Shown here: positions 1-64,000 of the stretch, piece by piece | Layout: each line of letters starts with the position of its first letter | Numbering within the stretch: position 1 is the first letter of the stretch | From: an uncultured candidatus Porisulfidus sp. | GTDB taxonomy: Bacteria > Pseudomonadota > Gammaproteobacteria > Poriferisulfidales > Poriferisulfidaceae | Direction: 5' to 3' | Assembly (NCBI GenBank): GCA_958431155.1 | Contig: OY288106.1 | Span: 1-64,000 of the forward strand | Length of the DNA stretch: 64,000 nucleotides | Made by a program: the position numbers and the translations under genes | The notes under the pieces: model-generated | Database searches by the model: none | Seen by the model: the letters and a program-made list of their open reading frames with translations, nothing else | What the model was told of the DNA's origin: nothing

Positions 1-417
1 CAGACCATTGGTCGGGCGGCGCGGCATATCAAGGGGAGCGCGCTCCTGTACGCCGACGAGATCACCGATTCAATGCGCCGGGCCATCGACGAAACCGACC
101 GTCGCCGCGCCAAGCAGCAGGAATTCAACCGCGAGCACGGGATCACCCCCCGGGGCATCGAGAAGCGGGTCGCCGACATCATGGAAGGCGCGGCCGGACG
201 TGCTCCCGGGAAACACGCCAAACGGGTCAGGTACGCTTCGGCCGAACCGGTCGAGCCATTGAGCCCGGAAGAGGCGCTCCGGAAGATCCGGGAGCTGGAG
301 CAGCAGATGTACCACCATGCGCGGGAACTGGAATTCGAGGAGGCGGCACGGTTGCGGGACGAAGCCCGCGCCATTCACGAGCAGACGTTCGGCGCAGAGC
401 TCAAGGCGGCGAGTTGA
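1..417 (+). CDS. uvrB: UvrABC system protein B, C-terminal part (5' truncated by window edge)
   Basis: The frame is open from base 1 and ends with TGA at 415-417, giving the last 138 residues of UvrB, the helicase-like damage-verification subunit of nucleotide excision repair. The first visible residues (QTIGRAARH, then a stretch ending YADEITDSM) belong to the end of helicase domain 2, where motif VI (QxxGRxxR) lies. The last 40 residues ([20 protein letters not shown], then [14 protein letters not shown]) are the UVR domain that binds UvrC. The extra internal ATG at 73 is not a start. The gene is complete at its 3' end; the rest lies left of the window. No terminator hairpin is visible in the 68 bases that follow. 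Confidence 0.96.
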
Positions 418-485
418 CCACACTCCGACCCACATAGCGGGAAAGAGGTGTAGGATTCGCAAAGTTGTCCATAGCTGGGATTGTG

Positions 486-679
486 ATGCACACCACTATC
501 GAGATTGATCACAGTCTGATGGCGAAAGCCATGGAAGCGGGCCAATTCAGGACTAAGGAAGCCACGGTTGAGGAGGGATTGCGCCTGCTTGTGCAAATCT
601 GGTCACAAGGACGAATCCGGGAATTGCGCGGAAATTGTGCTGGGAATGTTCGCTCGACGAGATACGGCGTGATCGGTGA
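486..679 (+). pseudogene. vapB: VapB-family antitoxin, frameshifted
   Basis: From ATG 486 the frame reads MHTTIEIDHSLMAKAMEA and continues to RIRELRGN, which is the N-terminal and central part of a VapB-type (DUF2191-like) antitoxin. The original frame then runs into unrelated sequence. One frame over, from base 638, the expected antitoxin tail is present (CWECSLDEIRRDR, the usual W-E-x-DLDxxR ending) and stops at TGA 677-679. Bases 633-637 hold five bases where six are needed. A missing A in a run of A residues (GGA-AAA-TTG becoming GGA-AAT-TG) explains it exactly. The stop overlaps the GTG start of the vapC stump by 4 bp, as in intact vapBC operons. It is very likely non-functional, unless the shift is a sequencing error. 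Confidence 0.8.
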
Positions 680-777
680 TCGTTATCAACTCTTCAAGTT
701 TGTTCAATCGAAACTTGGGGATTTGCGCATGGGCTGGCGCGGGGAAATTTCGGGTTCGATTCCGCTGGCAGTCTTGA
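676..777 (+). pseudogene. vapC: VapC toxin stump (about 10 codons, then foreign sequence)
   Basis: GTG 676 overlaps the end of vapB in GTGA fashion. The first ten codons read VIVINSSSLF, matching the start of a PIN-domain VapC, where the first catalytic aspartate normally sits in an 'ILVDTSVW'-like strand. Here that position is Asn. After about base 705 the sequence is the antisense of the fitA-type gene on the other strand, and the frame ends at TGA 775-777. The toxin is therefore deleted rather than point-mutated. The identification rests on position and ten codons, so it is tentative. Confidence 0.5.
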
Positions 778-949
778 ACAATTGGTGAATGGTCGTGCCT
801 AGCCCCTTTTCCGGCATTGGGTCTTTGGCAAGCGCATGGTGCAGGATTGCGCGTGCTTCTTCTTCCATGGAGCGGCCGTTTCCAGTCGCACGGAGACGAA
901 TCTTCTGCAGGATATCTTCGTCGAGATTTCGGATGGTGATGCGGGCCAC
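704..949 (-). CDS. fitA: FitA-type ribbon-helix-helix antitoxin, without a FitB partner
   Basis: The 81-residue protein starts at GTG 949, with an AGGAG Shine-Dalgarno 8 bases upstream. It reads VARITIRNLDEDILQKIRLR, then a GRSMEEEARAIL helix, and ends PRQPMRKSPSFD. This is the full FitA/VapB-like architecture: an N-terminal ribbon-helix-helix DNA-binding domain (about residues 1-40) and a C-terminal toxin-binding tail. In intact systems a FitB PIN-domain toxin follows immediately. Here the bases after the stop run into the antisense of the vapC stump, so the toxin is missing. The protein may still bind DNA and repress, or cross-neutralise a toxin elsewhere. Its upstream region (950-1144) is AT-rich and holds palindromes suited to autoregulation. 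Confidence 0.85.
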   Translation of the reverse strand: MARITIRNLDEDILQKIRLRATGNGRSMEEEARAILHHALAKDPMPEKGLGTTIHQLFKTASGIEPEISPRQPMRKSPSFD

Positions 950-1144
950 GGCGGTGCTCCTGCAATTCTTAAGGATCAGAATACACGGGTTTATGTTACA
1001 AATCCACCAAGATATTAGACACAAACTAGTTTGACTTCAATTAAAACAGAAATATTGAACACAAACCGATTTGATCATAATAGAATAAAGACAAATAATG
1101 TTGCGTATAACATGCCTTTTGCTCTCCCTGCGAGGGGTAGATCC
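950..1144 (-). promoter_or_regulatory. AT-rich upstream region of fitA with repeated palindromes
   Basis: This 195-base stretch has no credible gene and is much richer in A+T than its surroundings. It holds a perfect 12-bp palindrome, CAAACTAGTTTG (1022-1033). A related imperfect one, CAAACCGATTTG (1062-1073), lies exactly 40 bp further on, and each is preceded by ACA. Two similar dyads on one DNA face upstream of a ribbon-helix-helix gene are what an autoregulatory operator looks like. The binding role is inference. Confidence 0.45.
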
Positions 1145-2140
1145 CTAACTCCGAACAAGACGGACCAAGGTGCGGCCGCGGGCGCGGCCTTCAAGATATT
1201 GCAGGAACCGGCCGGGCAGATCCTCCAAGCCGATCGTGTCCGACACTAGCGGTTCCAGATCCTCCGGGCGGAGAGTTTCGAACAGCCGGCCCCAGGCCCG
1301 GCGGCGCCGATCCATCGGGCAATTGGCCGACGTCACGCCCAGAATACTGACTCCGCGGATGATGAACGGTATGACGGAGCCTTGGAACGCGTTGCCGGTG
1401 GCGCGTCCGATACTGACTACGCTGCCCCAAGGCCGGGTCATGCGCACCAGCAAGGGCAGTGCATTGCCGCCCAGGTTATCGATGGCCCCGGCAATTTCGG
1501 ACTTTGCTAGGCCTTCCGGGTCTCCGGACAGATCAAAAGGCTCCCGGATCTCGTTCGCGCCGAGCGCGCGTAGGGCCTCATGTGCTTCGGGCTTCCCGGT
1601 CATGGCGATCGTCGAATAGCCCAGCCGGTTGAGCAGCAGGATGGCCAAGCTGCCGACACCGCCACTCGCGCCGGTCACGAGGACCGGGCCGGTATCCGGT
1701 GTGACGTGGTTTTCCTGCAGGCGTTCGATGGCCAGCATTGCGGTAAATCCGGCGGTGCCCAGGATGCTTGCCGAGCGCGCAGTGAAGGGAGGTGGGATAT
1801 TGATGAGGGAATCTCCGGGCACGCGCAGTCGCTCGGCGAACCCGCCGTCGCGGGTCTCGGACAACCCGCAGCCGGTTATCAGGACCGGCTGTCCGACCGT
1901 GAATCTCTCGTTCTCGCTGTGCACCACGGAGCCGGCCGCATCGATTCCACCGATCAGGGTTGGCACGCGCAGGATTGGTGCCGCGCCGGTCGCGGCCATC
2001 GCATCCTTGTAGTTGATCGCGGAGAACTCCGGCGCGATCACCACGTCGCCGGGGCTCAAATCCTCAACCGAGACCCGCACGATTTCGCAACGGGACTCCC
2101 CGTCGGCCCGGAGGCGCAATGCGCGGTAGGAATCGGTCAT
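1145..2140 (-). CDS. acuI: Acrylyl-CoA reductase family (YhdH/AcuI) zinc-free alcohol dehydrogenase
   Basis: The 331-residue protein is a medium-chain dehydrogenase/reductase of the YhdH/AcuI group, NADPH-dependent reductases of acrylyl-CoA and similar enones. The GroES-like N-terminus contains SAINYKDAMA (family signature NYKDA). The Rossmann domain begins with VTGASGGVGSLA at about residue 150. No zinc-ligand cysteines of classical alcohol dehydrogenases are present, as expected for the group. The ATG at 2140 shares the sequence ATGA with the purK stop, so translation is probably coupled to purK. Longer upstream reading in this frame lies inside purK and is not real. The metabolic link to purine synthesis is not obvious; the placement may reflect only transcriptional read-through. 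Confidence 0.88.
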   Translation of the reverse strand: MTDSYRALRLRADGESRCEIVRVSVEDLSPGDVVIAPEFSAINYKDAMAATGAAPILRVPTLIGGIDAAGSVVHSENERFTVGQPVLITGCGLSETRDGGFAERLRVPGDSLINIPPPFTARSASILGTAGFTAMLAIERLQENHVTPDTGPVLVTGASGGVGSLAILLLNRLGYSTIAMTGKPEAHEALRALGANEIREPFDLSGDPEGLAKSEIAGAIDNLGGNALPLLVRMTRPWGSVVSIGRATGNAFQGSVIPFIIRGVSILGVTSANCPMDRRRRAWGRLFETLRPEDLEPLVSDTIGLEDLPGRFLQYLEGRARGRTLVRLVRS

Positions 2141-3306
2141 GCGCTTAACTCTTGGTACAGCGAGCAGGCGCGCGCATAGGCGGCGTCCGGATCGGGGTCT
2201 AGGACGCAGAGGTGTCCCATCTTGCGCCCAGGGCGTGCTTCTTTCTTGCCGTACAGATGCAACCGGACGGCCGGGTCGCCCTGAAGCAGTGCCCAGTCGG
2301 GCTCGCGGCCGTTCCAGAGGTCTCCGAGCAGGTTGATCATCACGGCGGGCGTGTGCTGCGTGGGTGCGCCGAGTGGAAGTCCGCACAAGATCCGCGCCTG
2401 TTGCTCGAACTGGGAAGCAACGCAGGCATCCAGCGTGTAGTGGCCGCTGTTGTGGGGGCGGGGTGCCATTTCATTGAAGAAGACACCGTCGGACGTGATG
2501 AAGTATTCGACCGCCAGCACCCCGTGATAGTCTAGTGCGTCGGCAATCTTGCGCGCGCTGTCTTGGACCTGTTCCTGGACGACTCCAGAGATATCTGCCG
2601 GAGCGCGGGAGCAGTGCAGGATCCCGTTGCGGTGCTCGTTTTCCGCGACCGGGTAGGCGATGCTGTGCTCGCAGTCCCGGGCCACGATCACGGAGACTTC
2701 CTGCTGCAGGTCGAGCTGGCGCTCCAGTACACACGACACGTTGCCGAATCGGGCAAACGCCGCCTCCGCATCGGCGGGGCTTTCGACGACCGCCTGGCCC
2801 TTGCCGTCATAGCCCAGGCGGTCGGTCTTCAGGATGCAGGGGAAGCCGATATGCTCCAATGCGGCGGGGAGTTGTGCCGCTTCTTCGATGGGCTGGTAGG
2901 GGACCGGGGGTGTGGCGGGTGTGTGTTGCGTAGCAAAATTCTTTTCCGCCAGCCGGCTTTGCGCGACGGACAGAGGCTGGGCATCGGGTCGGACCGTAAT
3001 CCGGTTGCGCAGGTACTCTACCGCTTGGGCTGGGACCGCCTCGAATTCGTAACTGGCGGCCTCGCACATCTCGCTGAGCCGGTCCAGTGCCTCCGCATGG
3101 TCGTATCCGGCAACCAGGTGTTCATCGGCGAGGAGCCCGGCCGGGCAAGGTTCGCTCGGCTCCAGCACGACGACGCGGTAGCCTAGGCGTTGCGCGGCCT
3201 CGGTGAACATGCGGCCCAGCTGGCCGCCGCCCAGCATGCCGAGGTTGGCGCCTGGCGCAAGGGGTTCAGTCGAGTTTCTGCTCAAGGACGGAGCGGGTCT
3301 GGGCAT
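2137..3306 (-). CDS. purK: 5-(carboxyamino)imidazole ribonucleotide synthase
   Basis: This is an ATP-grasp enzyme that carboxylates AIR to N5-CAIR with ATP and bicarbonate, feeding PurE in purine synthesis. The N-terminus has [13 protein letters not shown], the PurK nucleotide-fold signature. The ATP-grasp core is visible as the stretches [13 protein letters not shown] and [14 protein letters not shown]. The start is uncertain: ATG 3306 and TTG 3285 are both in frame, both inside the end of purE, and neither has a good ribosome site. The mature fold begins only a few residues before GMLGG. The downstream stop overlaps the acuI start. About 389 residues, within the family range. Confidence 0.96.
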
Positions 3307-3763
3307 CCCGAAAGGCATCCAGGCGTTCCGCCAGATCCGGATCTTCGCCGGCCAGTATTGCCGCAGCAAACAGCGCGGCATTCGCGGCTCCGGGCGCACC
3401 GACGGCGAAAGTGGCGACGGGGATGCCCTTCGGCATCTGCACGATCGACAGCAGGGAGTCCCAGCCCTGTAGTGCGGTGGCGTTGATGGGAACGCCGAGC
3501 ACCGGTAACGGAGTCATGGCTGCCAGCATGCCGGGCAGGTGCGCGGCTCCGCCGGCGCCGGCGATCAGGCAGCGGATTCCGCGGTCGCGGGCGCCGCGTG
3601 CGAATTCTGCCATCAGGTCGGGAGTGCGGTGCGCGGAAACCACCTGCGCGAGATAAGGTACCTCCAGCGCGTCCAATTGTTCGGCTGCAGCCTTCATGGT
3701 GTCCCAATCGCTGCGGCTCCCCATCACGATGGCGACGGGCGGTGCCGGATCCGGGTTGGTCAT
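3266..3763 (-). CDS. purE: 5-(carboxyamino)imidazole ribonucleotide mutase, class I PurE
   Basis: The 165-residue protein converts N5-CAIR, made by PurK, to CAIR. All class I PurE signatures are present: [12 protein letters not shown] near the N-terminus, VVSAHRTPD with the catalytic histidine, and [11 protein letters not shown] for substrate binding. It is the first gene of purE-purK-acuI. The operon is transcribed away from purC, which starts only 56 bases from this start codon, so the two purine units share a divergent promoter region. No convincing PurR operator could be picked out there. Confidence 0.97.
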
Positions 3764-3819
3764 GGGCGACTCGGTAACGGCTTGTGGAAACAGCGAATTA
3801 TACTCCCCAGTGGTTCATA

Positions 3820-4746
3820 ATGGGCGTTTCCACCGAGGTTCCGACAACCGTGCCTCCCGTATTTCGGACCGATCTTGCCCATTTGCCCCGCCTTGCCGAA
3901 GGGAAGGTGCGGGATTTGTATGAAATCGACGCCCAGCACATGCTGATGGTGGCGACCGACCGGCTGTCGGCCTTCGATGTGGTGCTGCCAACGCCGATCC
4001 CGGAGAAAGGGAAGATCCTGACCGCTGTTTCCGAGTTCTGGTTCGACCGTTTGCGGCCCATCGTGGCGAATCACCGTTGCCCGCTGATGCTGGAGAATTT
4101 GCCGCTGGAGCCTGAGGAACGCGCGATGCTGGCCGATCGCAGCCTGCGGGTGCGGCGGCTTGAGCCGCTGCCGGTGGAGGCGGTGGTCCGCGGCTACCTG
4201 ATCGGGTCGGGCTGGAAGGATTATCAGCGCGACGGACAGGTGTGCGGGATCGACCTGCCGTCTGGTCTGGCCTTGGCCGGGCGCCTTCCGGAGCCACTGT
4301 TCACTCCCGCGACCAAGGCCCGGCCGGGAGAGCACGACGAGAATATCAGTTTCGAGAGGGTGGTGGACCTAATCGGGCGGGAGCGCACGGAAGAAGTGCG
4401 GGACGTGAGCTTGCGGTTGTATGTCGAGGCCAGCGCCCATGCTCGAGAGCGCGGCGTGATCATCGCCGACACCAAGTTCGAGTTCGGGTTGAACGAAGAA
4501 GGAACACTGGTGCTGATCGACGAGGTGCTGACGCCGGACTCTTCCCGCTTCTGGAACGCGGACGATTGGCATGCGGGTGAAAATCCGTACAGTTTCGACA
4601 AACAGTTCGTGCGCGACTGGTTGGAGACTCTGGACTGGGACAAGCGACCGCCCGGGCCGAAAATTCCGGCCAACATCGTTGAGCGCACCACGGAACGTTA
4701 CCGACAGATTGGCCGCCGCCTGTGCGGCGAATCAATCTTCGACTAA
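3820..4746 (+). CDS. purC: Phosphoribosylaminoimidazole-succinocarboxamide synthase (long form)
   Basis: The enzyme joins CAIR, the PurE product, to aspartate with ATP, giving SAICAR. From ATG 3820 it has 308 residues and shows LAEGKVRDLYEID, ATDRLSAFDVVLPTPIP, VEAVVRGYLIGSGW and IIADTKFEFG, which are the SAICAR synthetase phosphate- and substrate-binding motifs. At about 308 residues it is the long form found in many proteobacteria and in yeast, not the 237-residue enterobacterial form. An in-frame GTG at 3784 would add 12 unlikely residues, including part of the promoter. Divergent from purEK. Confidence 0.96.
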   Translation: MGVSTEVPTTVPPVFRTDLAHLPRLAEGKVRDLYEIDAQHMLMVATDRLSAFDVVLPTPIPEKGKILTAVSEFWFDRLRPIVANHRCPLMLENLPLEPEERAMLADRSLRVRRLEPLPVEAVVRGYLIGSGWKDYQRDGQVCGIDLPSGLALAGRLPEPLFTPATKARPGEHDENISFERVVDLIGRERTEEVRDVSLRLYVEASAHARERGVIIADTKFEFGLNEEGTLVLIDEVLTPDSSRFWNADDWHAGENPYSFDKQFVRDWLETLDWDKRPPGPKIPANIVERTTERYRQIGRRLCGESIFD

Positions 4747-4758
4747 AGGAGAGGACTT

Positions 4759-5124
4759 ATGAAAAATATGGATGAACCCGGGAAGGCCCCGGAAGTCCGC
4801 ATCGCGGAATTGGAGAAACTTACCGGCCGCCTGCGCATTGGCTTGGTCTTGGTCGGATCACTAATCCTGTACCAGGGCACCTGGGAAATGGGGTTGCTGG
4901 GCCCGGTCCGGGTATATGCGACGGAGGTCTACGCCAGCCAGTTCATCTTGGAAGACGAGGACCAGAAAGTGTACGGCCGCTGGGAGGTGACGGAGGAGGA
5001 GGGTCCGGCGCGATTCATGGTGTTTGGTGATGGCCCGGATTACGTTCGGATCAGTGCGGAAGGGCTGGAGCAGCGGGCGGATCGCGTCATGCCTGAGCCT
5101 GCTCTGGAAGAGATGGTTGATTGA
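4759..5124 (+). CDS. Small predicted membrane-anchored protein of unknown function
   Basis: The 121-residue protein has a good AGGAG site 8 bases before ATG 4759 and follows purC by 12 bases. Residues 1-25 are charged and probably helical (RIAELEKLTGRLRIG). A single hydrophobic segment follows at about 26-42 (LVLVGSLILYQGTWEMG), and then a polar domain of about 80 residues. That domain has the pattern SQFILEDEDQKVYGRWEV, suggestive of beta strands. No family was recognised. The N-terminus would sit in the cytoplasm and the beta-rich part outside, by the positive-inside rule. It lies between purine and ribosomal protein genes and could be read through with purC. Confidence 0.8.
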   Translation: MKNMDEPGKAPEVRIAELEKLTGRLRIGLVLVGSLILYQGTWEMGLLGPVRVYATEVYASQFILEDEDQKVYGRWEVTEEEGPARFMVFGDGPDYVRISAEGLEQRADRVMPEPALEEMVD

Positions 5125-5184
5125 CAGCGCAATTCAGCTAAATTAGCCGAGTCTGATAAACTAGCCGCCTTCGTGGGACCCACA

Positions 5185-5628
5185 ATGAAGAGCAAGACAC
5201 TGACCCGCAGCACGGTTAGCGCCAAATCTGGTGCTGGCAACTGGTACGTGGTGGATGCCGCCGACCAGGTCTTGGGACGCTTGGCGACCCAGGTGGCGCA
5301 CTGCCTGCGCGGCAAGCACCGGCCCGACTGGACGCCGCATGTGGATGCGGGCGACCACGTCATTGTTCTCAACGCTTCTTCGGTGCGAGTGACCGGAAAC
5401 AAGCGAGCCGACAAGATGTACCACCACCACACCGGGTACGTGGGCCACCTGCGCAGCGAGTCGTTCGAGGATCTGCAGACTCGCGCGCCCCAGAAGATTA
5501 TCGAATTGGCGGTCCGCGGAATGCTCCCCAAGAGCCGACTGGGGCGACGCATGCTGCGTCGACTGCATGTCTATGTCGGGAGCGATCACCAGCATGCTGC
5601 GCAGCAGCCTGCCGCGCTGGGGACCTGA
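5185..5628 (+). CDS. rplM: 50S ribosomal protein L13
   Basis: The 147-residue protein has the L13 signatures [35 protein letters not shown] and [16 protein letters not shown] 5185 gives the usual N-terminus (MKSKTLTRS); the in-frame GTG at 5173 is less likely. A perfect -35 hexamer TTGACA lies at 5121-5126, at the stop codon of the preceding gene, but no well-spaced -10 was found. The gene is followed 2 bases later by rpsI, the universal bacterial rplM-rpsI pair. L13 binds 23S rRNA early in large-subunit assembly. Confidence 0.98.
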
Positions 5629-5630
5629 GC

Positions 5631-6023
5631 ATGGCCGCGTCAGTTTTCTTAGGCACCGGACGCCGCAAAAACTCGACCGCCCGGGTACGGCTGAGCGAGG
5701 GCTCTGGAAAGATGCGAATCAACAGTCGCGATCTCAAGGACTACTTCGTCCGCGAGACGGCCCGCATTCAGGTCTGCCAGCCGCTGGCCGTGTGCGACAT
5801 GCTGGGTAAATTCGACTTGGACGCCAAGGTGTCCGGCGGCGGCATCAGCGGCCAGGCCGGGGCCATCAGGCTCGGCATTGCCCGGGCACTGCTTTCCTAC
5901 AATGAAGAGAATCGTGCGCAACTGCGACAAGGCGGGTTCCTGACCCGTGATGCAAGAATAGTCGAACGTAAGAAAGTTGGGTTAAGAAAGGCCCGCAAGG
6001 ACATTCAGTACTCCAAACGCTGA
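5631..6023 (+). CDS. rpsI: 30S ribosomal protein S9
   Basis: The 130-residue protein begins with [14 protein letters not shown] and ends [17 protein letters not shown], the S9 C-terminal tail that reaches the ribosomal P site. The central [20 protein letters not shown] is the conserved S9 core. Co-transcribed with rplM at a 2-base gap. A hairpin follows the stop codon at 6033-6067. Confidence 0.98.
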
Positions 6024-6032
6024 TTTGAGTCA

Positions 6033-6067
6033 CTGAAACCTTCCGGGTGCTCCTGGAAGGCTTTCAG
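6033..6067 (+). terminator. Candidate terminator hairpin after rpsI
   Basis: CTGAAACCTTCC is complementary to GGAAGGCTTTCAG with one bulged base, giving a stem of about 12 pairs with a loop of about 10. The following bases (GATTTTCC) hold only a short U run, so intrinsic termination would be weak. Position directly after the rplM-rpsI stop supports the reading. Confidence 0.45.
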
Positions 6068-6182
6068 GATTTTCCAAAACCTAATCTGCCGAACCAAAAC
6101 CTGTTGTTCAGGGCTTTGCGCCTTGAATGCAGATGTTTTGGTAGGGCGCGAACTGTTAATTTCAACCCAAATAGGGGGAAAC

Positions 6183-7088
6183 ATGAAAAATTGGAAATTG
6201 ATCGCTGTCTTTGCAGCGACTCTAACCGGGGCAGCCATGCCGGCTCACGCCGAGATCGACCTCTCGGCCAACTTCGGCATCATGTCCGATTACATCTACC
6301 GCGGCTTCCATCAGAGCGATGCCGTGGCCAACGGGGGGATAGACCTGGCAGCAGGTCCGTTCTATCTGGGCACTTGGCTCGCTGATCTTGATTCCGGCAA
6401 CGGAGTGGAAATCGACGTCTACGGAGGCTTGGCGTGGGAGTTCGAGAACGGGTTCTCCGCATATGTCGGTTATACCGCCTATCGTTACACGGAAGATGAC
6501 GATGGAGCGTATGAAGATGTGGCCGTAGCTGCGGTAAAAGGTGATGGGACGGCCATTATTGCGTATGCCTACGAGGATGAGGATGGGAATTCTCTTTATA
6601 TTGCGCCAGATGGAACGACTCAGTACACGATAGACGATGAAGGTGTCGCCACGATGATTGGGCCGAATGATGACTCCTCCTACACGGGGGATGTTGCGGA
6701 CCTGGCGACTGTTACGGAATGTACCGGGACCGGCTTCGACAAGGACTACGACGAAATCAACCTTGGCGTGGGCTATGCCAAGGGCGATTTCTCGGCCAGT
6801 CTGGACTACGCCATCGGTGAGCACGAGAATTTCTGCGGCGATGATGACAATGACTACGATATTGCCATGCTGACCTTGGACTACAAAGGTGCTTATGTAA
6901 CGTTCGGAACCTACGGAATCAGCGAGGATGACGAGGACAAGGGTGAGCCGGAAGGCGATTACGTCGAGGTTGGCTATGCCACCACGATCAACGACATTGA
7001 TTTCGCGGTTTACCTAGTCGATTCAGACGAAGATATTGATGACGAAACCCGCCTCGGGATGAGTGTGAGCTACGGATTCGGGCTGTAA
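6183..7088 (+). CDS. TorF-family putative porin with an acidic insertion
   Basis: From ATG 6183, with an AGGGGG site, the 301-residue product has a signal peptide (MKNWKLIAVFAATLTGA, cleavage probably after PAHA). The mature N-terminus (EIDLSANFGIMSDYIYRGFH) is the signature of the TIGR02001/TorF family of putative outer-membrane porins. Alternating strands such as NLGVGYAKGDFSASLDYAIG and a final aromatic-rich strand (LGMSVSYGFGL) fit a beta barrel. At about 301 residues it is longer than I expect for the family. Roughly residues 103-182 form a very acidic insertion with lower-GC codons, including YEDEDGN at residue 130. The same short motif recurs in the lipoprotein encoded next (7531-8979). 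The transported substrate cannot be told from sequence. Confidence 0.85.
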   Translation: MKNWKLIAVFAATLTGAAMPAHAEIDLSANFGIMSDYIYRGFHQSDAVANGGIDLAAGPFYLGTWLADLDSGNGVEIDVYGGLAWEFENGFSAYVGYTAYRYTEDDDGAYEDVAVAAVKGDGTAIIAYAYEDEDGNSLYIAPDGTTQYTIDDEGVATMIGPNDDSSYTGDVADLATVTECTGTGFDKDYDEINLGVGYAKGDFSASLDYAIGEHENFCGDDDNDYDIAMLTLDYKGAYVTFGTYGISEDDEDKGEPEGDYVEVGYATTINDIDFAVYLVDSDEDIDDETRLGMSVSYGFGL

Positions 7089-7130
7089 GCGGTTGTTGAA
7101 TCGCACGCTCGGAGCAATCTGGCACTGGGG

Positions 7131-7155
7131 GGCCTGTCCGCTTTGCGGGCAGGCC
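7131..7155. terminator. Hairpin between the TorF gene and tRNA-Ser
   Basis: GGCCTGTCCGC and GCGGGCAGGCC form an 11-pair stem (one G-U pair) with a TTT loop. It lies 43 bases after the porin stop and faces a convergent tRNA-Ser, so it may stop transcription from either side. There is no long U tract. Confidence 0.5.
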
Positions 7156-7204
7156 TTGCCGGTCTATAGAGGTGCCGGATAGTGGCTGCTCTTTTTGATG
7201 TGCA

Positions 7205-7294
7205 TGGCGGAGAGTGAGGGATTCGAACCCTCGGTACGACAAGTCGCACAACGGTTTTCGAGACCGCCCCGTTCGACCACTCCGGCAACTCTCC
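7205..7294 (-). tRNA. tRNA-Ser (anticodon CGA)
   Basis: On the minus strand the acceptor arms GGAGAGT and ACTCTCC pair over seven bases, followed by discriminator G and an encoded CCA (7205-7207). The T arm is GAGGGTTCGAATCCCTC. The anticodon loop CTCGAAA gives anticodon CGA, reading UCG serine codons. A long variable arm (TTGTGCGACTTGTCGTACC region) is present, as required for class II tRNA-Ser. Length with CCA is 90 bases. Confidence 0.97.
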
Positions 7295-7530
7295 GCTGCG
7301 TAGCGTACCATTAGCCGGATTCATGCACACAACCGGTTTTTCTATAGGCCGTATGGCATGTCGAGATGGAACGATCTAAGGCGATTCAGCTTCTTAATTT
7401 TGGGATTTTTTGCGATGGGGGACATACAAAATTTCCCGACAGGGTTTCATGTAGAATACAAGCCCCTTGCTTGATCAAAGCGCGACATGCGCCTTGTCAT
7501 GTAGCCGTGACATCTAACTCAGAGAAGAAG

Positions 7531-8979
7531 ATGCCTGCTTTCGTTCGATATTCGTTTTTTGGTTTTGTGGCCTTAGCCTTGTCTGCCTGCGGCAGTTCCG
7601 GCAGTTCCAGGTTGCTGGGAGGAGAGGATGATTCACCCATGGGGGAAGAAGAATCTGGGGTGACATCTTCTCCTTATGCCGCTGTCGAGTATCTGATAAC
7701 AAACAGACAGGACGCGATAGACAAATTTGTCGAAGACCCTAACTCTGAAACACCGGAAAGCACTGATGCTACAGCACCAACACGCAGTGCGGCACGACTC
7801 AATGTGGACAGAAATAACATCCTGTTCTCGGGCACGCGATATTTGAGTACTGGCGCTATGCTGGCGAGAACGACAGCAAGCGAGATGATTGTGGACGAGT
7901 CTTCAAGTGCCATGTGCAGTGATGGTGCGACCACGGGTGTCAGCGCTCCGGCGAACTGCGTTTTTAATATGGATGCTTTTCGGGAGGAGACAACTTTTCA
8001 TTTGGGCCTGACCAATACAGAGGATAACGTAAATGATGTGGGCTTTCGCAGTTTCACGGCGGAGCGTCAGGCTGTCATGGATTATCGTGGTGTGACGATG
8101 TCGCAGGTTAGGACAGCGGATCCCCAAACGTCTGATCTCAAGATGGTCTATGAAGATGAGAACGGGAAGGAGTATCTTCTCACGAGCAATAACGTAACAA
8201 ACATGAACCTGACCGATGTGGTTTTACCGATGGGTGTTGAGACTGCTCCAGATTTCGATCGTCTGTTCGCAGTTTATGAAGATGAAGACGGAAACCGGTA
8301 TCTCCTTACGCCCGACAACGTAACAAGCATGAATTTGACCGATGTGGATCTGCCGACAAGTGTTACGACTGCTCCAGCCTTCGCTACCTTGTCAAGGGTT
8401 ACGGAGGACTACAACTATGAATATGTCGGCTATGACGGCATTCTGGAACACAGTATGTTTTACGTGGGGATATATAGATTCTTCGACGATGGCAATCTCC
8501 AGCATGCACGTTTTGAAAATGCATCAATTGGCCGAATCTATGACGGGGATACTGCGATGGATGATATACAGAATCCCAGTGTTGCCCTGACCGGCGAGGG
8601 TGTCATGGTTGGTGTAGAACGCCGGAGTAATACTTTGGAGCATTACCTCGTTCAGGGAGATGTGATGATCAACTATGAACCGGATTCCGCATTGATTGAT
8701 ATCGACATTGAGAATATCCATCGTCTCAATGATGATGGCGAATCATGGTATGCGAGTTTGTCCCAGCTGACGTCAGTACTCACTTGGGAAGACCTGGGAG
8801 TTACAGATTCCCAATTTTCGAATCCAGGCTCGATGGCTAAAGGAAAACTCGAAGGTTCTTTCTATGGCACGGAGGATAACCCTGAAGTCGGCGGAGTCTT
8901 CCAGCATAATGATAATTCGCATTCCATCGTTGGTTCGTTTGGCTCTAAAGTCGACGAACCAGACTCTGCCACCCAGTAA
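7531..8979 (+). CDS. TbpB-like surface lipoprotein (Slam-type substrate candidate)
   Basis: ATG 7531 gives a 482-residue lipoprotein precursor with a signal peptide ending in a lipobox (LALSAC, the cysteine at about residue 20). The C-terminus (GSFYGTEDNPEVGGVFQHND followed by GSFGSK) is the closing hairpin of the TbpB/FHbp-type eight-stranded barrel, seen in transferrin-binding-protein-like and Slam-exported surface lipoproteins. Residues 206-289 contain two 42-residue tandem repeats (8146-8271 and 8272-8397), each starting VYEDE(N/D)G. Base composition is clearly lower in G+C than the neighbours. The gene sits alone between tRNA-Ser and tRNA-Gln. No Slam translocator or TonB partner is in the window. 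Upstream reading to 7366 lacks a ribosome site and would bury the signal peptide. The ligand is unknown. Confidence 0.8.
   Translation: MPAFVRYSFFGFVALALSACGSSGSSRLLGGEDDSPMGEEESGVTSSPYAAVEYLITNRQDAIDKFVEDPNSETPESTDATAPTRSAARLNVDRNNILFSGTRYLSTGAMLARTTASEMIVDESSSAMCSDGATTGVSAPANCVFNMDAFREETTFHLGLTNTEDNVNDVGFRSFTAERQAVMDYRGVTMSQVRTADPQTSDLKMVYEDENGKEYLLTSNNVTNMNLTDVVLPMGVETAPDFDRLFAVYEDEDGNRYLLTPDNVTSMNLTDVDLPTSVTTAPAFATLSRVTEDYNYEYVGYDGILEHSMFYVGIYRFFDDGNLQHARFENASIGRIYDGDTAMDDIQNPSVALTGEGVMVGVERRSNTLEHYLVQGDVMINYEPDSALIDIDIENIHRLNDDGESWYASLSQLTSVLTWEDLGVTDSQFSNPGSMAKGKLEGSFYGTEDNPEVGGVFQHNDNSHSIVGSFGSKVDEPDSATQ
8146..8397 (+). repeat. Two tandem 126-bp units inside the surface lipoprotein gene
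   Basis: Unit 1 (8146-8271) and unit 2 (8272-8397) each encode 42 residues. They share VYEDE-(N/D)-G, YLLT, NVT, MNLTDV and TAP at matching positions. Divergence at the DNA level shows the duplication is not recent. Confidence 0.85.
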
Positions 8980-9025
8980 TCAATGGGGTAATTTGGAGTA
9001 GGCCGCTCGGTCAACGCGGACATTT

Positions 9026-9053
9026 GGCAGATGCCTAGACTTGGACATCTGCC
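9026..9053. terminator. Hairpin downstream of the lipoprotein gene
   Basis: GGCAGATG (9026-9033) and CATCTGCC (9046-9053) form a perfect 8-pair stem with a 12-base loop, 46 bases after the stop codon. There is no U tract. It separates the lipoprotein gene from the convergent tRNA-Gln. Confidence 0.45.
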
Positions 9054-9163
9054 TACTCACTCGGTCTAGGATAGTCAGCCGTTGAATCAGTTGTTTACAA
9101 TCAATGCCTGATGCAGAATTACTCAAAGCCCTGATGGGGTTCCAAGAGCCGGGAGAGGGGAAT

Positions 9164-9237
9164 TGGCTGGGGGAGAGGGATTCGAACCCCCGCTGGCGGA
9201 GTCAGAGTCCGCAGTCCTACCACTAGACGATCCCCCA
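9164..9237 (-). tRNA. tRNA-Gln (anticodon CTG)
   Basis: On the minus strand TGGGGGA pairs with TCCCCCA. Discriminator G and an encoded CCA (9164-9166) follow. The D arm is GTCTAGTGGTAGGAC. The anticodon stem GCGGA/TCCGC carries loop CTCTGAC, giving anticodon CUG for CAG codons. The T arm is GGGGGTTCGAATCCCTC-like. Length is 74 bases. Confidence 0.97.
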
Positions 9238-9283
9238 GCGGTGCGGTTAAAATTATACGCCCACCCAACAGGAGCAATTCCCC

Positions 9284-9523
9284 ATGGCAGACGAACCGGA
9301 CAACCAGGAAACCGAAGAAGAGGACGATCCCAATACCCTGCGCCTGGAGGCTCGGGAATACGATACGATCGGGCCGATCCACTGCGGCGTGACCCGCGAA
9401 GGCTTGGTGGCGATTGGCGGGCAGCAGTTCAATATTGAGGACGGCGAGGAACAGACTGCCGAGTATGTCGGAATTACGGTGCGACGCGAAGGCGAGCAGT
9501 ACACCTTCTCAAAGACGGTATAG
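9284..9523 (+). CDS. Small acidic protein of unknown function (79 residues)
   Basis: ATG 9284 follows an AGGAG ribosome site. The first 20 residues are strongly acidic and probably disordered (DNQETEEEDDPN). The rest looks like a small beta domain with two similar halves, IGPIHCGVTREGLVAIGGQQ and AEYVGITVRREGEQYTFSKT. One cysteine, no signal peptide, no membrane segment. No family was recognised. It stands alone between tRNA-Gln and a hairpin facing argB. Confidence 0.75.
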   Translation: MADEPDNQETEEEDDPNTLRLEAREYDTIGPIHCGVTREGLVAIGGQQFNIEDGEEQTAEYVGITVRREGEQYTFSKTV

Positions 9524-9531
9524 ACTGCCAC

Positions 9532-9551
9532 GGGCGGAGCTTGCTCCGCCC
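9532..9551. terminator. Perfect hairpin between the 79-residue gene and argB
   Basis: GGGCGGAGC-TT-GCTCCGCCC is a perfect 20-base palindrome, 8 bases after one stop codon and 16 before the opposite one. Its position between convergent genes suggests a bidirectional terminator, although the U tract is poor on both strands. Confidence 0.5.
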
Positions 9552-9567
9552 ACCCCATTTGAAACGA

Positions 9568-10467
9568 TTAAGCCGCTGATTCGGCTGCAATCAGCGTGCC
9601 GATGCCTTCGCGCGTAAAAATTTCCAGAACCACGGCGTGTGGAGTCCGACCGTCGATGATATGCGCGGTGTGGACACCGGCATTCAATGCGTCCAGCACG
9701 CAACGGGTTTTGGGCACCATGCCGTCACTGATCGTCCCGTCGTCGATCAGGTTCTCTATGGCCGAGGGGCTTAGATTGGTCAACAAATCTCCCTCGGCAT
9801 CCAGTACTCCGGACTGATTGGTCAGGATCATCAGCTTTTCGGCTTCCAGCGCAACCGCCATATGGCTGGCGACGGTATCCGCGTTGATGTTGTAACTCTC
9901 GCCGTCGGCGCCGACCCCAACCGGGGCGATTACGGGGATCTTCCCGCCGTCCTCCAATTCCTGGATCGGCCCGGGGTCAATGCTCGCCACAGTCCCTGTA
10001 TGACCAAGATCGATGATTTCGGGTGCGTTCATTTCCGGAGAAAACTGCTTCAGTTTAAGCCGCTTGGCATGAATGAAGCCGCCGCGCTTGCCGGTGATGC
10101 CGGCGGCGCGTCCCCCGTGCTGGTTGATCAGTTCGACAATTTCCGTGTTGATGACATCACCGAGCACCTTCTCCACCACGTCCATGGTTTGCTTGTCGGT
10201 GACGCGCACGCCATCGACAAACCGGCTCTCTATGCAGAGTTCCTTCAGGCGTTCTCCGATCTGGGGGCCTCCCCCATGTACGACGACGGGTTTGATGCCC
10301 ACTTGTTGCATCAGCACCAGGTCGCGCGCGAAGCTGCTCTTCAGCGTTTCGTCGACCATCGCGTTGCCGCCGTACTTGATGACAACGGACCGGCCCGCGA
10401 AGGCCTGAATGTAGGGTAGGGCCTCAACCAGAACGTGGACGGTCTGTTGGGCGGATTGCCGATCCAT
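9568..10467 (-). CDS. argB: Acetylglutamate kinase
   Basis: The 299-residue amino-acid kinase phosphorylates N-acetylglutamate in arginine synthesis. Seen in order: [10 protein letters not shown] at the N-terminus (phosphate-binding lysine), [13 protein letters not shown] (substrate-binding glycine loop), ITGKRGGF, and the nucleotide-binding stretch [20 protein letters not shown]. The N-terminal helix (about residues 3-20) is of the kind that in arginine-feedback-inhibited hexameric enzymes mediates interlacing, so arginine control is likely. Monocistronic: a tRNA gene precedes it and the gene after it is convergent. Confidence 0.97.
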
Positions 10468-10519
10468 GCTGTGCTCCCGCTCGGGCAGATTGGACGAAAG
10501 GGTTGGTCGAATGTGGGGG

Positions 10520-10596
10520 TGGTCGGAGTGAGAGGATTTGAACCTCCGGCCCCTGCCTCCCGAAGGCAGTGCTCTACCAGGCTGAGCTACACTCCG
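10520..10596 (-). tRNA. tRNA-Pro (anticodon CGG)
   Basis: On the minus strand CGGAGTG pairs with CACTCCG. Discriminator A and an encoded CCA (10520-10522) follow. The D arm is AGCTCAGCCTGGTAGAGC. The anticodon arm CTGCC-TTCGGGA-GGCAG gives anticodon CGG. The T arm is GGAGGTTCAAATCCTC. Length is 77 bases. Confidence 0.97.
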
Positions 10597-10680
10597 AAAC
10601 CTCAGGTCGGGCGCGCATTGTACACCTGCTCGGAGGATTCAGGCTTGTATTGCACTCCATTTTCCGGTCGTCTCAGGCAG

Positions 10681-10711
10681 AAAAAAGCCCGTCGGCAGAG
10701 CCTGCCGACGG
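10681..10711 (-). terminator. Rho-independent terminator of hsp20
   Basis: Reading the minus strand, CCGTCGGCA and TGCCGACGG form a perfect 9-pair GC-rich stem with a 5-base loop, followed by GC and six T residues. It lies 22 bases after the hsp20 stop. Confidence 0.92.
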
Positions 10712-10732
10712 ACCGGTTTGGAACCCGTTGGA

Positions 10733-11170
10733 TCAGTTGGTCTGAACCGTGATGCGCCGGGGCTGGGTGGCGGCGTGCTTGCCGATTTGAATGTGCAGCA
10801 CTCCGTCCTTGCCATGCGCTTCGATAGCGTCCGGGTCAACGTCGGTTGGCAGCTGGAAGCTGCGCCGAAACGCGCCGTACACGCGCTCGGTGCGACGATA
10901 GCGCTTCCCTTCGCCTTCACCAGTGTCAGTTTCGGCCAGGCGCTCGCCCTTGATCTGCAGGACGTCGCCATCCAAGCTGATTTCCACGTCTTCCGGCTTG
11001 ATGCCGGGCAGGTCGGCCGTCACCAGATAGTGTTCGCCGCGGTCCTCAAAATCGACCGCAGGAATCCAGTTGGACTGGACCTGGTCCCCGACATTGCTCG
11101 TCAGGCCGTTGAACAGTTGATTCCAGCGGCCCAGCGTCTCGAACGGGTCGAAATAAATGCTCGGATGCAT
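10733..11170 (-). CDS. Small heat-shock protein, Hsp20/alpha-crystallin family
   Basis: The 145-residue holdase chaperone has the alpha-crystallin domain at about residues 36-135 (WIPAVDFEDRGEHYLVTADL, then DGVLHIQIGK). The C-terminal ITV motif that plugs into neighbouring dimers follows. ATG 11170 has a strong AGGAGG site. A sigma32-type promoter lies at 11211-11237 and a strong intrinsic terminator follows the gene, so it is a self-contained heat-shock unit. Expected role: binding denatured cytoplasmic proteins during heat stress. Confidence 0.96.
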   Translation of the reverse strand: MHPSIYFDPFETLGRWNQLFNGLTSNVGDQVQSNWIPAVDFEDRGEHYLVTADLPGIKPEDVEISLDGDVLQIKGERLAETDTGEGEGKRYRRTERVYGAFRRSFQLPTDVDPDAIEAHGKDGVLHIQIGKHAATQPRRITVQTN

Positions 11171-11210
11171 GATTTACCTCCTTTGTAATCATCCTCGTCT
11201 ACCTCATTTA

Positions 11211-11237
11211 ATGAGGGGAAATGCGGAGGATTTCAAG
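11211..11237 (-). promoter_or_regulatory. Sigma32 (heat-shock) promoter of hsp20
   Basis: On the minus strand CTTGAA (11237-11232) is followed after 13 bases by CCCCTCAT (11218-11211). The sigma32 consensus is CTTGAAA, 11-16 bases, CCCCATNT. It lies about 40 bases before the start codon. The -35 element overlaps the last codons of the upstream asparaginase-like gene. Identified by eye. Confidence 0.75.
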
Positions 11238-11730
11238 AGGTGGAGGGGGTCGGCTCGAACCGCCCCTGTTCCCGGTTTTTTTTGACCTGGTCGTGTGGAT
11301 ACAGCCTTCCGCCCATGGCGACATAGGTGCCAAAGTCTGCGGTCAGTGCGGCGGCGATGGCGAAGCCGAGGTTGAAGGGGGCATCGGTTTGGCGGAACCG
11401 GGCGGGGCTCATGGCGCCGGTCAGCACGATGGTCTTGTCCGGAATGTCGGCCAGCACCGCAGCGGAATCCGCCATGGTGTCGGTGCCATGGACCACCACG
11501 AGCCGCGAGGCTCTGCAACTTGCCGCAGCCGTGCGCAGGATTGCCCGGTCGTCGTCGGTCATGTCCAGGCTGTCCTTGCGCATCACCTCGATCAATTCCC
11601 AGCCATCCTGCATGCCGGCTTCGGCCAGGATGTCCGGAGCACAAGGTGCTCCGATGGTGTAATCGCTCAGGGCGTCGTGGTAGACCTTGTCGAAGGTCCC
11701 TCCGCAGGTCAGGATTGCCAGAGGAATCAT
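11233..11730 (-). CDS. Short asparaginase-domain protein
   Basis: The 165-residue protein contains only the N-terminal asparaginase half: LTCGGTFDK holds the first catalytic threonine region and VVHGTDTMADSAAVL the second (HGTDTM). Classical L-asparaginases have about 330 residues with a C-terminal domain that completes the active site at the dimer interface. Short single-domain versions exist as a separate proteobacterial group, and the protein ends cleanly, so it is probably not a truncation. No signal peptide is visible, so it is likely cytoplasmic. Catalytic activity is unproven. Confidence 0.85.
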   Translation of the reverse strand: MIPLAILTCGGTFDKVYHDALSDYTIGAPCAPDILAEAGMQDGWELIEVMRKDSLDMTDDDRAILRTAAASCRASRLVVVHGTDTMADSAAVLADIPDKTIVLTGAMSPARFRQTDAPFNLGFAIAAALTADFGTYVAMGGRLYPHDQVKKNREQGRFEPTPSTS

Positions 11731-11783
11731 GCGTGATACGGACGTGGTTCGAGGCCTAAATATAACAGCACGTGAATGCCGCG

Positions 11784-12629
11784 CTACTCGATATTTTGTA
11801 TCTGCTCGCGCATCTGCTCCACCAGCACCTTGACGGCCAGTGCCGCATTGGTGGTTTCTATGTCCGGCGCCTTGGATGCCAGCGTATTCGCCTCGCGGGT
11901 GAATTCCTGCATCAGGAAGTCCAGTTTTCTCCCCTGTGCGCCGTCCTTATCCAACGCGGCTAAGGTTTCCTCTAGATGGCTGTCGAGACGAGCCAACTCC
12001 TCGTCTACGTCGGCCCGCATCACCTGAACCGCGATTTCTTCTTCCACCCGTTGGGCATCCACGGTGGCCTGCAACTCCTTCAGGCGTGCCTGCCAGCGTT
12101 CCCGCAGGGCCTGCTGGACGGTCGGCCGCCGGGATTTCAGCGTGGTGACGTGCTGTCCGACTTCCTGCAACTGCTCGCGCAGGATGCGCTCCAGGCGTTC
12201 GCCTTCGCTTTCCCGCTGTTGGACAAATGCCCCCAGTGCTTCTTCATAAGCTTGCTGAGCCGCAGGTGCCAGCGCAGTGTCTGCGGCGGGAGCCGCACTC
12301 CAGACTGCGGGCAGACCCAGCATCTGAGCCGGGTCAGAGTGAGGGAACAGGCGTCGGCAGGTACTGACCAGCTGGCGCAGTTGGGCCTGATCGAGGCGTT
12401 CGCCTTTTGCCTCGTCTGCCGTTCGCTGGAAACTGGCCGTAACGTCGACCTTGCCGCGGGAGCAGACTTCGCGCAACTGCTCGCGCCAGAGAGGCTCCAG
12501 CTTGGCGCATTCGCGCGCCAGATGGAATCCCGGCTGTAGGTACCGGTGGTTGACGGATCGGATTTCGACCACCATCTGCCCGCGCCCGACTTTCGTCTCG
12601 GCACGGGCAAAAGCGGTCATGCTGCGCAT
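11784..12629 (-). CDS. yicC: YicC-family endoribonuclease
   Basis: The 281-residue protein begins MRSMTAFARAETKVGRGQM, the hallmark of the YicC family. It contains VEIRSVNHRYL and ends with KVLVEQMREQIQNIE. Family members form a ring and cleave RNA; in E. coli YicC is linked to decay of the RyhB small RNA. The middle is long, charged and helical (about residues 125-225), and the conserved DVDEELARLDSHLEE and GRKLDFLMQEFTREANTLASK follow it. It lies 36 bases downstream of glnA on the same strand. In many genomes it is next to gmk or rph; that context is absent here. Confidence 0.95.
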   Translation of the reverse strand: MRSMTAFARAETKVGRGQMVVEIRSVNHRYLQPGFHLARECAKLEPLWREQLREVCSRGKVDVTASFQRTADEAKGERLDQAQLRQLVSTCRRLFPHSDPAQMLGLPAVWSAAPAADTALAPAAQQAYEEALGAFVQQRESEGERLERILREQLQEVGQHVTTLKSRRPTVQQALRERWQARLKELQATVDAQRVEEEIAVQVMRADVDEELARLDSHLEETLAALDKDGAQGRKLDFLMQEFTREANTLASKAPDIETTNAALAVKVLVEQMREQIQNIE

Positions 12630-12665
12630 AATGCCGAGAAACCGGCTGCGTCAGCGCGGGACAGC

Positions 12666-14078
12666 TTACAGGCTGTAGTACATGTCGAACTCGACCGGAT
12701 GCGTGGCCGCCCTCAGACGGGTCACTTCTTCGCGCTTGAGTTCGATGTAGCCGTCGATGGCATCGTCGTTGAAGACGTCCCCGGCCTTGAGGAAGTCGCG
12801 GTTGGCATCCAGCTCATCCAGCGCCTGGTCCAGCGAGTGGCACACGTGCGGGATGGCTGCTTCCTCTTCCGGCGGAAGGTCGTACAGGTCCTTGTCCATC
12901 GGTTCGCCCGGATCGATCTTGTTGCGGATTCCGTCGAGACCGGCCATCAGCATGGAGGCGTAGGTCAGGTACGGGTTTCCACAGGAATCGCCGAAACGAA
13001 CCTCGAGCCGACGCTGCTGCGGGTGCGAAACGAACGGGATGCGGACGGCCGCCGAGCGATTGCGCGCGGAATAGGCCAGCAGCACCGGTGCCTCGAAGCC
13101 CGGCACCAAACGCTTGTAGCTGTTGGTGGTGGAGTTGGCAAACGCATTGAGGACCCGCGCATGCTTCAGGATGCCCCCGATGTAGTGCAGGGCCATGTCC
13201 GACATTCCTCCGACGCCGTCGCCGGCGAACAGGTTCTTGCCGTCCTTGCTCAGCGACTGGTGCACGTGCATGCCGTTGCCGTTGTCGCCGACCAGGGGTT
13301 TCGGCATGAAGGTTGCGGTCTTGCCGAAGTTGTGCGCGACATTCATGATCACGTATTTCATGACCTGGTTCATGTCGGCCCGGCGAACCAGGGAGTCGAA
13401 GCGAGTACCGATTTCGCACTGTCCGGCGGTTGCGACCTCGTGGTGGTGAACCTCGACCGGGACGCCCATTTCTTCCAGTGTTTCGCACATGACGGAACGG
13501 ATGTCCTGCAGGCTGTCGACCGGCGGTACCGGGAAGTACCCGCCCTTGGGTCCCGGCCGATGGCCGATGTTCGATTCCTCGAATCCTTCCTTGTCCGAAT
13601 TCCAGCAGCCTTCGTCCGAATCCACCTCGTACATGCAGCGGTGCATCTCGTCTGCCCAGCGTGCGCTGTCGAAGATGAAAAATTCAGGTTCCGGGCCGAA
13701 ATACGCGGTGTCGGCGATGCCCAGGGACTTGAGGTACTCCTCAGCCTTTTTGGCGATGCCGCGGGTGTCCCGCGCATAGGGGCGCATGGTGGTCGGCTCG
13801 ATCACGTCGCAACGCAGCAGGAGCGTCGTCTCGGTGAAGAATGGATCCATGACCGCGGTGCTCGGATCCGGCATCAGGATCATGTCGGATTCATTGATGC
13901 CCTTCCAGCCGGCGATCGACGAACCATCAAACATTTTTCCATGCTCGAAAGTGTCTTCGTCGACGACGCTGGCCGGCACGGAGACGTGCTGTTCCTTGCC
14001 GCGGGTGTCGGTGAAGCGGAAGTCGATGAAACGGACGTCCGATTCTTCAATGGTTTTGAGAATTTCTTCAGGGCTCAT
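12666..14078 (-). CDS. glnA: Glutamine synthetase type I
   Basis: The 470-residue enzyme makes glutamine from glutamate, ammonia and ATP. Visible: [19 protein letters not shown] (glutamine synthetase signature), EPEFFIFD, the ATP-loop region [20 protein letters not shown] and [10 protein letters not shown]. The adenylylation site [10 protein letters not shown] shows a GlnE-regulated GSI-beta enzyme. Together with gltB (40026-44486) it covers the GS-GOGAT ammonia assimilation cycle. The leader at 14079-14234 has dyads and a TATAAT box. No ntrBC genes follow; yicC does. Confidence 0.98.
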
Positions 14079-14139
14079 AGCTCAGGCTCCAGAATGGCGA
14101 ATTCAAAGCACAGGGGAATACAGCGAAACGCCCCCTGCA

Positions 14140-14202
14140 CCTGATCCTGTTCAATCAGGCACATTAGTGCATCTGACGCAATCCCCTGTCGGCGGCATTA
14201 TA
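14140..14202 (-). promoter_or_regulatory. Upstream region of glnA with inverted repeat and -10 box
   Basis: A perfect 6-bp dyad, CCTGAT (14140-14145) and ATCAGG (14154-14159), flanked by TGCA- and GTGC-like ends, lies between glnA and a minus-strand TATAAT (14202-14197). The arms recall NtrC sites (GCACC/GGTGC) only loosely. No matching -35 was found. Assignment as nitrogen-responsive control is speculative. Confidence 0.3.
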
Positions 14203-14234
14203 CATCCATGACTGGCTTTTTTGCCGATCAACCC

Positions 14235-15917
14235 TCATTCGTAATCCTCGTACAGGGAGATCAGGAAGCTCACTAGTGGCTGGATGTCGTTCGGCGTGAT
14301 TTCGACTTTCCGGAGTTCGGGGTCTGCATTCCGGATCGTCCCGTTCCGGCTGCTTGCGGAGGCTGCGATATAGAACGCAACCGAGGCGTGCAGGTCGCTG
14401 ATCTGGCCGTTGTGCATGTAGGGGGCCGAATGGCCCAGATCCCTCAGCGTCGGAGTCTTGAACGCCGCGACTGATCGTCCGAGAGCCTGATCCGCGGTTT
14501 TGCAACCCGTCCCGTTTTGGCAGAACGAACGGTGCAAGGGCTCCTGAGCGTTCGGATAATCCTCGTTCAGGAAGATGTTCCAGGCACCCAGGTCTGTCGC
14601 CATCGGGTCGGATTCCGACGCGAGCCTGCGGAACATGCCCCGTCGGTCCGGATGCGTGGCAGTCGCGGGCAGGTAGACATCCGCCTGTTCGTTGCGCGGC
14701 CCGACCGCCGGGATCAGCAGTTTCCAGAATGAGCCCTGCCCATGGATGGCTTCATATTCCACCTGGGTCACGCCGATATTGTGAAAACCGAAATCCGTGA
14801 AATGCGGGGCCGCATGACAGGATCCGCAGTTGCCGGCACCACGTCCGGGGGCAGGTTCCCGGTTGAAGAAGATCCTCAATCCCTGCAGCTCAATTTCGCC
14901 GAACCGGTAGGGCTGGTCATGGAATCGGAATCCACCGTCCTCCGTCGCAGGGTTGCGCTCCACGAATCGCAGTTCGCCGCTTTCATCAAGCGAGTCGATC
15001 CGCGCCAGCAGCCGGTCGCTGTAGTCCTCGTCCGACTCGTCTTCGTCCGGGCGGGCAGGCAGGCCGTTGATCGACAGGAACAGGTCGTAAGGGGAAAGGA
15101 TGTCCGCTTCTGCGGAGAATTTCAGGTCATCGAGGTAGTGTCCGATCAGATCGGCTATGCCAACCAGAATCTCGTCGCAGGAGCTTTCCGAGACGTTAAT
15201 GCGTCGCTCTGTCGCAATTCGATGTTCTTCGGGCAGTGCCTCCCCGGATGCCGAGACACCGGAGAACACTTCGGAGTAAGCCAGTCCGCTGAACTCTCCC
15301 GCCAGTTCGCCCGTCCCGTCGTCTTCCCGGATGATTTCGCAGGCATGGCGGGCGGCGAGAGCGCTCTCGTCGGGCAGCCAGCCCAGGTTACGCCCCGTGA
15401 GCGTGGCGATGACCAACTCCCGGGTCGAGGCGAATTCCCCGTCGAGGTGCAGAAGGAAAGGATCTCTCGGCGACAAGGAGCCCACCAGCACCGGTGAATT
15501 CCGCACGGATACGGATTGCCCGTCGTCCCGCTCGGGCAGGGGGCTCCGAGAGGCAAAGTCGTTGTAGGCACGCATGCCGAGTTCCTTCTGCCCGACATGC
15601 TCGTCCACCAGGTGGCAGGTCCGGCAGTTGTAGGACGATCCTTCGAACGGGCCTGGTGCGAACGGGATTTGGTAGGGCGGCAGCCCGAAGAACCGGTACG
15701 TCTTCTCCAGTTTTGGATCGCCCTTGTCAAGAGACTCGTTGATGCCGCCGCCGCGGGACACGAAATCATAAAAGCGCTGGGCGAAGCGGGTTTCCAGGAA
15801 TAACCGTTCCCCGTGGAAGACTTCGGCAGTTGGAGGCTCCGCTTCTTCGCTGGCCTGAGTGAGGCCGCCAAGGCTCGCGGCGGCCACCACAGCGAGCAGG
15901 AGAGCCCGAAAGTTCAT
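14235..15917 (-). CDS. Exported di-haem cytochrome c peroxidase / MauG-like protein
   Basis: From ATG 15917 the 560-residue precursor has a signal peptide (RALLLAVVAAASLGGLTQA). Two c-haem sites follow: CRTCH at residues 98-102 and CGSCH at 364-368. The C-terminal part has RSVAAFKTPTLRDLGHSAPY followed by MHNGQISDLHASVAFY, the conserved block of bacterial CcpA/MauG-type di-haem enzymes. The haem sites are about 266 residues apart, wider than in typical CcpA, because of a large acidic insertion between them (a PDEDESDEDYSDRLL stretch included). Members reduce peroxide or use high-valent iron to oxidise a partner protein. It is the last gene of the cupin / unknown / di-haem cluster and is separated from the middle gene by a 13-pair hairpin. 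An in-frame TTG four codons earlier is less likely as the start. Confidence 0.88.
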   Translation of the reverse strand: MNFRALLLAVVAAASLGGLTQASEEAEPPTAEVFHGERLFLETRFAQRFYDFVSRGGGINESLDKGDPKLEKTYRFFGLPPYQIPFAPGPFEGSSYNCRTCHLVDEHVGQKELGMRAYNDFASRSPLPERDDGQSVSVRNSPVLVGSLSPRDPFLLHLDGEFASTRELVIATLTGRNLGWLPDESALAARHACEIIREDDGTGELAGEFSGLAYSEVFSGVSASGEALPEEHRIATERRINVSESSCDEILVGIADLIGHYLDDLKFSAEADILSPYDLFLSINGLPARPDEDESDEDYSDRLLARIDSLDESGELRFVERNPATEDGGFRFHDQPYRFGEIELQGLRIFFNREPAPGRGAGNCGSCHAAPHFTDFGFHNIGVTQVEYEAIHGQGSFWKLLIPAVGPRNEQADVYLPATATHPDRRGMFRRLASESDPMATDLGAWNIFLNEDYPNAQEPLHRSFCQNGTGCKTADQALGRSVAAFKTPTLRDLGHSAPYMHNGQISDLHASVAFYIAASASSRNGTIRNADPELRKVEITPNDIQPLVSFLISLYEDYE

Positions 15918-15946
15918 GGGAGGGATCAAGAACAGTGTGGGGCATG

Positions 15947-15979
15947 CCGGGGGCCTCGATTTTTAGTCGAGGCCCCCGG
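15947..15979 (-). other. Intercistronic 13-bp hairpin
   Basis: CCGGGGGCCTCGA (15947-15959) is perfectly complementary to TCGAGGCCCCCGG (15967-15979), with a 7-base loop. It lies between the 484-residue gene and the di-haem gene on their coding strand. No U tract follows on that strand. It therefore looks like an mRNA stabiliser or partial attenuator that could make the first gene more abundant than the second. Confidence 0.8.
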
Positions 15980-15996
15980 GTGAGTGGTGGAGCGTT

Positions 15997-17451
15997 CTAT
16001 TGAGCAGGGGTCACCGGTTTTTCCACAGCGGGATACTTCAGGGTGACTTCACCGTCCAGATCCATGGCGTGCGGGTTCTCTTCACCCTTTTCCGTCAGGT
16101 AGGGATCCGTGTAGACGCCGTACTCGCCCGGCTCCAGCGTGTAGGTGACTTCCTCTTGGCCGTGCCCGGCATTCGCCAGGTATTTCGTTGGGTTTTCCCA
16201 GCTCTGGCCGTCCAGGTTCGCGTAGAACTTGATGTCAACCAGCACGCCGTCACACAGCGGCGTGACCTCCTCGTAATTCGTTGGCCAGCCGGCCGCGCCC
16301 GTGGTCTTCGGGTAGTTGCTCCAGTCGCCGCCTTTCAGGGGGCAGGCTCCGCCACCGCCGAACGCTGCGCGGTTGGGATGATGAACGCCGTAGACAGGTA
16401 GGCCCTTTGCCGCCGCCGTGGTCCCGTTCTCCAGATGGAACCGGGGCTCGTACGTCACCTCGGTCTTGACTTCCTGGCCGGTTTTCTTGACGTGCTCGTA
16501 GTAGTCGCCGACAGGACGGACGTACTGGAAGTCCCGGTTGTCCTGGTTGTCGAACACCGCGGTGATGAACAGGTAGGGCTCGTTGAAGAAGGGCCGTTCG
16601 ATCAGGTAGAACTCCGCATTCGTCTTGCTGATATCCACAGACTGCCAGTCGACCGAGTTTTCATCCTCGCCGCCGACATTGATCCAGGCCCGGGCATCCG
16701 GGAACAGGTCGACGCGCAAGACTTTCGTATACAGCTCGTTGACATCGAGGCCGGCGCGTTTGCCGAGCGGGCCGATCTGGTTTGCTCCAGGCTGGCTGAA
16801 CGAGTAGTCCACCGCCTTCCTCGCGTAGGGGTACTGGTTCGCCGACATCGTGCAGTAGAAATGCGGCAGGTCGATGGCTACGTGATCGTCATATTTGCCC
16901 TTGTACTTGGGGTGATGCAAAGGCACGTCGATGAAGTTCAGGTGCCCGTCTTCCGTCACTCTCTGGTGGGGGTGCTTGTACCCGCCCCAGCTTTCTTCCG
17001 GGATGTAACTGGCGTAGTCATTTTCGATCGCCGCCAGGTTGGCCTCGTCAAACAGGTCGGCCCCTTCCGGCAGTCCCTGGGCATCCTTCTTGCGGTATTC
17101 CCGGATCATCCCGTTGTCCTGCACCCGCCACAAACCATGCTTGCCTTCTCCGATCATCGTCATGGTCTGCTCCACGACGTTCACGAAACGGTAGGTGTAG
17201 TTCGTGTTCATGTATCCGGAGAAAACCGGAAGGTGGGGAATGCTTGAGTGCGTCGTCTTGGGGCGGCCTTCGCCGACCAGTGTTTTCTGCCCGTCATCCT
17301 CCCCGATAGCCTGATCGCTCGTGTAGTAGTAGGGGTCGCCCTTCGTCAGATCCTTGATATGACCGGCGTCGTCCCCGGCGTTCAGGGGGGCGGATGCAAT
17401 CAGCAGCAGTGCGCCAGCGAAGCCGAGCACCGTTGGGTTTGTTTGTTTCAT
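15997..17451 (-). CDS. Exported protein of unknown function (484 residues)
   Basis: ATG 17451 has an AGGAGG site. The N-terminus (MKQTNPTVLGFAGALLLIAS) is a signal peptide, probably cut after PLNA. The mature protein is aromatic-rich and has no membrane segment or haem motif. Recognisable stretches include GDPYYYTSDQ, VFSGYMNTNYTYRF, HFYCTMSANQYPYARKAVDY and GGDWSNYPKTTGAAGWP. It has three cysteines and about eight tryptophans. The last third looks like an immunoglobulin-like beta domain (LEPGEYGVYTDPYL; LDGEVTLKYP). I do not recognise the family. It sits between a secreted cupin and a MauG/CcpA-type di-haem protein, with a stable hairpin before the latter. A substrate or electron-transfer partner role for the di-haem enzyme is inference from context only. 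Confidence 0.85.
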   Translation of the reverse strand: MKQTNPTVLGFAGALLLIASAPLNAGDDAGHIKDLTKGDPYYYTSDQAIGEDDGQKTLVGEGRPKTTHSSIPHLPVFSGYMNTNYTYRFVNVVEQTMTMIGEGKHGLWRVQDNGMIREYRKKDAQGLPEGADLFDEANLAAIENDYASYIPEESWGGYKHPHQRVTEDGHLNFIDVPLHHPKYKGKYDDHVAIDLPHFYCTMSANQYPYARKAVDYSFSQPGANQIGPLGKRAGLDVNELYTKVLRVDLFPDARAWINVGGEDENSVDWQSVDISKTNAEFYLIERPFFNEPYLFITAVFDNQDNRDFQYVRPVGDYYEHVKKTGQEVKTEVTYEPRFHLENGTTAAAKGLPVYGVHHPNRAAFGGGGACPLKGGDWSNYPKTTGAAGWPTNYEEVTPLCDGVLVDIKFYANLDGQSWENPTKYLANAGHGQEEVTYTLEPGEYGVYTDPYLTEKGEENPHAMDLDGEVTLKYPAVEKPVTPAQ

Positions 17452-17492
17452 GGTTTAACCTCCTGCTTGATTTGATTCGTTCAGGGGGGAAT

Positions 17493-17930
17493 TCAAAGTT
17501 CCCCTTTGGCTCTCTGTCCGCAGAAGAAGGCGAGGCCCGACGAATCCGACGTGAACGTGATCTTCGCGCCCTTGTCGAAATAAATGATGTCGCCCGCGGT
17601 TGCATGGAACGTCTCGCCGCCCTCTTCGGCCAGAGTCATTTCACCGGAAACGATGATTTTGACTTCGTTGTAGGTATAGGTGTACACCAGCGGATTGCTT
17701 TTTGCCAGACCGAACAGGCCGCAGGTCATCGGCGCGTTTTCGTCCGAAGTGGTGATGTCGGACAGGGCGGCTTCAATGCCTTCGATGCCCATGGAGGTCA
17801 GTTCCATGTCTGCGGCGCCTTTGTGGGTAGTCATTTTCGCCCCGCCGTGGCTGTCGGCGATAGCGGCGCCTGAGCAGGCCAGCATGGCCGAGACGAGCAG
17901 GACGAGAGGGGTTTTGTTTCGTGATTGCAT
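17493..17930 (-). CDS. Exported small cupin-domain protein (EutQ-like)
   Basis: ATG 17930 follows an AGGAG site; earlier in-frame codons lack one. The 145-residue product has a signal peptide (MQSRNKTPLVLLVSAMLACS). Cleavage is probably after AIA, although the Cys at 19 could also be read as a weak lipobox. The mature part is one cupin barrel: VKIIVSGEMTLAEEGGETFH and GDIIYFDKGAKITFTSDSSG resemble EutQ/DUF861-type cupins rather than metal-rich dioxygenases. Few histidines are placed to bind metal. First gene of the three-gene exported cluster, 41 bases before the next. Its role may be sensing or binding a small molecule in the periplasm. Confidence 0.8.
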   Translation of the reverse strand: MQSRNKTPLVLLVSAMLACSGAAIADSHGGAKMTTHKGAADMELTSMGIEGIEAALSDITTSDENAPMTCGLFGLAKSNPLVYTYTYNEVKIIVSGEMTLAEEGGETFHATAGDIIYFDKGAKITFTSDSSGLAFFCGQRAKGEL

Positions 17931-18030
17931 GGGGTTTCTCCTAGGATTTGTTTGGATTATGATGCTTGGTTTGTGTCTGTCAAGTTTTGTTAGTAGTTCC
18001 CGCCAAATTTTCTGGCGTGGATCCCCAACG

Positions 18031-18069
18031 GCTTTATGCTTGACGTAAAGCAGATTTCTTCGGTAAGAT
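18031..18069 (+). promoter_or_regulatory. higBA promoter with overlapping operator
   Basis: TTGACG (18040-18045) and TAAGAT (18064-18069) are spaced by 18 bases, a good sigma70 promoter. The inverted repeat GCTTTA (18031-18036) / TAAAGC (18046-18051) straddles the -35 box, as expected for HigA autorepression. A second dyad, CGCCA/TGGCG (18001-18005/18013-18017), lies just upstream. Confidence 0.65.
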
Positions 18070-18103
18070 GAGGCGGTACGATTGTGGCCGGGCCGGAAAC
18101 CTT

Positions 18104-18385
18104 GTGATCGTCGACTTCTCGGATAGACGAACCGAGGCCTTCTACAGGGGTCGCCGTGTCGCGGCGTTTTCGGGTTTCGGCCGGGTCGCTTCACGCAAGC
18201 TCGACCAACTCGATGCGGCCGTTGGCCTCAGCGACTTGGTGAGACCTGGCAACCGTTTGGAAGCGCTCAAGGGTCGGCGCAAGGGGCAGTGGAGCATCCG
18301 CATCAATGACCAATGGCGGATCTGTTTCAGATGGCCCGAGGGAAGCCCTGGACCGACTGGCGTGGAGATTGTGGACTACCATTAG
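18104..18385 (+). CDS. higB: HigB-type mRNA interferase toxin (RelE superfamily)
   Basis: The 93-residue protein has the HigB signatures VASRKLDQLDAAVGLSDL, RLEALKGRRKGQWSIRINDQ and WRICFRWPEG, and ends GVEIVDYH. The family cleaves ribosome-bound mRNA. I chose GTG 18104, because the in-frame ATG 18068 overlaps the -10 box of the promoter and would lie upstream of the transcript. GTG 18104 gives the normal HigB length and a GGAAAC ribosome site. It precedes its antitoxin, the reversed order typical of higBA. All parts look intact. Confidence 0.9.
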   Translation: MIVDFSDRRTEAFYRGRRVAAFSGFGRVASRKLDQLDAAVGLSDLVRPGNRLEALKGRRKGQWSIRINDQWRICFRWPEGSPGPTGVEIVDYH

Positions 18386-18396
18386 GAGGGAGGCAT

Positions 18397-18705
18397 ATGA
18401 TGCGCGAACCTATCCATCCGGGTGAGACGCTGCGCGAGGATCTCGACGCGCTTGGTATGAGTGCGGCGGAGCTGGCGCGCCAGATCAAGGTGCCGGTCAA
18501 CCGCATCACGGAAATTCTGAACGGTCGCCGTGCGGTGACCGGGGATACGGCACTACGCCTGGGACACTTCTTCGGCACGACGGGGGAGTTCTGGCTTAAT
18601 CTACAGAAACTCTACGAGCTGCGGTGCGCGAAACAGAAGCACGGTGCCGCGATCGCCCGGTTGTCGGTCTTGGATGCCGACCGGAATCTGCACGCGTCAG
18701 GATGA
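18397..18705 (+). CDS. higA: HigA-type antitoxin (XRE helix-turn-helix)
   Basis: ATG 18397 follows AGGAGGGAGG, 11 bases after higB. The 102-residue protein starts MMREPIHPGETLREDLDALG and contains the XRE helix-turn-helix MSAAELARQIKVPVNRITEI, followed by LNGRRAVTGDTALRLGHFFG and FWLNLQKLYELR, all standard for HigA. It should neutralise HigB and repress the operon through the dyad at the -35 box. The pair is intact, unlike the degraded modules at 486-949. Confidence 0.95.
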   Translation: MMREPIHPGETLREDLDALGMSAAELARQIKVPVNRITEILNGRRAVTGDTALRLGHFFGTTGEFWLNLQKLYELRCAKQKHGAAIARLSVLDADRNLHASG

Positions 18706-18888
18706 GGATAAATTGGGGACTTGATATGGATTTGATTCGAAAGCGCGAAGCTGGGACATTATCCGAAATGACATCCCTGGCCTGTTGCTGGAGTTGAAAA
18801 ATCTGCTGGCCACATGCGGGGCAAACCAGCAATTGACTCCGAGTAAAATCAGCCTCCTAATTTTCTATTCCGACGGAGTATTCTCGAT

Positions 18889-19458
18889 ATGGCGGGTTAC
18901 GGCCTCAACGACATCAAGCCGGGTCTGAAGATCATGCTCGACGGCGCGCCGCACGTCGTGGTGGACAGCGAATTCTGCAAGCCCGGAAAGGGACAGGCGT
19001 TCACCCGGATGAAGGTGCGGAACCTCCTGACCGGTCGGACCAACGACAAGACGGTCAAGTCCGGGGATACCGTGGAATCCGCGCCCGTGCGGGAAATCAG
19101 CCTCCAGTACCTGTACGCGGACGGGGATGCGGCGGTGTTCATGTCGCCGGATTCCTACGAACAGTACCCGATCCCCACGTCCGTTCTGGGCGAGGCCGTC
19201 TCATGGATCCGCGCGCAGGATATCTGTTCTGTTCTGTTCTACAACGAGCAGCCGGTCAGCCTGACCCCGCCGCAGTTCGTGGAGTTGAAGATTACCGAGA
19301 CGGATCCCGGTGTTCGGGGCGATACCGCATCCGGTGGCACCAAGCCCGCCACGCTGGAGACGGGCGCGGTCGTGCGCGTGCCCCTGTTCGTTGAAACCGG
19401 TGAGATGATCCGGGTGGACACCCGCAGCGGCGAGTACGTGTCCCGCGTCCGCGACTGA
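18889..19458 (+). CDS. efp: Translation elongation factor P
   Basis: The 189-residue protein relieves ribosome stalling at polyproline. Domain I holds the loop EFCKPGKGQAFTRMKVRN; the lysine of PGKGQ is the residue that EpmA beta-lysylates in gammaproteobacteria. Domains II and III follow, with the conserved LPPxV-type segment replaced here by PPQFVELKITETDPGVRGDT and the terminal RVDTRSGEYVSRV. No modification genes (epmA, epmB) are nearby. The 183 bases between higA and this gene hold no gene. Confidence 0.97.
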   Translation: MAGYGLNDIKPGLKIMLDGAPHVVVDSEFCKPGKGQAFTRMKVRNLLTGRTNDKTVKSGDTVESAPVREISLQYLYADGDAAVFMSPDSYEQYPIPTSVLGEAVSWIRAQDICSVLFYNEQPVSLTPPQFVELKITETDPGVRGDTASGGTKPATLETGAVVRVPLFVETGEMIRVDTRSGEYVSRVRD

Positions 19459-19459
19459 A

Positions 19460-20386
19460 TTACTCGGCGCCGTCTTGCGGCGGCTCGTGAGTGTCGTCGG
19501 TTTCGCCTTCCGGGAGCAGCAGGGACTGGCCGTAGACCATGGCCTGGCCGGTTTCGACGCCTGGGTCCCACTGGTAACCCTGATGGCCGCTGAGCAGCAC
19601 CACGGTCGATCCCAAGTGAAAGCACCCGAGTTCGTCACCCCGGCGAAGCTCGACGCTCGGGGTGTCGGCGTTGTATTGCCAGCGTGAGATCGACTGCCGC
19701 CGCGGCGTGACGGTTCCGCACCAGCTCATCTCGATAGAGGCCACGTTGACGGCCCCGACCATGACGACGGCGAAAGGGATGCCGTCCGGATCCTCGAACA
19801 GGCTCGCCACGCGCTCGTTGCGCGCGTAGAGTCGCGGGATGCGTTCCACTGCATAGGAAGCGACGGTGAACTGGCGTCCCGGGACGTGGCGCATCTCGAC
19901 CAGGCGGCCGTCAGCCGGCATGTAGACCCGGTGGCAGTCGTCCGGGGAGAGGTAAAGGGTGGCGAACCGGCCCTGCGCGAATTCGGGGTGGGTGCCGCCG
20001 AGCAACTCATTCACGGTGAACGTTTGCCCCTTTGCCTGGATGATTCGGCCGTCTTCGATCTGACCGAATTGACTGACCCGGCTGTCGCAGGGCGCCGCCA
20101 GCACGCCCGGGTCCTCCGGCCAGGGCCGGACGTCCGGCTTCAGGGTGCGCACGAACAGGGCGTTCAGGGTCGGGTATGCTTCAGGGTCCTCGATTTCGGC
20201 GTCCTGCATCCGGAGGCCGAAAAAGGAGACGAATGACCGGATCAGGAGGTTCTTGGCCGCCGGGATCTCGATCCGGGAAAGCCAGTGGGTCGCGGCGGAT
20301 AGCCAGTGATGCGGGAAAAAGTAAAAGCCCCAGGCTTTGAGATCAAGCAGGCGCATGCGCCAGGTGGGCCGGTCGGTCGAAACCAT
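19460..20386 (-). CDS. psd: Phosphatidylserine decarboxylase proenzyme
   Basis: The 308-residue membrane-associated enzyme makes phosphatidylethanolamine. The self-cleavage site CFHLGSTVVLLS contains the LGST motif, whose serine becomes the pyruvoyl group of the alpha subunit. Other conserved blocks are LYLSPDDCHRVYMPADG and YARNERVASLFED. ATG 20386 shares its A with the stop of the upstream SCO gene (TGATG), so coupling is likely. Convergent with efp, with one base between the stop codons. Confidence 0.96.
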   Translation of the reverse strand: MVSTDRPTWRMRLLDLKAWGFYFFPHHWLSAATHWLSRIEIPAAKNLLIRSFVSFFGLRMQDAEIEDPEAYPTLNALFVRTLKPDVRPWPEDPGVLAAPCDSRVSQFGQIEDGRIIQAKGQTFTVNELLGGTHPEFAQGRFATLYLSPDDCHRVYMPADGRLVEMRHVPGRQFTVASYAVERIPRLYARNERVASLFEDPDGIPFAVVMVGAVNVASIEMSWCGTVTPRRQSISRWQYNADTPSVELRRGDELGCFHLGSTVVLLSGHQGYQWDPGVETGQAMVYGQSLLLPEGETDDTHEPPQDGAE

Positions 20387-20979
20387 CAATCGAGACCCAT
20401 CAGTTTCTGCAAATCTGCGGCGATGGCCGTCGGAGCCAGGGGCGGAGTGAAGACGCCGGCAAGCCGCGCCTCGGGGTCGACCAGCCAGGCGCTGCCGCTG
20501 TGGTCGACAAGATAGCCGGTGGCGAGCTTCTGTTTGGAATGAAAGGCGCCGAGTTGCTTTGCAAAACCTGCAATCGCCTTGGCATCGCCGGTTACTCCCA
20601 GGGTAGCGGGGTGGAAATGGCCTACGTACCGGGTCAGGGCTTCCGGAGTGTCGCGTTCGGGATCGACGGAGATGAACACGATCCGCACGGGCACCTCGCC
20701 CAGGGTTTGCAAGGCGGTGGTCAACTGCTGCATGGAGGGCGAGCAGATGTCCGGGCAGTTCGAATAGCCGAAAAACAGCAGACTCCAGTGGCCGTGGAAA
20801 TCAGCCGGTTCCAAGGCTTCGCCGTCGTGGCGCGTCAATGAGAAGGCAGGCAAAGGCCGGGCTTGGTCCCCGAACACGGTGGCCGCCTCGTATTCTTCCA
20901 TCTCGCCTGCTTTCCACCACTGGAAGCCTACGATCCCGGCGAGAACAAGGATCGACAGGAGAAGAAGAGAGCGCTTCAA
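20386..20979 (-). CDS. SCO1/SenC-family copper chaperone
   Basis: The 197-residue protein has an N-terminal membrane anchor (LLLLSILVLAGIVGFQWW) and a thioredoxin-like domain. FFGYSNCPDICSPSM carries the CxxxC copper-binding pair; the third ligand is probably the histidine of GYLVDHSGSAWLVDP. Members insert copper into the CuA centre of cytochrome oxidase or act as thiol-disulfide reductases. No oxidase genes are adjacent. It precedes psd with a one-base overlap. Confidence 0.93.
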   Translation of the reverse strand: MKRSLLLLSILVLAGIVGFQWWKAGEMEEYEAATVFGDQARPLPAFSLTRHDGEALEPADFHGHWSLLFFGYSNCPDICSPSMQQLTTALQTLGEVPVRIVFISVDPERDTPEALTRYVGHFHPATLGVTGDAKAIAGFAKQLGAFHSKQKLATGYLVDHSGSAWLVDPEARLAGVFTPPLAPTAIAADLQKLMGLD

Positions 20980-21012
20980 GAATCTTCCTGAAAAAACGGA
21001 GCGCCCAGTTTA

Positions 21013-22884
21013 TCAGTCAAGGTGCCAGACTAGCCCTGCGCTGAAGTTCCGGTGTGGAGCCGCACACCCGATGACCTCTTGGTAGGATTCGTCGAGAAGG
21101 TTTCGGGCCTCGAACAGGAGTTCCAGTTTTGGGGTCAGGCCATAACGTGTGGACAGGTTGATCAGGTAGTAGTTGCCAAGCGTTTTTCGTACCGCGGGAA
21201 AGCTTGAGAAATCGTCGTCCAGAAGTCCCCGCACTGTCGTGAAATCCAGCCGCGAGTGCCACGAATCCGAGTGATGCGCCAATGCCAGCCGGTATTGGTG
21301 CCGGGGTCGGCGGATCTCTCTACGGTCGGTCGCGCCCCCCGAATCTGGTTCGGTCGCATGCAGGTAGGCGTAGTGGGCAGAGACGGTCCAGTCCGGATGA
21401 GGGTCGAATTTCAGCTCGAGTTCCCCTCCCCAGCGTTCGGAGCGCCCGGCTTCGTTGGTGGCGGTAGGCAGCTTGGGGCCGTCGGAACCGTCCGGGTCGA
21501 AATACCCGTTGATTTTGTCGCTCAGGCGCTGGGTGAAGATGCTGAGGCTGATCCGGCAGCAGGCTCCGTTGGGGTTGTGTTCAATGCCGACCTCGGTATT
21601 CCGGGACCGTTCCGGTTGCAGATCGGGGTTGCCCTGGAAGGTATCCGGGAAATAGCCATAACGTTCGGTCAGGGTTGGGTTGGCGATGCCGCTGCCGCTG
21701 GCCAGGTAGATCCGGGTCGGCCTCCCGGGGAATTGGTAGGCGAAGGAGACGCGCCAGGTGTCGGCATCCTGGAAATCATGGTTCTTGTCGCGCCGGAGCG
21801 ACAGGTCGACCGTGGCCTGGGGGTCGGGCTGCCAGTTCAGTGTCGTGAACACGCTGGAGGAAATGGAATTCAGGGGTTCAATACCCTTCCGGGTGTAGCG
21901 TTCCCGGCTCCATTCCAGGCCGGCTCCGAGGGTGCAGGAGTGACCGAAAAGGCAATCCTCGAAGTCGCGCCAGACCAGTTCATCGGCCTGGATGCGGCGC
22001 CCCTTGCTTTCGGTGGGGAAGCGATCCTGCCGTTGATTCATCGTCTGCAGGTAGCTGAGGTTTGCCTGGTGCTTGAAGGGACCGGTCCGCGTATGCAGGC
22101 TGGTGTTTAGATAGGTTCGACGGTTCCTTGAGGTGTACGGGGCGTCCGAAGGCCCGCCTTCACCTTCATCGTAGTCCGCATTTGCATGTGTACGACGGGC
22201 GGAGAAGCGGAAGTCGGTGTCGGCCGAAGGGCGCCATTGTCCGCCCCACTGCAGGGTGTTGTTCCGGTATCCGTCCCGCTCCGAACCTGTCAGCGAAATG
22301 TTCTCGCCCTGCGTCTGGAAGTGATGCGCGCTGGCCTGCATGCTGAAGCCCTCGGACTCGGTGGCAACCTGGAGAGTGGTCTCATGGCGCCGGTTCGAGC
22401 CGGACTTTTGGGTCAAACTGGAGTTGCCTCCCTTTCGGCTGATCAGGTTGATGATGCCGGAGATGGCGTCGCTCCCCCACAGGGCACTCGGTGCGCCCCG
22501 CAGGACCTCGATGCGCTCGATCCCGGCGATGCTCAGGTGGGCGAAGTCCACAACCCCGCTGGTCGGGTCGCTCAGCTCGATGTTGTCCAGCAGGATGCGC
22601 GTGTGATTGGATTCGCCTCCGCGCATCCTCACTGCTGTCAGCGTGCCGCTGCCACCACTCTGGCTGATCGAGATCCCAGGGATTTCTCGCAGTACGTCCG
22701 AAATAGTGGCTCCCGTCCCCCGCCAGTCGTCCAAGTCGATGACGGTGACGCTGCTGCCGACGGCGTGCAGGGGCTGGGGGATGCGCGAGGCGGTGATGAT
22801 GATGGTTTCGATACCTTGCGCGGCGGGCAGGGAGGGGCACCAGAGCATCGAGAATGCGAGCAGTAGCAGGTTCTTCTTGGACAT
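21013..22884 (-). CDS. btuB: TonB-dependent outer-membrane receptor, BtuB-like (cobalamin)
   Basis: The 623-residue precursor has a signal peptide (NLLLLAFSMLWCPSLPAAQG), a TonB box (ETIIITASR), and a plug domain with SDVLREIPGISISQSGGSG, VRMRGGESNHTRILLDNIEL and IERIEVLRGAPSALWGSDAI. A 22-stranded barrel follows, ending in an aromatic (AGLVWHLD). The plug resembles BtuB, and the leader is a cobalamin riboswitch, which makes vitamin B12 or a corrinoid the probable ligand. The ATP-dependent importer BtuCDF is not in the window. ATG 22884 has a GGAG site 8 bases upstream. Confidence 0.93.
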   Translation of the reverse strand: MSKKNLLLLAFSMLWCPSLPAAQGIETIIITASRIPQPLHAVGSSVTVIDLDDWRGTGATISDVLREIPGISISQSGGSGTLTAVRMRGGESNHTRILLDNIELSDPTSGVVDFAHLSIAGIERIEVLRGAPSALWGSDAISGIINLISRKGGNSSLTQKSGSNRRHETTLQVATESEGFSMQASAHHFQTQGENISLTGSERDGYRNNTLQWGGQWRPSADTDFRFSARRTHANADYDEGEGGPSDAPYTSRNRRTYLNTSLHTRTGPFKHQANLSYLQTMNQRQDRFPTESKGRRIQADELVWRDFEDCLFGHSCTLGAGLEWSRERYTRKGIEPLNSISSSVFTTLNWQPDPQATVDLSLRRDKNHDFQDADTWRVSFAYQFPGRPTRIYLASGSGIANPTLTERYGYFPDTFQGNPDLQPERSRNTEVGIEHNPNGACCRISLSIFTQRLSDKINGYFDPDGSDGPKLPTATNEAGRSERWGGELELKFDPHPDWTVSAHYAYLHATEPDSGGATDRREIRRPRHQYRLALAHHSDSWHSRLDFTTVRGLLDDDFSSFPAVRKTLGNYYLINLSTRYGLTPKLELLFEARNLLDESYQEVIGCAAPHRNFSAGLVWHLD

Positions 22885-22924
22885 GTCGGCTCCAATCGAG
22901 GATCGCAGCAGACATGGAGGAACG

Positions 22925-22944
22925 GCACGGCGGAACCGCCGTGC
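22925..22944 (-). other. Strong hairpin between riboswitch aptamer and btuB start
   Basis: GCACGGCGG-AA-CCGCCGTGC is self-complementary over 18 of 20 bases and lies about 40 bases before the btuB start codon. No U tract follows on the coding strand, so it is not a simple terminator. It is a likely part of the expression platform acting on translation. Confidence 0.6.
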
Positions 22945-22970
22945 GTCATCCCGGTGGCCCGCCGCAACCG

Positions 22971-23131
22971 TGACAATTCAGGACGGGGCCGGTCTCCGGG
23001 CTTGCGAGGATTGCTAGGACACTTCCTTCCCAGGCCGGGGCCCAGTGGCTTGCGTGTCCCTCTCGCCTACCGTTGCGGGGGCAGCGCCGGCTTTGCTGTT
23101 GCGCACCGGCTTCCCTGTTTCATCTGTCAGG
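22971..23131 (-). promoter_or_regulatory. Cobalamin (B12) riboswitch
   Basis: On the minus strand the full set of conserved aptamer blocks is present in order: GATGAAACAGGGAAGCCGGT, GCTGCCCCCGCAACGGTA, AAGCCACTGG, CTGGGAAGG, and the B12-box region AAGCCCGGAGACCGGCC. The outer stem pairs TGACA (23129-23125) with TGTCA (22975-22971). It stands directly upstream of the BtuB-like receptor gene, so high adenosylcobalamin should reduce receptor synthesis. The 303 bases between btuB and pyrF hold only this element, the hairpin at 22925-22944 and no gene. Confidence 0.95.
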
Positions 23132-23187
23132 CAGACACCCCATCCCGCAGGGTGGGAGCAGTTTAACACGTGGGTATGAGGGTGCCG

Positions 23188-23892
23188 TCAGCCTGCATTT
23201 GCAGCAGACGACAACTCTTCCAGGATGGTGCGGACGGCAGCCGGGGGGTCGTCGGCCTGCACCACCGGGCGCCCGACCACCAAGTAGTTGGCACCGGCTT
23301 CGGCGGCTTCTCTGGGGGTGACCGTCCGCTTCTGGTCGTCCGCGGTCGCGGCCGGACGGATACCGGGCGTGACGATCCAGAAATCCGGCCCGCATGCCTC
23401 GCGAATCTGTCGGGCTTCCCGGGCCGAGCAGACGATGCCGGAGAGACCGGCCTGCAGTGCAAGCTGGGCCAGTCGTACAACCTGTTCTCCAGAGGAACGC
23501 TGCCCGACGGCGTCCAGGTCCTCGTCGTCCAGCGAAGTCAGTACCGTGACGGCCACCACGTGGAGTTCATCCTGCGCCGCTTCGCGGGCCGCTTCCAGCA
23601 TGGCCGGCCCACCGGAGGCGTGCACGGTGCACATCCACACGCCCATCTCCCGCGCGGCGCGGCAGGCGGCCGCCACCGTGTTCGGGATGTCATTGAATTT
23701 AAGGTCCAAAAAGATCTCGAAACCCTGCTGTTGCAGGTTGCGGATCAACTCCGGCCCGCCCTTGACGAACAGTTCGGATCCCACCTTGAGGCGGCAGTCG
23801 TCGGATGAGAGGTGTTGCGCAAAATCCACGGCCTCCTGGTTGCTCAGGCCGTCCAGGGCGACGATCAGGCCAGGCGCCGGATCCGCAGGCAT
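23188..23892 (-). CDS. pyrF: Orotidine 5'-phosphate decarboxylase
   Basis: The 234-residue TIM-barrel enzyme makes UMP. It has LIVALDGLSNQEA, the catalytic D-x-K-x-x-D block FLDLKFNDIPNTV, and the phosphate-binding VTPGIRPAATADDQKR. It lies 9 bases after lapB, the usual position at the end of the ihfB-lapA-lapB-pyrF string in gammaproteobacteria. Confidence 0.97.
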   Translation of the reverse strand: MPADPAPGLIVALDGLSNQEAVDFAQHLSSDDCRLKVGSELFVKGGPELIRNLQQQGFEIFLDLKFNDIPNTVAAACRAAREMGVWMCTVHASGGPAMLEAAREAAQDELHVVAVTVLTSLDDEDLDAVGQRSSGEQVVRLAQLALQAGLSGIVCSAREARQIREACGPDFWIVTPGIRPAATADDQKRTVTPREAAEAGANYLVVGRPVVQADDPPAAVRTILEELSSAANAG

Positions 23893-23901
23893 TTGCTGAC
23901 T

Positions 23902-25098
23902 TTAAACCAGGTAGGGACGGTGGGGTGTCTTTTCAGCGTAGGGCTCGATCGGCCGCAGGGTGTCCCACTGCTGGCAGCTCGGGCACTGCCAGAATAGCTT
24001 GTGTACCTGGAACTGGCACTCCGAGCATTCGTGGGTCGGGCGGTCGGCAAGGTAACGGTCCAGCGTGGTCAGGATCTGGCGCATGCTCTGCTGGTCGGCC
24101 GCGACCCGGTTCTCCGTGATTGCCTCCACGTACTCGCGCAGCAGTACCAGCGAGGATGGGTTGGATTGGAAAGTGCCGTCGAAAATCTCCTCCAGCCCGC
24201 TGTCGCCGTTCTGGCGCAGGTCTTCGACCAGTGACAGTACCGGGAACAGGGCATGCGGCTGGGTCCGCGCCTGATGCAGGAACTGGCGGAATCCGTCCAG
24301 GTCTCCCTGGTTCTGGTATGCCTTGTGGATGAGCCGGATGATCCGCGGCGCGAAGGCCGGGCGTTTCTCGTAGGCGTCCCGGTAGTGGCGGATGGCGGCA
24401 TGGTAGTCGCGCCGCCGGCTTGCGATGTCGCCGAGCATGATGTGCGCCCGTGAGCAGTCGCGGTGATGGCCCAAGGCCTTGTGCGCATGCTGGACGGCCT
24501 GCTCTTCGCCGTTGCCGTTGGCCGCCGTCTCCAGGGCGTTCTCCCCTAATTCGCAGTAATACTGGGCGATGATTTCCTGCTGCGACCCTCCGTCCTCGCG
24601 TTCGATGTTGCGGGCGACGTGAATCGCTTTCTTCCACTCCTTCTCCTGTTCGTAGATTTCCCGCAGGTGGCACAGGGCTTCCAACTGGTGGCAGCCGGTG
24701 TCGAGCACGCCGCCGAGCAGGTGCTCGGCACGGTCGAACATGCCGGACTTCAGATAGTCCCGGGCCAGTTCCAGCAGTGCATCGGCCTTGGTCCGGTCGT
24801 CCAGGTCCGGGCGCGCGATCAGGTTCTGGTGCAGGCGGATGGCGCGTTCCACTTCGCCGCGCCGGCGCAGTAGGTTGCCGAGCACGATGTAGGTTTCGAC
24901 GGTATCGGCGTCCAGGTCGACGACGTCGACGAACAGGTCGATGGCCTTGTCCGGCTGCTCGTTGAGCAGGTAGTTGATGCCCTTGAGGTAGTGTCCCGGG
25001 ATCGGCTTGGCTTGGTGGCGCTGCATGTCGCGCCGTGCCGCCCACCAGCCGGTCAGCGCCGCGACCGGTAGCAGGAGCCAGAGCAGGGCGCTCATCAT
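23902..25098 (-). CDS. lapB: Lipopolysaccharide assembly protein B
   Basis: The 398-residue protein (formerly YciM) has an N-terminal membrane anchor (SALLWLLLPVAALTGWW), about nine TPR-like helical repeats, and a C-terminal rubredoxin-like zinc ribbon (CSECQFQVHKLFWQCPSC). It recruits FtsH to degrade LpxC and so balances lipopolysaccharide and phospholipid synthesis. The start overlaps the lapA region by almost nothing (one base between). All four metal-ligand cysteines are present. Confidence 0.96.
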   Translation of the reverse strand: MMSALLWLLLPVAALTGWWAARRDMQRHQAKPIPGHYLKGINYLLNEQPDKAIDLFVDVVDLDADTVETYIVLGNLLRRRGEVERAIRLHQNLIARPDLDDRTKADALLELARDYLKSGMFDRAEHLLGGVLDTGCHQLEALCHLREIYEQEKEWKKAIHVARNIEREDGGSQQEIIAQYYCELGENALETAANGNGEEQAVQHAHKALGHHRDCSRAHIMLGDIASRRRDYHAAIRHYRDAYEKRPAFAPRIIRLIHKAYQNQGDLDGFRQFLHQARTQPHALFPVLSLVEDLRQNGDSGLEEIFDGTFQSNPSSLVLLREYVEAITENRVAADQQSMRQILTTLDRYLADRPTHECSECQFQVHKLFWQCPSCQQWDTLRPIEPYAEKTPHRPYLV

Positions 25099-25099
25099 G

Positions 25100-25390
25100 T
25101 CAGGCCTCGTGAATCGGCATGCGCCGCAGGTTGCGGACTTCCTGGTACACCAGATCGTATTGGCGCTGCAGGCGGGTCAACTGGAAGCGGTAGCGCAGCA
25201 CCATCCAGCCGCCGAGCCCCATGGCCAACACCAGCCCCAGCCCCAGCGTGGCCAGAAGCGCGAATCCCAGCTGCAACGTGTACTCGGCGAAATACAGGTT
25301 GATGCCGACCGCTTGCGGGTTGGCCATCACCAGCATCAGCCCGAAGGCCATTACCATCAGGAAGATGAGAAATGCACCTAATCTGTTCAT
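25100..25390 (-). CDS. lapA: Lipopolysaccharide assembly protein A domain protein (DUF1049)
   Basis: The 96-residue inner-membrane protein has two hydrophobic helices (LGAFLIFLMVMAFGLMLVMA and LGFALLATLGLGLVLAMGLGG) and a basic, coiled cytoplasmic tail (QLTRLQRQYDLVYQEVRNLR). NPQAVGINLYF between them is the DUF1049 signature. Partner of LapB, encoded next. Confidence 0.95.
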   Translation of the reverse strand: MNRLGAFLIFLMVMAFGLMLVMANPQAVGINLYFAEYTLQLGFALLATLGLGLVLAMGLGGWMVLRYRFQLTRLQRQYDLVYQEVRNLRRMPIHEA

Positions 25391-25479
25391 GTTGGGTGCC
25401 CCGAAAAGAGGGACCTATGACTATAGCACGGCTGGACCGGATTTTCCCTCGCAAGTCGGCGGCGGGAAGCGTGCCGGGA

Positions 25480-25794
25480 CTACTGGAACAGGTCGCGCAG
25501 TTTTTCGCGCAGGCTCTTGCCGGGCTTGAAATGGGGCACGTGGCGTGTCCCCAACATGACGTGGTCGCCGGTGCGGGGATTGCAGGCCATGCGCGGCTGA
25601 CGTTCGCGCAGGCTGAAACTGCCGAAGCCGCGCAGCTCCACCCGGTCGTTCTGCGCCAGGCCTTCGGCGATGTGATCGAAGACCAACTTGACGGCCTCGT
25701 CCACGTCGCGTGGGGACAGGTGCTTCTGCTTGGCCGTAATCCGGTCGATCAACTGGCTGCGGTTGATCTGGGAGGCGTTGGTGCGAGCAGGCAT
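25480..25794 (-). CDS. ihfB: Integration host factor subunit beta
   Basis: The 104-residue protein bends DNA together with IhfA. It shows the HU/IHF fold: NRSQLIDRITAKQKHLSPRD, then GFGSFSLRERQPRMACNPRT with the intercalating proline in the arm, and the signature HFKPGKSLREKL. It sits 15 bases after rpsA, the conserved arrangement. Confidence 0.97.
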   Translation of the reverse strand: MPARTNASQINRSQLIDRITAKQKHLSPRDVDEAVKLVFDHIAEGLAQNDRVELRGFGSFSLRERQPRMACNPRTGDHVMLGTRHVPHFKPGKSLREKLRDLFQ

Positions 25795-25809
25795 GATCTC
25801 GGGTCAGGT

Positions 25810-27495
25810 TCAGGAATCGTCGTCCTTCCGGCCCACCAGTTTATCGCGAAGTATGCCGCCGAGCGATTTGCTGATCTTGGGGGCGGCTTCCTTGTAGTCC
25901 TTGACCGCCTGTTTTTCCTCTGCCTGGTCCTTGGCCCGGATCGACAGGCTCAGGTGGCGGTTCTTGCGGTCGAACGACTGGATGACGGCCTCCAGGGTGT
26001 CGCCGACCTTGACTTGGTTGCGGGCGTCGTCCACCGATTCGTCCGACAGTTCGGAAGCCGAAATCGAGCCGGTGATGTGTTCCGCCACCTCCACGGTGAC
26101 GGTGCGGGCCTCGACTCCGGTGACCGTGCAGGAGACGGTCTGGCCCTTGGGGTGTTTCTTCAGCCAGCCCTGCACCGGGTCGTCCGCCAGCTGTTTGATG
26201 CCGAGCGAGACCCGTTCGCGTTCGACGTCGACGGACAGCACCTTGGCCTCGATCTCGTTGCCCTTGCGGTATTCGTGGATGACCGTCTCGCCGGGTTCGG
26301 TCCAGGACAGGTCGGACAGGTGGATCAGGCCGTCGATGCCGCCTTCCAGGCCGACGAAAATGCCGAAGTCGGTGATCGACTTGACGGTGCCGGTCACCTG
26401 GGCGCCCTTGCTGTACATGGCGGCGAACGCCTCCCAGGGGTTGGCAATGCATTGCTTCATGCCGAGCGAGATACGACGGCGTTCCAGGTCGATCTCCAGC
26501 ACCATCACCTCGACCGCCTCGCCGAGCGTCACCACCCGAGACGGGTTGGCGTTGCGCGAGGTCCAGTCCATCTCCGAGGCGTGCACCAGGCCCTCGATGC
26601 CGTCCTCGATCTCCACGAAGCAGCCGTAATCGGTGATGCTGGTCACCGTGCCCGGAACCTTGCTGCCGACCTCACAGCGGTTCGTGATGTTCTCCCACGG
26701 GTCTTCCGTCAGTTGCTTGATGCCGAGCGAGACCCGGCCACTTTCTTGGTCGTAACTCAGGATCTTGACGTCGATCTCCTGGCCGACCTCCACCACGTCG
26801 GACGGATGCTTGATGCGCCGCCACGCCATGTCGGTGATGTGCAGCAGGCCGTCGACGCCGCCCAGGTCCAGGAAGGCGCCGTATTCGGTCAGGTTCTTGA
26901 CCGTACCGCGCACCACGCCGCTCTCGGAGAGCTTCTTCAGGATGGCGTCGCGTTCGGCGCTGTGCTCGGTCTTGAGCACCGCCCGGCGGGATACGACCAC
27001 GTTGTCGCGGCGCCGATCGATCTTGATGATCTTGAATTCCAGCTCGCGGTTTTCCAGGTAGGTGGTGTCGCGCACGGGACGCACGTCGACCAGCGAGCCC
27101 GGCAGGAAGGCGCGGATCGAGTTGAGGTTGATGGTGAAACCGCCCTTGATCTTGTTGACGATGGTGCCGGTGACGTTGGTGTTCTCCTCGTAGGCTTTTT
27201 CCAGTTCGCTCCAGATCCGGATGCGCTTGGCGCGTTCCCGTGACATGCGGGTCTCGCCGTTGCCGTCCTCGATGGCGTCCAGGGAGACTTCGACGGTGTC
27301 GCCGACTTCAACTTCCAGCTTGCCGTCGGGGCCGGTGAACTGCTCGGCCGGGATGAAGCATTCGGATTTAAGTCCGGCGCTGACCACCACCGAGTCGGGA
27401 CGGATGCCCACGACGGTGCCGTCGATGATCGAGCCGGCCCGCATCTGCAGGTATGAAATATTCTCTTCGAGAAGTTCCGCGAAGGATTCGCTCAT
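25810..27495 (-). CDS. rpsA: 30S ribosomal protein S1
   Basis: From ATG 27495 ([13 protein letters not shown]) the 561-residue protein has six S1 (OB-fold) domains. Repeated elements such as [40 protein letters not shown] and RVSLGIKQL mark domains 3-6. It brings mRNA to the 30S subunit. The start codon shares ATGA with the cmk stop; the longer upstream reading would lie inside cmk. The final 60 residues are lysine-rich and unstructured. Confidence 0.97.
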
Positions 27496-28193
27496 GAATG
27501 GGTGCCCTTGTCTGATTGAGTTAATATTCCGGGCAGGCAGGCCCGGGCCTTTGCATGAACCTCCTCGATCGAACACGCGCTGGTGTCGATCAGGATGGCA
27601 TCGGGAGCTTGTATCAAGGGCGATGCACCCCGCCGCATGTCTTGAAGATCACGCTGATTCAGCTCGTCGATTAGCGTATTAAGTCTAGCATTGATCCCCA
27701 TTTCCTCCAACTGCCGCTGCCGGCGGCGCGCCCGTTCTTCCAGCGAGGCGGTCAGGTGGATCTTCAGGCAGGCATTCGGGAAAATCACGGTTCCCATGTC
27801 GCGGCCGTCGGCCACCAGCCCGGGCATGCGGCGCGCCGCACGCTGGTGATCCAGCAAGGCGCGGCGGACTTCCGGATGCACCGAGACGCGCGAAGCGACG
27901 TGCCCGACCTCCGGCTCCCGGATGCGGGCCGTGACGTCGACTCCGTCGAGCAGGAGCCGGATCGATTCCGGCAGGGTCTGGGTCTCTATCCGCAGACCGC
28001 GGGCGATTTCGCTGCAGGCGCCGGCATCGTCCGGGTTTGCGCCCCGCTCCAGGACGGCCAGCCCGATGGCGCGGTACAAGGCGCCGGAGTCGAGGTAGTG
28101 CCAGCCCAGTTCGTTCGCGAGGTTCCGGGCCAGGGTGCCCTTGCCGGACCCGGCGGTCCCGTCGACGGCGATGACGGGGACGGTCTCAGGCAT
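27492..28193 (-). CDS. cmk: Cytidylate kinase
   Basis: The 233-residue enzyme phosphorylates CMP and dCMP. The P-loop is [18 protein letters not shown]. The CMP-binding segment [12 protein letters not shown] and the [13 protein letters not shown] block are intact. ATG 28193 lies inside the last codons of aroA (8-bp overlap), so earlier in-frame codons belong to the shadow of aroA. Classical cmk-rpsA pair. Confidence 0.96.
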
Positions 28194-29490
28194 CGTGCAG
28201 GCGCATTCCGGCCTGCCGCGCGAGGCCGGAGAATCCGGGGAATGAAGTCGCCACCCACCGTACGCCTTCGACGACGATCGGCTCCGAGGCCGCCAGCGCG
28301 GCGACGGCGAAGGCCATGGCGATGCGATGGTCTCGATGGCTTCGGATCGTGCCTCCTCCCATGGGCCGGCCGGTGATGCGGACGGAATCGTCGCCGACTT
28401 CGACCGGCACACCCAGCGTGCTCAGGCCTTCCGCCATGGCGGCGACGCGATCGCTCTCCTTGATTCGCAACTCGCCGACCCCGGCCAGGGTGGTGGTTCC
28501 CCGCGCACAGGCGGCGGCAATGCACAGCACCGGGAACTCGTCGATCGCATTGGCGATCAGGTCGGGACCGATGTCGGTGCCGGTCAATGCGCTGCTGCGC
28601 ACGGTGATGTCGGCGACCGGTTCCCGGCCGACCGGATCGACGGCGTCGATGTCCACTCCGGCACCCATCTGCCTGAGGACCTGCAGGACCCCGTCGCGTC
28701 GCGGATTGACGCCGACGCTGGGCAGTTTCAGCTCGGAGTCCGGCGCGATCAGCGTGCCGACGATGAAGAAGGCGGCGGCCGACAGGTCACGCGGGACGGT
28801 GACGTCGGCGCCGTGCAGGGCTTGTCCGCCTTCGATGCAGATTCGGGCGCCGTCCACTTCGCAGTCCGCACCGAACAGCGGCAACATCCGTTCGGTGTGA
28901 TCCCTCGACGGCACCGCTTCCGTCAGGCAGGTGCGGCCCCGGGCCTGGAGCCCGGCCAGCAGGAGGGCGGATTTGACCTGCGCGCTTGCGATCGGCTCGT
29001 CGTACGCGATCCCCTGCAGGGGCCCGCCGTCGATCCGAATCGGTGGGCGGCCGGAATCGGTTTTGATTCGCGCGCCCATCTCCCTCAGGGGGCTCGCGAC
29101 CCGTTCCATGGGCCGTTGCGACAGCGAGGCGTCTCCGGTCAGTGTGGTGGGGAAGGGGCGGGCCGCCAGCAGGCCGCACAGCAGCCGCATGGCCGTCCCG
29201 GAATTGCCGAGATCCAGCGGTGCCCCGGGGGCCTGCAGCCCGTCGAGGCCGCGCCCTTCGACAAGCCAGTTCCCCGGTGAAGTCTCCCGGATCTCCGCGC
29301 CGAGTTGGGCAAGCGCCCGGGCGGTCGCCCGGCAATCCTCGCTGTCGAGCACGCCGTCCAGCCGGCTGCTGCCTTCGGCCAGGGCGGCAATGAGCAAAGC
29401 CCGGTGGCTGATGGACTTGTCGCCGGGCAGGGTGAGGGTTCCGCGGATCTGGCCTCCCGGTTCCAGCCGCCAGCCGTCAGTCATGCCCAT
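28186..29490 (-). CDS. aroA: 3-phosphoshikimate 1-carboxyvinyltransferase (EPSP synthase)
   Basis: The 434-residue enzyme joins phosphoenolpyruvate to shikimate 3-phosphate. Seen: LTLPGDKSISHRALLIAALA at the N-terminus, then LGNSGTAMRLLCGLLA, where the residues after GNSGTA are MRLL. This is the class typical of glyphosate-sensitive enzymes only in part, so no claim is made. VPSRDHTERML and RIKESDR close the active site. Two ATG codons, 29490 and 29484, both overlap the end of tyrA; neither has a clear ribosome site. Confidence 0.95.
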   Translation of the reverse strand: MGMTDGWRLEPGGQIRGTLTLPGDKSISHRALLIAALAEGSSRLDGVLDSEDCRATARALAQLGAEIRETSPGNWLVEGRGLDGLQAPGAPLDLGNSGTAMRLLCGLLAARPFPTTLTGDASLSQRPMERVASPLREMGARIKTDSGRPPIRIDGGPLQGIAYDEPIASAQVKSALLLAGLQARGRTCLTEAVPSRDHTERMLPLFGADCEVDGARICIEGGQALHGADVTVPRDLSAAAFFIVGTLIAPDSELKLPSVGVNPRRDGVLQVLRQMGAGVDIDAVDPVGREPVADITVRSSALTGTDIGPDLIANAIDEFPVLCIAAACARGTTTLAGVGELRIKESDRVAAMAEGLSTLGVPVEVGDDSVRITGRPMGGGTIRSHRDHRIAMAFAVAALAASEPIVVEGVRWVATSFPGFSGLARQAGMRLHDA

Positions 29491-30346
29491 CGGGACGCAA
29501 GGTGTCTCGGGTCTTCTTCGCGGTCGTGAACGAGCCGTGCAGCACATCGGATTGCCCGTTGTGCAGGGCTTCGATCAGTTCGCCGATGCGCCCCTGGAAC
29601 TGTTCCAGGATCGGCGTCAGGTGCTCGCGATTGGCCTGGCAGATATCAAGCCACAGTTCAGGGTTGCTGGAGGCGATGCGAGTGAAGTCGAGCAGGCCGC
29701 CTGCAGCATAGCGCTTCAGTTCTTCGGGCGGGAATTTTTCGGTGAGCACTTCCATCAGGGCGTAGGCCAGGACATGCGGGAGGTGACTGATGCCTGCGAA
29801 CAGCGCATCGTGCGTGTCTGCATCCATGCGTTCGACTTGGGCGCCGAGCTGCTCCCACATCCAGCAGACCCGGTCGACCTTGCCGGAATCGGTGCCGTCG
29901 ACGGGGGTCAACACCACGCGGCGGTCGCGGAACAGCCCGCTGTTGGCATGCTGCGCCCCGCTTTTCTCGGTCCCGGAGATCGGGTGGCCGGGCACGAACC
30001 ACGAGGGAACCCGACCGCACGCCTGTTCGAGCTCGCGCAGCACGGGCTTCTTGATGCTGCCGACATCGGTGACCACCTGATGCTCGGCAATGTGCGGCTT
30101 CAGGTCCCGGCAGACCTCGGCGATGGCAGAGGGTGGAGTGGCCAGAACGATCAGCTCGGCCTCCCCGGCCGCGGCCTCGGGCGTCGGGTGGGCGGTGTCG
30201 ATCAGGTCGAGATCGCGCGCCTGCTCCAGCGCCTGCGGGTCCGAATCGTAGCCGTGGATGGCATGCACGGCACCCGCCGCGCGTAGTCCGGCCGCCATGG
30301 AACCGCCGATGTGCCCGACCCCGATGAGTGCCAGGGAGGTGCTCAT
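29477..30346 (-). CDS. tyrA: Prephenate dehydrogenase
   Basis: The 289-residue NAD(P)-dependent enzyme makes 4-hydroxyphenylpyruvate for tyrosine. The Rossmann motif is LIGVGHIGGSMAAGLRAAG. Catalytic and binding blocks are VTDVGSIKKPVL, PGHPISGTEKSG, and the histidine of AGISHLPHVLAYAL. ATG 30346 shares ATGA with hisC, so the longer reading from 30358 is not needed. It is a monofunctional form without a fused chorismate mutase, which is supplied by PheA in this operon. Confidence 0.94.
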   Translation of the reverse strand: MSTSLALIGVGHIGGSMAAGLRAAGAVHAIHGYDSDPQALEQARDLDLIDTAHPTPEAAAGEAELIVLATPPSAIAEVCRDLKPHIAEHQVVTDVGSIKKPVLRELEQACGRVPSWFVPGHPISGTEKSGAQHANSGLFRDRRVVLTPVDGTDSGKVDRVCWMWEQLGAQVERMDADTHDALFAGISHLPHVLAYALMEVLTEKFPPEELKRYAAGGLLDFTRIASSNPELWLDICQANREHLTPILEQFQGRIGELIEALHNGQSDVLHGSFTTAKKTRDTLRPDGHD

Positions 30347-31464
30347 GATTGCCGCCATGCGTGCAGCGCGTCGATCAGGATCCGGGTCTCATCGGGAGTG
30401 CCGATGGTGAAGCGCAGCCAGTCCGGGAGCTCGTACTCCGGCAGCGCGCGCACCAGGATCCCACGTTCGCGCAGGTAAGCCACGACAGCCTGTGCCTGAT
30501 CACCGAAGTCCAGGGTCAGGAAATTGGCGTGCGTGCCCAGCGGGCGCAACTGCAGTCCGTGCGCCGCCTCTAGGAGTCGCTGCATGCCTTCGGCATTGGC
30601 GGCCCGGCTGTGCGCCACGTGTTCCTCGTCGCCGACGGCGGCCACCGCCGCTTGCTGCGCCAGGGTGTTGACGTTGAAGGGTTGCCGCACCCGGTTGAGC
30701 ATCGCGACGACTTCGGGGTGGGCCAGCGCGTAACCGATGCGCAGGCCGGCCAGCCCGAAGATCTTGGAGAACGTGCGGGTCACGATCACCTGCGGATATT
30801 CCAGGAAACGCCCGGCCGCGGGGATCGGATCGCGGTATTCGGCGTAGGCCTCGTCCAGCACCACCAGGACCTGCGGCGGCAGGGCCTCGATCAAGGTCCG
30901 GATCTCGTCGTCCGTGAGCACGGTGCCGGTCGGGTTGTTCGGGTTGGCGATGAACACCACGGCGGTGGTCTCACTCACGCGCTCGCGCAGGGTTTCCGGG
31001 TCATGTCCCAGCGGCTGCTCGTGCTCAGCCGGGTGCGGGGCCGAAATTCGCGCTTCAGCGCCTGCCGCCTGCACCACCAGCGGGTAGACCACGAAGGCGT
31101 GCCGTGCGAATGCGGCGCTGCGGCCTGCTTCCAGGTAGGCGCATGCGACCAGGTCCAGCAGGTCGGACGAGCCGTTGCCGAACAGCAGGCAGTCGGCCGG
31201 GCAGTCGTGACGGGCGCTCAGCACCTCTCTCAACGCGTGCCCGTCGTTGTCGGGGTAGCGGGACAAGTTGGCGGGCTCGGCCAGGGCGGCCAGTGCCTTG
31301 GGAGAGGGGCCGAGCGGATTCTCGTTGGAGGCCAGGCGGCAGACTTGCTCGTCCACGGTGCTGGGGCGCGCACCCGGCACATAGGGGGCCAGGCCCTGCA
31401 CGCAGGGGCGTGCGGCCGCGACGATGCGCCGCAATGCCGCGGCATCGGAGTCGGTAGCGGTCAT
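30343..31464 (-). CDS. hisC: Histidinol-phosphate / aromatic aminotransferase
   Basis: The 373-residue fold-type I PLP enzyme has LASNENPLGPSPKALAAL, the ANPNNPTGT loop and the PLP-lysine motif RTFSKIFGLAGLRIGYAL. Encoded between pheA and tyrA, it is probably the HisC2 type that mainly transaminates aromatic keto acids, although a role in histidine synthesis cannot be excluded from sequence. The start lies 4 bases after the pheA stop. Confidence 0.93.
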   Translation of the reverse strand: MTATDSDAAALRRIVAAARPCVQGLAPYVPGARPSTVDEQVCRLASNENPLGPSPKALAALAEPANLSRYPDNDGHALREVLSARHDCPADCLLFGNGSSDLLDLVACAYLEAGRSAAFARHAFVVYPLVVQAAGAEARISAPHPAEHEQPLGHDPETLRERVSETTAVVFIANPNNPTGTVLTDDEIRTLIEALPPQVLVVLDEAYAEYRDPIPAAGRFLEYPQVIVTRTFSKIFGLAGLRIGYALAHPEVVAMLNRVRQPFNVNTLAQQAAVAAVGDEEHVAHSRAANAEGMQRLLEAAHGLQLRPLGTHANFLTLDFGDQAQAVVAYLRERGILVRALPEYELPDWLRFTIGTPDETRILIDALHAWRQS

Positions 31465-31468
31465 GAGA

Positions 31469-32542
31469 TCAACCCAGTGCGCAGGGGTAGGAGCCCAGGA
31501 TCTTGCAGAATGCGGCGGCCTCGTGCAGGCTTTTCAGCGCCTGTGCCACCTCGGGGTCCTGTTGGTGGCCCCGGATGTCCAGGAAGAACACGTATTCCCA
31601 GTTGATGGCCTGCGTGGGGCGCGACTCGATGCGGGTCAGGTCGATGCCGGCATCGGCCAGCGGGCGCAGCAGCCCCAGCAGCGCGCCGGGCTGGTTGTGC
31701 GCCGATACCAGCACGCTGGTCTTGTCTTCGCCGGATGGTGCCTGGTCGTGCAGGCCGAGCACCAGGAAGCGGGTTCGGTTGTTCGGGTTGTCCTCGATGT
31801 TGGCAGCCAGGATCTTCAGGTCGTACTGCTCCGCCGCGGCGCGCGAGGCGATGGCCGCGGTGTCGGGATGATCGGCGGCATAGCGGGCAGCGGTGGCATT
31901 GCTGGGGTCGCTGATGCAGTCCAGGTTCGGCAACTCCCGGTTCAGCCACTGCCGGCACTGGGCCAAGGCCTGCGGGTGCGCGCGCACGTAGCGCAGGGCC
32001 GTGCGGTCTTCGCTGCCAGCCAGCAGGTGGTGGTGGATCGCTAGTTCAACCTCGCCGGCGATCTTCAGTGGCGACTCGATGAACAGGTCCAGCGTATACG
32101 CGACCACGCCGTCGGTGGAATTCTCGACCGGCACTACCCCGTATTCGGACTGGCCGCTTTCTACCTCGCGGAAGACCTCGGCGACGTTGTCGTGCGGGCT
32201 GATTTCCGCGGCATGGCCGAAGTGGCGCTGGGCGGCCTGGTGGGTGAACGTGCCTTCCGGACCGAGGTAGGCGACCTGGGTCGGGTGCTCCAGTGCCAGG
32301 CAGGCCGACATGATTTCGCGGAACAGGCGCATCATTCCGTCGTCCGACAGGGGGCCGGGATTGGTTTCGCGGATACGGCGCAGGACCTGCGCTTCGCGTG
32401 CAGGGTCGTAGAACGCGCCAGCCGACTGCTTGGCGCGCGCCGTCTCAAGCGCCAGAGCCGCACGGCGGCTGATGCGCTCCATGATTTCGGCATCCAGCGC
32501 ATCGATTTGCTGCCGGGCCGATTCCAGTCCGTGATTCTTCAT
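31469..32542 (-). CDS. pheA: Bifunctional chorismate mutase / prephenate dehydratase (P-protein)
   Basis: The 357-residue protein has an AroQ-type chorismate mutase domain at residues 1-90 (LESARQQIDALDAEIMERIS), the dehydratase domain from VAYLGPEGTFTHQAA, with VPVENSTDGVV, and a C-terminal ACT regulatory domain (HNQPGALLGLLRPLADAGID, then LTRIESRP) that gives phenylalanine feedback. All catalytic stretches look intact. ATGA overlap with serC. Confidence 0.97.
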   Translation of the reverse strand: MKNHGLESARQQIDALDAEIMERISRRAALALETARAKQSAGAFYDPAREAQVLRRIRETNPGPLSDDGMMRLFREIMSACLALEHPTQVAYLGPEGTFTHQAAQRHFGHAAEISPHDNVAEVFREVESGQSEYGVVPVENSTDGVVAYTLDLFIESPLKIAGEVELAIHHHLLAGSEDRTALRYVRAHPQALAQCRQWLNRELPNLDCISDPSNATAARYAADHPDTAAIASRAAAEQYDLKILAANIEDNPNNRTRFLVLGLHDQAPSGEDKTSVLVSAHNQPGALLGLLRPLADAGIDLTRIESRPTQAINWEYVFFLDIRGHQQDPEVAQALKSLHEAAAFCKILGSYPCALG

Positions 32543-33615
32543 GCTTTGCGCTCAAAATCCCGCATGAATTCGACCAGGGCTTCCGCCCCGGCTACAGGCA
32601 TGGCATTGTACAGGCTCGCTCGCATGCCGCCGATGACTTTGTGGCCGCGCAGCCCTATCAGGCCTGCGGTTTCGGCTTGCTGCAGGAAGGGGATTTCCAG
32701 CTCCGGGTCCGCCAGGGTAAAACAGACGTTCATGCGCGAGCGAGCACGGGGGGCGATGGGGTTCGCATAGAACGAACTGGCGTCGATGCAGCTGTAGACG
32801 AGATCGGCGCGGGCCTGCGCACGCCGCTCCATCTCTTCAAGTCCTCCCTGGTCGCGGATCCAACGCAGCATCAGCGCGCTGACGTACCAGGCGTAGATGG
32901 GAGGCGTGTGATAGAGGCAGCCGGTGCGGGCCTGGACTGCATAGGACAGCCCCGGGGCCAGTCCGGTCTCTTCGCGAAGGCAGTCGCGCCGGATCACCAG
33001 CACGGTGAGGCCGGCCGTGCCGAAGTTCTTCTGGCTGCCGGCGTAGCACAGCACATACGGGCGGATGTCGGACGGCCCGCTCAGGAAATCCGAGGTGCGG
33101 TCGCATACCAGGGGGCAGGCCGCCTGCGGGGTCGGCATCGACAGGCCGGTCAGTGTTTCGTTGGAGACATAGTGCAGGAAATCCAGGCCATCCGTGTCGG
33201 CGGGCGAGAGGTCGGCATAGTCTGCCGGGTCGGGAGATTCCGGCAGGACGCGAACGTCGCGGAGTTTGCGCGCTTCTGCGATGGCCTGGCGGGACCAGAA
33301 GCCCGAGTCGACCAGGCCAAGCCGGTCACCCGGAGTGCTCAGGTTCTGCACCCACAGGGCGTAGTGCACCCGTGCGCCGCCGTTCAGGAACAGGACTGCG
33401 TAGTCGTCGGGGAGCGCAAGCAGGGTGCGCAGGTCGCCTTCCGCCTGCTCTGAGATAGCATTGAAATCCGTGCTGCGGTGGCTCAGCTCCAGGATGGAAC
33501 GGCCGTGCGGGGGGAAGGAGCGGACGGCCTGTGCGGCCTCGGCGACGACTTCCGTTGGAAGCTGGGCCGGTCCGGGCGCGTAGTTGTAGCGTGCCGAAGC
33601 GTCCTCAGTGGACAA
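32539..33615 (-). CDS. serC: Phosphoserine aminotransferase
   Basis: The 358-residue PLP enzyme acts in serine and pyridoxine synthesis. Seen: [15 protein letters not shown] at the N-terminus, [10 protein letters not shown], the PLP-lysine site [17 protein letters not shown], and the terminal [14 protein letters not shown]. The start appears to be TTG 33615, because no ATG or GTG lies between the gyrA stop region and the conserved YNYAPGP. It overlaps gyrA by 11 bases. Confidence 0.95.
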
Positions 33616-36187
33616 CCGGTCTGTCCTCTGTTTCGTCGTCGTCCAGTGGCTCGACGCAGACGACCCGGGTCAGCAGTTCGCCGTTGCGCAACTCGATCAG
33701 CCGGACGCCCTGGGTATTGCGCCCCACCACTGAAATCTCGTCGATACGGGTGCGCACCAGGGTGCCGCCGTCAGTAATCAGCATGACTTCCTGGCTGGGT
33801 TCCGCCTCCACTGCCCCGACCACCCGGCCGTTGCGCTCGGAGGTGCGGATGGAGATAACGCCCTTGATGCCGCGGCCCTTTCGCGGGAAGTCGGTCAGTT
33901 CGGTGCGCTTGCCGTAGCCGTTCTGGGTGGCGATCAGCAATTGCCGCTGGTCTTGCGCTTCGGGGTCGATCACCGCCAGGCTGATGACCTTGGCATCCGG
34001 TTCCAGGCGGATGCCGCGCACGCCGGTGGAGGAGCGTCCCATGGCGCGCACGGTGCTCTCGGAGAAGCGCACCACCTTGCCGTTGTCGCTGAGCAGGAGG
34101 ATGTCGCTGCTGCCGTCGGACAGGGCGGCACCCACCAGTCGGTCATCGTCGCGCAGGTGGGCGGCGATGATGCCGCAGCGCAGGGGGCGGGAGAACGCGG
34201 ACAATTTAACTTTTTTGACGGTGCCGTTTTGGGTGGCCATGACCACATAACGGTCGTCGCTGAACTCATGCACCGGCATGATGACACTGACCTTCTCCTC
34301 CGGCTGCAGCTCCAGCAGGTTGACGATCGGCCGCCCGCGCGCAGTACGCGAGCCCTGCGGGAACTGATAGACCTTGAGCCAGTAAACCCGGCCGAGACTG
34401 GTAAAGCACAGAACCGTGTCATGGCTGCTGGCGACAAACATCTGCTCGATGAAGTCCTCCTCCTTGGTGGAGGCGGCGGCCTTGCCGCGGCCGCCGCGGC
34501 GCTGCGCGCGATAGGTGTCCGGCGACTGAGACTTGGCGTAGCCGTGCCCGGAGAGGGTGATGACCCGGTCCTCCACCGGGATGAGATCCTCGTCCTCGAT
34601 GTCGTAGTCCACATCCTCGATTTCGGTGCGGCGCGCATCCGCGTACTGCTCCTCGATGGCGACCAGTTCGGAGCGGATCACCTGCATCAGCCGCTCGGGG
34701 TCGGACAGGATGGAGAACAGCTTGGCGATGAGGTCGAGAACCTCCTGGTAGTCGTTGCGGATCTTCTCCTGCTCCAGGCCGGTCAGGCGGTGCAGCCGCA
34801 ACTCCAGGATGGCCTGGGCCTGGACTTCGGACAGGCGGTAGCCATCCTTCTGAAGCCCGAATTCCTTCGACAGCCCCTCGGGACGGGACGCCTCGGCACC
34901 CTTCTGTCCCAGCAGTTGCGCCACGCCGCCGGGCGGCCAGGCGCGTTCCATCAGCCCGGCCCGGGCGGTGGCGGCGTCCGGCGACGCCTTGACCAGCGCG
35001 ATGACCTCGTCGATGTTGGCCAGCGCGACGGCGAATCCTTCCAGGCGGTGGGCGCGACCGCGCGCCTCGCGAAGGTCGAACAGGGTGCGGCGGGTTACCA
35101 CGTCGCGCCGGTGGCGCAGGAACGCCTCCAACACGTCGCGAAGGTTCACGACTTCCGGCTGGCCGTTGACCAGGGCCACCATGTTGACGCCGAACGACTG
35201 GCGCATCCGCGTCTGCTGGTACAGGTTGTTGAGGACGACTTCGTGGATCGCTCCCTTCTGCAGTTCGATCACGATGCGCATCCCGTCCTTGTCCGATTCG
35301 TCGCGCAGAGTGCGGATGCCCTCGAGACGCTTGTCGCGCACCAACGTCGCGATGTGCTCGATCAGCTTGGCCTTGTTGACCTGGTAGGGGAGCTCGGTGA
35401 CGATGATTTTCTCGCGCCCCTTGGCATCCTCTTCAACCTCGGTGCGGGCGCGGATCATGACCCGGCCCCGTCCGGTGGCATAGGCGGCATGAATCCCGCC
35501 GCGACTGATCAGTCCGGCGGTCGGGAAGTCCGGCCCCGGCAGGTGCGCCATCAGGCCGTCGAGGTCGATGTCGGGGTCGTCGATCAGGGCGATGCAGGTG
35601 CGCACCGTCTCGCCAAGGTTGTGCGGGGGAATGTTGGTTGCCATGCCGACCGCGATGCCGGCCGCGCCGTTGATCAGAAGGTTGGGGACGCGGGTCGGCA
35701 GGACGGTGGGTTCCTGCTCGTTCCCGTCGTAGTTGGGGCTGAAGTCCACGGTTTCCCGGTCGAGGTCGGACAACACCTCGTGCGCGATGCGTGCGAGGCG
35801 CACCTCGGTGTAGCGCATGGCCGCCGGCGAGTCCCCGTCCACCGAGCCGAAGTTGCCCTGGCCGTCGACCAGCATGTGCCGCATCGAGAACGGCTGCGCC
35901 ATGCGCACCATGGTGTCGTACACCGCGGTATCGCCGTGCGGGTGGTACTTGCCGATCACGTCGCCGACCACGCGCGCCGATTTCTTGTACGGCTTGTCCC
36001 AGTGGTTCTTGAGTTCGTTCATGGCGTACAACACCCGGCGGTGTACCGGCTTGAGGCCGTCGCGGATGTCGGGCAGGGCGCGGCCCACGATCACGCTCAT
36101 CGCGTAGTCGAGATACGACTGGCGCATCTCGTCTTCGATCGTGATCGGCAGGATTTCGGAGGTTTGTGAGGGGTCGGGATCGCTCAT
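33605..36187 (-). CDS. gyrA: DNA gyrase subunit A
   Basis: The 860-residue topoisomerase subunit starts [20 protein letters not shown]. The quinolone-resistance region reads [20 protein letters not shown], with Thr87 where E. coli has Ser83 and an unchanged Asp at the Asp87 position. The catalytic tyrosine lies in [11 protein letters not shown]. The C-terminal beta-pinwheel begins after about residue 530, and its GyrA-box is QRRGGRGKA. Thr at the serine position is natural in some gammaproteobacteria, so resistance should not be assumed. First gene of the long minus-strand operon. Confidence 0.98.
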
Positions 36188-36393
36188 TCTGAAGGGGTTT
36201 TCCGGGGGTAAAAATACAAGGGATCTTGGGCTAATTTTCTAGCCGATAATTTTACCAGAAATCGCGGTTTTATGCACCTTTTTCAGGGGGGGTCGGCCAG
36301 CCATTTGAGGGGGCGGATTCGAGACCCTGCGCAAGAGCTTAAGGACAGGGGGAATCCCGCCCAAATGCGGGCTTTTTCAAGGGGCTGGAGGGG
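36188..36393. other. Gap between gyrA and tRNA-Met
   Basis: These 206 bases hold no gene. Part is AT-rich and must contain the gyrA promoter, which could not be fixed. A plus-strand hairpin with a T run lies at 36356-36377. Confidence 0.6.
36356..36377 (+). terminator. Plus-strand terminator-like hairpin without an upstream plus-strand gene
   Basis: CCCGC-CCAAAT-GCGGG is followed by CTTTTTC on the plus strand, the form of a short intrinsic terminator. Both flanking genes (gyrA and tRNA-Met) are on the minus strand, so it would end an unannotated plus-strand transcript, or be chance. Confidence 0.4.
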
Positions 36394-36470
36394 TGGTGGC
36401 TATGGGTGGACTCGAACCACCGACCTTGGCATTATGAGTGCCACGCTCTAACCAGCTGAGCTACATAGCC
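36394..36470 (-). tRNA. tRNA-Met (anticodon CAT, elongator type)
   Basis: On the minus strand GGCTATG pairs with CATAGCC. Discriminator A and an encoded CCA (36394-36396) follow. The D arm is AGCTCAGCTGGTTAGAGC. The anticodon arm TGGCA-CTCATAA-TGCCA gives CAT. The T arm is GGTGGTTCGAGTCCACC. The overall sequence matches elongator tRNA-Met rather than initiator (paired first base). A lysidine-modified Ile tRNA is a less likely alternative. Confidence 0.93.
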
Positions 36471-36517
36471 AGGTGCGCGCGCATTATATAAGCAAAATGC
36501 CTGTTGGTCGCCTTTCG

Positions 36518-37222
36518 CTATTCGGTGTGGCGGGCCAGCACCACGATCCGGGGAGAGGTGATGGCGGCCACCGACATGCACTGCCCGTCCTTGAGGACGG
36601 CCTCGCCGGAGGCCAGGTCAATGTCGACGTCCTGAAAGCTGAGGCGTTGTCCGGTTTTCGAGTTGAACGCCTTGTAGACCGCCTCCTTGGCACAGAACAG
36701 GACGCGGCCTTGAAGGGTTTCGGAATCGTATTTACGCTGCTCGCCGGGCGTCGAGATCGTCTCCATGACCTTGGGGGGCAGGGGTTCCGCCGGTTCGACG
36801 TCGATGCCTATATAAGAGGAACCGGTGGACGGCATCACGGCCGCGACGGCGACCTGCTGGTCGTGCGCCAGGGAACCGACGATGCCGGCGGGCCACTTCG
36901 GAGCCCCGTTCGGCAGCCGGGGCAATTCGATATCGGGCAGGCCCAGTTCCTTCAGGAGTTCCCGCGCCACCCTCCGGACCGCACCGCTTTGCCTGCGGAC
37001 TTTCAGGGTGGCTTGTTCGCGGCCCGCGCGTTCGATCGGGAAAAGTGCGTCTTCGTCTCCCGGCATGATGATGCGGTGCCCCAGCAGCAGATTGGGCATT
37101 TGCAACGTCTGCAGGGCCTGTGCCAGCAGGGGATCGGTTGCCGCCTCATCCCCCGGTCCTGCAGCGGAGGGCTCTGTCCTCTGCTCAGCCACTTGAAGCG
37201 GAGCCACGAAAGGCTGATTCAT
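36518..37222 (-). CDS. 4'-phosphopantetheinyl transferase (Sfp/EntD superfamily)
   Basis: From ATG 37222 (MNQPFVAPLQ) the 234-residue enzyme moves phosphopantetheine from CoA to carrier proteins. Signatures are GSLAHDQQVAVAAV, YIGIDVEPAEPL (magnesium-binding aspartate and glutamate) and LFCAKEAVYKAFNSKTG. The overall layout is EntD-like, with an N-terminal half that is less conserved. No acyl-carrier or siderophore genes are near, so its substrate is not known. It overlaps the upstream uracil-DNA-glycosylase-like gene by 38 bases. Confidence 0.9.
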   Translation of the reverse strand: MNQPFVAPLQVAEQRTEPSAAGPGDEAATDPLLAQALQTLQMPNLLLGHRIIMPGDEDALFPIERAGREQATLKVRRQSGAVRRVARELLKELGLPDIELPRLPNGAPKWPAGIVGSLAHDQQVAVAAVMPSTGSSYIGIDVEPAEPLPPKVMETISTPGEQRKYDSETLQGRVLFCAKEAVYKAFNSKTGQRLSFQDVDIDLASGEAVLKDGQCMSVAAITSPRIVVLARHTE

Positions 37223-37850
37223 TGATTCCGTAGAGCCGAGACACGCTTTCGGCAAACGCCGCCTGCCCCCCGTAGCTGGGATGCCGCACCGGATGGTGCT
37301 CCAGCCCGAATTCCCCGAGAGTGTCTTGGGCATCCTTCCCGATTGCCACAATGCGGCGGGGCCGGAGGGCATCCAGCAGGGTGAAGAACATATCCTGGCA
37401 GGCCCGGCGCTCGGCCTGGGTGTGGCGGCGGTTTGACAAGGGTTTGCCGGGCTCGAATGGATGCAGGGGGAAGATGTTCCAGAGGAAAACGGGTCGATCC
37501 ACCCGGGCAAGCATCTTCCAGACCACGGCCGCAGTTCGCTCCGCGACGGGCGGGCCCTTGGTGGCGCGACGTAAGGCGAGGTCGCCGTAGGTTTGGGCGA
37601 GGGCGGGGAGGTGCGCTTCGTCGGTCAACGGCAGGCCGGTGCGGCGTCCGCCACGGTAGCCGAGATCCCGGGCGACCCAAAGGGAATCAATGTGCGTATG
37701 CAGTGCCGCGTCAAGCAGGGCGCGCAGGTTGGCGCGGCGCCGGAGGTCCGCATCGGCCCGGTCGCACAGGCCGCATCGCTCGCTGTACGGATTGAAGACT
37801 CCGTCGAGGCGGATCCGGCTCAAGGCTTTTACGAAAGAGCGAGGGGTCAT
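37185..37850 (-). CDS. Uracil-DNA glycosylase-like protein
   Basis: The 221-residue protein shows the UDG-superfamily plan: a first motif SLWVARDLGYRGGRRTG, a WNIFPLHPFEPGKPLSNRRH segment, the strand RIVAIGKDAQDTL, and the final catalytic-loop-like HHPVRHPSYGG. Two N-terminal cysteines (RCGLCD) are too few for the iron-sulfur cluster of families 4 and 5. The subfamily was not settled. It probably acts on uracil or related lesions in DNA. It overlaps the phosphopantetheinyl transferase gene, so the two are likely co-transcribed despite having unrelated roles. Confidence 0.75.
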   Translation of the reverse strand: MTPRSFVKALSRIRLDGVFNPYSERCGLCDRADADLRRRANLRALLDAALHTHIDSLWVARDLGYRGGRRTGLPLTDEAHLPALAQTYGDLALRRATKGPPVAERTAAVVWKMLARVDRPVFLWNIFPLHPFEPGKPLSNRRHTQAERRACQDMFFTLLDALRPRRIVAIGKDAQDTLGEFGLEHHPVRHPSYGGQAAFAESVSRLYGINESAFRGSASSG

Positions 37851-37918
37851 GGGCGCATTAAAACATTTGAGAATCCCGCGTCCATCTACAATCCGCTGGT
37901 AGCGCCAGCCTAATCAAT

Positions 37919-38977
37919 ATGGAAGCAAACCCGAACGAGTCGCCATTCCGTCCCATTCCCTTTGCGTTCGAGGGACGCACAGAGGACTATTTCGCGATCT
38001 GGATCGTGAACCTTCTGTTCACGATTCTCACGCTCGGGGTGTATTCGGCTTGGGCGAAGGTCAGGCGGCTGCAGTTCTTCTACGGCAACACCCGCCTGGC
38101 GGGCGACGGGTTCAGTTATCTGGCGCGTCCCGTCGTCCTGCTGCGGGCCCGGATCCTGGTGCTCGCCGTCCTGTTGCTCTACTTCGCGGCATTCTGGTTC
38201 TCGCTTTCGGCGGGTCTCTTGCTGACCCTTGGGCTGATTCCGGTTTATCCCTGGGTGGTTCACCGTTCGTTGCGCTTCAACAGCCGCATGACGGCATGGC
38301 GCAACGTGCGATTCGATTGGCACGGGACCTATCCGCAGGCATTCAAGGTATTCGTCCTGTGGCCGGTCGCCAGCGTCCTGACGCTGGGCGTCGCATTTCC
38401 TTTCGCGGCTCGCGCCATGCGCGAATACCTGGCCAACGGCCAGTCGTTCGGACATGCGAGGTTCTCGGCGCGCACGGATGTCGGAGAGTACTACCTCGCC
38501 ACGGGTGCGGCACTTCTGGTCTTCCTGTTTGGCGGCAGTGTGATCGCGGCGATTCTCGGCGTTGCTCTGGAGCTACTGGGGGTCGGATTGGGGTTCGACG
38601 GCTTCGCGGCGGAGGGGGCCGAACTGGTTGCCTTGCTGGCGGCGCCGCTGGCAGCCTATGCCGCGGGCGATTTGTTCATGGCGCTGACGCGGAACATCGT
38701 CGTCAACCGGCTTGCCCTTCACCCGGGGCACCGCTTCGATTGCAGTCTGTCCGGCATCCAGATGATCTGGATCAGCATCACCAACATGCTGGCTATCCTG
38801 TTGTCGTTGGGCCTGTTGTGGCCGTGGGCGCAGGTGCGCCGCTGGCGTTATCTGACCAATGCCATGGCCGTCCGCCCGCTCGATTCGCTTGAACAGTTCA
38901 TCGACTCACAGCACGCCGCAGGGGTCGCCGTCGCTTCCGAGTACGCGGATTTTGAAGGCTACGAGGTCGGATTGTGA
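37919..38977 (+). CDS. YjgN/DUF898 family polytopic membrane protein
   Basis: The 352-residue protein begins PFRPIPFAFEGRTEDYFAIW and contains the family repeat ILTLGVYSAWAKVRRLQFFY, found again near the end as LLSLGLLWPWAQVRRWRYL. About seven or eight membrane segments can be counted. Molecular function is unknown. In many proteobacteria the next gene encodes a membrane M48 peptidase; here the next gene (4-bp overlap, GTGA) has the N-terminal part of such a protein only. Confidence 0.9.
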   Translation: MEANPNESPFRPIPFAFEGRTEDYFAIWIVNLLFTILTLGVYSAWAKVRRLQFFYGNTRLAGDGFSYLARPVVLLRARILVLAVLLLYFAAFWFSLSAGLLLTLGLIPVYPWVVHRSLRFNSRMTAWRNVRFDWHGTYPQAFKVFVLWPVASVLTLGVAFPFAARAMREYLANGQSFGHARFSARTDVGEYYLATGAALLVFLFGGSVIAAILGVALELLGVGLGFDGFAAEGAELVALLAAPLAAYAAGDLFMALTRNIVVNRLALHPGHRFDCSLSGIQMIWISITNMLAILLSLGLLWPWAQVRRWRYLTNAMAVRPLDSLEQFIDSQHAAGVAVASEYADFEGYEVGL

Positions 38978-39441
38978 GTGTGCGCGGAAAGCTGTACCAG
39001 GGCGGCACCACCCTTGCCCAGGAGGCGGCACTGACGCGGGCTGAAAGCGGGGAATTCACCGCGATCGTCTCCTCGGAGGGCAAGGCCGTGACTCTGGGCC
39101 GCATGCAGAGCGTGACGCCCCGTGTCGCGGGTTCCGATCGGCTGATGTATTTTTCCGACGGTTTCGCGTTCAGCACGGATGACCACGAGGGACTCGATGC
39201 ACTGTTGCCGGAAGGACGGGCGCGGCGGAATCGCTTTCTCGTTTTTTTCGAGCAGACTCGTATCGGCTATGCGCTGGCCTTGTTGATCCTGCTGCTCGGG
39301 CTGGTGGTGGCCTACCAGGTCTTCCCGGCCTGGTTCTCCGAGATCATCACCGACCTGATCCGCTTCGAGTTCATCCCGTTCGAATTCGACCGCGACGAAG
39401 GAACCTGGGCATTCCTGTCCCGCCCACTCCCGGCTGGCTAG
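38974..39441 (+). CDS. Membrane protein resembling the N-terminal domain of M48 peptidases, without the peptidase
   Basis: GTG 38974 overlaps the preceding stop (GTGA). The 155-residue protein has a small beta domain at residues 1-78 (GKLYQGGTTLAQEAALTRAE; SVTPRVAGSDRLMYFSDGFA), which recalls the N-terminal domain of M48 metallopeptidases encoded after yjgN-type genes. One membrane helix follows (IGYALALLILLLGLVVAYQV), then about 35 residues with no HExxH. It ends cleanly at TAG. No remnant of a peptidase domain was found in the next 190 bases. It may be a degraded or a minimal form. Confidence 0.7.
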   Translation: MSVRGKLYQGGTTLAQEAALTRAESGEFTAIVSSEGKAVTLGRMQSVTPRVAGSDRLMYFSDGFAFSTDDHEGLDALLPEGRARRNRFLVFFEQTRIGYALALLILLLGLVVAYQVFPAWFSEIITDLIRFEFIPFEFDRDEGTWAFLSRPLPAG

Positions 39442-39635
39442 ACAAGCCGCTGAAATTACAAGGATTTTAACCGGGAAAATATCCAGAATGCCTTGATTTC
39501 CGAGGCTTTTAGCGCGTTGCATGCTAAACTCGCGCAAACCAGTTCCCATTCCCTCCGAAAATGGAATTGACGAGGGGTTTTTACAGACTCAAGGTCGGAA
39601 TAAATAAGGCTGACTGACCGGAACACGGAATCATT

Positions 39636-39899
39636 ATGGATGCAATTACAATCCAAATCGTTTCGGCGGTAGCCATCCTGGGCTTCATGTGGAAGCTCCA
39701 CCAGGAAGTCAGCGATCTGCACAAGGACAATGTCGCCCTGCACAAGGGCATGGCCAATCTGCGCCAGGATTTCGGCAAAGACATGGCCGATCTGCGTCAG
39801 GAATTCGGCAGGGATACTGCCGACCTTCGCGAGCGCATGGCCAGGGTGGAAGGCCTGCTGGAAGGCTTCGTCGGCCGTCCGCAAGAATCACAGTCCTGA
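39636..39899 (+). CDS. Small membrane-anchored coiled-coil protein with 11-residue repeats
   Basis: The 87-residue protein has an N-terminal hydrophobic segment (ITIQIVSAVAILGFMWKL) followed by a charged helix. Residues 41-73 are three consecutive 11-residue units: NLRQDFGKDMA, DLRQEFGRDTA, DLRERMARVEG. The hendecad pattern predicts a right-handed coiled coil, probably a trimer or tetramer. No family name is offered. The opposite strand is also open over this stretch but lacks such structure. The 194 bases before it (39442-39635) hold no gene. Confidence 0.75.
   Translation: MDAITIQIVSAVAILGFMWKLHQEVSDLHKDNVALHKGMANLRQDFGKDMADLRQEFGRDTADLRERMARVEGLLEGFVGRPQESQS
39756..39854 (+). repeat. Three 33-bp units encoding hendecads
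   Basis: Units at 39756-39788, 39789-39821 and 39822-39854. The first two are close at the DNA level (CTGCGYCAGGAWTTCGGCA core); the third has diverged. Confidence 0.7.
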
Positions 39900-40025
39900 C
39901 AAAACAGTGCTGCGCATCGGCGCGGTCGAGTGTCCTAGCGGCGAAATTATCCCCGTCGGAGCCCGACAGCGCCTGTAATATACTTGACAGGCTTAGACAC
40001 TTTCTATGCCCATGGAAACGCCATC

Positions 40026-43000
40026 ATGCCTATGAGCCGAGTGCCAAAGGATAGTTTGTACCGTCCCGAATTCGAGCGGGACAGCTGCGGCTTTGGCCTG
40101 ATCGCGCAGATGGACGACGAGGCCAGCCACGACCTGGTGCAGACCGCCATCCGCGCCCTGGAGCGGATGACCCACCGCGGTGCCATTGCTGCCGACGGCA
40201 AAACCGGCGACGGTTGCGGCCTGCTGCTCAAGATTTCAACCAAATACTTCCGGGCGGTCGCGGAACGCGACGGCATCGAGCTCGGCGAGAACAATGCGCT
40301 GGGCATGGTGTTCCTGAGCCAGGACGAGGCCCGCGCGCAGGCGGGCCGGGAAGCCCTTGAAAAATATCTGGTCGAGCAAGGGTTCCGGCCCCGCGGCTGG
40401 CGGCAGGTGCCGGTTAATCCCGAGGTGCTCGGTGAACAGGCCCGGGTCTCGATGCCGCGCATCGAGCAGTTGTTCGTCGACCTGCTCGGCAGCGACCCCC
40501 AACACAGCGATGCACCATTGCTGCTGGCGCGGCGGAAGGCGGAGCGGGCGATGGAGGACGACCCGGATTTCTACGTTTGCAGCCTGTCGTCTAACGTGGT
40601 CAGCTACAAGGGCCTGATGATGCCGGAGTGGCTGCCGCATTTCTACGCCGACCTCAACGACCCCGAACTGACCTCTGCGATCTGCGTCTTCCACCAGCGG
40701 TTCTCGACCAATACGCTACCGCAGTGGGCGTTGGCGCAGCCGTTCCGCTACCTGGCGCACAACGGCGAGATCAACACCATCCGGGGCAACCGGAACTGGG
40801 CCGAGGCCCGGGCGCACACGTTCGACAGCGGCAACCTGCCGGGCCTGGAGGAGCTGAGGCCGTTGGTTTCCGCGGAGGGTTCGGATTCCTGCTCGCTGGA
40901 CAACATGCTGGAGATCCTGCATGCCGGGGGTATCGACATCTTCCGGGCGATGCGCCTGCTGATCCCGCCTGCCTGGCAGAACGCGGAGGAGATGGACTCG
41001 GACCTGCGGGCGTTCTACGAGTACAGTTCCATGCACATGGAGCCATGGGACGGTCCGGCCGGGATCGTGCTGACCGATGGCCGTTATGCTGCCTGCATCC
41101 TGGATCGCAACGGACTGCGACCGGCCCGCTACGTCATCACCCGGGACCGGCGCATCATGCTGGCTTCCGAGATCGGGGTGCACGAATTCGCGGATGCCGA
41201 CGTGGTGGACAAGGGACGACTGAGACCGGGTGAAATGCTGGCGGCCGACACCCGCACGGGCGAGCTTCTGACCTCCAAGAAAATCGACCGCATCAACAGT
41301 ACCCGGAACCCTTACTGGCAATGGCTGCACGAAGGAGCCCGGCATACCCGTTCCCTGGTCAACCACCGGGTGCCGGAGTGGGAGGCGTTCTCGCGCGAGG
41401 ACCTGCGACGCCACGAGAAGATGTTCGACATCAGTTACGAGGAACGCGAGCAGGTGCTGCGGGTCTTGGCCGATGCCGGGCAGGAAGCGGTCGGCTCGAT
41501 GGGCGACGACACGCCATTGCCGGTGATGTCTGGTCGGACCCGGTCCCTTTACGACTACTTCCGACAGCAGTTCGCGCAGGTCACCAATCCTGCCATCGAC
41601 TCGCTGCGCGAGAAGATCGTGATGTCGCTGGAGACCTGCTTCGGTCCCGAACTCAACCTGTTCGAGGAAACCCTGAGTCATGCCGTACGGCTGGTGTCGG
41701 AGTCACCTGTGTTGCCGCACAAGAAATTCGAGCACCTGAAGGCGATCGACGACTCCAACTACCGGCCGCTTTGCATCGACCTCAACTACGACGAGCACCG
41801 GGATCTCGAGGAAGTCGTGCGCGAGATCGCCGCGAAGGCGGTGCAAGGAGTCAAGGATGGCAATGTGCTCATCATCCTGTCCGATCGTGATATCGCCCCG
41901 GGTAAGGCTCCGGTGCATGCGCTTCTGGCGACAGGTGCCGTGCACCATGCGCTGATCCACGAAGGCCTGCGCTGCCAAGCCAACATCATCGTCGATACCG
42001 GCACCGTGCGCGACCCGCACCATTTCGCGGCATTGATCGGCTACGGTGCAACCGCGGTTCATCCCTACCTCGCGCTTCAGTCGCTGTCCGACATGGTGCG
42101 CCAGGGCGAGATCGACAGGGACACGTTCTCCGTGGTCGAACGCAACTACTGTCGCGGCATCGACAAGGGTCTGCTCAAGATCTGTTCCAAGATGGGCATC
42201 TCGGCCGTCACCAGCTACCGTGGCGCGCAGTTGTTCGAAGTTGTGGGCCTGGCCAGCGAAGTGGTGGACCTGTGCTTCGTGGGATCGGTCACCCGCATCG
42301 AAGGGGCCGGTTTCGAGGAGCTGGCCGCCGACCAGCGGCAACTCGCGGCCCACGCCTGGAGCCGCCAGGATCTGCGGCAGGGCGGACTGCTGAAGTACGT
42401 CCATGACGAAGAGTACCATGCCTTCAACCCGGACATCGTGCAGGCTCTTCAGGCGGCTGCACGCAGTGGCGACATGGAGGACTACCAGGTGTTTCAGGGC
42501 CTGGTGAACAGCCGCGAGCCGATGGTGCTGCGCGACCTGCTGCGGTTGCGCGAGGATATCGAGTCCATCCCGATTGAAGAGGTGGAGCCGGTGGAGGAGA
42601 TCACGCCGCGCTTCGACTCGGCCGGCATGTCGCTGGGTGCGCTGTCGCCGGATGCGCACGAGACCCTGGCGGAAGCCATGAACCGCCTGGGCGCCCGCTC
42701 CAATTCAGGAGAAGGGGGCGAAGACCCGGCGCGTTACGGGACTTCCCGGACTTCCAAGATCAAGCAGGTGGCTTCCGGGCGCTTCGGCGTGACGCCGGAG
42801 TACCTGGTCAACGCCGAAGTCCTGCAGATCAAGATCGCGCAGGGCGCCAAGCCGGGCGAGGGCGGCCAGCTGCCCGGCCGCAAGGTGAACGAGATGATTG
42901 CCCGGTTGCGCTACTGCAATCCGGGCGTGACCCTGATCTCTCCGCCGCCGCATCACGACATCTATTCGATCGAGGATCTGGCGCAATTGATCTTCGACCT

Positions 43001-44486
43001 CAAGCAAGTCAACCCGAAGGCCCTGGTGTCGGTGAAGTTGGTGGCTTCCGCCGGCGTGGGCACGATCGCCGCGGGGGTGGCCAAGGCGTATGCGGACCTG
43101 ATTACGATATCCGGCTACGACGGCGGGACTGGAGCCAGCCCGCTGACCAGCATCAAGTACGCGGGCAGTCCGTGGGAGATGGGAATCAGCGAGGCGCAGG
43201 TGGCGTTGCGCGGCAACAACCTGCGCGACAAGATCCGCCTGCAGGCCGACGGCGGCATGAAGACGGGCCTCGACGTGATCAAGGCGGCCATCCTGGGTGC
43301 GGAAAGCTTCGGCTTCGGCACTGCGCCGATGATCGCCATGGGTTGCAAGTACCTGAGGATCTGTCATCTCAACAACTGCGCCACCGGGGTCGCGACCCAG
43401 AACAATATCCTGAGGCGCGACCATTTCATCGGCGAGGCGGACATGGTGGTCAACTACTTCACGTTGGTCGCCGAGGAGACCCGGGAGTGGATGGCGGCGC
43501 TGGGTGTGCGGCGTCTGGTCGACCTGATCGGGCGCACGGACCTGCTTGAGATGAGCTCCGGCATCACGGATCGGCAGCACGGCCTGAGCCTTGAACCGCT
43601 TTTGTCCGACGGTGGCATCCCGGCCGACACACCGCGCTACTGCCAGACCGAAAGCAACCCCTCGTTCGACAAGGGGGAGTTGGCGGAGCAGATGGTGGAG
43701 GATACCCGCGAGGCGATCGAGAACATGACGGGTGGCGAATTCCACTACGAGGTCAACAACACCAACCGCTCGATCGGCGCGAGGGTATCGGGCGAGATTG
43801 CGCGACGCCACGGTGACCACGGCATGCGCGCGGCACCGCTCGTGATTCGCCTGACCGGTACGGCAGGCCAGAGTCTCGGGGCCTGGAATGCGGACGGCCT
43901 GCATCTCCACCTGCAGGGAGATGCCAACGACTACGTCGGCAAGGGCATGGCGGGCGGCAAACTGGTGTTGCGTCCGAGCCCGGATCTGTCATTGCCGACG
44001 CACAAGACGCCGATCATGGGAAACACCTGCCTGTATGGCGCGACCGGGGGCAAGTTGTTCGCCGCCGGGACTGCCGGCGAGCGCTTTGCCATCCGGAACT
44101 CCGGCGCCATGGCCGTGATCGAGGGCGTGGGCGATCATGGCTGTGAATACATGACCGGTGGCGCGGTCATCATTCTGGGTTCAACCGGGGTTAACTTCGG
44201 AGCCGGCATGGCCGGCGGGTTTGCGCTGGTGCTGGACGAGCATGAGGACTTTCCCAAACGCTGCAACGGAGAGATGATCGAATGGCGACCCCTGACCTCT
44301 GAAGGTTGTGGAGACTACGTCCAATACTTGCGCGGGGTGCTGATGGAATACAGCGGTGAAACGGGCAGCACACGGGCACAGCAGATCCTGGAGCAGTTGG
44401 AGGACTGGTTGCCGCGAGTCTGGTTGGTGGCCCCGAAGGAGGCACGAATCGAAACCCTGCTGGACGGGTTCCGAGAGGCAGCGTAG
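40026..44486 (+). CDS. gltB: Glutamate synthase [NADPH] large subunit
   Basis: From ATG 40026 the 1486-residue precursor carries a short propeptide before [18 protein letters not shown]; the Cys becomes the N-terminal nucleophile of the class II amidotransferase domain. The FMN/ketoglutarate domain is marked by [15 protein letters not shown] and by the 3Fe-4S cluster cysteines in [18 protein letters not shown]. The C-terminal GXGXG beta-helix domain follows ([16 protein letters not shown]). It makes two glutamates from glutamine and 2-oxoglutarate, the partner step to GlnA. The electron-supplying small subunit gltD is not adjacent; dnaG follows instead. Confidence 0.97.
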
Positions 44487-44516
44487 GTCCGGATCCGGCC
44501 CCATACTCGTTCCGCC

Positions 44517-46283
44517 ATGGCCGGGCGCATCCCTTCCGAATTTATCCAGCAACTGCTGGCACGGGCGGATCTCGCCGACCTGATCGGGCGCTACGTCCCA
44601 CTTAAGAAAGCCGGGGCGGAATTCAAGGCCTGCTGCCCGTTCCACAACGAAAAGACTCCCTCGTTCACGATCAGCCCGAGCAAGGGTTTTTATCACTGCT
44701 TCGGCTGCGGCGCGCACGGCACCGCGATTTCATTCCTGATGGAGTACGGTCGGTACTCGTTTCCCGATGCGGTCGAGGAACTGGCCAAACAGACCGGGAT
44801 GGAGGTCCCGCGAACTGGCGGGAGTGATGCGCCGCGCCAGGAACTTGATCCGCTGTACGATTGCATGGAAGCGGCGTGCCAGTTCTATCAGAAAGAACTG
44901 ACCCGCTCCAAGTCGGCGCAGGCGTATGCGCATGAGCGCGGCCTTTCGGGCAAGATTTGCGAAGAGTACCGGATCGGCTTTGCGCCGCCGGGTTTCGAGA
45001 ACATCGGTTCAAATCTGTCGAGGCGGTTTTCCCGGGAGTTGCTGTTGAAGGTGGGCCTGTTGTCGAAAAAAGATAACCGGATTTATGACAAGTTTCGCAA
45101 CCGTTTGATGTTCCCGATCCGGGATTCGCGCGGGCGGGTGCTCGGGTTCGGCGGACGGGTCATCGACGATAAGGACAAGCCCAAGTACATGAATTCACCG
45201 GAGACCCCGCTGTTCCACAAGGGACGCGTCTTGTACGGCGTGCACGAACTGCAGCAGCGCCGCGGCAAGATCAACTACCTGATTTTGACGGAGGGGTACA
45301 TGGATGTGGTCAGCCTGACGCAGGCCGGCGTGCGGAACGCCCTCGCCACTCTAGGCACGGCCACGACCGAGGATCATGTCCGGCAGATGGGACGCTTCTG
45401 CCGCACCTTCGTATTTTGCTTCGATGGGGACCCGGCGGGTCGGGCTGCAGGCTGGCGCGCGCTTGAGAGCTTGCTGCCGGTTCTGCGCGAGGGCGATGAG
45501 GTCCGCTTTGCGCATCTGCCGGAGGGAGAAGACCCGGACAGTTACATCCGCGCCCATGGCATGCCTGGCTGGAAGGAATTCATCCGGGGGGCCACGCCGC
45601 TGGAGGAATATTTCTTCACGCACCTGGAGCAAGATCTGAACTTGGATCTGGCGTCCGGAAAATCGGCGTTGGTCGCAAAGGCAAAGCCGTTGTTCGAGAA
45701 AGTCGGCGCCCCGGTCTTCCGCGACCTGATGATCCGGAAGCTGTGCGACACGACCGGGCTGAGAGAAGATCAGTTGCGTTTGGAGCCGTCGGTTTCAGAC
45801 AAACCGGACGCACAACGGCCCAAACCGACCCCGCCCGGGCGGCCGTCGGCGATACGGGTGATGATTCGCCTGTTGCTGGAGTATCCCGGGCTGGCCCGTC
45901 TGGCGCCGTCGCCGGAAGACCTGAAAGCCATTCCGGTCCCGGGATTTGATCTGTTCGCCAAGATTGTAGAACTGGCGCAAGGGAATCCCGACATTAAGGC
46001 GGGTGCAATCCTGGAGTCATTCCGAGGCCAGGATGCGGAAAAGCACCTGAACAGCTTGATGCGCTGGACGCCGGTAGAGTTGTCTGGAGTGAAAGAGGAG
46101 AGGGATGTTCATGCTGTCTTCGAGCAGGGCATGCGCCGGTTCAGGCTCCAATGGGTCAGACAGCGGATCGGCTTCCTGGAGGCCAAGCAGGCCGAAGAAG
46201 AGGTCCTCGGCCAGGCGGAACAGGAGGAATTGGCGAACCTGCGCAAGGAACGCGCCGAACTTGCACGAACCCCGGGCAGGTAG
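44517..46283 (+). CDS. dnaG: DNA primase
   Basis: The 588-residue protein has the zinc finger CCPFHNEKTPSF ... YHCFGCG at residues 40-65, the TOPRIM core (YLILTEGYMDVVSLTQAG; VFCFDGDPAGRAA), and a C-terminal helical domain for DnaB binding. It lays RNA primers for replication. It is outside the usual rpsU-dnaG-rpoD macromolecular synthesis operon; its neighbours are gltB (30 bases upstream) and a convergent outer-membrane protein gene. Confidence 0.97.
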   Translation: MAGRIPSEFIQQLLARADLADLIGRYVPLKKAGAEFKACCPFHNEKTPSFTISPSKGFYHCFGCGAHGTAISFLMEYGRYSFPDAVEELAKQTGMEVPRTGGSDAPRQELDPLYDCMEAACQFYQKELTRSKSAQAYAHERGLSGKICEEYRIGFAPPGFENIGSNLSRRFSRELLLKVGLLSKKDNRIYDKFRNRLMFPIRDSRGRVLGFGGRVIDDKDKPKYMNSPETPLFHKGRVLYGVHELQQRRGKINYLILTEGYMDVVSLTQAGVRNALATLGTATTEDHVRQMGRFCRTFVFCFDGDPAGRAAGWRALESLLPVLREGDEVRFAHLPEGEDPDSYIRAHGMPGWKEFIRGATPLEEYFFTHLEQDLNLDLASGKSALVAKAKPLFEKVGAPVFRDLMIRKLCDTTGLREDQLRLEPSVSDKPDAQRPKPTPPGRPSAIRVMIRLLLEYPGLARLAPSPEDLKAIPVPGFDLFAKIVELAQGNPDIKAGAILESFRGQDAEKHLNSLMRWTPVELSGVKEERDVHAVFEQGMRRFRLQWVRQRIGFLEAKQAEEEVLGQAEQEELANLRKERAELARTPGR

Positions 46284-46350
46284 CTTTTCTCAAGTCACTT
46301 GGTTGCTATCTCCGGCGAAAGCCGCGCCAGGAAAAAGTGGATGTCGGCAC

Positions 46351-47316
46351 TCAGAACCGGCGTTTGAAGCCGACCGTGATCGCCCAGTACTCAATGTTGT
46401 CCATTTTGACTCGATCTACGAAAGGCGTGACTCCGTCCACATGCACCGGTTCGTGATCGCGGATCTGGTTGTACGCCGCGCGGTCCTTGAAGTCATCGAA
46501 CTGTGCCCAGCGCAGCTTGATGCCGACGGAAGTCTGATCGGTCAGGGCATAGTCCACGCCGGCCAGCAACTGAAACCCGAACAGCGTGTCGGACAGTTCC
46601 GTGTCCGTGGAGCTCAGGGTGCCGGCGGCGTTCTCCCGCCATTCGAGCCACGAATCCCCATCCCAGCCGTATTCGCGTTGTGTCGCCGGGACGTCCGGGG
46701 CCACGCCCAGGTAACCCTCGTCCTCAGTCTTGCGCAGGAACCGGCGCTCGTATTGCATCCGGACTCGTGCCCATCCGGCGCCGATACCGACGTACGGCGT
46801 CCACGGGGATTCCGAGGCGAAGTCGTAGAACAGGTTGGCGAAGTATTGCCGAATGCGGAAGTCCGATATCCATTCGTAGGGCGGGGCGGCCTCGCTCCAC
46901 TCTCGATCCTTGCTGGCGAGACCCGGGTGGGTCGAGGCGGTGATGATGGGGTAGCTGGCCGAGTCGGGTTCGACGTGCATGAATTCCAGCTCGAAGCGAA
47001 GTCGGTCCCGGACATAGCCCGCGTGGAGGCCGGCGGCCAAGCCGCTGCCCGCGTCAAACCGGGAATTCCATTTCTCCCCGGGGTCGCCAATCCTGCAGGC
47101 AGGATCGTTGGCGATCGCCCCGGATGGGAGAGTCGCGGCACTGTACATCTGGACATCGCAACGCGTCGGATTGCTCCGTCCGGTGACGATGGAATCCAAC
47201 GTGCGGGAGTCGGCCAGGCCGAGATCCGCGCCGACATAGAAGTCGGCGTGCGCGGCGGCCAAAATGTTCATGCCGAGCATGAAGACGCACAGGCGAAATG
47301 GGATTGCGTGGGGCAT
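46351..47316 (-). CDS. Outer-membrane beta-barrel protein of unknown function
   Basis: ATG 47316 gives a 321-residue precursor with a signal peptide (FRLCVFMLGMNILAAAHA). Mature strands alternate in pattern: DFYVGADLGLAD, GLAAGLHAGYVRDRLRFELE, TPYVGIGAGWARVRMQYER and QLLAGVDYALTDQTSVGIKL. The last, EYWAITVGFKRRF, ends in Phe, the Bam recognition signal. This fits an eight- to ten-stranded OmpA/Opa-like barrel with long loops. Two cysteines (RCDVQ, PACRIG) may form a loop disulfide. A TATAAT box lies 35-40 bases upstream on the minus strand. Ligand and role are unknown. Confidence 0.82.
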   Translation of the reverse strand: MPHAIPFRLCVFMLGMNILAAAHADFYVGADLGLADSRTLDSIVTGRSNPTRCDVQMYSAATLPSGAIANDPACRIGDPGEKWNSRFDAGSGLAAGLHAGYVRDRLRFELEFMHVEPDSASYPIITASTHPGLASKDREWSEAAPPYEWISDFRIRQYFANLFYDFASESPWTPYVGIGAGWARVRMQYERRFLRKTEDEGYLGVAPDVPATQREYGWDGDSWLEWRENAAGTLSSTDTELSDTLFGFQLLAGVDYALTDQTSVGIKLRWAQFDDFKDRAAYNQIRDHEPVHVDGVTPFVDRVKMDNIEYWAITVGFKRRF

Positions 47317-47350
47317 TTCGGGGGGTGTTTTCGGGTGGTGGATATCCGCT

Positions 47351-47356
47351 ATTATA
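47351..47356 (-). promoter_or_regulatory. -10 box of the outer-membrane protein gene
   Basis: A perfect minus-strand TATAAT lies 35 bases before the start codon. A poor -35 (TTCTGG) is 17 bases upstream. The same 164-base gap drives the divergent gene at 47481, for which TAGAAT at 47428-47433 is a weak -10 candidate. Confidence 0.4.
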
Positions 47357-47480
47357 GGGCAGGGCGGCGGATTCCAGAATATAAAAACCCCTATGAAACA
47401 ATAACCTATGCGCCTTGCCGAATGCGGTAGAATAGTTTCCCGTAAACCCCGATAACGAATCATAACTAGGGGTTGATTGT

Positions 47481-49391
47481 ATGGAGGGAGTCCTCGAAAT
47501 CAGAGACGGGTGCAATACTCCGGAGCAACTGCTCCGGAGCCTCGCGTTCGCCCGCTACCTGAAAATCTACAAGGAAGAGTTCCTCGCGGACCTTCTGCAC
47601 CGCGATCATAATCTCGACGAAGCCCAGCACAAGGCAGACTTGATCCGCAGCATCACGCTGCGGGACATCAGCACCATCCTGGACTCCAATCACTTCGATC
47701 CCGAAGAGTTGGAGCATGCGCGCGCGGTTGTCAAGTTCCTGGACGGCGGCTTCCATCACTTCCGCAACGCGAGTTACTCGCGTCTAGTGCGCCTGCAAAA
47801 CGAAGTCGTAAGTTCCGGTACGGAGAGCCAGAGCACAATCAAGGACAAGGTCACGGAGAAAGCCGCCGAGTTGAACGACTTGATCCTGGAGACGCGCCGC
47901 CGGCTGCTGTCGCAGGTCGGGCTGGGCTACGGAGTGCGCCGTACGCCGGGGATGGACGCCTCGCCGAACGTGACGGCCGGGGAGATTTCCGGACACTACT
48001 GCAACATTCCTGCGCCTTACAGCATCCTGTGCCATGTGCCCCTGACCATGGCGGCGGACATCCGCACGGGAGTGGATTACCGCACGCCAGCCAACCGGCG
48101 TGCTTATCCGTTCTTTCAACTGGACCACAACCCGCTGCACATCGAGGACTTCGACCCGGAGGTCTGGGTGTCGGTCCCGCTACGGGTCGGGCGCTGGCTG
48201 ATCATCGCCTACATCCACAAGTCGCGCGGCTGCATCGAGATGGAGCCGGGCCTGCTGAACCTGTTCCCTTTCGCCGACGTCGAGCAGACCTTCCCGGCGA
48301 CGCGCCCCGACGGCCTGTTCTTCTTCGGAGATCCGAACGGGAAGTTCGGCGAGGATCTCGGCTATTACTGGGACGAGGAGAACCAGCTGCTGATCGGCTT
48401 GGTGCCGGAACACGACGAGTACAAGTATTTCGGCTACTGCAAGAAGCCCATCCTGACCCTGCACAACGTGCTCGCGATCCGCGCGGGCGATGTTCCGCTG
48501 CACTGCGGTTGCACCCGCTATATCGTGGGCTTCGAGGGCGACGAGCCGTACATTTCGGAGATGCTGATCAAGGCGGACGACATGGGCCGGGCCGTGCTGG
48601 AACGTGCCAACGGCTCGGCGTTCCGCCGACCGATCTTCTACGGCACCGAAATCGGCGCCTTCGCTTGCCTGGACGGCTTCAGCGAGCAGGCGAAGCTGGC
48701 CATGGAGGGCCGGGAGGTCGGCTACAACAACCACATGGGCTCGAACGCGCGGCAAGTCGTGCCGGTGGCCGAGGAGTCCGAAGTGGCGCTGGGCAGTAAC
48801 CTGGACGTGCTGCTGTACCTGAACAACTTCGACATCAAGGAAGAAGGCGAGTCCTGTATCGACACGGAGATTCCGGTTCCCGAGGCCATCGAACATTTCC
48901 GCAAGGGTGAACGGGTCGCCGCGGGCAGCACCCAGACGCATCGGGGCAAGAAAGAGGCCAGCTACTGGGCCAATCCGTTCCCGACCCTGATGAGCAACGA
49001 CGGCGATGTGCTGCACCCCGATCTCTACGAACAGTTCAGCGAAACCGAAGCCTCTTTCATGAAGGACGTCGAAGCACTGGTGGAGCGCGAGGAAATGTAT
49101 CTCGGCGTTGCGTACAGCCAGTTGATGGCGGGGGTGTACGAGGGCGTCGAAGACGGCGACGTCACGCGTTGCGGCTTTGCCAACCGGGAGGAGATCGAGC
49201 AGGTCGCTCCGGAGCGCTTGGCGCACGAACTGATCCAGATGGTCAAGCAGATTGCAGTAAAGAAGCGCGAGCGGCTGAACGGCGATGCCCGGGAAGTCGA
49301 TGTCACGGTGGCGCTGGTCGGCGACAGCCGCACCGGCAAGTCGGAGACCGGAGAGAAACTGGAAGGCGTCCTTGGATTGACGCTGGTCTGA
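47481..49391 (+). CDS. Large protein of unknown function ending in an HPrK/PEPCK-like P-loop
   Basis: The 636-residue protein has an AGGGG ribosome site. Residues 1-140 look helical (LRSLAFARYLKIYKEEFLAD; LEHARAVVKFLDGGFHHFRN). A long mixed domain follows, with conserved-looking blocks such as HKSRGCIEMEPGLLNLFPFA, FFFGDPNGKFGEDLGYYWDE, HCGCTRYIVGFEGDEP and GREVGYNNHMGSNARQVVPV. The last 30 residues contain VALVGDSRTGKSETGEKLEG, a Walker A motif of the GxSxxGKSE type seen in HPr kinase and PEP carboxykinase. The protein ends only about 10 residues later, so no Walker B region can follow. No signal peptide. I do not recognise the family. A strong terminator follows directly, so the short C-terminus is not a window artefact. 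Confidence 0.8.
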   Translation: MEGVLEIRDGCNTPEQLLRSLAFARYLKIYKEEFLADLLHRDHNLDEAQHKADLIRSITLRDISTILDSNHFDPEELEHARAVVKFLDGGFHHFRNASYSRLVRLQNEVVSSGTESQSTIKDKVTEKAAELNDLILETRRRLLSQVGLGYGVRRTPGMDASPNVTAGEISGHYCNIPAPYSILCHVPLTMAADIRTGVDYRTPANRRAYPFFQLDHNPLHIEDFDPEVWVSVPLRVGRWLIIAYIHKSRGCIEMEPGLLNLFPFADVEQTFPATRPDGLFFFGDPNGKFGEDLGYYWDEENQLLIGLVPEHDEYKYFGYCKKPILTLHNVLAIRAGDVPLHCGCTRYIVGFEGDEPYISEMLIKADDMGRAVLERANGSAFRRPIFYGTEIGAFACLDGFSEQAKLAMEGREVGYNNHMGSNARQVVPVAEESEVALGSNLDVLLYLNNFDIKEEGESCIDTEIPVPEAIEHFRKGERVAAGSTQTHRGKKEASYWANPFPTLMSNDGDVLHPDLYEQFSETEASFMKDVEALVEREEMYLGVAYSQLMAGVYEGVEDGDVTRCGFANREEIEQVAPERLAHELIQMVKQIAVKKRERLNGDAREVDVTVALVGDSRTGKSETGEKLEGVLGLTLV

Positions 49392-49410
49392 GAAATCTTC
49401 TTGAAGATTG

Positions 49411-49437
49411 CCCCGCTGTTCGGCGGGGATAATTTTT
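49411..49437 (+). terminator. Intrinsic terminator of the 636-residue gene
   Basis: CCCCGC-TGTTCG-GCGGGG is followed by ATAATTTTT, 20 bases after the stop codon. A second dyad (AATCTTC-TT-GAAGATT) overlaps its left side. It separates this gene from convergent valS. Confidence 0.85.
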
Positions 49438-49445
49438 AAACGTTC

Positions 49446-52202
49446 CTACATCTGCGCGATTCGCTCGCGCTGTTCCGTAAGTTGTGCATGTGCGGTCTCC
49501 AGTTCCGCCAGTCGCTCTCGCTCTTTCTGCACGACCGATTCCGGGGCGCGTGACACGAACTTTTCGTTGTCCAGCTTGCCACGGACCGCGCCGAGTGCGC
49601 CGTCCAGTTTTTTCAGTTCCCGATCCAGCCGGGCCAGTTCGGCCTCGCGGTCGATGAGGTTGGCAAGCGGAATCAGCAGACGCATGTTTCCGATCAGTAC
49701 CGTCGCGGCTTCCGGGGTTGTTTTACCCGGCTCCATCCAGCGTATCGACTCTGGACGCGCGAGATTCTGGATCCAGGCCTGAGTCGCCTCGAAACGTGCC
49801 TGGTCCTGCGCCGTCCAGTTTTCGAGAAGCACGGGGACCGGACGGCCTGGGGCGATGTCCATCTCGGCACGGGTCCGGCGGATTCCGCCGATGAATTCCT
49901 GCAGCCAGCGCATCGTCTTGAGGGTTTCAGGATCCTCCTCGATGTCTTCCGCTTCGGGCCAGTCGTGGGTCATCAGGAACGCGTCCCCGTCGTCTCGGCG
50001 CTGCGGGAGTTGCCGGTGCAGTTCTTCGGTGATGAATGGCATGAACGGGTGCAGCAGGCGCAGAATCCGGTCCAGCGTCGCGTACAGGGTATGCAGGGTG
50101 GATTGCACGGCGTCTTCCGGTGCTTCGTCGTTCAGGGTCGTCTTCGTGAATTCCAGGTACCAGTCGCAGAAGTCGTGCCACACGAACTCGTACAGGGCCT
50201 TCGCGGCCAGATCGAAGCGGTAGGCGCTCAGGTGCTCGGACACTTCTCGGGTAACCCTCTGAGAACGGGCCGCAATCCAGCGATCCGCCAGGCTGGCCTC
50301 GGCCGAAGGCGCCGATTCATCCAGTTGCTCGGCGTGCATCAGCGCGAAGCGCACCGCGTTCCAGAGCTTGTTGCAGAAATTCCGATAACCCAGCACGCGT
50401 GGCAACTCAAAGCGTACATCGCGCCCGAACGTCGCCTGCGTGGCGAAGCAGAAGCGCAACGCGTCGGTTCCGCAGGCCTGGAAGCCGTCCGGAAATTCCT
50501 GGCGGGTGATCCGTTCGATCGAGGTAGCCTGCTTCGGATCCATCAGGTCGTCGACGCGTTTCTTCACCAGCGCTTCCAGGTCGATGCCGTCGATGACGTC
50601 GATCGGGTCGATGGTGTTGCCCTTGGATTTCGACATCTTCTGGCCATGCGCGTCGCGAACGAGGCCGTGCACGTAGATGTCGCGGAACGGCACGTCCTCC
50701 ATGAAGTGCAATCCCATCATGATCATGCGCGCGACCCAGAAGAAGATGATGTCGAAGCCCGTGACCAGCACGCTGGTCGGGTAGAAGTGCTCCAGCGCCG
50801 CGTCCTTCCGGGGCCAGCCGAGCGTGGAGAACGGCCACAGCGCAGAGGAGAACCAGGTGTCCAGCACGTCCTCGTCCTGGCGCAGCGGCGCATCGGCCGG
50901 AATCCGGTACTTCTCCCGGACCTCCTGCTCGTCGCGCCCCACATGAGGCGTGCCGTCGGCGTCGTACCAGGCGGGGATGCGGTGTCCCCACCACAACTGA
51001 CGGCTGATGCACCAGTCCTCGATGTTCTCCATCCAGTCGTAGTAGGTCTTGCTCCAGTTCTCCGGCACGAAGCGGATGCGGCCATCGCGGACTGCCGCCA
51101 GCGCTTTGTCGGCCAGCGGGCCGGTGCGGACGTACCACTGGTCGGTCAGGTAGGGCTCGACCACGGCACCGCTGCGGTCGCCGCGGGGGATGGTCAAAGC
51201 ATGCTCCTCGGTGCGCGCCAGCAGGCCCTGCGCTTCGAGGTCGGCCAGGACCTGTTCGCGCGCCTGCTCCCGGCTCAGGCCCCGGTAGGCCTCGGGCGCG
51301 CCCTCGCCGAGGTGTGCGGTATCGGTGAAGAGGTTGACCAGCGGCAGGTCGTGGCGCTGTCCCACCTGGTAGTCGTTGAAGTCGTGCGCCGGGGTGATCT
51401 TCACGCAACCGGAACCGAACTCCGGGTCCACGTAGTCGTCCGCCACGATCGGGATGTCGCGGTCGGCCAGCGGCAGGCGAACGGATTTCCCGATCCATTT
51501 CTGGTAGCGGGGATCGTCGGGATGCACCGCCACCGCGGTGTCGCCCAGCATGGTTTCCGGGCGCGTGGTGGCGACCACCAGTGCTTCGTCGGAGCTGGCG
51601 ATGGGGTAGCGCAGGTGCCACAGGTGTCCCTGTTCCTCGGAGGCGATCACCTCAAGGTCCGACAGGGCAGTGCGCAGCACCGGATCCCAGTTGACCAGCC
51701 GCTTGCCGCGGTAGATCAGGTCCTGGTCATGCAGTTGCACGAAGACTTCGCGCACCGCTTCGGACAGTCCCTCGTCCATGGTGAACCGTTCGCGGGACCA
51801 GTCGACCGAAGCCCCCATCCGGCGCAACTGCCGGGTGATGTGCCCGCCGGATTCGCGCTTCCAGGTCCAGACCTCTTCCACGAAGGCGTCCCGGCCCAGT
51901 TCCCGGCGCGTCCGGCCTTCGCGTTCCAGCTTGCGCTCGACCACCATCTGGGTGGCGATGCCGGCATGGTCGGTCCCTGGCTGCCACAGGGCGGCACGGC
52001 CCTGCATCCTCCGCCAGCGGGTCAGGATGTCCATCAGGGTGTCCTGGAACGCGTGGCCCATGTGCAGGGTCCCGGTCACGTTCGGGGGCGGGATCATGAT
52101 GCAGAAGGGCTCGCCTTCGGCATTCGGCGCAAAGGCGCCGCTGTCTTCCCAGCGTTGCCGCCAGAAAACTTCGATCCGTTCGGGGTCGTAACTCTTATTC
52201 AT
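49446..52202 (-). CDS. valS: Valine--tRNA ligase
   Basis: From ATG 52202 ([14 protein letters not shown]) the 918-residue class I synthetase has the HIGH motif as [20 protein letters not shown], an inserted editing domain ([20 protein letters not shown]), and the KMSKS motif in [14 protein letters not shown]. The C-terminal coiled-coil arm that binds tRNA is visible ([20 protein letters not shown]). In-frame reading upstream to 52304 overlaps holC and is not expected to be used. Confidence 0.97.
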
Positions 52203-52239
52203 GTGGCGGGCCGCCCGGTGGGAGCGGGGGCGCGACGCC

Positions 52240-52656
52240 CTACTTCGAGATCTCGTGGAATTCCGGCTCGACGCCGTTCTCCCGGTATTGGCGGAAGCGC
52301 GCACGACCGTGGCTTTTGGTGTCGTCGTCCGGACCCACCACCTCGGCCACGCGGCTGAACGATTCGTACTCGTCCGGCATGTCGTCGGCCAGGTTGATCA
52401 GGACATCCCGCTCCTGCGGCAGCCATTCGTCATGGATGGTGACCCGGACGTGCGGGCTCGGACTTTGACCGAGGCTGTGCGGCAGGAAGCTCTGGTCGCG
52501 GAAGGTCCACATCTGGGTATCCAGCGATTCGGCGGCCTGCGGGTCCGGGACCCGGACGTGAACTCGGTGGCCCTGGGCCACGGCCTTCTCCGCGATCTGG
52601 CAGGCGACCCGCTCGCGATGGCCGCTCTTGATGACGTAGAAGTGGACGCTCTGCAT
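52240..52656 (-). CDS. holC: DNA polymerase III subunit chi
   Basis: The 138-residue protein starts [20 protein letters not shown] and has [15 protein letters not shown] and [12 protein letters not shown] blocks, matching HolC. Chi links the clamp loader to SSB. It lies between pepA and valS, the standard gammaproteobacterial order pepA-holC-valS. Confidence 0.94.
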
Positions 52657-52660
52657 GGAC

Positions 52661-54154
52661 TTAGGACTTTTGGGCGTCCCGCATCAGGAAGTGCGTCAGC
52701 AACGGCACCGGCCGGCCGGTCGCGCCCTTGCTCTTGCCCGTATGCCAGGCGGTCCCGGCAATGTCGAGATGCGCCCACGGCGTGTCGCCGACGAAGCGCG
52801 ACAGGAAACAGGCGGCGGTGGTAGCGCCTGCATAGCGCTCCCCGATATTGGCGATGTCGGCGAAGTTGCTGTCCAGTTCGCCCTGGTAGTCGTCCCACAG
52901 CGGCAGCGGCCAGACCCGGTCCCAGCTTTCGCGGCCAGCGGCGATCAGCGCGCGTTCCAGCTGGGTCTGGTAGGTAAACAGCCCGGACGCGTGCTTGCCC
53001 AGGGCGTGCACGCAGGCGCCGGTCAGGGTGGCGATGTCGATGATCAGGCGCGGCTTGAACCTGAGGGCGTAATCAAGGGCGTCACACAGGATCAGGCGGC
53101 CCTCGGCATCGGTGTTCAGGATCTCCACGGTCTGGCCGGAGGCGGTGGTGACCACGTCGCCGGGCCGGGTGGCTTTCCCGCCCGGCATGTTCTCGGTCGC
53201 CGGGATGATGCCGACCAGATGCTGCGGCAGGTTCAGCGCCGCTGCCGCCTTGAGCGTGCCGAGCACGCTGCCGGCGCCGCACATGTCGAATTTCATTTCG
53301 TCCATTGCGGAACTGGGCTTGATGGAAATCCCGCCCGTGTCGAACGTGACGCCTTTGCCGACTAGGGCGATCGGGGCCTTCGTTCGGACTCGGCCGCGGT
53401 ACTCGATGATGATCAACTGCGGTTCTTCCGCGCTGCCCTGCGCCACGGCAAGGAATGCGCCCATGTTGCGTTTTTCCAGTTCGCGGCGACCGAACGACTT
53501 GACCGAGAAACGCGAATCCTCGCGAATCAGCGAACGGGCCTGGCGGGCCAGGTAGCCCGGCGTGCAGAGGTTTGGCGGCAGGTCGCCGAGTTGCCGGGTC
53601 CAGATCATTCCGGACGCGATCGCCACGCCTTGGTCCACAGCCTTGCGGACCTTGGCCCGGTTCGCTTTGGAGGCGAGGATTGAGACGGACTCCAGGGGGG
53701 TGGCCGGAGGCTTGGCGGAGGGCTTGGTTTCCTGGAAGACATAGGCCGCATTTTCCAGCGCCAGTGCGGTTTGGCGCGCATTCCACTGCGCGTTCCTGCC
53801 GGCGACCCGGACTTCGCTACTGGCGAGCGCTGCCGTCACCGTAGAGTCTTTGTGCAAAGTCCGCGCGATCTGTTGCAGCGTTTTCAGAAAGTCGTTTTCC
53901 CCGACCTTGCCGGCCTCCCCGAAGCCGGCCAGCAGCAGGCGCGCGGCCTTCAGCCCGGCGGGGCGATACAATGCATGAAGTGTTTCGGCCTTGCCTGCGG
54001 CATCCTGCTGGGACAGGAGGTCGCTGACCGCCCCGCCCGTGGCCCGATCCATGGCTTGGGCACTGGGGGTCATCTGACCGTTTTCGTAGACACCGACCAC
54101 CAGGCAGTCGCAAACGATTTCCGCGGGTGAGGCGGTGACGACGGAATACTTCAT
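52661..54154 (-). CDS. pepA: Leucyl aminopeptidase (cytosol aminopeptidase)
   Basis: The 497-residue di-zinc M17 peptidase has VGKGVTFDTGGISIKPSSAM, KFDMCGAGSV and the signature NTDAEGRLILCDAL, with the metal ligands intact. The hexameric enzyme removes N-terminal residues; in E. coli it also binds DNA in carAB control and Xer recombination at cer, and xerD is encoded nearby. Divergent from lptF, with 22 bases between the start codons. Confidence 0.96.
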   Translation of the reverse strand: MKYSVVTASPAEIVCDCLVVGVYENGQMTPSAQAMDRATGGAVSDLLSQQDAAGKAETLHALYRPAGLKAARLLLAGFGEAGKVGENDFLKTLQQIARTLHKDSTVTAALASSEVRVAGRNAQWNARQTALALENAAYVFQETKPSAKPPATPLESVSILASKANRAKVRKAVDQGVAIASGMIWTRQLGDLPPNLCTPGYLARQARSLIREDSRFSVKSFGRRELEKRNMGAFLAVAQGSAEEPQLIIIEYRGRVRTKAPIALVGKGVTFDTGGISIKPSSAMDEMKFDMCGAGSVLGTLKAAAALNLPQHLVGIIPATENMPGGKATRPGDVVTTASGQTVEILNTDAEGRLILCDALDYALRFKPRLIIDIATLTGACVHALGKHASGLFTYQTQLERALIAAGRESWDRVWPLPLWDDYQGELDSNFADIANIGERYAGATTAACFLSRFVGDTPWAHLDIAGTAWHTGKSKGATGRPVPLLTHFLMRDAQKS

Positions 54155-54176
54155 GAAGAGAACCTAGAGGCCACGT

Positions 54177-55274
54177 GTGACGGATTCGAATTTTAGCAAA
54201 CCGCGTCTGTCGATTCTGGACCGCTATCTGACCCGTGAACTCTTGCGGGCCGCGTTCGCGGTCACCATCGTCCTGCTGTTGCTGATCGCCAGCAAGCTCT
54301 TCATGCAACAACTCGGCTACCTGATGGAGGGCAAGTTCTCCACCGGCATCGTCTACGAGATTCTGGCCAACAAGCTTCTCGCGTACTTCGTCCATATGCT
54401 GCCATTCCTGATGCTTCTGTCATCCGTGCTGGCGCTCGGCCGCATGCATCGGGACGCCGAGATGACGGCCCTGCACTCCTGCGGCTATTCCGATGCCCGC
54501 CTGCTGTTTCCCATGGCGGTGGTCGGCATCCCTCTGGCTATCGCGCTGGGCGTGATGAGCCTTTACGTCACGCCCAGGCTGTCGCTTGAAGCGGAACTGG
54601 CCCACCATAAGGCCCGTTTGGAGGCGGGATTGGATTTGATGCAGGAAGGGCGTTTTATGCAGACCCGGAACGGACGCTGGGCGTTGTATGCGAGCCGAAC
54701 GGACGGGCAGGTTGCGAAAGACGTGTTTTTCGCCAGTTATGAGACGGAATCCCAACAGGTCCATATCGAAACTGCGGCCCGGGCCACCCGAACCCTGGAC
54801 AAGGAGGAGGGCGTCTATGTGCTGGACTTCGAGGACGGCCGATGGCACAGCGGCTGGCCGGGCGACGCGGACTTCCAGACCATGAAATTCGACCGACACC
54901 TGCTGCGGGTCAACATGGCGCCGCCTCCCGGCGTCTGGACGCAGACCAAGTACATGATGCCCGGGCAGTTGTGGGAAGACGGCTCCGCGGCGGCCCGGGC
55001 GGAACTGCAATGGCGATGGTCCCTGCCGGTCTCGCTGCTTCTGATGCTGGCGCTGGCCATTCCGCTTTCGCGCAGTTCGGTGCGCGAAGGGAAATACGCC
55101 CGCGCCGCCTACGCCATCGCGATCTATCTGGTTTACGCGCAGTTCCAATTGCTGGCGACCAGCCAGGTGCGCGGTGGCAATTGGCCTGCCTGGGCGGGCG
55201 TCTGGTGGGTGCATGTGCTGATGGCCCTCGGCGTCGTTCTGCTGTATCTACGGGCGCGGCGGAGCCGGGCATGA
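54177..55274 (+). CDS. lptF: LPS export ABC transporter permease LptF
   Basis: The 365-residue protein starts at GTG 54177. It has N-terminal membrane helices (RAAFAVTIVLLLLIASKLFM; LLAYFVHMLPFLMLLSSVLA), a periplasmic beta-jellyroll in the middle, and C-terminal helices. It is one half of the LptB2FG permease that extracts lipopolysaccharide from the inner membrane. The motif EMTALHSCGYSDARLL is the cytoplasmic coupling helix that contacts LptB. Followed by lptG with an ATGA overlap. Confidence 0.95.
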   Translation: MTDSNFSKPRLSILDRYLTRELLRAAFAVTIVLLLLIASKLFMQQLGYLMEGKFSTGIVYEILANKLLAYFVHMLPFLMLLSSVLALGRMHRDAEMTALHSCGYSDARLLFPMAVVGIPLAIALGVMSLYVTPRLSLEAELAHHKARLEAGLDLMQEGRFMQTRNGRWALYASRTDGQVAKDVFFASYETESQQVHIETAARATRTLDKEEGVYVLDFEDGRWHSGWPGDADFQTMKFDRHLLRVNMAPPPGVWTQTKYMMPGQLWEDGSAAARAELQWRWSLPVSLLLMLALAIPLSRSSVREGKYARAAYAIAIYLVYAQFQLLATSQVRGGNWPAWAGVWWVHVLMALGVVLLYLRARRSRA

Positions 55275-56377
55275 GTATTCTGACCCGCCACCTGATTTGG
55301 CGCGTACTGGTCGGAATCAGCCTGGTGGCGCTGGTCGTGGTGACGATCCTCACCTTGGTGGACCTGATCGACGAAGCACGGCGGGTACGCCCGGGAGGCT
55401 ACTCGTTCACGGACGCCCTGTGGGTCATCGTGTTGACCACGCCGCAGCGCGTCTACGAGGTGCTGCCGGTCTCGGTGTTCATCGGTAGCCTGCTGAGCTT
55501 GGGTCAACTGGTTGCAGACAATGAAATGACAGCGCTGCGCGCATCCGGGATGGGTGCCTGGTGGTTATCCGGGAGATTGCTGGCGGTGGGCCTGGTCCTG
55601 GCGCTGGCGACCATCTTCATCGGCGAGAAGATCGCTCCGGTGGGCGTGGAGGCAGCATGGGACATCCGGCAACAACCGAAGGAAAAGGCGCTGGGCGAAG
55701 AGGCGCAGGGGCTGTGGGTCCGCAAAGGCGACCATTACCTTCATGTACTGCGGGGAGCTCAACGTGATCGCCTGTCCGACGTGCTGGCATATCGACTGGA
55801 CGCCCGCGGCGCCCTGAAACACAGCCTGCATGCCAAGAGCGCCCAGTTCACGGACGGACGCTGGGTCTTGCGCGGGGTCCGGGAAAGCGTGATCCATCCG
55901 GACGGCAGCGTCACCCGCGAGCAGTATGCGGAGAGAACCGACGTGGCCCTGCCGGATGTCGGCGTGCTGGACACGATGCTGATGCCCGCCAACGAGATGC
56001 CGATCACGCGCTTGGACCGCTATCTGAACTACTTCGACGGCGAGGAGCTTGACCTGCGCCCCTACCGGTTTGCCTGGTGGCAGCGCCTCGCCACGCCTCT
56101 GGCCTGCGTGGTGGTCCTCCTGCTGACGATTTCGTTTGCCTTCACCCAGTCCCGCGGCGGGGGGCTCGGCCAACGCATCTTCATCGGTGTGATCAGCGGC
56201 ATTGGCATCTACCTGTTCAACCGGGTGGGCGGGCATCTTGGGATGCTGGCGGACTTGCCGCCCTGGCTGGCGGCGTTCCTGCCGCTGGTGTTGCTTTTTC
56301 TGCTCGGTTTGGCGGTGTTGCTGGTGCAGCAGACGAAGGCACGCCAGGTCCTTGGCAGCGGAATCAAGGCAGGCTGA
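55271..56377 (+). CDS. lptG: LPS export ABC transporter permease LptG
   Basis: The 368-residue partner of LptF has the same plan: TPQRVYEVLPVSVFIGSLLS, then EMTALRASGMGAWWLSG as the LptB-coupling helix, a periplasmic domain (WVLRGVRESVIHPDGSVTRE) and terminal helices (FAWWQRLATPLACVVVLLLT). ATG 55271 overlaps the lptF stop. The remaining Lpt parts (LptB, A, C, D, E) are elsewhere. Confidence 0.95.
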   Translation: MSILTRHLIWRVLVGISLVALVVVTILTLVDLIDEARRVRPGGYSFTDALWVIVLTTPQRVYEVLPVSVFIGSLLSLGQLVADNEMTALRASGMGAWWLSGRLLAVGLVLALATIFIGEKIAPVGVEAAWDIRQQPKEKALGEEAQGLWVRKGDHYLHVLRGAQRDRLSDVLAYRLDARGALKHSLHAKSAQFTDGRWVLRGVRESVIHPDGSVTREQYAERTDVALPDVGVLDTMLMPANEMPITRLDRYLNYFDGEELDLRPYRFAWWQRLATPLACVVVLLLTISFAFTQSRGGGLGQRIFIGVISGIGIYLFNRVGGHLGMLADLPPWLAAFLPLVLLFLLGLAVLLVQQTKARQVLGSGIKAG

Positions 56378-56389
56378 TCCGTTCCCAGG

Positions 56390-56806
56390 TCATTCCATCG
56401 AAACCAGGCGGGTGGCACTCCACCGGTCATGCCAGCAAAGCCGAGTCGAGCTGAACAGGCTCCACAGGAACCCCAGGCCCAGACAGGCCCAGGACAATAC
56501 AGCCCCCAGGGCCCGGACGACGGCGGCGCTCCAGCCGATTCTCCGGCCGTCTGAGGTCTCGATGCGCACCCGCCAGGCACGCATACCCACCGTAGCTCCG
56601 CGGGCACGCCAGGAGAGAACGAAGTAGGCTAGACCGACGATCGACAGGTAAACCTGGTACAACCAGCGCTCCGGGGAACCAGGCACGGACAGGTCCAGTG
56701 CTGCAAAGGGGAGACTGGCGGCCCACCAGATGGCGATCAGCGCCAGGAGATCGTAGATGATGCAGCCGAGCCGCCGCCAAAGGCCAACAATGTTTGCAGA
56801 CGGCAT
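56390..56806 (-). CDS. RDD-family membrane protein
   Basis: From ATG 56806 the 138-residue protein starts MPSANIVGLWRRLGCIIYDL, the R-D-containing first helix of RDD proteins. It has three or four membrane segments (LALIAIWWAASLPFAAL; YQVYLSIVGLAYFVLSW; VVRALGAVLSWACLGLGFLW). RGATVGMRAWRVRIETSDGR is the second conserved block. Function is unknown for most members; some affect ion homeostasis. Located between convergent lptG and divergent xerD. Confidence 0.9.
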   Translation of the reverse strand: MPSANIVGLWRRLGCIIYDLLALIAIWWAASLPFAALDLSVPGSPERWLYQVYLSIVGLAYFVLSWRARGATVGMRAWRVRIETSDGRRIGWSAAVVRALGAVLSWACLGLGFLWSLFSSTRLCWHDRWSATRLVSME

Positions 56807-56878
56807 GGTGCGCAAGTGTAGCAGGGAATTTCCGTGCAGCATACCGCCGAAAGGGGCCTGCGTTATACTGATTCCACC

Positions 56879-57772
56879 ATGTCCGACGCCGACGTAATCG
56901 ACGCATTTCTCGACAGCAGCTGGGCGGAACAGGGACTCGCGCGCTCCACGATGCAGGCATATCGCTCTGATCTTTCAGGGTTTTCCCGCTGGTTGAAGGC
57001 TCAGGGAAACAACCTGTGCACCGCCGGTGGCGAGGATATCCAGATGTATCTGGCCTCCCGGCTCCAGAAAGGCACGCGGGCCAGCAGTGTGGCACGCATC
57101 CTGTCGGCGATCCGGTTGTTCTACCGCTATGCAAAGCGGCATGCCCTGCGTGGCGACGATCCCTGCGCGCAGGTCATCACCCCGAAACCGTCCCGGCATC
57201 TGCCCACCGTGTTGAACGAACAGGAAACCGAGACCCTGCTGAACACGCCGGATGTGGGCACCCCCAAGGGACTGCGGGATCGCGCCATGCTGGAACTGCT
57301 CTACGCCTGCGGGCTCAGGGTCAGCGAACTGGTTTCCCTCAAACAGGGCCAGATCAATATGAAGACCGGAGTCCTGCGCCTGGTCGGGAAGGGCATGAAG
57401 GAGCGGCTGGTGCCGTTCGGTGAGTGCGCGACCGATTGGCTGGAGCGCTACCTGAGGGAATCCCGGCCGTTGCTGCTGGAGGGGCGCCCTCAGACCGAAG
57501 ATTTGTTTGTGACCCGTCAGGGCCGCGCGATGAGCCGCCAGGCTTTCTGGCAGATGCTGCGCCGGATGACCCAGAAGGCCGGCATCACCAAGCCGCTGAC
57601 GCCGCACACGCTGAGGCACACGTTCGCAACGCACCTGTTGAACCACGGGGCGGACTTGCGGGTCGTGCAGATGCTGCTGGGCCACAGCGACCTGGCCACC
57701 ACTCAAATCTATACCCATGTGGCACATGACAAACTCAAGAACATGCACCGGGCTCACCACCCTCGTGGTTAA
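56879..57772 (+). CDS. xerD: Site-specific tyrosine recombinase XerD
   Basis: The 297-residue protein resolves chromosome dimers at dif together with XerC. The N-terminal SAM-like DNA-binding domain starts DAFLDSSWAEQGLARSTMQA. In the catalytic domain the residues lie in LLYACGLRVSELVSLK (Arg), HTLRHTFATHLLNHGADLRV (His, Arg), LGHSDLATTQIYTHV (His, nucleophile Tyr). It is followed by dsbC with an 8-base overlap, a pairing known in gammaproteobacteria. Confidence 0.96.
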   Translation: MSDADVIDAFLDSSWAEQGLARSTMQAYRSDLSGFSRWLKAQGNNLCTAGGEDIQMYLASRLQKGTRASSVARILSAIRLFYRYAKRHALRGDDPCAQVITPKPSRHLPTVLNEQETETLLNTPDVGTPKGLRDRAMLELLYACGLRVSELVSLKQGQINMKTGVLRLVGKGMKERLVPFGECATDWLERYLRESRPLLLEGRPQTEDLFVTRQGRAMSRQAFWQMLRRMTQKAGITKPLTPHTLRHTFATHLLNHGADLRVVQMLLGHSDLATTQIYTHVAHDKLKNMHRAHHPRG

Positions 57773-58475
57773 GCGAATCCTGTTTTTTGGTGCGCTTCTG
57801 CTCGCGACCGCGGTATCCGCGGAAATGAGCGAAACGCAGCTCCGCGAGCGCCTGCTGGAGTTGAATCCGGATATCGCTCCAGACCGGATCCGCCCTTCGC
57901 CGGTGCCGGGCCTGTACGAGGTCCTGTATGGAGCGCAGGTCTTCTACATTACGGACGACGGAAAACACCTGATCTCGGGGGGCGAGTTGATCGACCTGGA
58001 CAACCGGATCAGTCTGACGGAAGTCTCGCGGGCCGCGGCCCGGGCGGAGTTACTGGAGGCCTACGGCACGGACAAGATGGTGATCTTCCCGGCGGGCACG
58101 TCGCGCCGCCATGCGATCGTCGTGGTCACGGACATCGACTGTCCGTACTGTCAGAAATTCCACGAACACATAGAAGAACTCAATGCCGCCGGCGTTGAAG
58201 TCCGCTACTTGCTGTATCCGCGGGCCGGCATGGAAAGTGGCAGCTACCACAAATCCGTCAGCGTCTGGTGTTCGCAAGACCGCCGGGACGCACTAACCCG
58301 CGCCAAGCGTCAAGAGCCGGTCTCGCCGAAAACCTGCGCCAACCCGGTCGCCGAGCATATGGACCTGGTCGATCAGATCAACATCCGGTCGACACCCTCC
58401 ATCTTCCTGCCGGACGGTATGCTGGTCCGCGGGTACCGTCCGCCAGCGGAACTTCTGGCCCTGTTGGGCGACTGA
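57765..58475 (+). CDS. dsbC: Thiol:disulfide interchange protein DsbC
   Basis: GTG 57765 gives a signal peptide (VKRILFFGALLLATAVSA) inside the last codons of xerD. The 236-residue protein has an N-terminal dimerisation domain (YEVLYGAQVFYITDDGKHLI), a linker helix and a thioredoxin-fold domain with active site TDIDCPYCQKFHEHI. The cis-proline loop is IRSTPSIFLPDG. It isomerises wrong disulfides in the periplasm. Other cysteines (WCSQ, KTCANP) match the structural pair of DsbC. Confidence 0.94.
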   Translation: MVKRILFFGALLLATAVSAEMSETQLRERLLELNPDIAPDRIRPSPVPGLYEVLYGAQVFYITDDGKHLISGGELIDLDNRISLTEVSRAAARAELLEAYGTDKMVIFPAGTSRRHAIVVVTDIDCPYCQKFHEHIEELNAAGVEVRYLLYPRAGMESGSYHKSVSVWCSQDRRDALTRAKRQEPVSPKTCANPVAEHMDLVDQINIRSTPSIFLPDGMLVRGYRPPAELLALLGD

Positions 58476-58484
58476 TTTCGGGAT

Positions 58485-61400
58485 TTACGCCCCGGACATG
58501 TCGTGCAGCCGGCGGCTGCGCGTGAACAGCAGGGAACAGCGAACTGGTCGGTCGGGATAGACGAGGCGGACAAAGCGGGCATATTCGTTCATCTGCTCGG
58601 TGTAGTGCCCGGCGATTTCTTCGAGTTCCTTCGGGTCTTCCGTGGCGTGGGACTTGAAGTCGATGACCCAGGCCTGGTCCGGAGTGACCAACAGCCGGTC
58701 GATGATGCCGAATCCCTCGCCCTCCTCGATCCTGCAGAGGATCGGGACTTCCGTGTAGACGCGGGTCTGAGGGTCGGGCCGGAACACCGGATCCAATTCC
58801 GGGTCGCCGACCACCCGGCGGGCCTCGTCCAGCCAGTCCTGAAAATCGGGATCCTGCAGGTTTCGGTTCTGGCCGTGAGCCAGGCGCTCGATCTTGGCCG
58901 GATCGGGTTCTCCGGCCTCCAGCATTTCGATCAGGGCATGGATGAGACTGCCGCGCTCCAGTGCATACTGCCGCGCCAGGACTCCCCTCATGTCCTCGGA
59001 ATCCATCGGTTCGTCCAATGCGTCGGTCGCGCTCGGTGCCACGACGCTAGGGAGTTCGATGGGCGTGTCCAATCCGGTACAGTCCGGCTCCGGCGCGGCA
59101 GAAGGGGGAAGGGGGTTGGCAGGCTGCGGGTCCGGCCCCAGTGCCAGCAAGCCGGACTCTTCTTCGGAGAACTCCGAGGATAACGCCAGAAGCTTCTGGT
59201 GAAGTTCTTCGTGCTGGCAGAGAATCAGCATCTGCCGGGCGCGGGTAAACGCGACATAGGCGCGGTTGAAGTCTTCCGCCTGCCTTTTTTGGCGTACTAG
59301 TTCCAGGCATTCCAGCGAACGGGAATCCATGTCCGCCTTGCGGGGCCTGAACAGGAAGCGCCGGGGCCGGTCTTCGTCGGCAGGCCAATCGATCAGGACG
59401 TCCCCGTGCCGGCCCCGTTCCGTGGGTTTTTCCAGCTCGGCGTACACGACGATGGGTCTCTCCAGGCCCTTGGCTGCGTGCACGGTCAGGATCTGGACGC
59501 GGTCTTCCTGGTCGTCCGACTTCAGGCTGACGAGGTCGGGCGCGTCATAGCCTTCGACGCGGCCGCAACGCATCTCTTCGATGAAGTGGACGAAGGCCGC
59601 CGTGCTGGGATAGCGTCCGCTGTCGAATTCCAGGGTCAGTTCGATGAAGCGGGTCAGGTTGCTGACCGCCCGCTCGCCGCGTTCGCCCGGCCAGGCACGC
59701 TGGTAGCAGCGCAAGGCATCCGTCTTGAAGTAAATCAGATCCAGAAGGTCGTGGGTGGGGATGCGGCCGACCAGCTTCCGCCACTTTTTGAAGTTTTTGT
59801 GCGCGCGCTGCAGCGGGTGTTCCGGGTCTTTCTGTTTGGACAGGATCTTCAGGCGGTCGGTCCAGCGGTCCGACTTCTCGCCGGTACATGCCAGTTCCAT
59901 CAGTTCCTCGTCCGTCACGCTGTACAGGGGAGAGCGCAGCACCTGCACCAGGTGCAGGTCGTCGGCCGGCCGGATCAGGAACTGCAGCAGGGCCTGCATA
60001 TCCCGGACTTCCAGGTGCTGGAGCAGGGTCTGGCGGGACTGGCGGGCGAACGGGATTTCATGACGGGTCAGCGCATGTTCGATCTGCGGGACATGAGTGC
60101 GCCGGTTCACCAGGATCATGCAGTCGCGGAATTCGGCGGCCCGGACCCCGGTGGCCCGGTCCTCGATGGCGACCCGCTGGTCGATGATCTGCCGGATGCG
60201 TTCGGCGATCTTCTCGGCCATCTGCTCGAGGTGGGTAGAGCGGACTTCGGGGCGGGGTTCGGTCAGGGGATCGCGCAGCGGCTGGTCCGGATCCGGGACT
60301 GCCGGTTCGTCCCGGGCTTCCTTCGCAACGGGCGGGAGCAATTCGACCCGTCCCCACAACCCTTCCAGATGGGTTTCGTGGGGCGAGAAGTCGTCCTGCA
60401 GGTGGAAGACGCCGCCCTTGCCGAAGGCGGAGTTGATGAAGTCGATGATGACCTTGGACGAGCGCCAGGAAGCGTCCCTGGGGACAGGCTTATCCGCCTG
60501 CAGGTGGGACTGGAGGTAGATGCTGGCCTCTCTTTGGATGTCCGGGTTGGCGCGCCGCCACTGGTAGATGGACTGCTTGGGGTCGCCGACGATGAAGGCG
60601 GAGCCGGACCCGTCCCCGGACTCGTGCAGGGCCTCAAGGAAAATCTTCAGCGTTTGCCAGGACAGGGCGTCGGTGTCCTGGAATTCGTCGACCAGGACAT
60701 GCCGGAAACTCTGCCCGAGCTTGTACTGCACCCACTCGACGCCGCCGTTCATCAGCTGGTTCGAGAACCACAGCAGGTCGTCGTAGTCCAGATACCCCTG
60801 AGCCTGCTTGAGGCGCTGGTAGTTGTCGGTCAGTTGGTCGACGATGGTGTACAAATAACTGTTGAGTTTGCAAGCTTTTTGGCGCAGGAGTTCGTCGAGG
60901 GTCTTGCGGATTTGCGGGGGCCACCGGGAAAGGAGGCGGTTGATTTCTTCGACCCCGTTCTCGCCCAGGCGGTCTTGCGCCGCCTTGCTCGTAGGTGGAA
61001 GCGACGACCGGATGTCCTGCTTCTCGGAGTCGTACAGGGCATCGTTCAGTTGCTGGGCCTGCTCAAGGCTTCCGGCTTCCTCGTCTTCCAGCGCGCGGCA
61101 TAATTTGACTGCGGCCTTAGCCTGATGGGATTTCTCCGAGGCGCCGCTTTTCTCGAGCAGGTCCGCCAAGCGCCGAAGTTCCGGTTCGGCATCGGGATCC
61201 TGAGCCGGGTCCGAAGCCTCGTCCAGGCGAAAAACTTCATCCCGCAGGTGCGCGCGCAATTGCTCAAGGGTGAGTTCTCCTGCGAAAGCACGCCACTCCA
61301 GGATATGCCCCCGAAATCCTTCCAGGATGCGCCTCAGTTCCGACAGGCTCGGAGTCTCTGCCACGATCACGTTCATGGACTCCGACAATTCACTGCCGGG

Positions 61401-61886
61401 ATTGCGGCGGGCCTCTTCGAAGAGCAGGTCTTCCGCCGCCTGGTGCAACCGGGCGGACTGTTCCCTTTGCGGGATCGTGAAGCCGGCCGGGATGCCGGCT
61501 TCCAGGGGGAAGCGTTGCAGCAATTCCTGGAAGAAGGAATGGAACGTCGCAATGCGGATGCCTTGATCCGCGAACTGCACCGTCTCGAACAGTGCCCGAG
61601 CCCGGTCAAGGTGTCTTTCAGGTCTGTCGACGCCGATTTTCTTCAGGTCTTCGGCCAATTCCTGATCGTCGAGGGTCAGCCATTTCTCCAGCCACTCGGT
61701 CAGGCGTTGCTGGATCTCGGCCGCCGCCTTGCGGGTAAAGGTGATGGCCAGGATGGAATCGGGCTCGGCGCCTGCCAGCAGCAGACGCAGGATGCGCGCC
61801 ACCAGCAGCCAGGTCTTGCCGGTTCCCGCCGAGGCGAAGACGGCGACGCTTTTTTTCGGATCAGCGGGGGCCAGTGAATCGGTCAT
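58485..61886 (-). CDS. addA: AddA-like UvrD-type helicase with C-terminal nuclease domain
   Basis: From ATG 61886 (MTDSLAPADPKKS) the 1133-residue protein has Walker A FASAGTGKTWLLVARILRLL, motif Ia ITFTRKAAAEIQ, Walker B VLVDEFQDTDALSWQTL, motif III GDPKQSIYQWRRANPD, and later helicase motifs (VQILTVHAAKGLE; AYVAFTRARQMLIL). The end holds the PD-(D/E)XK-type nuclease, GFGIIDRLL ... AWVIDFKSHA. This is the layout of AddA, the helicase-nuclease half of the AddAB double-strand-break repair enzyme. The AddB half, normally immediately upstream, is absent: upstream sequence turns AT-rich within about 50 bases. It may be encoded elsewhere, or the system may be broken. Convergent with dsbC. Confidence 0.9.
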   Translation of the reverse strand: MTDSLAPADPKKSVAVFASAGTGKTWLLVARILRLLLAGAEPDSILAITFTRKAAAEIQQRLTEWLEKWLTLDDQELAEDLKKIGVDRPERHLDRARALFETVQFADQGIRIATFHSFFQELLQRFPLEAGIPAGFTIPQREQSARLHQAAEDLLFEEARRNPGSELSESMNVIVAETPSLSELRRILEGFRGHILEWRAFAGELTLEQLRAHLRDEVFRLDEASDPAQDPDAEPELRRLADLLEKSGASEKSHQAKAAVKLCRALEDEEAGSLEQAQQLNDALYDSEKQDIRSSLPPTSKAAQDRLGENGVEEINRLLSRWPPQIRKTLDELLRQKACKLNSYLYTIVDQLTDNYQRLKQAQGYLDYDDLLWFSNQLMNGGVEWVQYKLGQSFRHVLVDEFQDTDALSWQTLKIFLEALHESGDGSGSAFIVGDPKQSIYQWRRANPDIQREASIYLQSHLQADKPVPRDASWRSSKVIIDFINSAFGKGGVFHLQDDFSPHETHLEGLWGRVELLPPVAKEARDEPAVPDPDQPLRDPLTEPRPEVRSTHLEQMAEKIAERIRQIIDQRVAIEDRATGVRAAEFRDCMILVNRRTHVPQIEHALTRHEIPFARQSRQTLLQHLEVRDMQALLQFLIRPADDLHLVQVLRSPLYSVTDEELMELACTGEKSDRWTDRLKILSKQKDPEHPLQRAHKNFKKWRKLVGRIPTHDLLDLIYFKTDALRCYQRAWPGERGERAVSNLTRFIELTLEFDSGRYPSTAAFVHFIEEMRCGRVEGYDAPDLVSLKSDDQEDRVQILTVHAAKGLERPIVVYAELEKPTERGRHGDVLIDWPADEDRPRRFLFRPRKADMDSRSLECLELVRQKRQAEDFNRAYVAFTRARQMLILCQHEELHQKLLALSSEFSEEESGLLALGPDPQPANPLPPSAAPEPDCTGLDTPIELPSVVAPSATDALDEPMDSEDMRGVLARQYALERGSLIHALIEMLEAGEPDPAKIERLAHGQNRNLQDPDFQDWLDEARRVVGDPELDPVFRPDPQTRVYTEVPILCRIEEGEGFGIIDRLLVTPDQAWVIDFKSHATEDPKELEEIAGHYTEQMNEYARFVRLVYPDRPVRCSLLFTRSRRLHDMSGA

Positions 61887-62050
61887 ATGAACCGGGGAAG
61901 GTTTTGGAGAGGCTGGGATGGTGCGATGGTCGGACTTGAATTTTTTAATAAACAACTATTAGGTATAAGTATATAATTCCGATGATTTATCGAAGCCAGC
62001 CAGTGTAAATCATAAAAGTTTATACCAGTAATTTCCATTAGGAACAGTGC
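61887..62050. other. Composition boundary between GC-rich chromosome and AT-rich segment
   Basis: These 164 bases hold no gene. At about 61,930 the sequence changes from GC-rich to strongly AT-rich within 20 bases (TTGAATTTTTTAATAAAC). A TATAAT lies at 61972-61977 but no well-spaced -35 was found. No tRNA end, transposon end or long direct repeat was seen at the junction. Confidence 0.6.
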
Positions 62051-63400
62051 ATGTATGACATTTTAATAATTGGTGCAGGAACCGCAGGTATTGCAGCAGC
62101 CAAACAATTGGAAAAATTGAATGCCAAATATTTGCTGATAGAAGAGGGAGATGGAGGTACGACGTGTGCAAAGACGGGATGTATGCCATCTAAAGGGCTA
62201 ATTGAAATAGCAAAGAAGGTTAATAATCTTCAGTCTTTAACTAAAGATAATCTTATCCAAAAAAATCAATTCAAAATTGATACTGCTTCTGTGCTGAAAA
62301 AAGTACGTACACTTAGAGATCATTTCGTCAAGAGAGCAATTAAAGGGAGTGAAAAATTTCCTCGGATCAAAGGGACTGCAAAATTTATTAATACTAATAC
62401 TATTGAAGTCAATGGGGAAAAAATATCGGCAAACAATATAATTATTGCAAACGGCTCAAGGCCAAGAATACCGGATGTATTTGAAGAGGTGAAATCCAAA
62501 ATATTAACTACTGACAATATTTTTGAGCAAGAAAAGCTACCAGATAGCATAGCTGTTGTCGGACTGGGTATTATCGGGGTAGAGCTTGCTCAAGCTCTTG
62601 CAAGATTGGGAGTAAAAGTACAAGTATATGAAGAATATAAAACAATAGCAGGAATACAAGATGAAAAAGTTTTTCATCATGTACTTTCTCTTCAACAGCA
62701 GTACTACCCGATTCACTTTAATACCAAGATTGAAAAAGTAACTGAGCAAGCAGGGAAGTTCTTGATTGAGTGGAAAAATGGTCGATTAGAAGTTGACCAA
62801 ATATTGTTGTGTGCTGGAAGAGAATCCAATATTGATCAATTGAACTTGGGAAAACTAGGGTTAGATACTACGGACACAGCAAACACGTTATATGACCCCT
62901 GCACGTTGCAGATAAATGATTTCCCAATTTATGTGGCTGGTGATGTTAGTTCCCAAAAAATGGTGGTGCATGAAGCCGCAGAAGAAGCAAGAGTTGCGGT
63001 ATACAATGCGATGCATACTAAAAAGAAAAAACTTGCAAAGCCTGCTTTAAATATAGTTTTTACTGACCCACCCATAGCAAGAGTAGGCCAGTCATTAAAT
63101 GAACTCGACCAGGACAAGTGTGTTATTGGTGAATTCGATTTTTCTCTGCAAGGGCGTGCGACTTTAAAAGGGGAAAATCATGGCGTTGTACGGGTTTATG
63201 TGAATTCAAGAAACGATCATATTCTCGGTGCAGAAATGATAGCCCCAGGTGCGGAAAATTTTGCACATTTGTTAATGATGGCCATTCAAAATGAAATTCC
63301 ATTACACAAGCTATTACAACTACCTATCTATCATCCGGTTTTGGAAGAAGGATTACGCCAAGCATTAGTTAATGCAAAAAGCAAATCAGCAGTTACATAA
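62051..63400 (+). CDS. Dihydrolipoyl dehydrogenase-type pyridine nucleotide-disulfide oxidoreductase
   Basis: The 449-residue flavoprotein has the FAD motif ILIIGAGTAGIAAAKQL, the redox pair in GGTTCAKTGCMPSKG (Cys39, Cys44), the NAD-binding motif AVVGLGIIGVELAQALARLG, the second FAD motif FPIYVAGDVSS, and the C-terminal proton-shuttle histidine in YHPVLEEGLRQAL (HPxxxE). All catalytic residues are intact. It groups by eye with stand-alone dihydrolipoamide dehydrogenases not linked to a 2-oxoacid dehydrogenase. Codon use is strikingly AT-rich compared with every gene before it, which suggests transfer. The partner (a lipoyl protein or other disulfide) is not in view. Confidence 0.92.
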   Translation: MYDILIIGAGTAGIAAAKQLEKLNAKYLLIEEGDGGTTCAKTGCMPSKGLIEIAKKVNNLQSLTKDNLIQKNQFKIDTASVLKKVRTLRDHFVKRAIKGSEKFPRIKGTAKFINTNTIEVNGEKISANNIIIANGSRPRIPDVFEEVKSKILTTDNIFEQEKLPDSIAVVGLGIIGVELAQALARLGVKVQVYEEYKTIAGIQDEKVFHHVLSLQQQYYPIHFNTKIEKVTEQAGKFLIEWKNGRLEVDQILLCAGRESNIDQLNLGKLGLDTTDTANTLYDPCTLQINDFPIYVAGDVSSQKMVVHEAAEEARVAVYNAMHTKKKKLAKPALNIVFTDPPIARVGQSLNELDQDKCVIGEFDFSLQGRATLKGENHGVVRVYVNSRNDHILGAEMIAPGAENFAHLLMMAIQNEIPLHKLLQLPIYHPVLEEGLRQALVNAKSKSAVT

Positions 63401-63517
63401 GCTTTTCTGCACACCCTTTTTCGTCCGGTCCAGCAAACGAATTCTAAGCCTAGCTTCCAATATGTAGCGAACCTGACAGGGACTATCTTTTGGAATTTAA
63501 ATGCATAAAATACAACC

Positions 63518-63539
63518 TAGTACTTAAGTAGTACTTAAG
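63518..63539 (+). promoter_or_regulatory. Tandem 11-bp repeat / dyad before the MetE-like gene
   Basis: TAGTACTTAAG occurs twice in direct succession (63518-63528, 63529-63539). The centre also forms a perfect dyad, CTTAAGTA-G-TACTTAAG. It lies 31 bases before the next start codon, where an operator would be expected. The rest of 63401-63570 holds no gene. Confidence 0.5.
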
Positions 63540-63570
63540 AATCCAGAGATAGACCCAAGAGAGGTATCAT

Positions 63571-64000
63571 TATGAAAATTAGAGACAGAGAGGTACTTAT
63601 ACCTACCAGTATTGTAGGTAATTATCCCAACCCACGTTGGTGGGATACGTTGTGGGCGACCAATTTTTCGGGAGACCAGGCACCACCGGATGCGAAAGAG
63701 CGAGAAGCATTGGAAGACGCAATAGCCACTATGGCGCACGATCAAGAAATGGCAGGGCTGGATATTATTTCGGATGGCCGGGTACAAGGCGATAATTATG
63801 TTGATCAAATCGTGTACTACTACCTTAAGCGTCTTGGCTACAGCATGCATGGGGAATACCTGGCTACACCACTTTATAGTGACTTACACTCCGCGACCTG
63901 CCATCAAGAAATCAAACGCTACGGCCCCATCATGATTCAACAGGCCAGGGCATTGAAACGGGCTACTGACAAACCGATTAAAGTGCAATACACGGGGGTT
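63571..64000 (+). CDS. MetE/UROD-superfamily protein, N-terminal part (cut by window end)
   Basis: ATG 63571 follows an AGAGAGG ribosome site and the frame stays open to the end, giving 143 residues. LIPTSIVGNYPNPRWWDTLW at the N-terminus is the 'PTxxxGSYPRP' signature of the C-terminal catalytic domain of cobalamin-independent methionine synthase. GLDIISDGRVQGDNYVDQIV is the matching 'D-x-x-x-D-G-E'-type block (here D-G-R). Such single-domain relatives include corrinoid methyltransferases, epoxyalkane:coenzyme M transferase and other thiol-alkylating enzymes. The zinc-ligand region lies outside the window, so the reaction cannot be named. Base composition is intermediate. Confidence 0.8.

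Follow-up and report, generated by a model that had tools for sequence, protein, structure and literature searches.

A small EutQ-like cupin and a 484-residue protein (X484) form the core of the locus described here, and the gene for a MauG/MbnH-like di-haem c protein beside them is a clade-specific addition, as follows from the distribution of the three genes over lineages. As a partner of X484, the cupin is conserved more widely than the di-haem protein. We tentatively read the cupin and X484 as a two-gene periplasmic one-carbon unit beside which a MauG-type di-haem protein was recruited in one clade, an explanation that we regard as possible rather than probable. A literature search found no paper on this cluster.

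Organization of the locus

The three genes stand in tandem on the minus strand of the window, by which we mean the whole stretch of 64,000 nucleotides that was analysed, and the genome to which it belongs is a single contig of 1.59 Mb (Table 1). The first-pass annotation of this DNA had described three consecutive minus-strand genes, all with signal peptides, and both points were borne out by the coordinates and by hydrophobic, signal-peptide-like N-termini (read by eye) on all three proteins. The coding sequence of each gene is conserved in relatives, which excludes chance. For the di-haem gene, ATG at 15917 was a better start than TTG at 15929.

The promoter-like sequence before the cupin gene agrees with the consensus at 11 of 12 positions; the search that gave it returned three sites against a mean of 1.3 in shuffled sequence, and it is to be read as a consensus match only.

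Table 1 Features of the cupin/X484/di-haem locus (positions in the window)
Feature	Position	Strand	Description
Cupin gene	17496..17930	-	Small, EutQ-like, putatively exported, 145 aa
X484 gene	16000..17451	-	484 aa, putatively exported, undescribed family
Di-haem c protein gene	14238..15917	-	560 aa, MauG/MbnH-like, putatively exported
Hairpin	15947..15979	-	13-bp perfect, between the X484 and di-haem genes
Sigma-70-like promoter	17956..17983	-	TTGACA-16-CATAAT, directly before the cupin gene

X484 is a rare and highly conserved protein without a described family

The first-pass annotation could not place X484, and HMM searches led to the same result. X484 had no match in Pfam, NCBIfam or the PDB even at an E-value of 10 (the PDB was also searched by profile), and on sequence comparison it is a member of no described family among those searched. 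Structure prediction with AF2 gave a model (13 sequences, pLDDT 53, pTM 0.57) that was too poor to use, as was that of the di-haem protein (nine sequences, pLDDT 46), and Foldseek searches with the predicted models returned nothing at E<=0.001. Alignment of the poor X484 model with VIA-align gave Z scores of up to 4.7 (MexA, START/PR-10 folds), which are not meaningful and exclude no fold family.

Comparison of 16 sequences from two classes, between which identity is about 60%, showed 163 invariant positions of about 450. These include six histidines (H68, H73, H105, H180, H357 and H358), three cysteines (C200, C370 and C400) and six tryptophans. This strong conservation is why we propose an enzymatic activity for X484, and is the sole basis for doing so. 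X484 could instead lack enzymatic activity and serve in the periplasm for binding, storage or structure, together with the cupin as a co-binder, in keeping with its lack of a family or fold match and with the weak START/PR-10 likeness of the poor model (Z under 5, not meaningful), but the density of invariant positions and the conserved His and Cys residues are what would be expected of a site for catalysis or metal rather than of a binding protein, and we consider a non-enzymatic role unlikely.

X484 is very rare, with about 15 species found. One genome-wide exact-peptide pattern scan of 84,980 species genomes, which detects close relatives only, located 14 loci, and a further copy was found on one plasmid of Paracoccus sp. 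TOH. Profile searches covering about 930 genomes in total detected X484 in 2 of 271 gammaproteobacterial genera and, among genomes of single families, in one of 296 for Paracoccus, one of 148 for Algicola and 2 of 116 for an Oceanospirillaceae-like family; a search of IMG/VR for relatives returned none. Within the window genus four of six genomes carry X484 (the two that do not are 95% and 76% complete), and it was found in none of 14 other genomes in the rest of the order. The closest copies, 91-92% identical, are from 'Candidatus Porisulfidus' MAGs and other gammaproteobacteria, one of them labelled sponge-derived.

The cupin is EutQ-like with an altered ligand region

The description of the cupin as small and EutQ-like was upheld by a match to Pfam EutQ (PF06249) of 37.6 bits (cutoff 21, E 2.4e-9). 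It also scored above the gathering cutoff of cupin_3 (PF05899; 34.9 against 23.5) and far below that of the EutQ equivalog model NF012001 (36 against 193), and EutQ (2pyt) is among the solved structures nearest to it. In the family alignment the canonical His-ligand region holds conserved tyrosines (Y83, Y85 and Y87) and a lysine (K91) instead, which makes a classical metal-cupin site unlikely. The window cupin thus shares with EutQ-like cupins the family and the replacement of the canonical metal ligands, whereas it is putatively exported and paired with X484 rather than with ethanolamine-utilisation genes.

The di-haem protein belongs to a long MauG-like subfamily

MauG carries out tryptophan tryptophylquinone (TTQ) biogenesis in methylamine dehydrogenase. 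The di-haem protein of the window has two invariant CxxCH motifs, at residues 98 and 364, and shows distant similarity to MauG (NCBIfam TIGR03791; 48.0 bits, E 9.2e-13, cutoff 443.85) and to MbnH (TIGR04039; 39.9 bits, E 2.7e-10, cutoff 362.85), located in a C-terminal PYMHNG...FY block. By sequence alignment only, Y516 corresponds to residue 294 of the MauG chain, and Y516 and W180 are both invariant in ten divergent di-haem relatives. Tyr294 of MauG is a haem ligand conserved in MauGs, a position occupied by Met or His in CCPs (PMC7567364). At this distal-ligand position Tyr, not Met/His, aligns in the window protein, which is therefore predicted to have the Tyr axial ligand by which MauGs are told from bacterial di-haem CCPs. 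Together, the haem motifs, the aligned Tyr and the distant similarity agree with the MauG-like identity first assigned to this protein.

A search of 369 gammaproteobacterial genomes yielded five full-length relatives (L111-L115) that are 41-45% identical to the window protein and keep W180 and Y516. All five are standalone, with no common neighbours and no cupin in their loci, and a search by X484 profile found no X484 in their genomes. The first-pass annotation had also pointed to an unusually wide haem spacing and a large acidic insert. Both are real: the motifs are 266 residues apart, and the segment from 190 to 345 has 38 D/E against 13 K/R. The spacing, however, is not unusual within the subfamily but is a property of it, because the standalone relatives have similar values (245-267). 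What does set the X484-linked di-haem proteins apart is an insert containing RFFGLPPYQIPF, which the standalone relatives lack.

X484 and the di-haem gene are linked in one clade only

Maximum-likelihood analysis of X484 placed the ten rows whose loci have a di-haem neighbour in one gammaproteobacterial clade (support 99/97), and each of the ten rows of that clade has the di-haem gene nearby, including the rearranged locus L016. The di-haem tree was broadly congruent with that of X484 within the clade. Next to it lay Paracoccus, with the Algicola and Oceanospirillaceae-like sequences apart (midpoint root only). These three further lineages account for six X484 loci with no di-haem gene nearby: in Paracoccus the cupin is present, and the Algicola and Oceanospirillaceae-like loci have neither cupin nor di-haem neighbour. 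Searches of five of these X484 genomes and one plasmid for a di-haem ortholog gave only short generic matches. Adjacency of the cupin to X484 is found in three Paracoccus loci as well as in Gammaproteobacteria.

The first-pass annotation had proposed that X484 is the dedicated substrate or electron partner of the di-haem enzyme. It expected the two genes to occur together repeatedly and took homologues found mostly without a di-haem neighbour to speak against the idea. Co-occurrence did recur, in one clade, and failed in three other lineages, so that the six loci go part of the way towards the unfavourable outcome. As X484 occurs without the di-haem gene and the di-haem subfamily occurs without X484, the dedicated-substrate proposal is weakened, and a substrate or partner relation could hold only inside the one clade.

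In that narrower form, X484 would be the protein substrate that a di-haem enzyme of the MauG/MbnH type modifies, at least within the shared clade. The complete linkage there, kept even after the L016 rearrangement, is consistent with such a relation, as are Y516 at the MauG Tyr294 position, the clade-specific insert in the linked di-haem proteins, and the presence in X484 of three residues specific to the clade with the di-haem gene, Y216 (Phe elsewhere), H160 and H162. Y216 is the sole clade-specific aromatic; no Trp is specific to the clade. Against it, none of the six conserved Trp and 20 conserved Tyr is lost from X484 in lineages without a di-haem gene, where identity is about 60%, and the di-haem subfamily is found alone elsewhere. 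On balance we think it improbable that X484 is the substrate of the di-haem protein.

A conserved hairpin separates X484 from the di-haem gene

The hairpin between the X484 and di-haem genes has a dG of -29.7 kcal/mol (z -6.5). Five relatives have hairpins in the same place (z -2.6 to -6.9) that differ in sequence, and those of L007-L010 carry terminator-like T-tails. A simple operon of three genes is doubtful because of this conserved hairpin or terminator, which argues for separate or weaker transcription of the di-haem gene.

The hairpin also fits an explanation in which the di-haem protein works on its own in the periplasm as a peroxidase-like enzyme, a neighbour of X484 by inheritance only and functionally unrelated to it, as do the standalone full-length relatives with no common neighbours. 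Such independence is rather doubtful, since linkage is kept throughout the clade, even with L016 rearranged, and the linked copies have in common an insert that is missing from standalone ones.

Gene neighbourhoods point to one-carbon metabolism

In L007 and L008, genes of the N-methylglutamate/sarcosine dehydrogenase type lie directly upstream of the cupin-X484-di-haem trio, and amt, mgsABC-like and gmaS-like genes follow it on the opposite strand. Dehydrogenase genes of this type are placed between X484 and the di-haem gene in L016 and downstream of X484 in L017 and L018. The Algicola X484 gene begins about 70 bp after frmA-frmB, and Paracoccus sulfuroxidans is, as a species, reported to degrade dimethylformamide (PMC11381386). 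These contexts of X484, which have methylated amines or formaldehyde in common, point to one-carbon and methylated-amine metabolism. Clear one-carbon genes are missing from the neighbourhood of two Paracoccus loci. Six cupin-X484 loci (L009-L011 and all three from Paracoccus) have a GAF-LuxR regulator alongside.

Searches of the window genome for sarcosine oxidase or N-methylglutamate dehydrogenase, for an mgsC ortholog and for frmA found none of them. We therefore rejected a one-carbon role by way of the N-methylglutamate pathway or frmA in this genome, where the link cannot be demonstrated.

In our favoured explanation, of a cupin-X484 unit with a recruited di-haem protein, we infer that X484 most likely works in the periplasm as an enzyme, probably a metal-dependent one, on a one-carbon compound, methylated or other; formaldehyde or methylamine would be the C1 unit that it releases or consumes. 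The cupin, having no canonical metal ligands, would be an accessory or binding protein to X484. Recruited beside this pair in a single gammaproteobacterial clade that includes the window genome, the di-haem protein would be expressed from a transcript of its own or from an attenuated one and would probably serve as electron acceptor or peroxidase for X484 turnover, or in X484 maturation.

If X484 is an enzyme, it would represent a step that has gone unrecognised in the one-carbon metabolism of marine bacteria and sponge symbionts. Its occurrence with and without a MauG-like partner offers a natural comparison between partner maturation and mere electron exchange, and the cultured hosts (Paracoccus, Algicola) make its role directly testable. 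A bolder version, to which we give very little credence, is that X484 founds a new periplasmic one-carbon enzyme family in which the MauG-like protein, recruited in the marine-symbiont clade, builds a protein-derived cofactor, with Y216 as the candidate residue. This would be a further MauG-type maturation system besides those of methylamine dehydrogenase and MbnP.

Comparison with known MauG-type systems

The window di-haem protein resembles MauG in its two CxxCH motifs, its C-terminal block and the Tyr at the axial-ligand position, and differs from it in its low score against the MauG model, its length and its wide haem spacing. The earlier statement that methylamine dehydrogenase is missing held for the ORFs between 8 and 26 kb of the window, among which, as in the relative loci examined, none of its subunits was recognised. 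The pairing of a di-haem protein with an adjoining, putatively exported protein of otherwise unknown family recalls MbnH/MbnP, but the MbnH score is far below the cutoff, X484 is also found without the di-haem gene, and the NCBIfam search with X484 returned no model at E<=10, in line with the reported lack of MbnP.

The statement that copper genes are absent was not quite right: a SCO1/SenC gene lies at 20389-20979 on the same strand, 2.5 kb upstream of the cluster. We rejected it as a member of the cluster, since the two were seen close together in no genome outside the genus. The methanethiol oxidase operon has the order mtoX-SCO1/senC-mauG (PMC5739008). It resembles the present arrangement in encoding, together with a MauG-like protein, a C1/sulfur enzyme that is periplasmic, has a mass of about 46 kDa and has conserved histidines including a HisHis pair, and in the nearby SCO1 gene of the window genus. 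The window locus differs in this restricted SCO1 association, in the presence of the cupin and in that none of 13 X484 members has an SBP56 match in Pfam at E<=10. The methanethiol oxidase operon is an analogous but unrelated arrangement.

Intergenic hairpin and gene neighbourhood of X484

In relatives, the strong hairpin between X484, the exported 484-residue protein, and the di-haem gene is kept in position but not in sequence. Proximity of the SCO1/SenC and BtuB-like receptor genes to the cluster was observed within the genus only.

Immediately 5' of the di-haem ATG in L010, a relative's locus with a GAF-LuxR regulator, lies the Fur-box-like AATGATAATCATTATT, and this adjacency suggests that the gene may be under iron control there. 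In L011, which carries the same kind of regulator, the tandem cupin genes precede X484. Farther upstream of the divergent genes in Paracoccus sulfuroxidans (L013) are a periplasmic binding protein together with a protein that by eye is a beta-propeller, of the kind accompanying PQQ alcohol dehydrogenases. The X484 frameshift in L017, a metagenome-assembled locus with N-methylglutamate/sarcosine dehydrogenase genes, may reflect sequencing error or decay.

Features in the window and in loci of relatives
Feature	Location	Position
Strong hairpin, X484/di-haem gene intergenic	window	15947-15979
SCO1/SenC and TonB-dependent (BtuB-like) receptor, consecutive	window	20389-22884
Fur-box-like sequence	L010	~9540-9566
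Two cupin genes in tandem	L011	316-1268
NosR-like 4Fe-4S membrane protein with ApbE, in divergent orientation to cupin-X484	L013	593-7379
Frameshift at about residue 273, breaking X484 into two ORFs	L017	8660-8720
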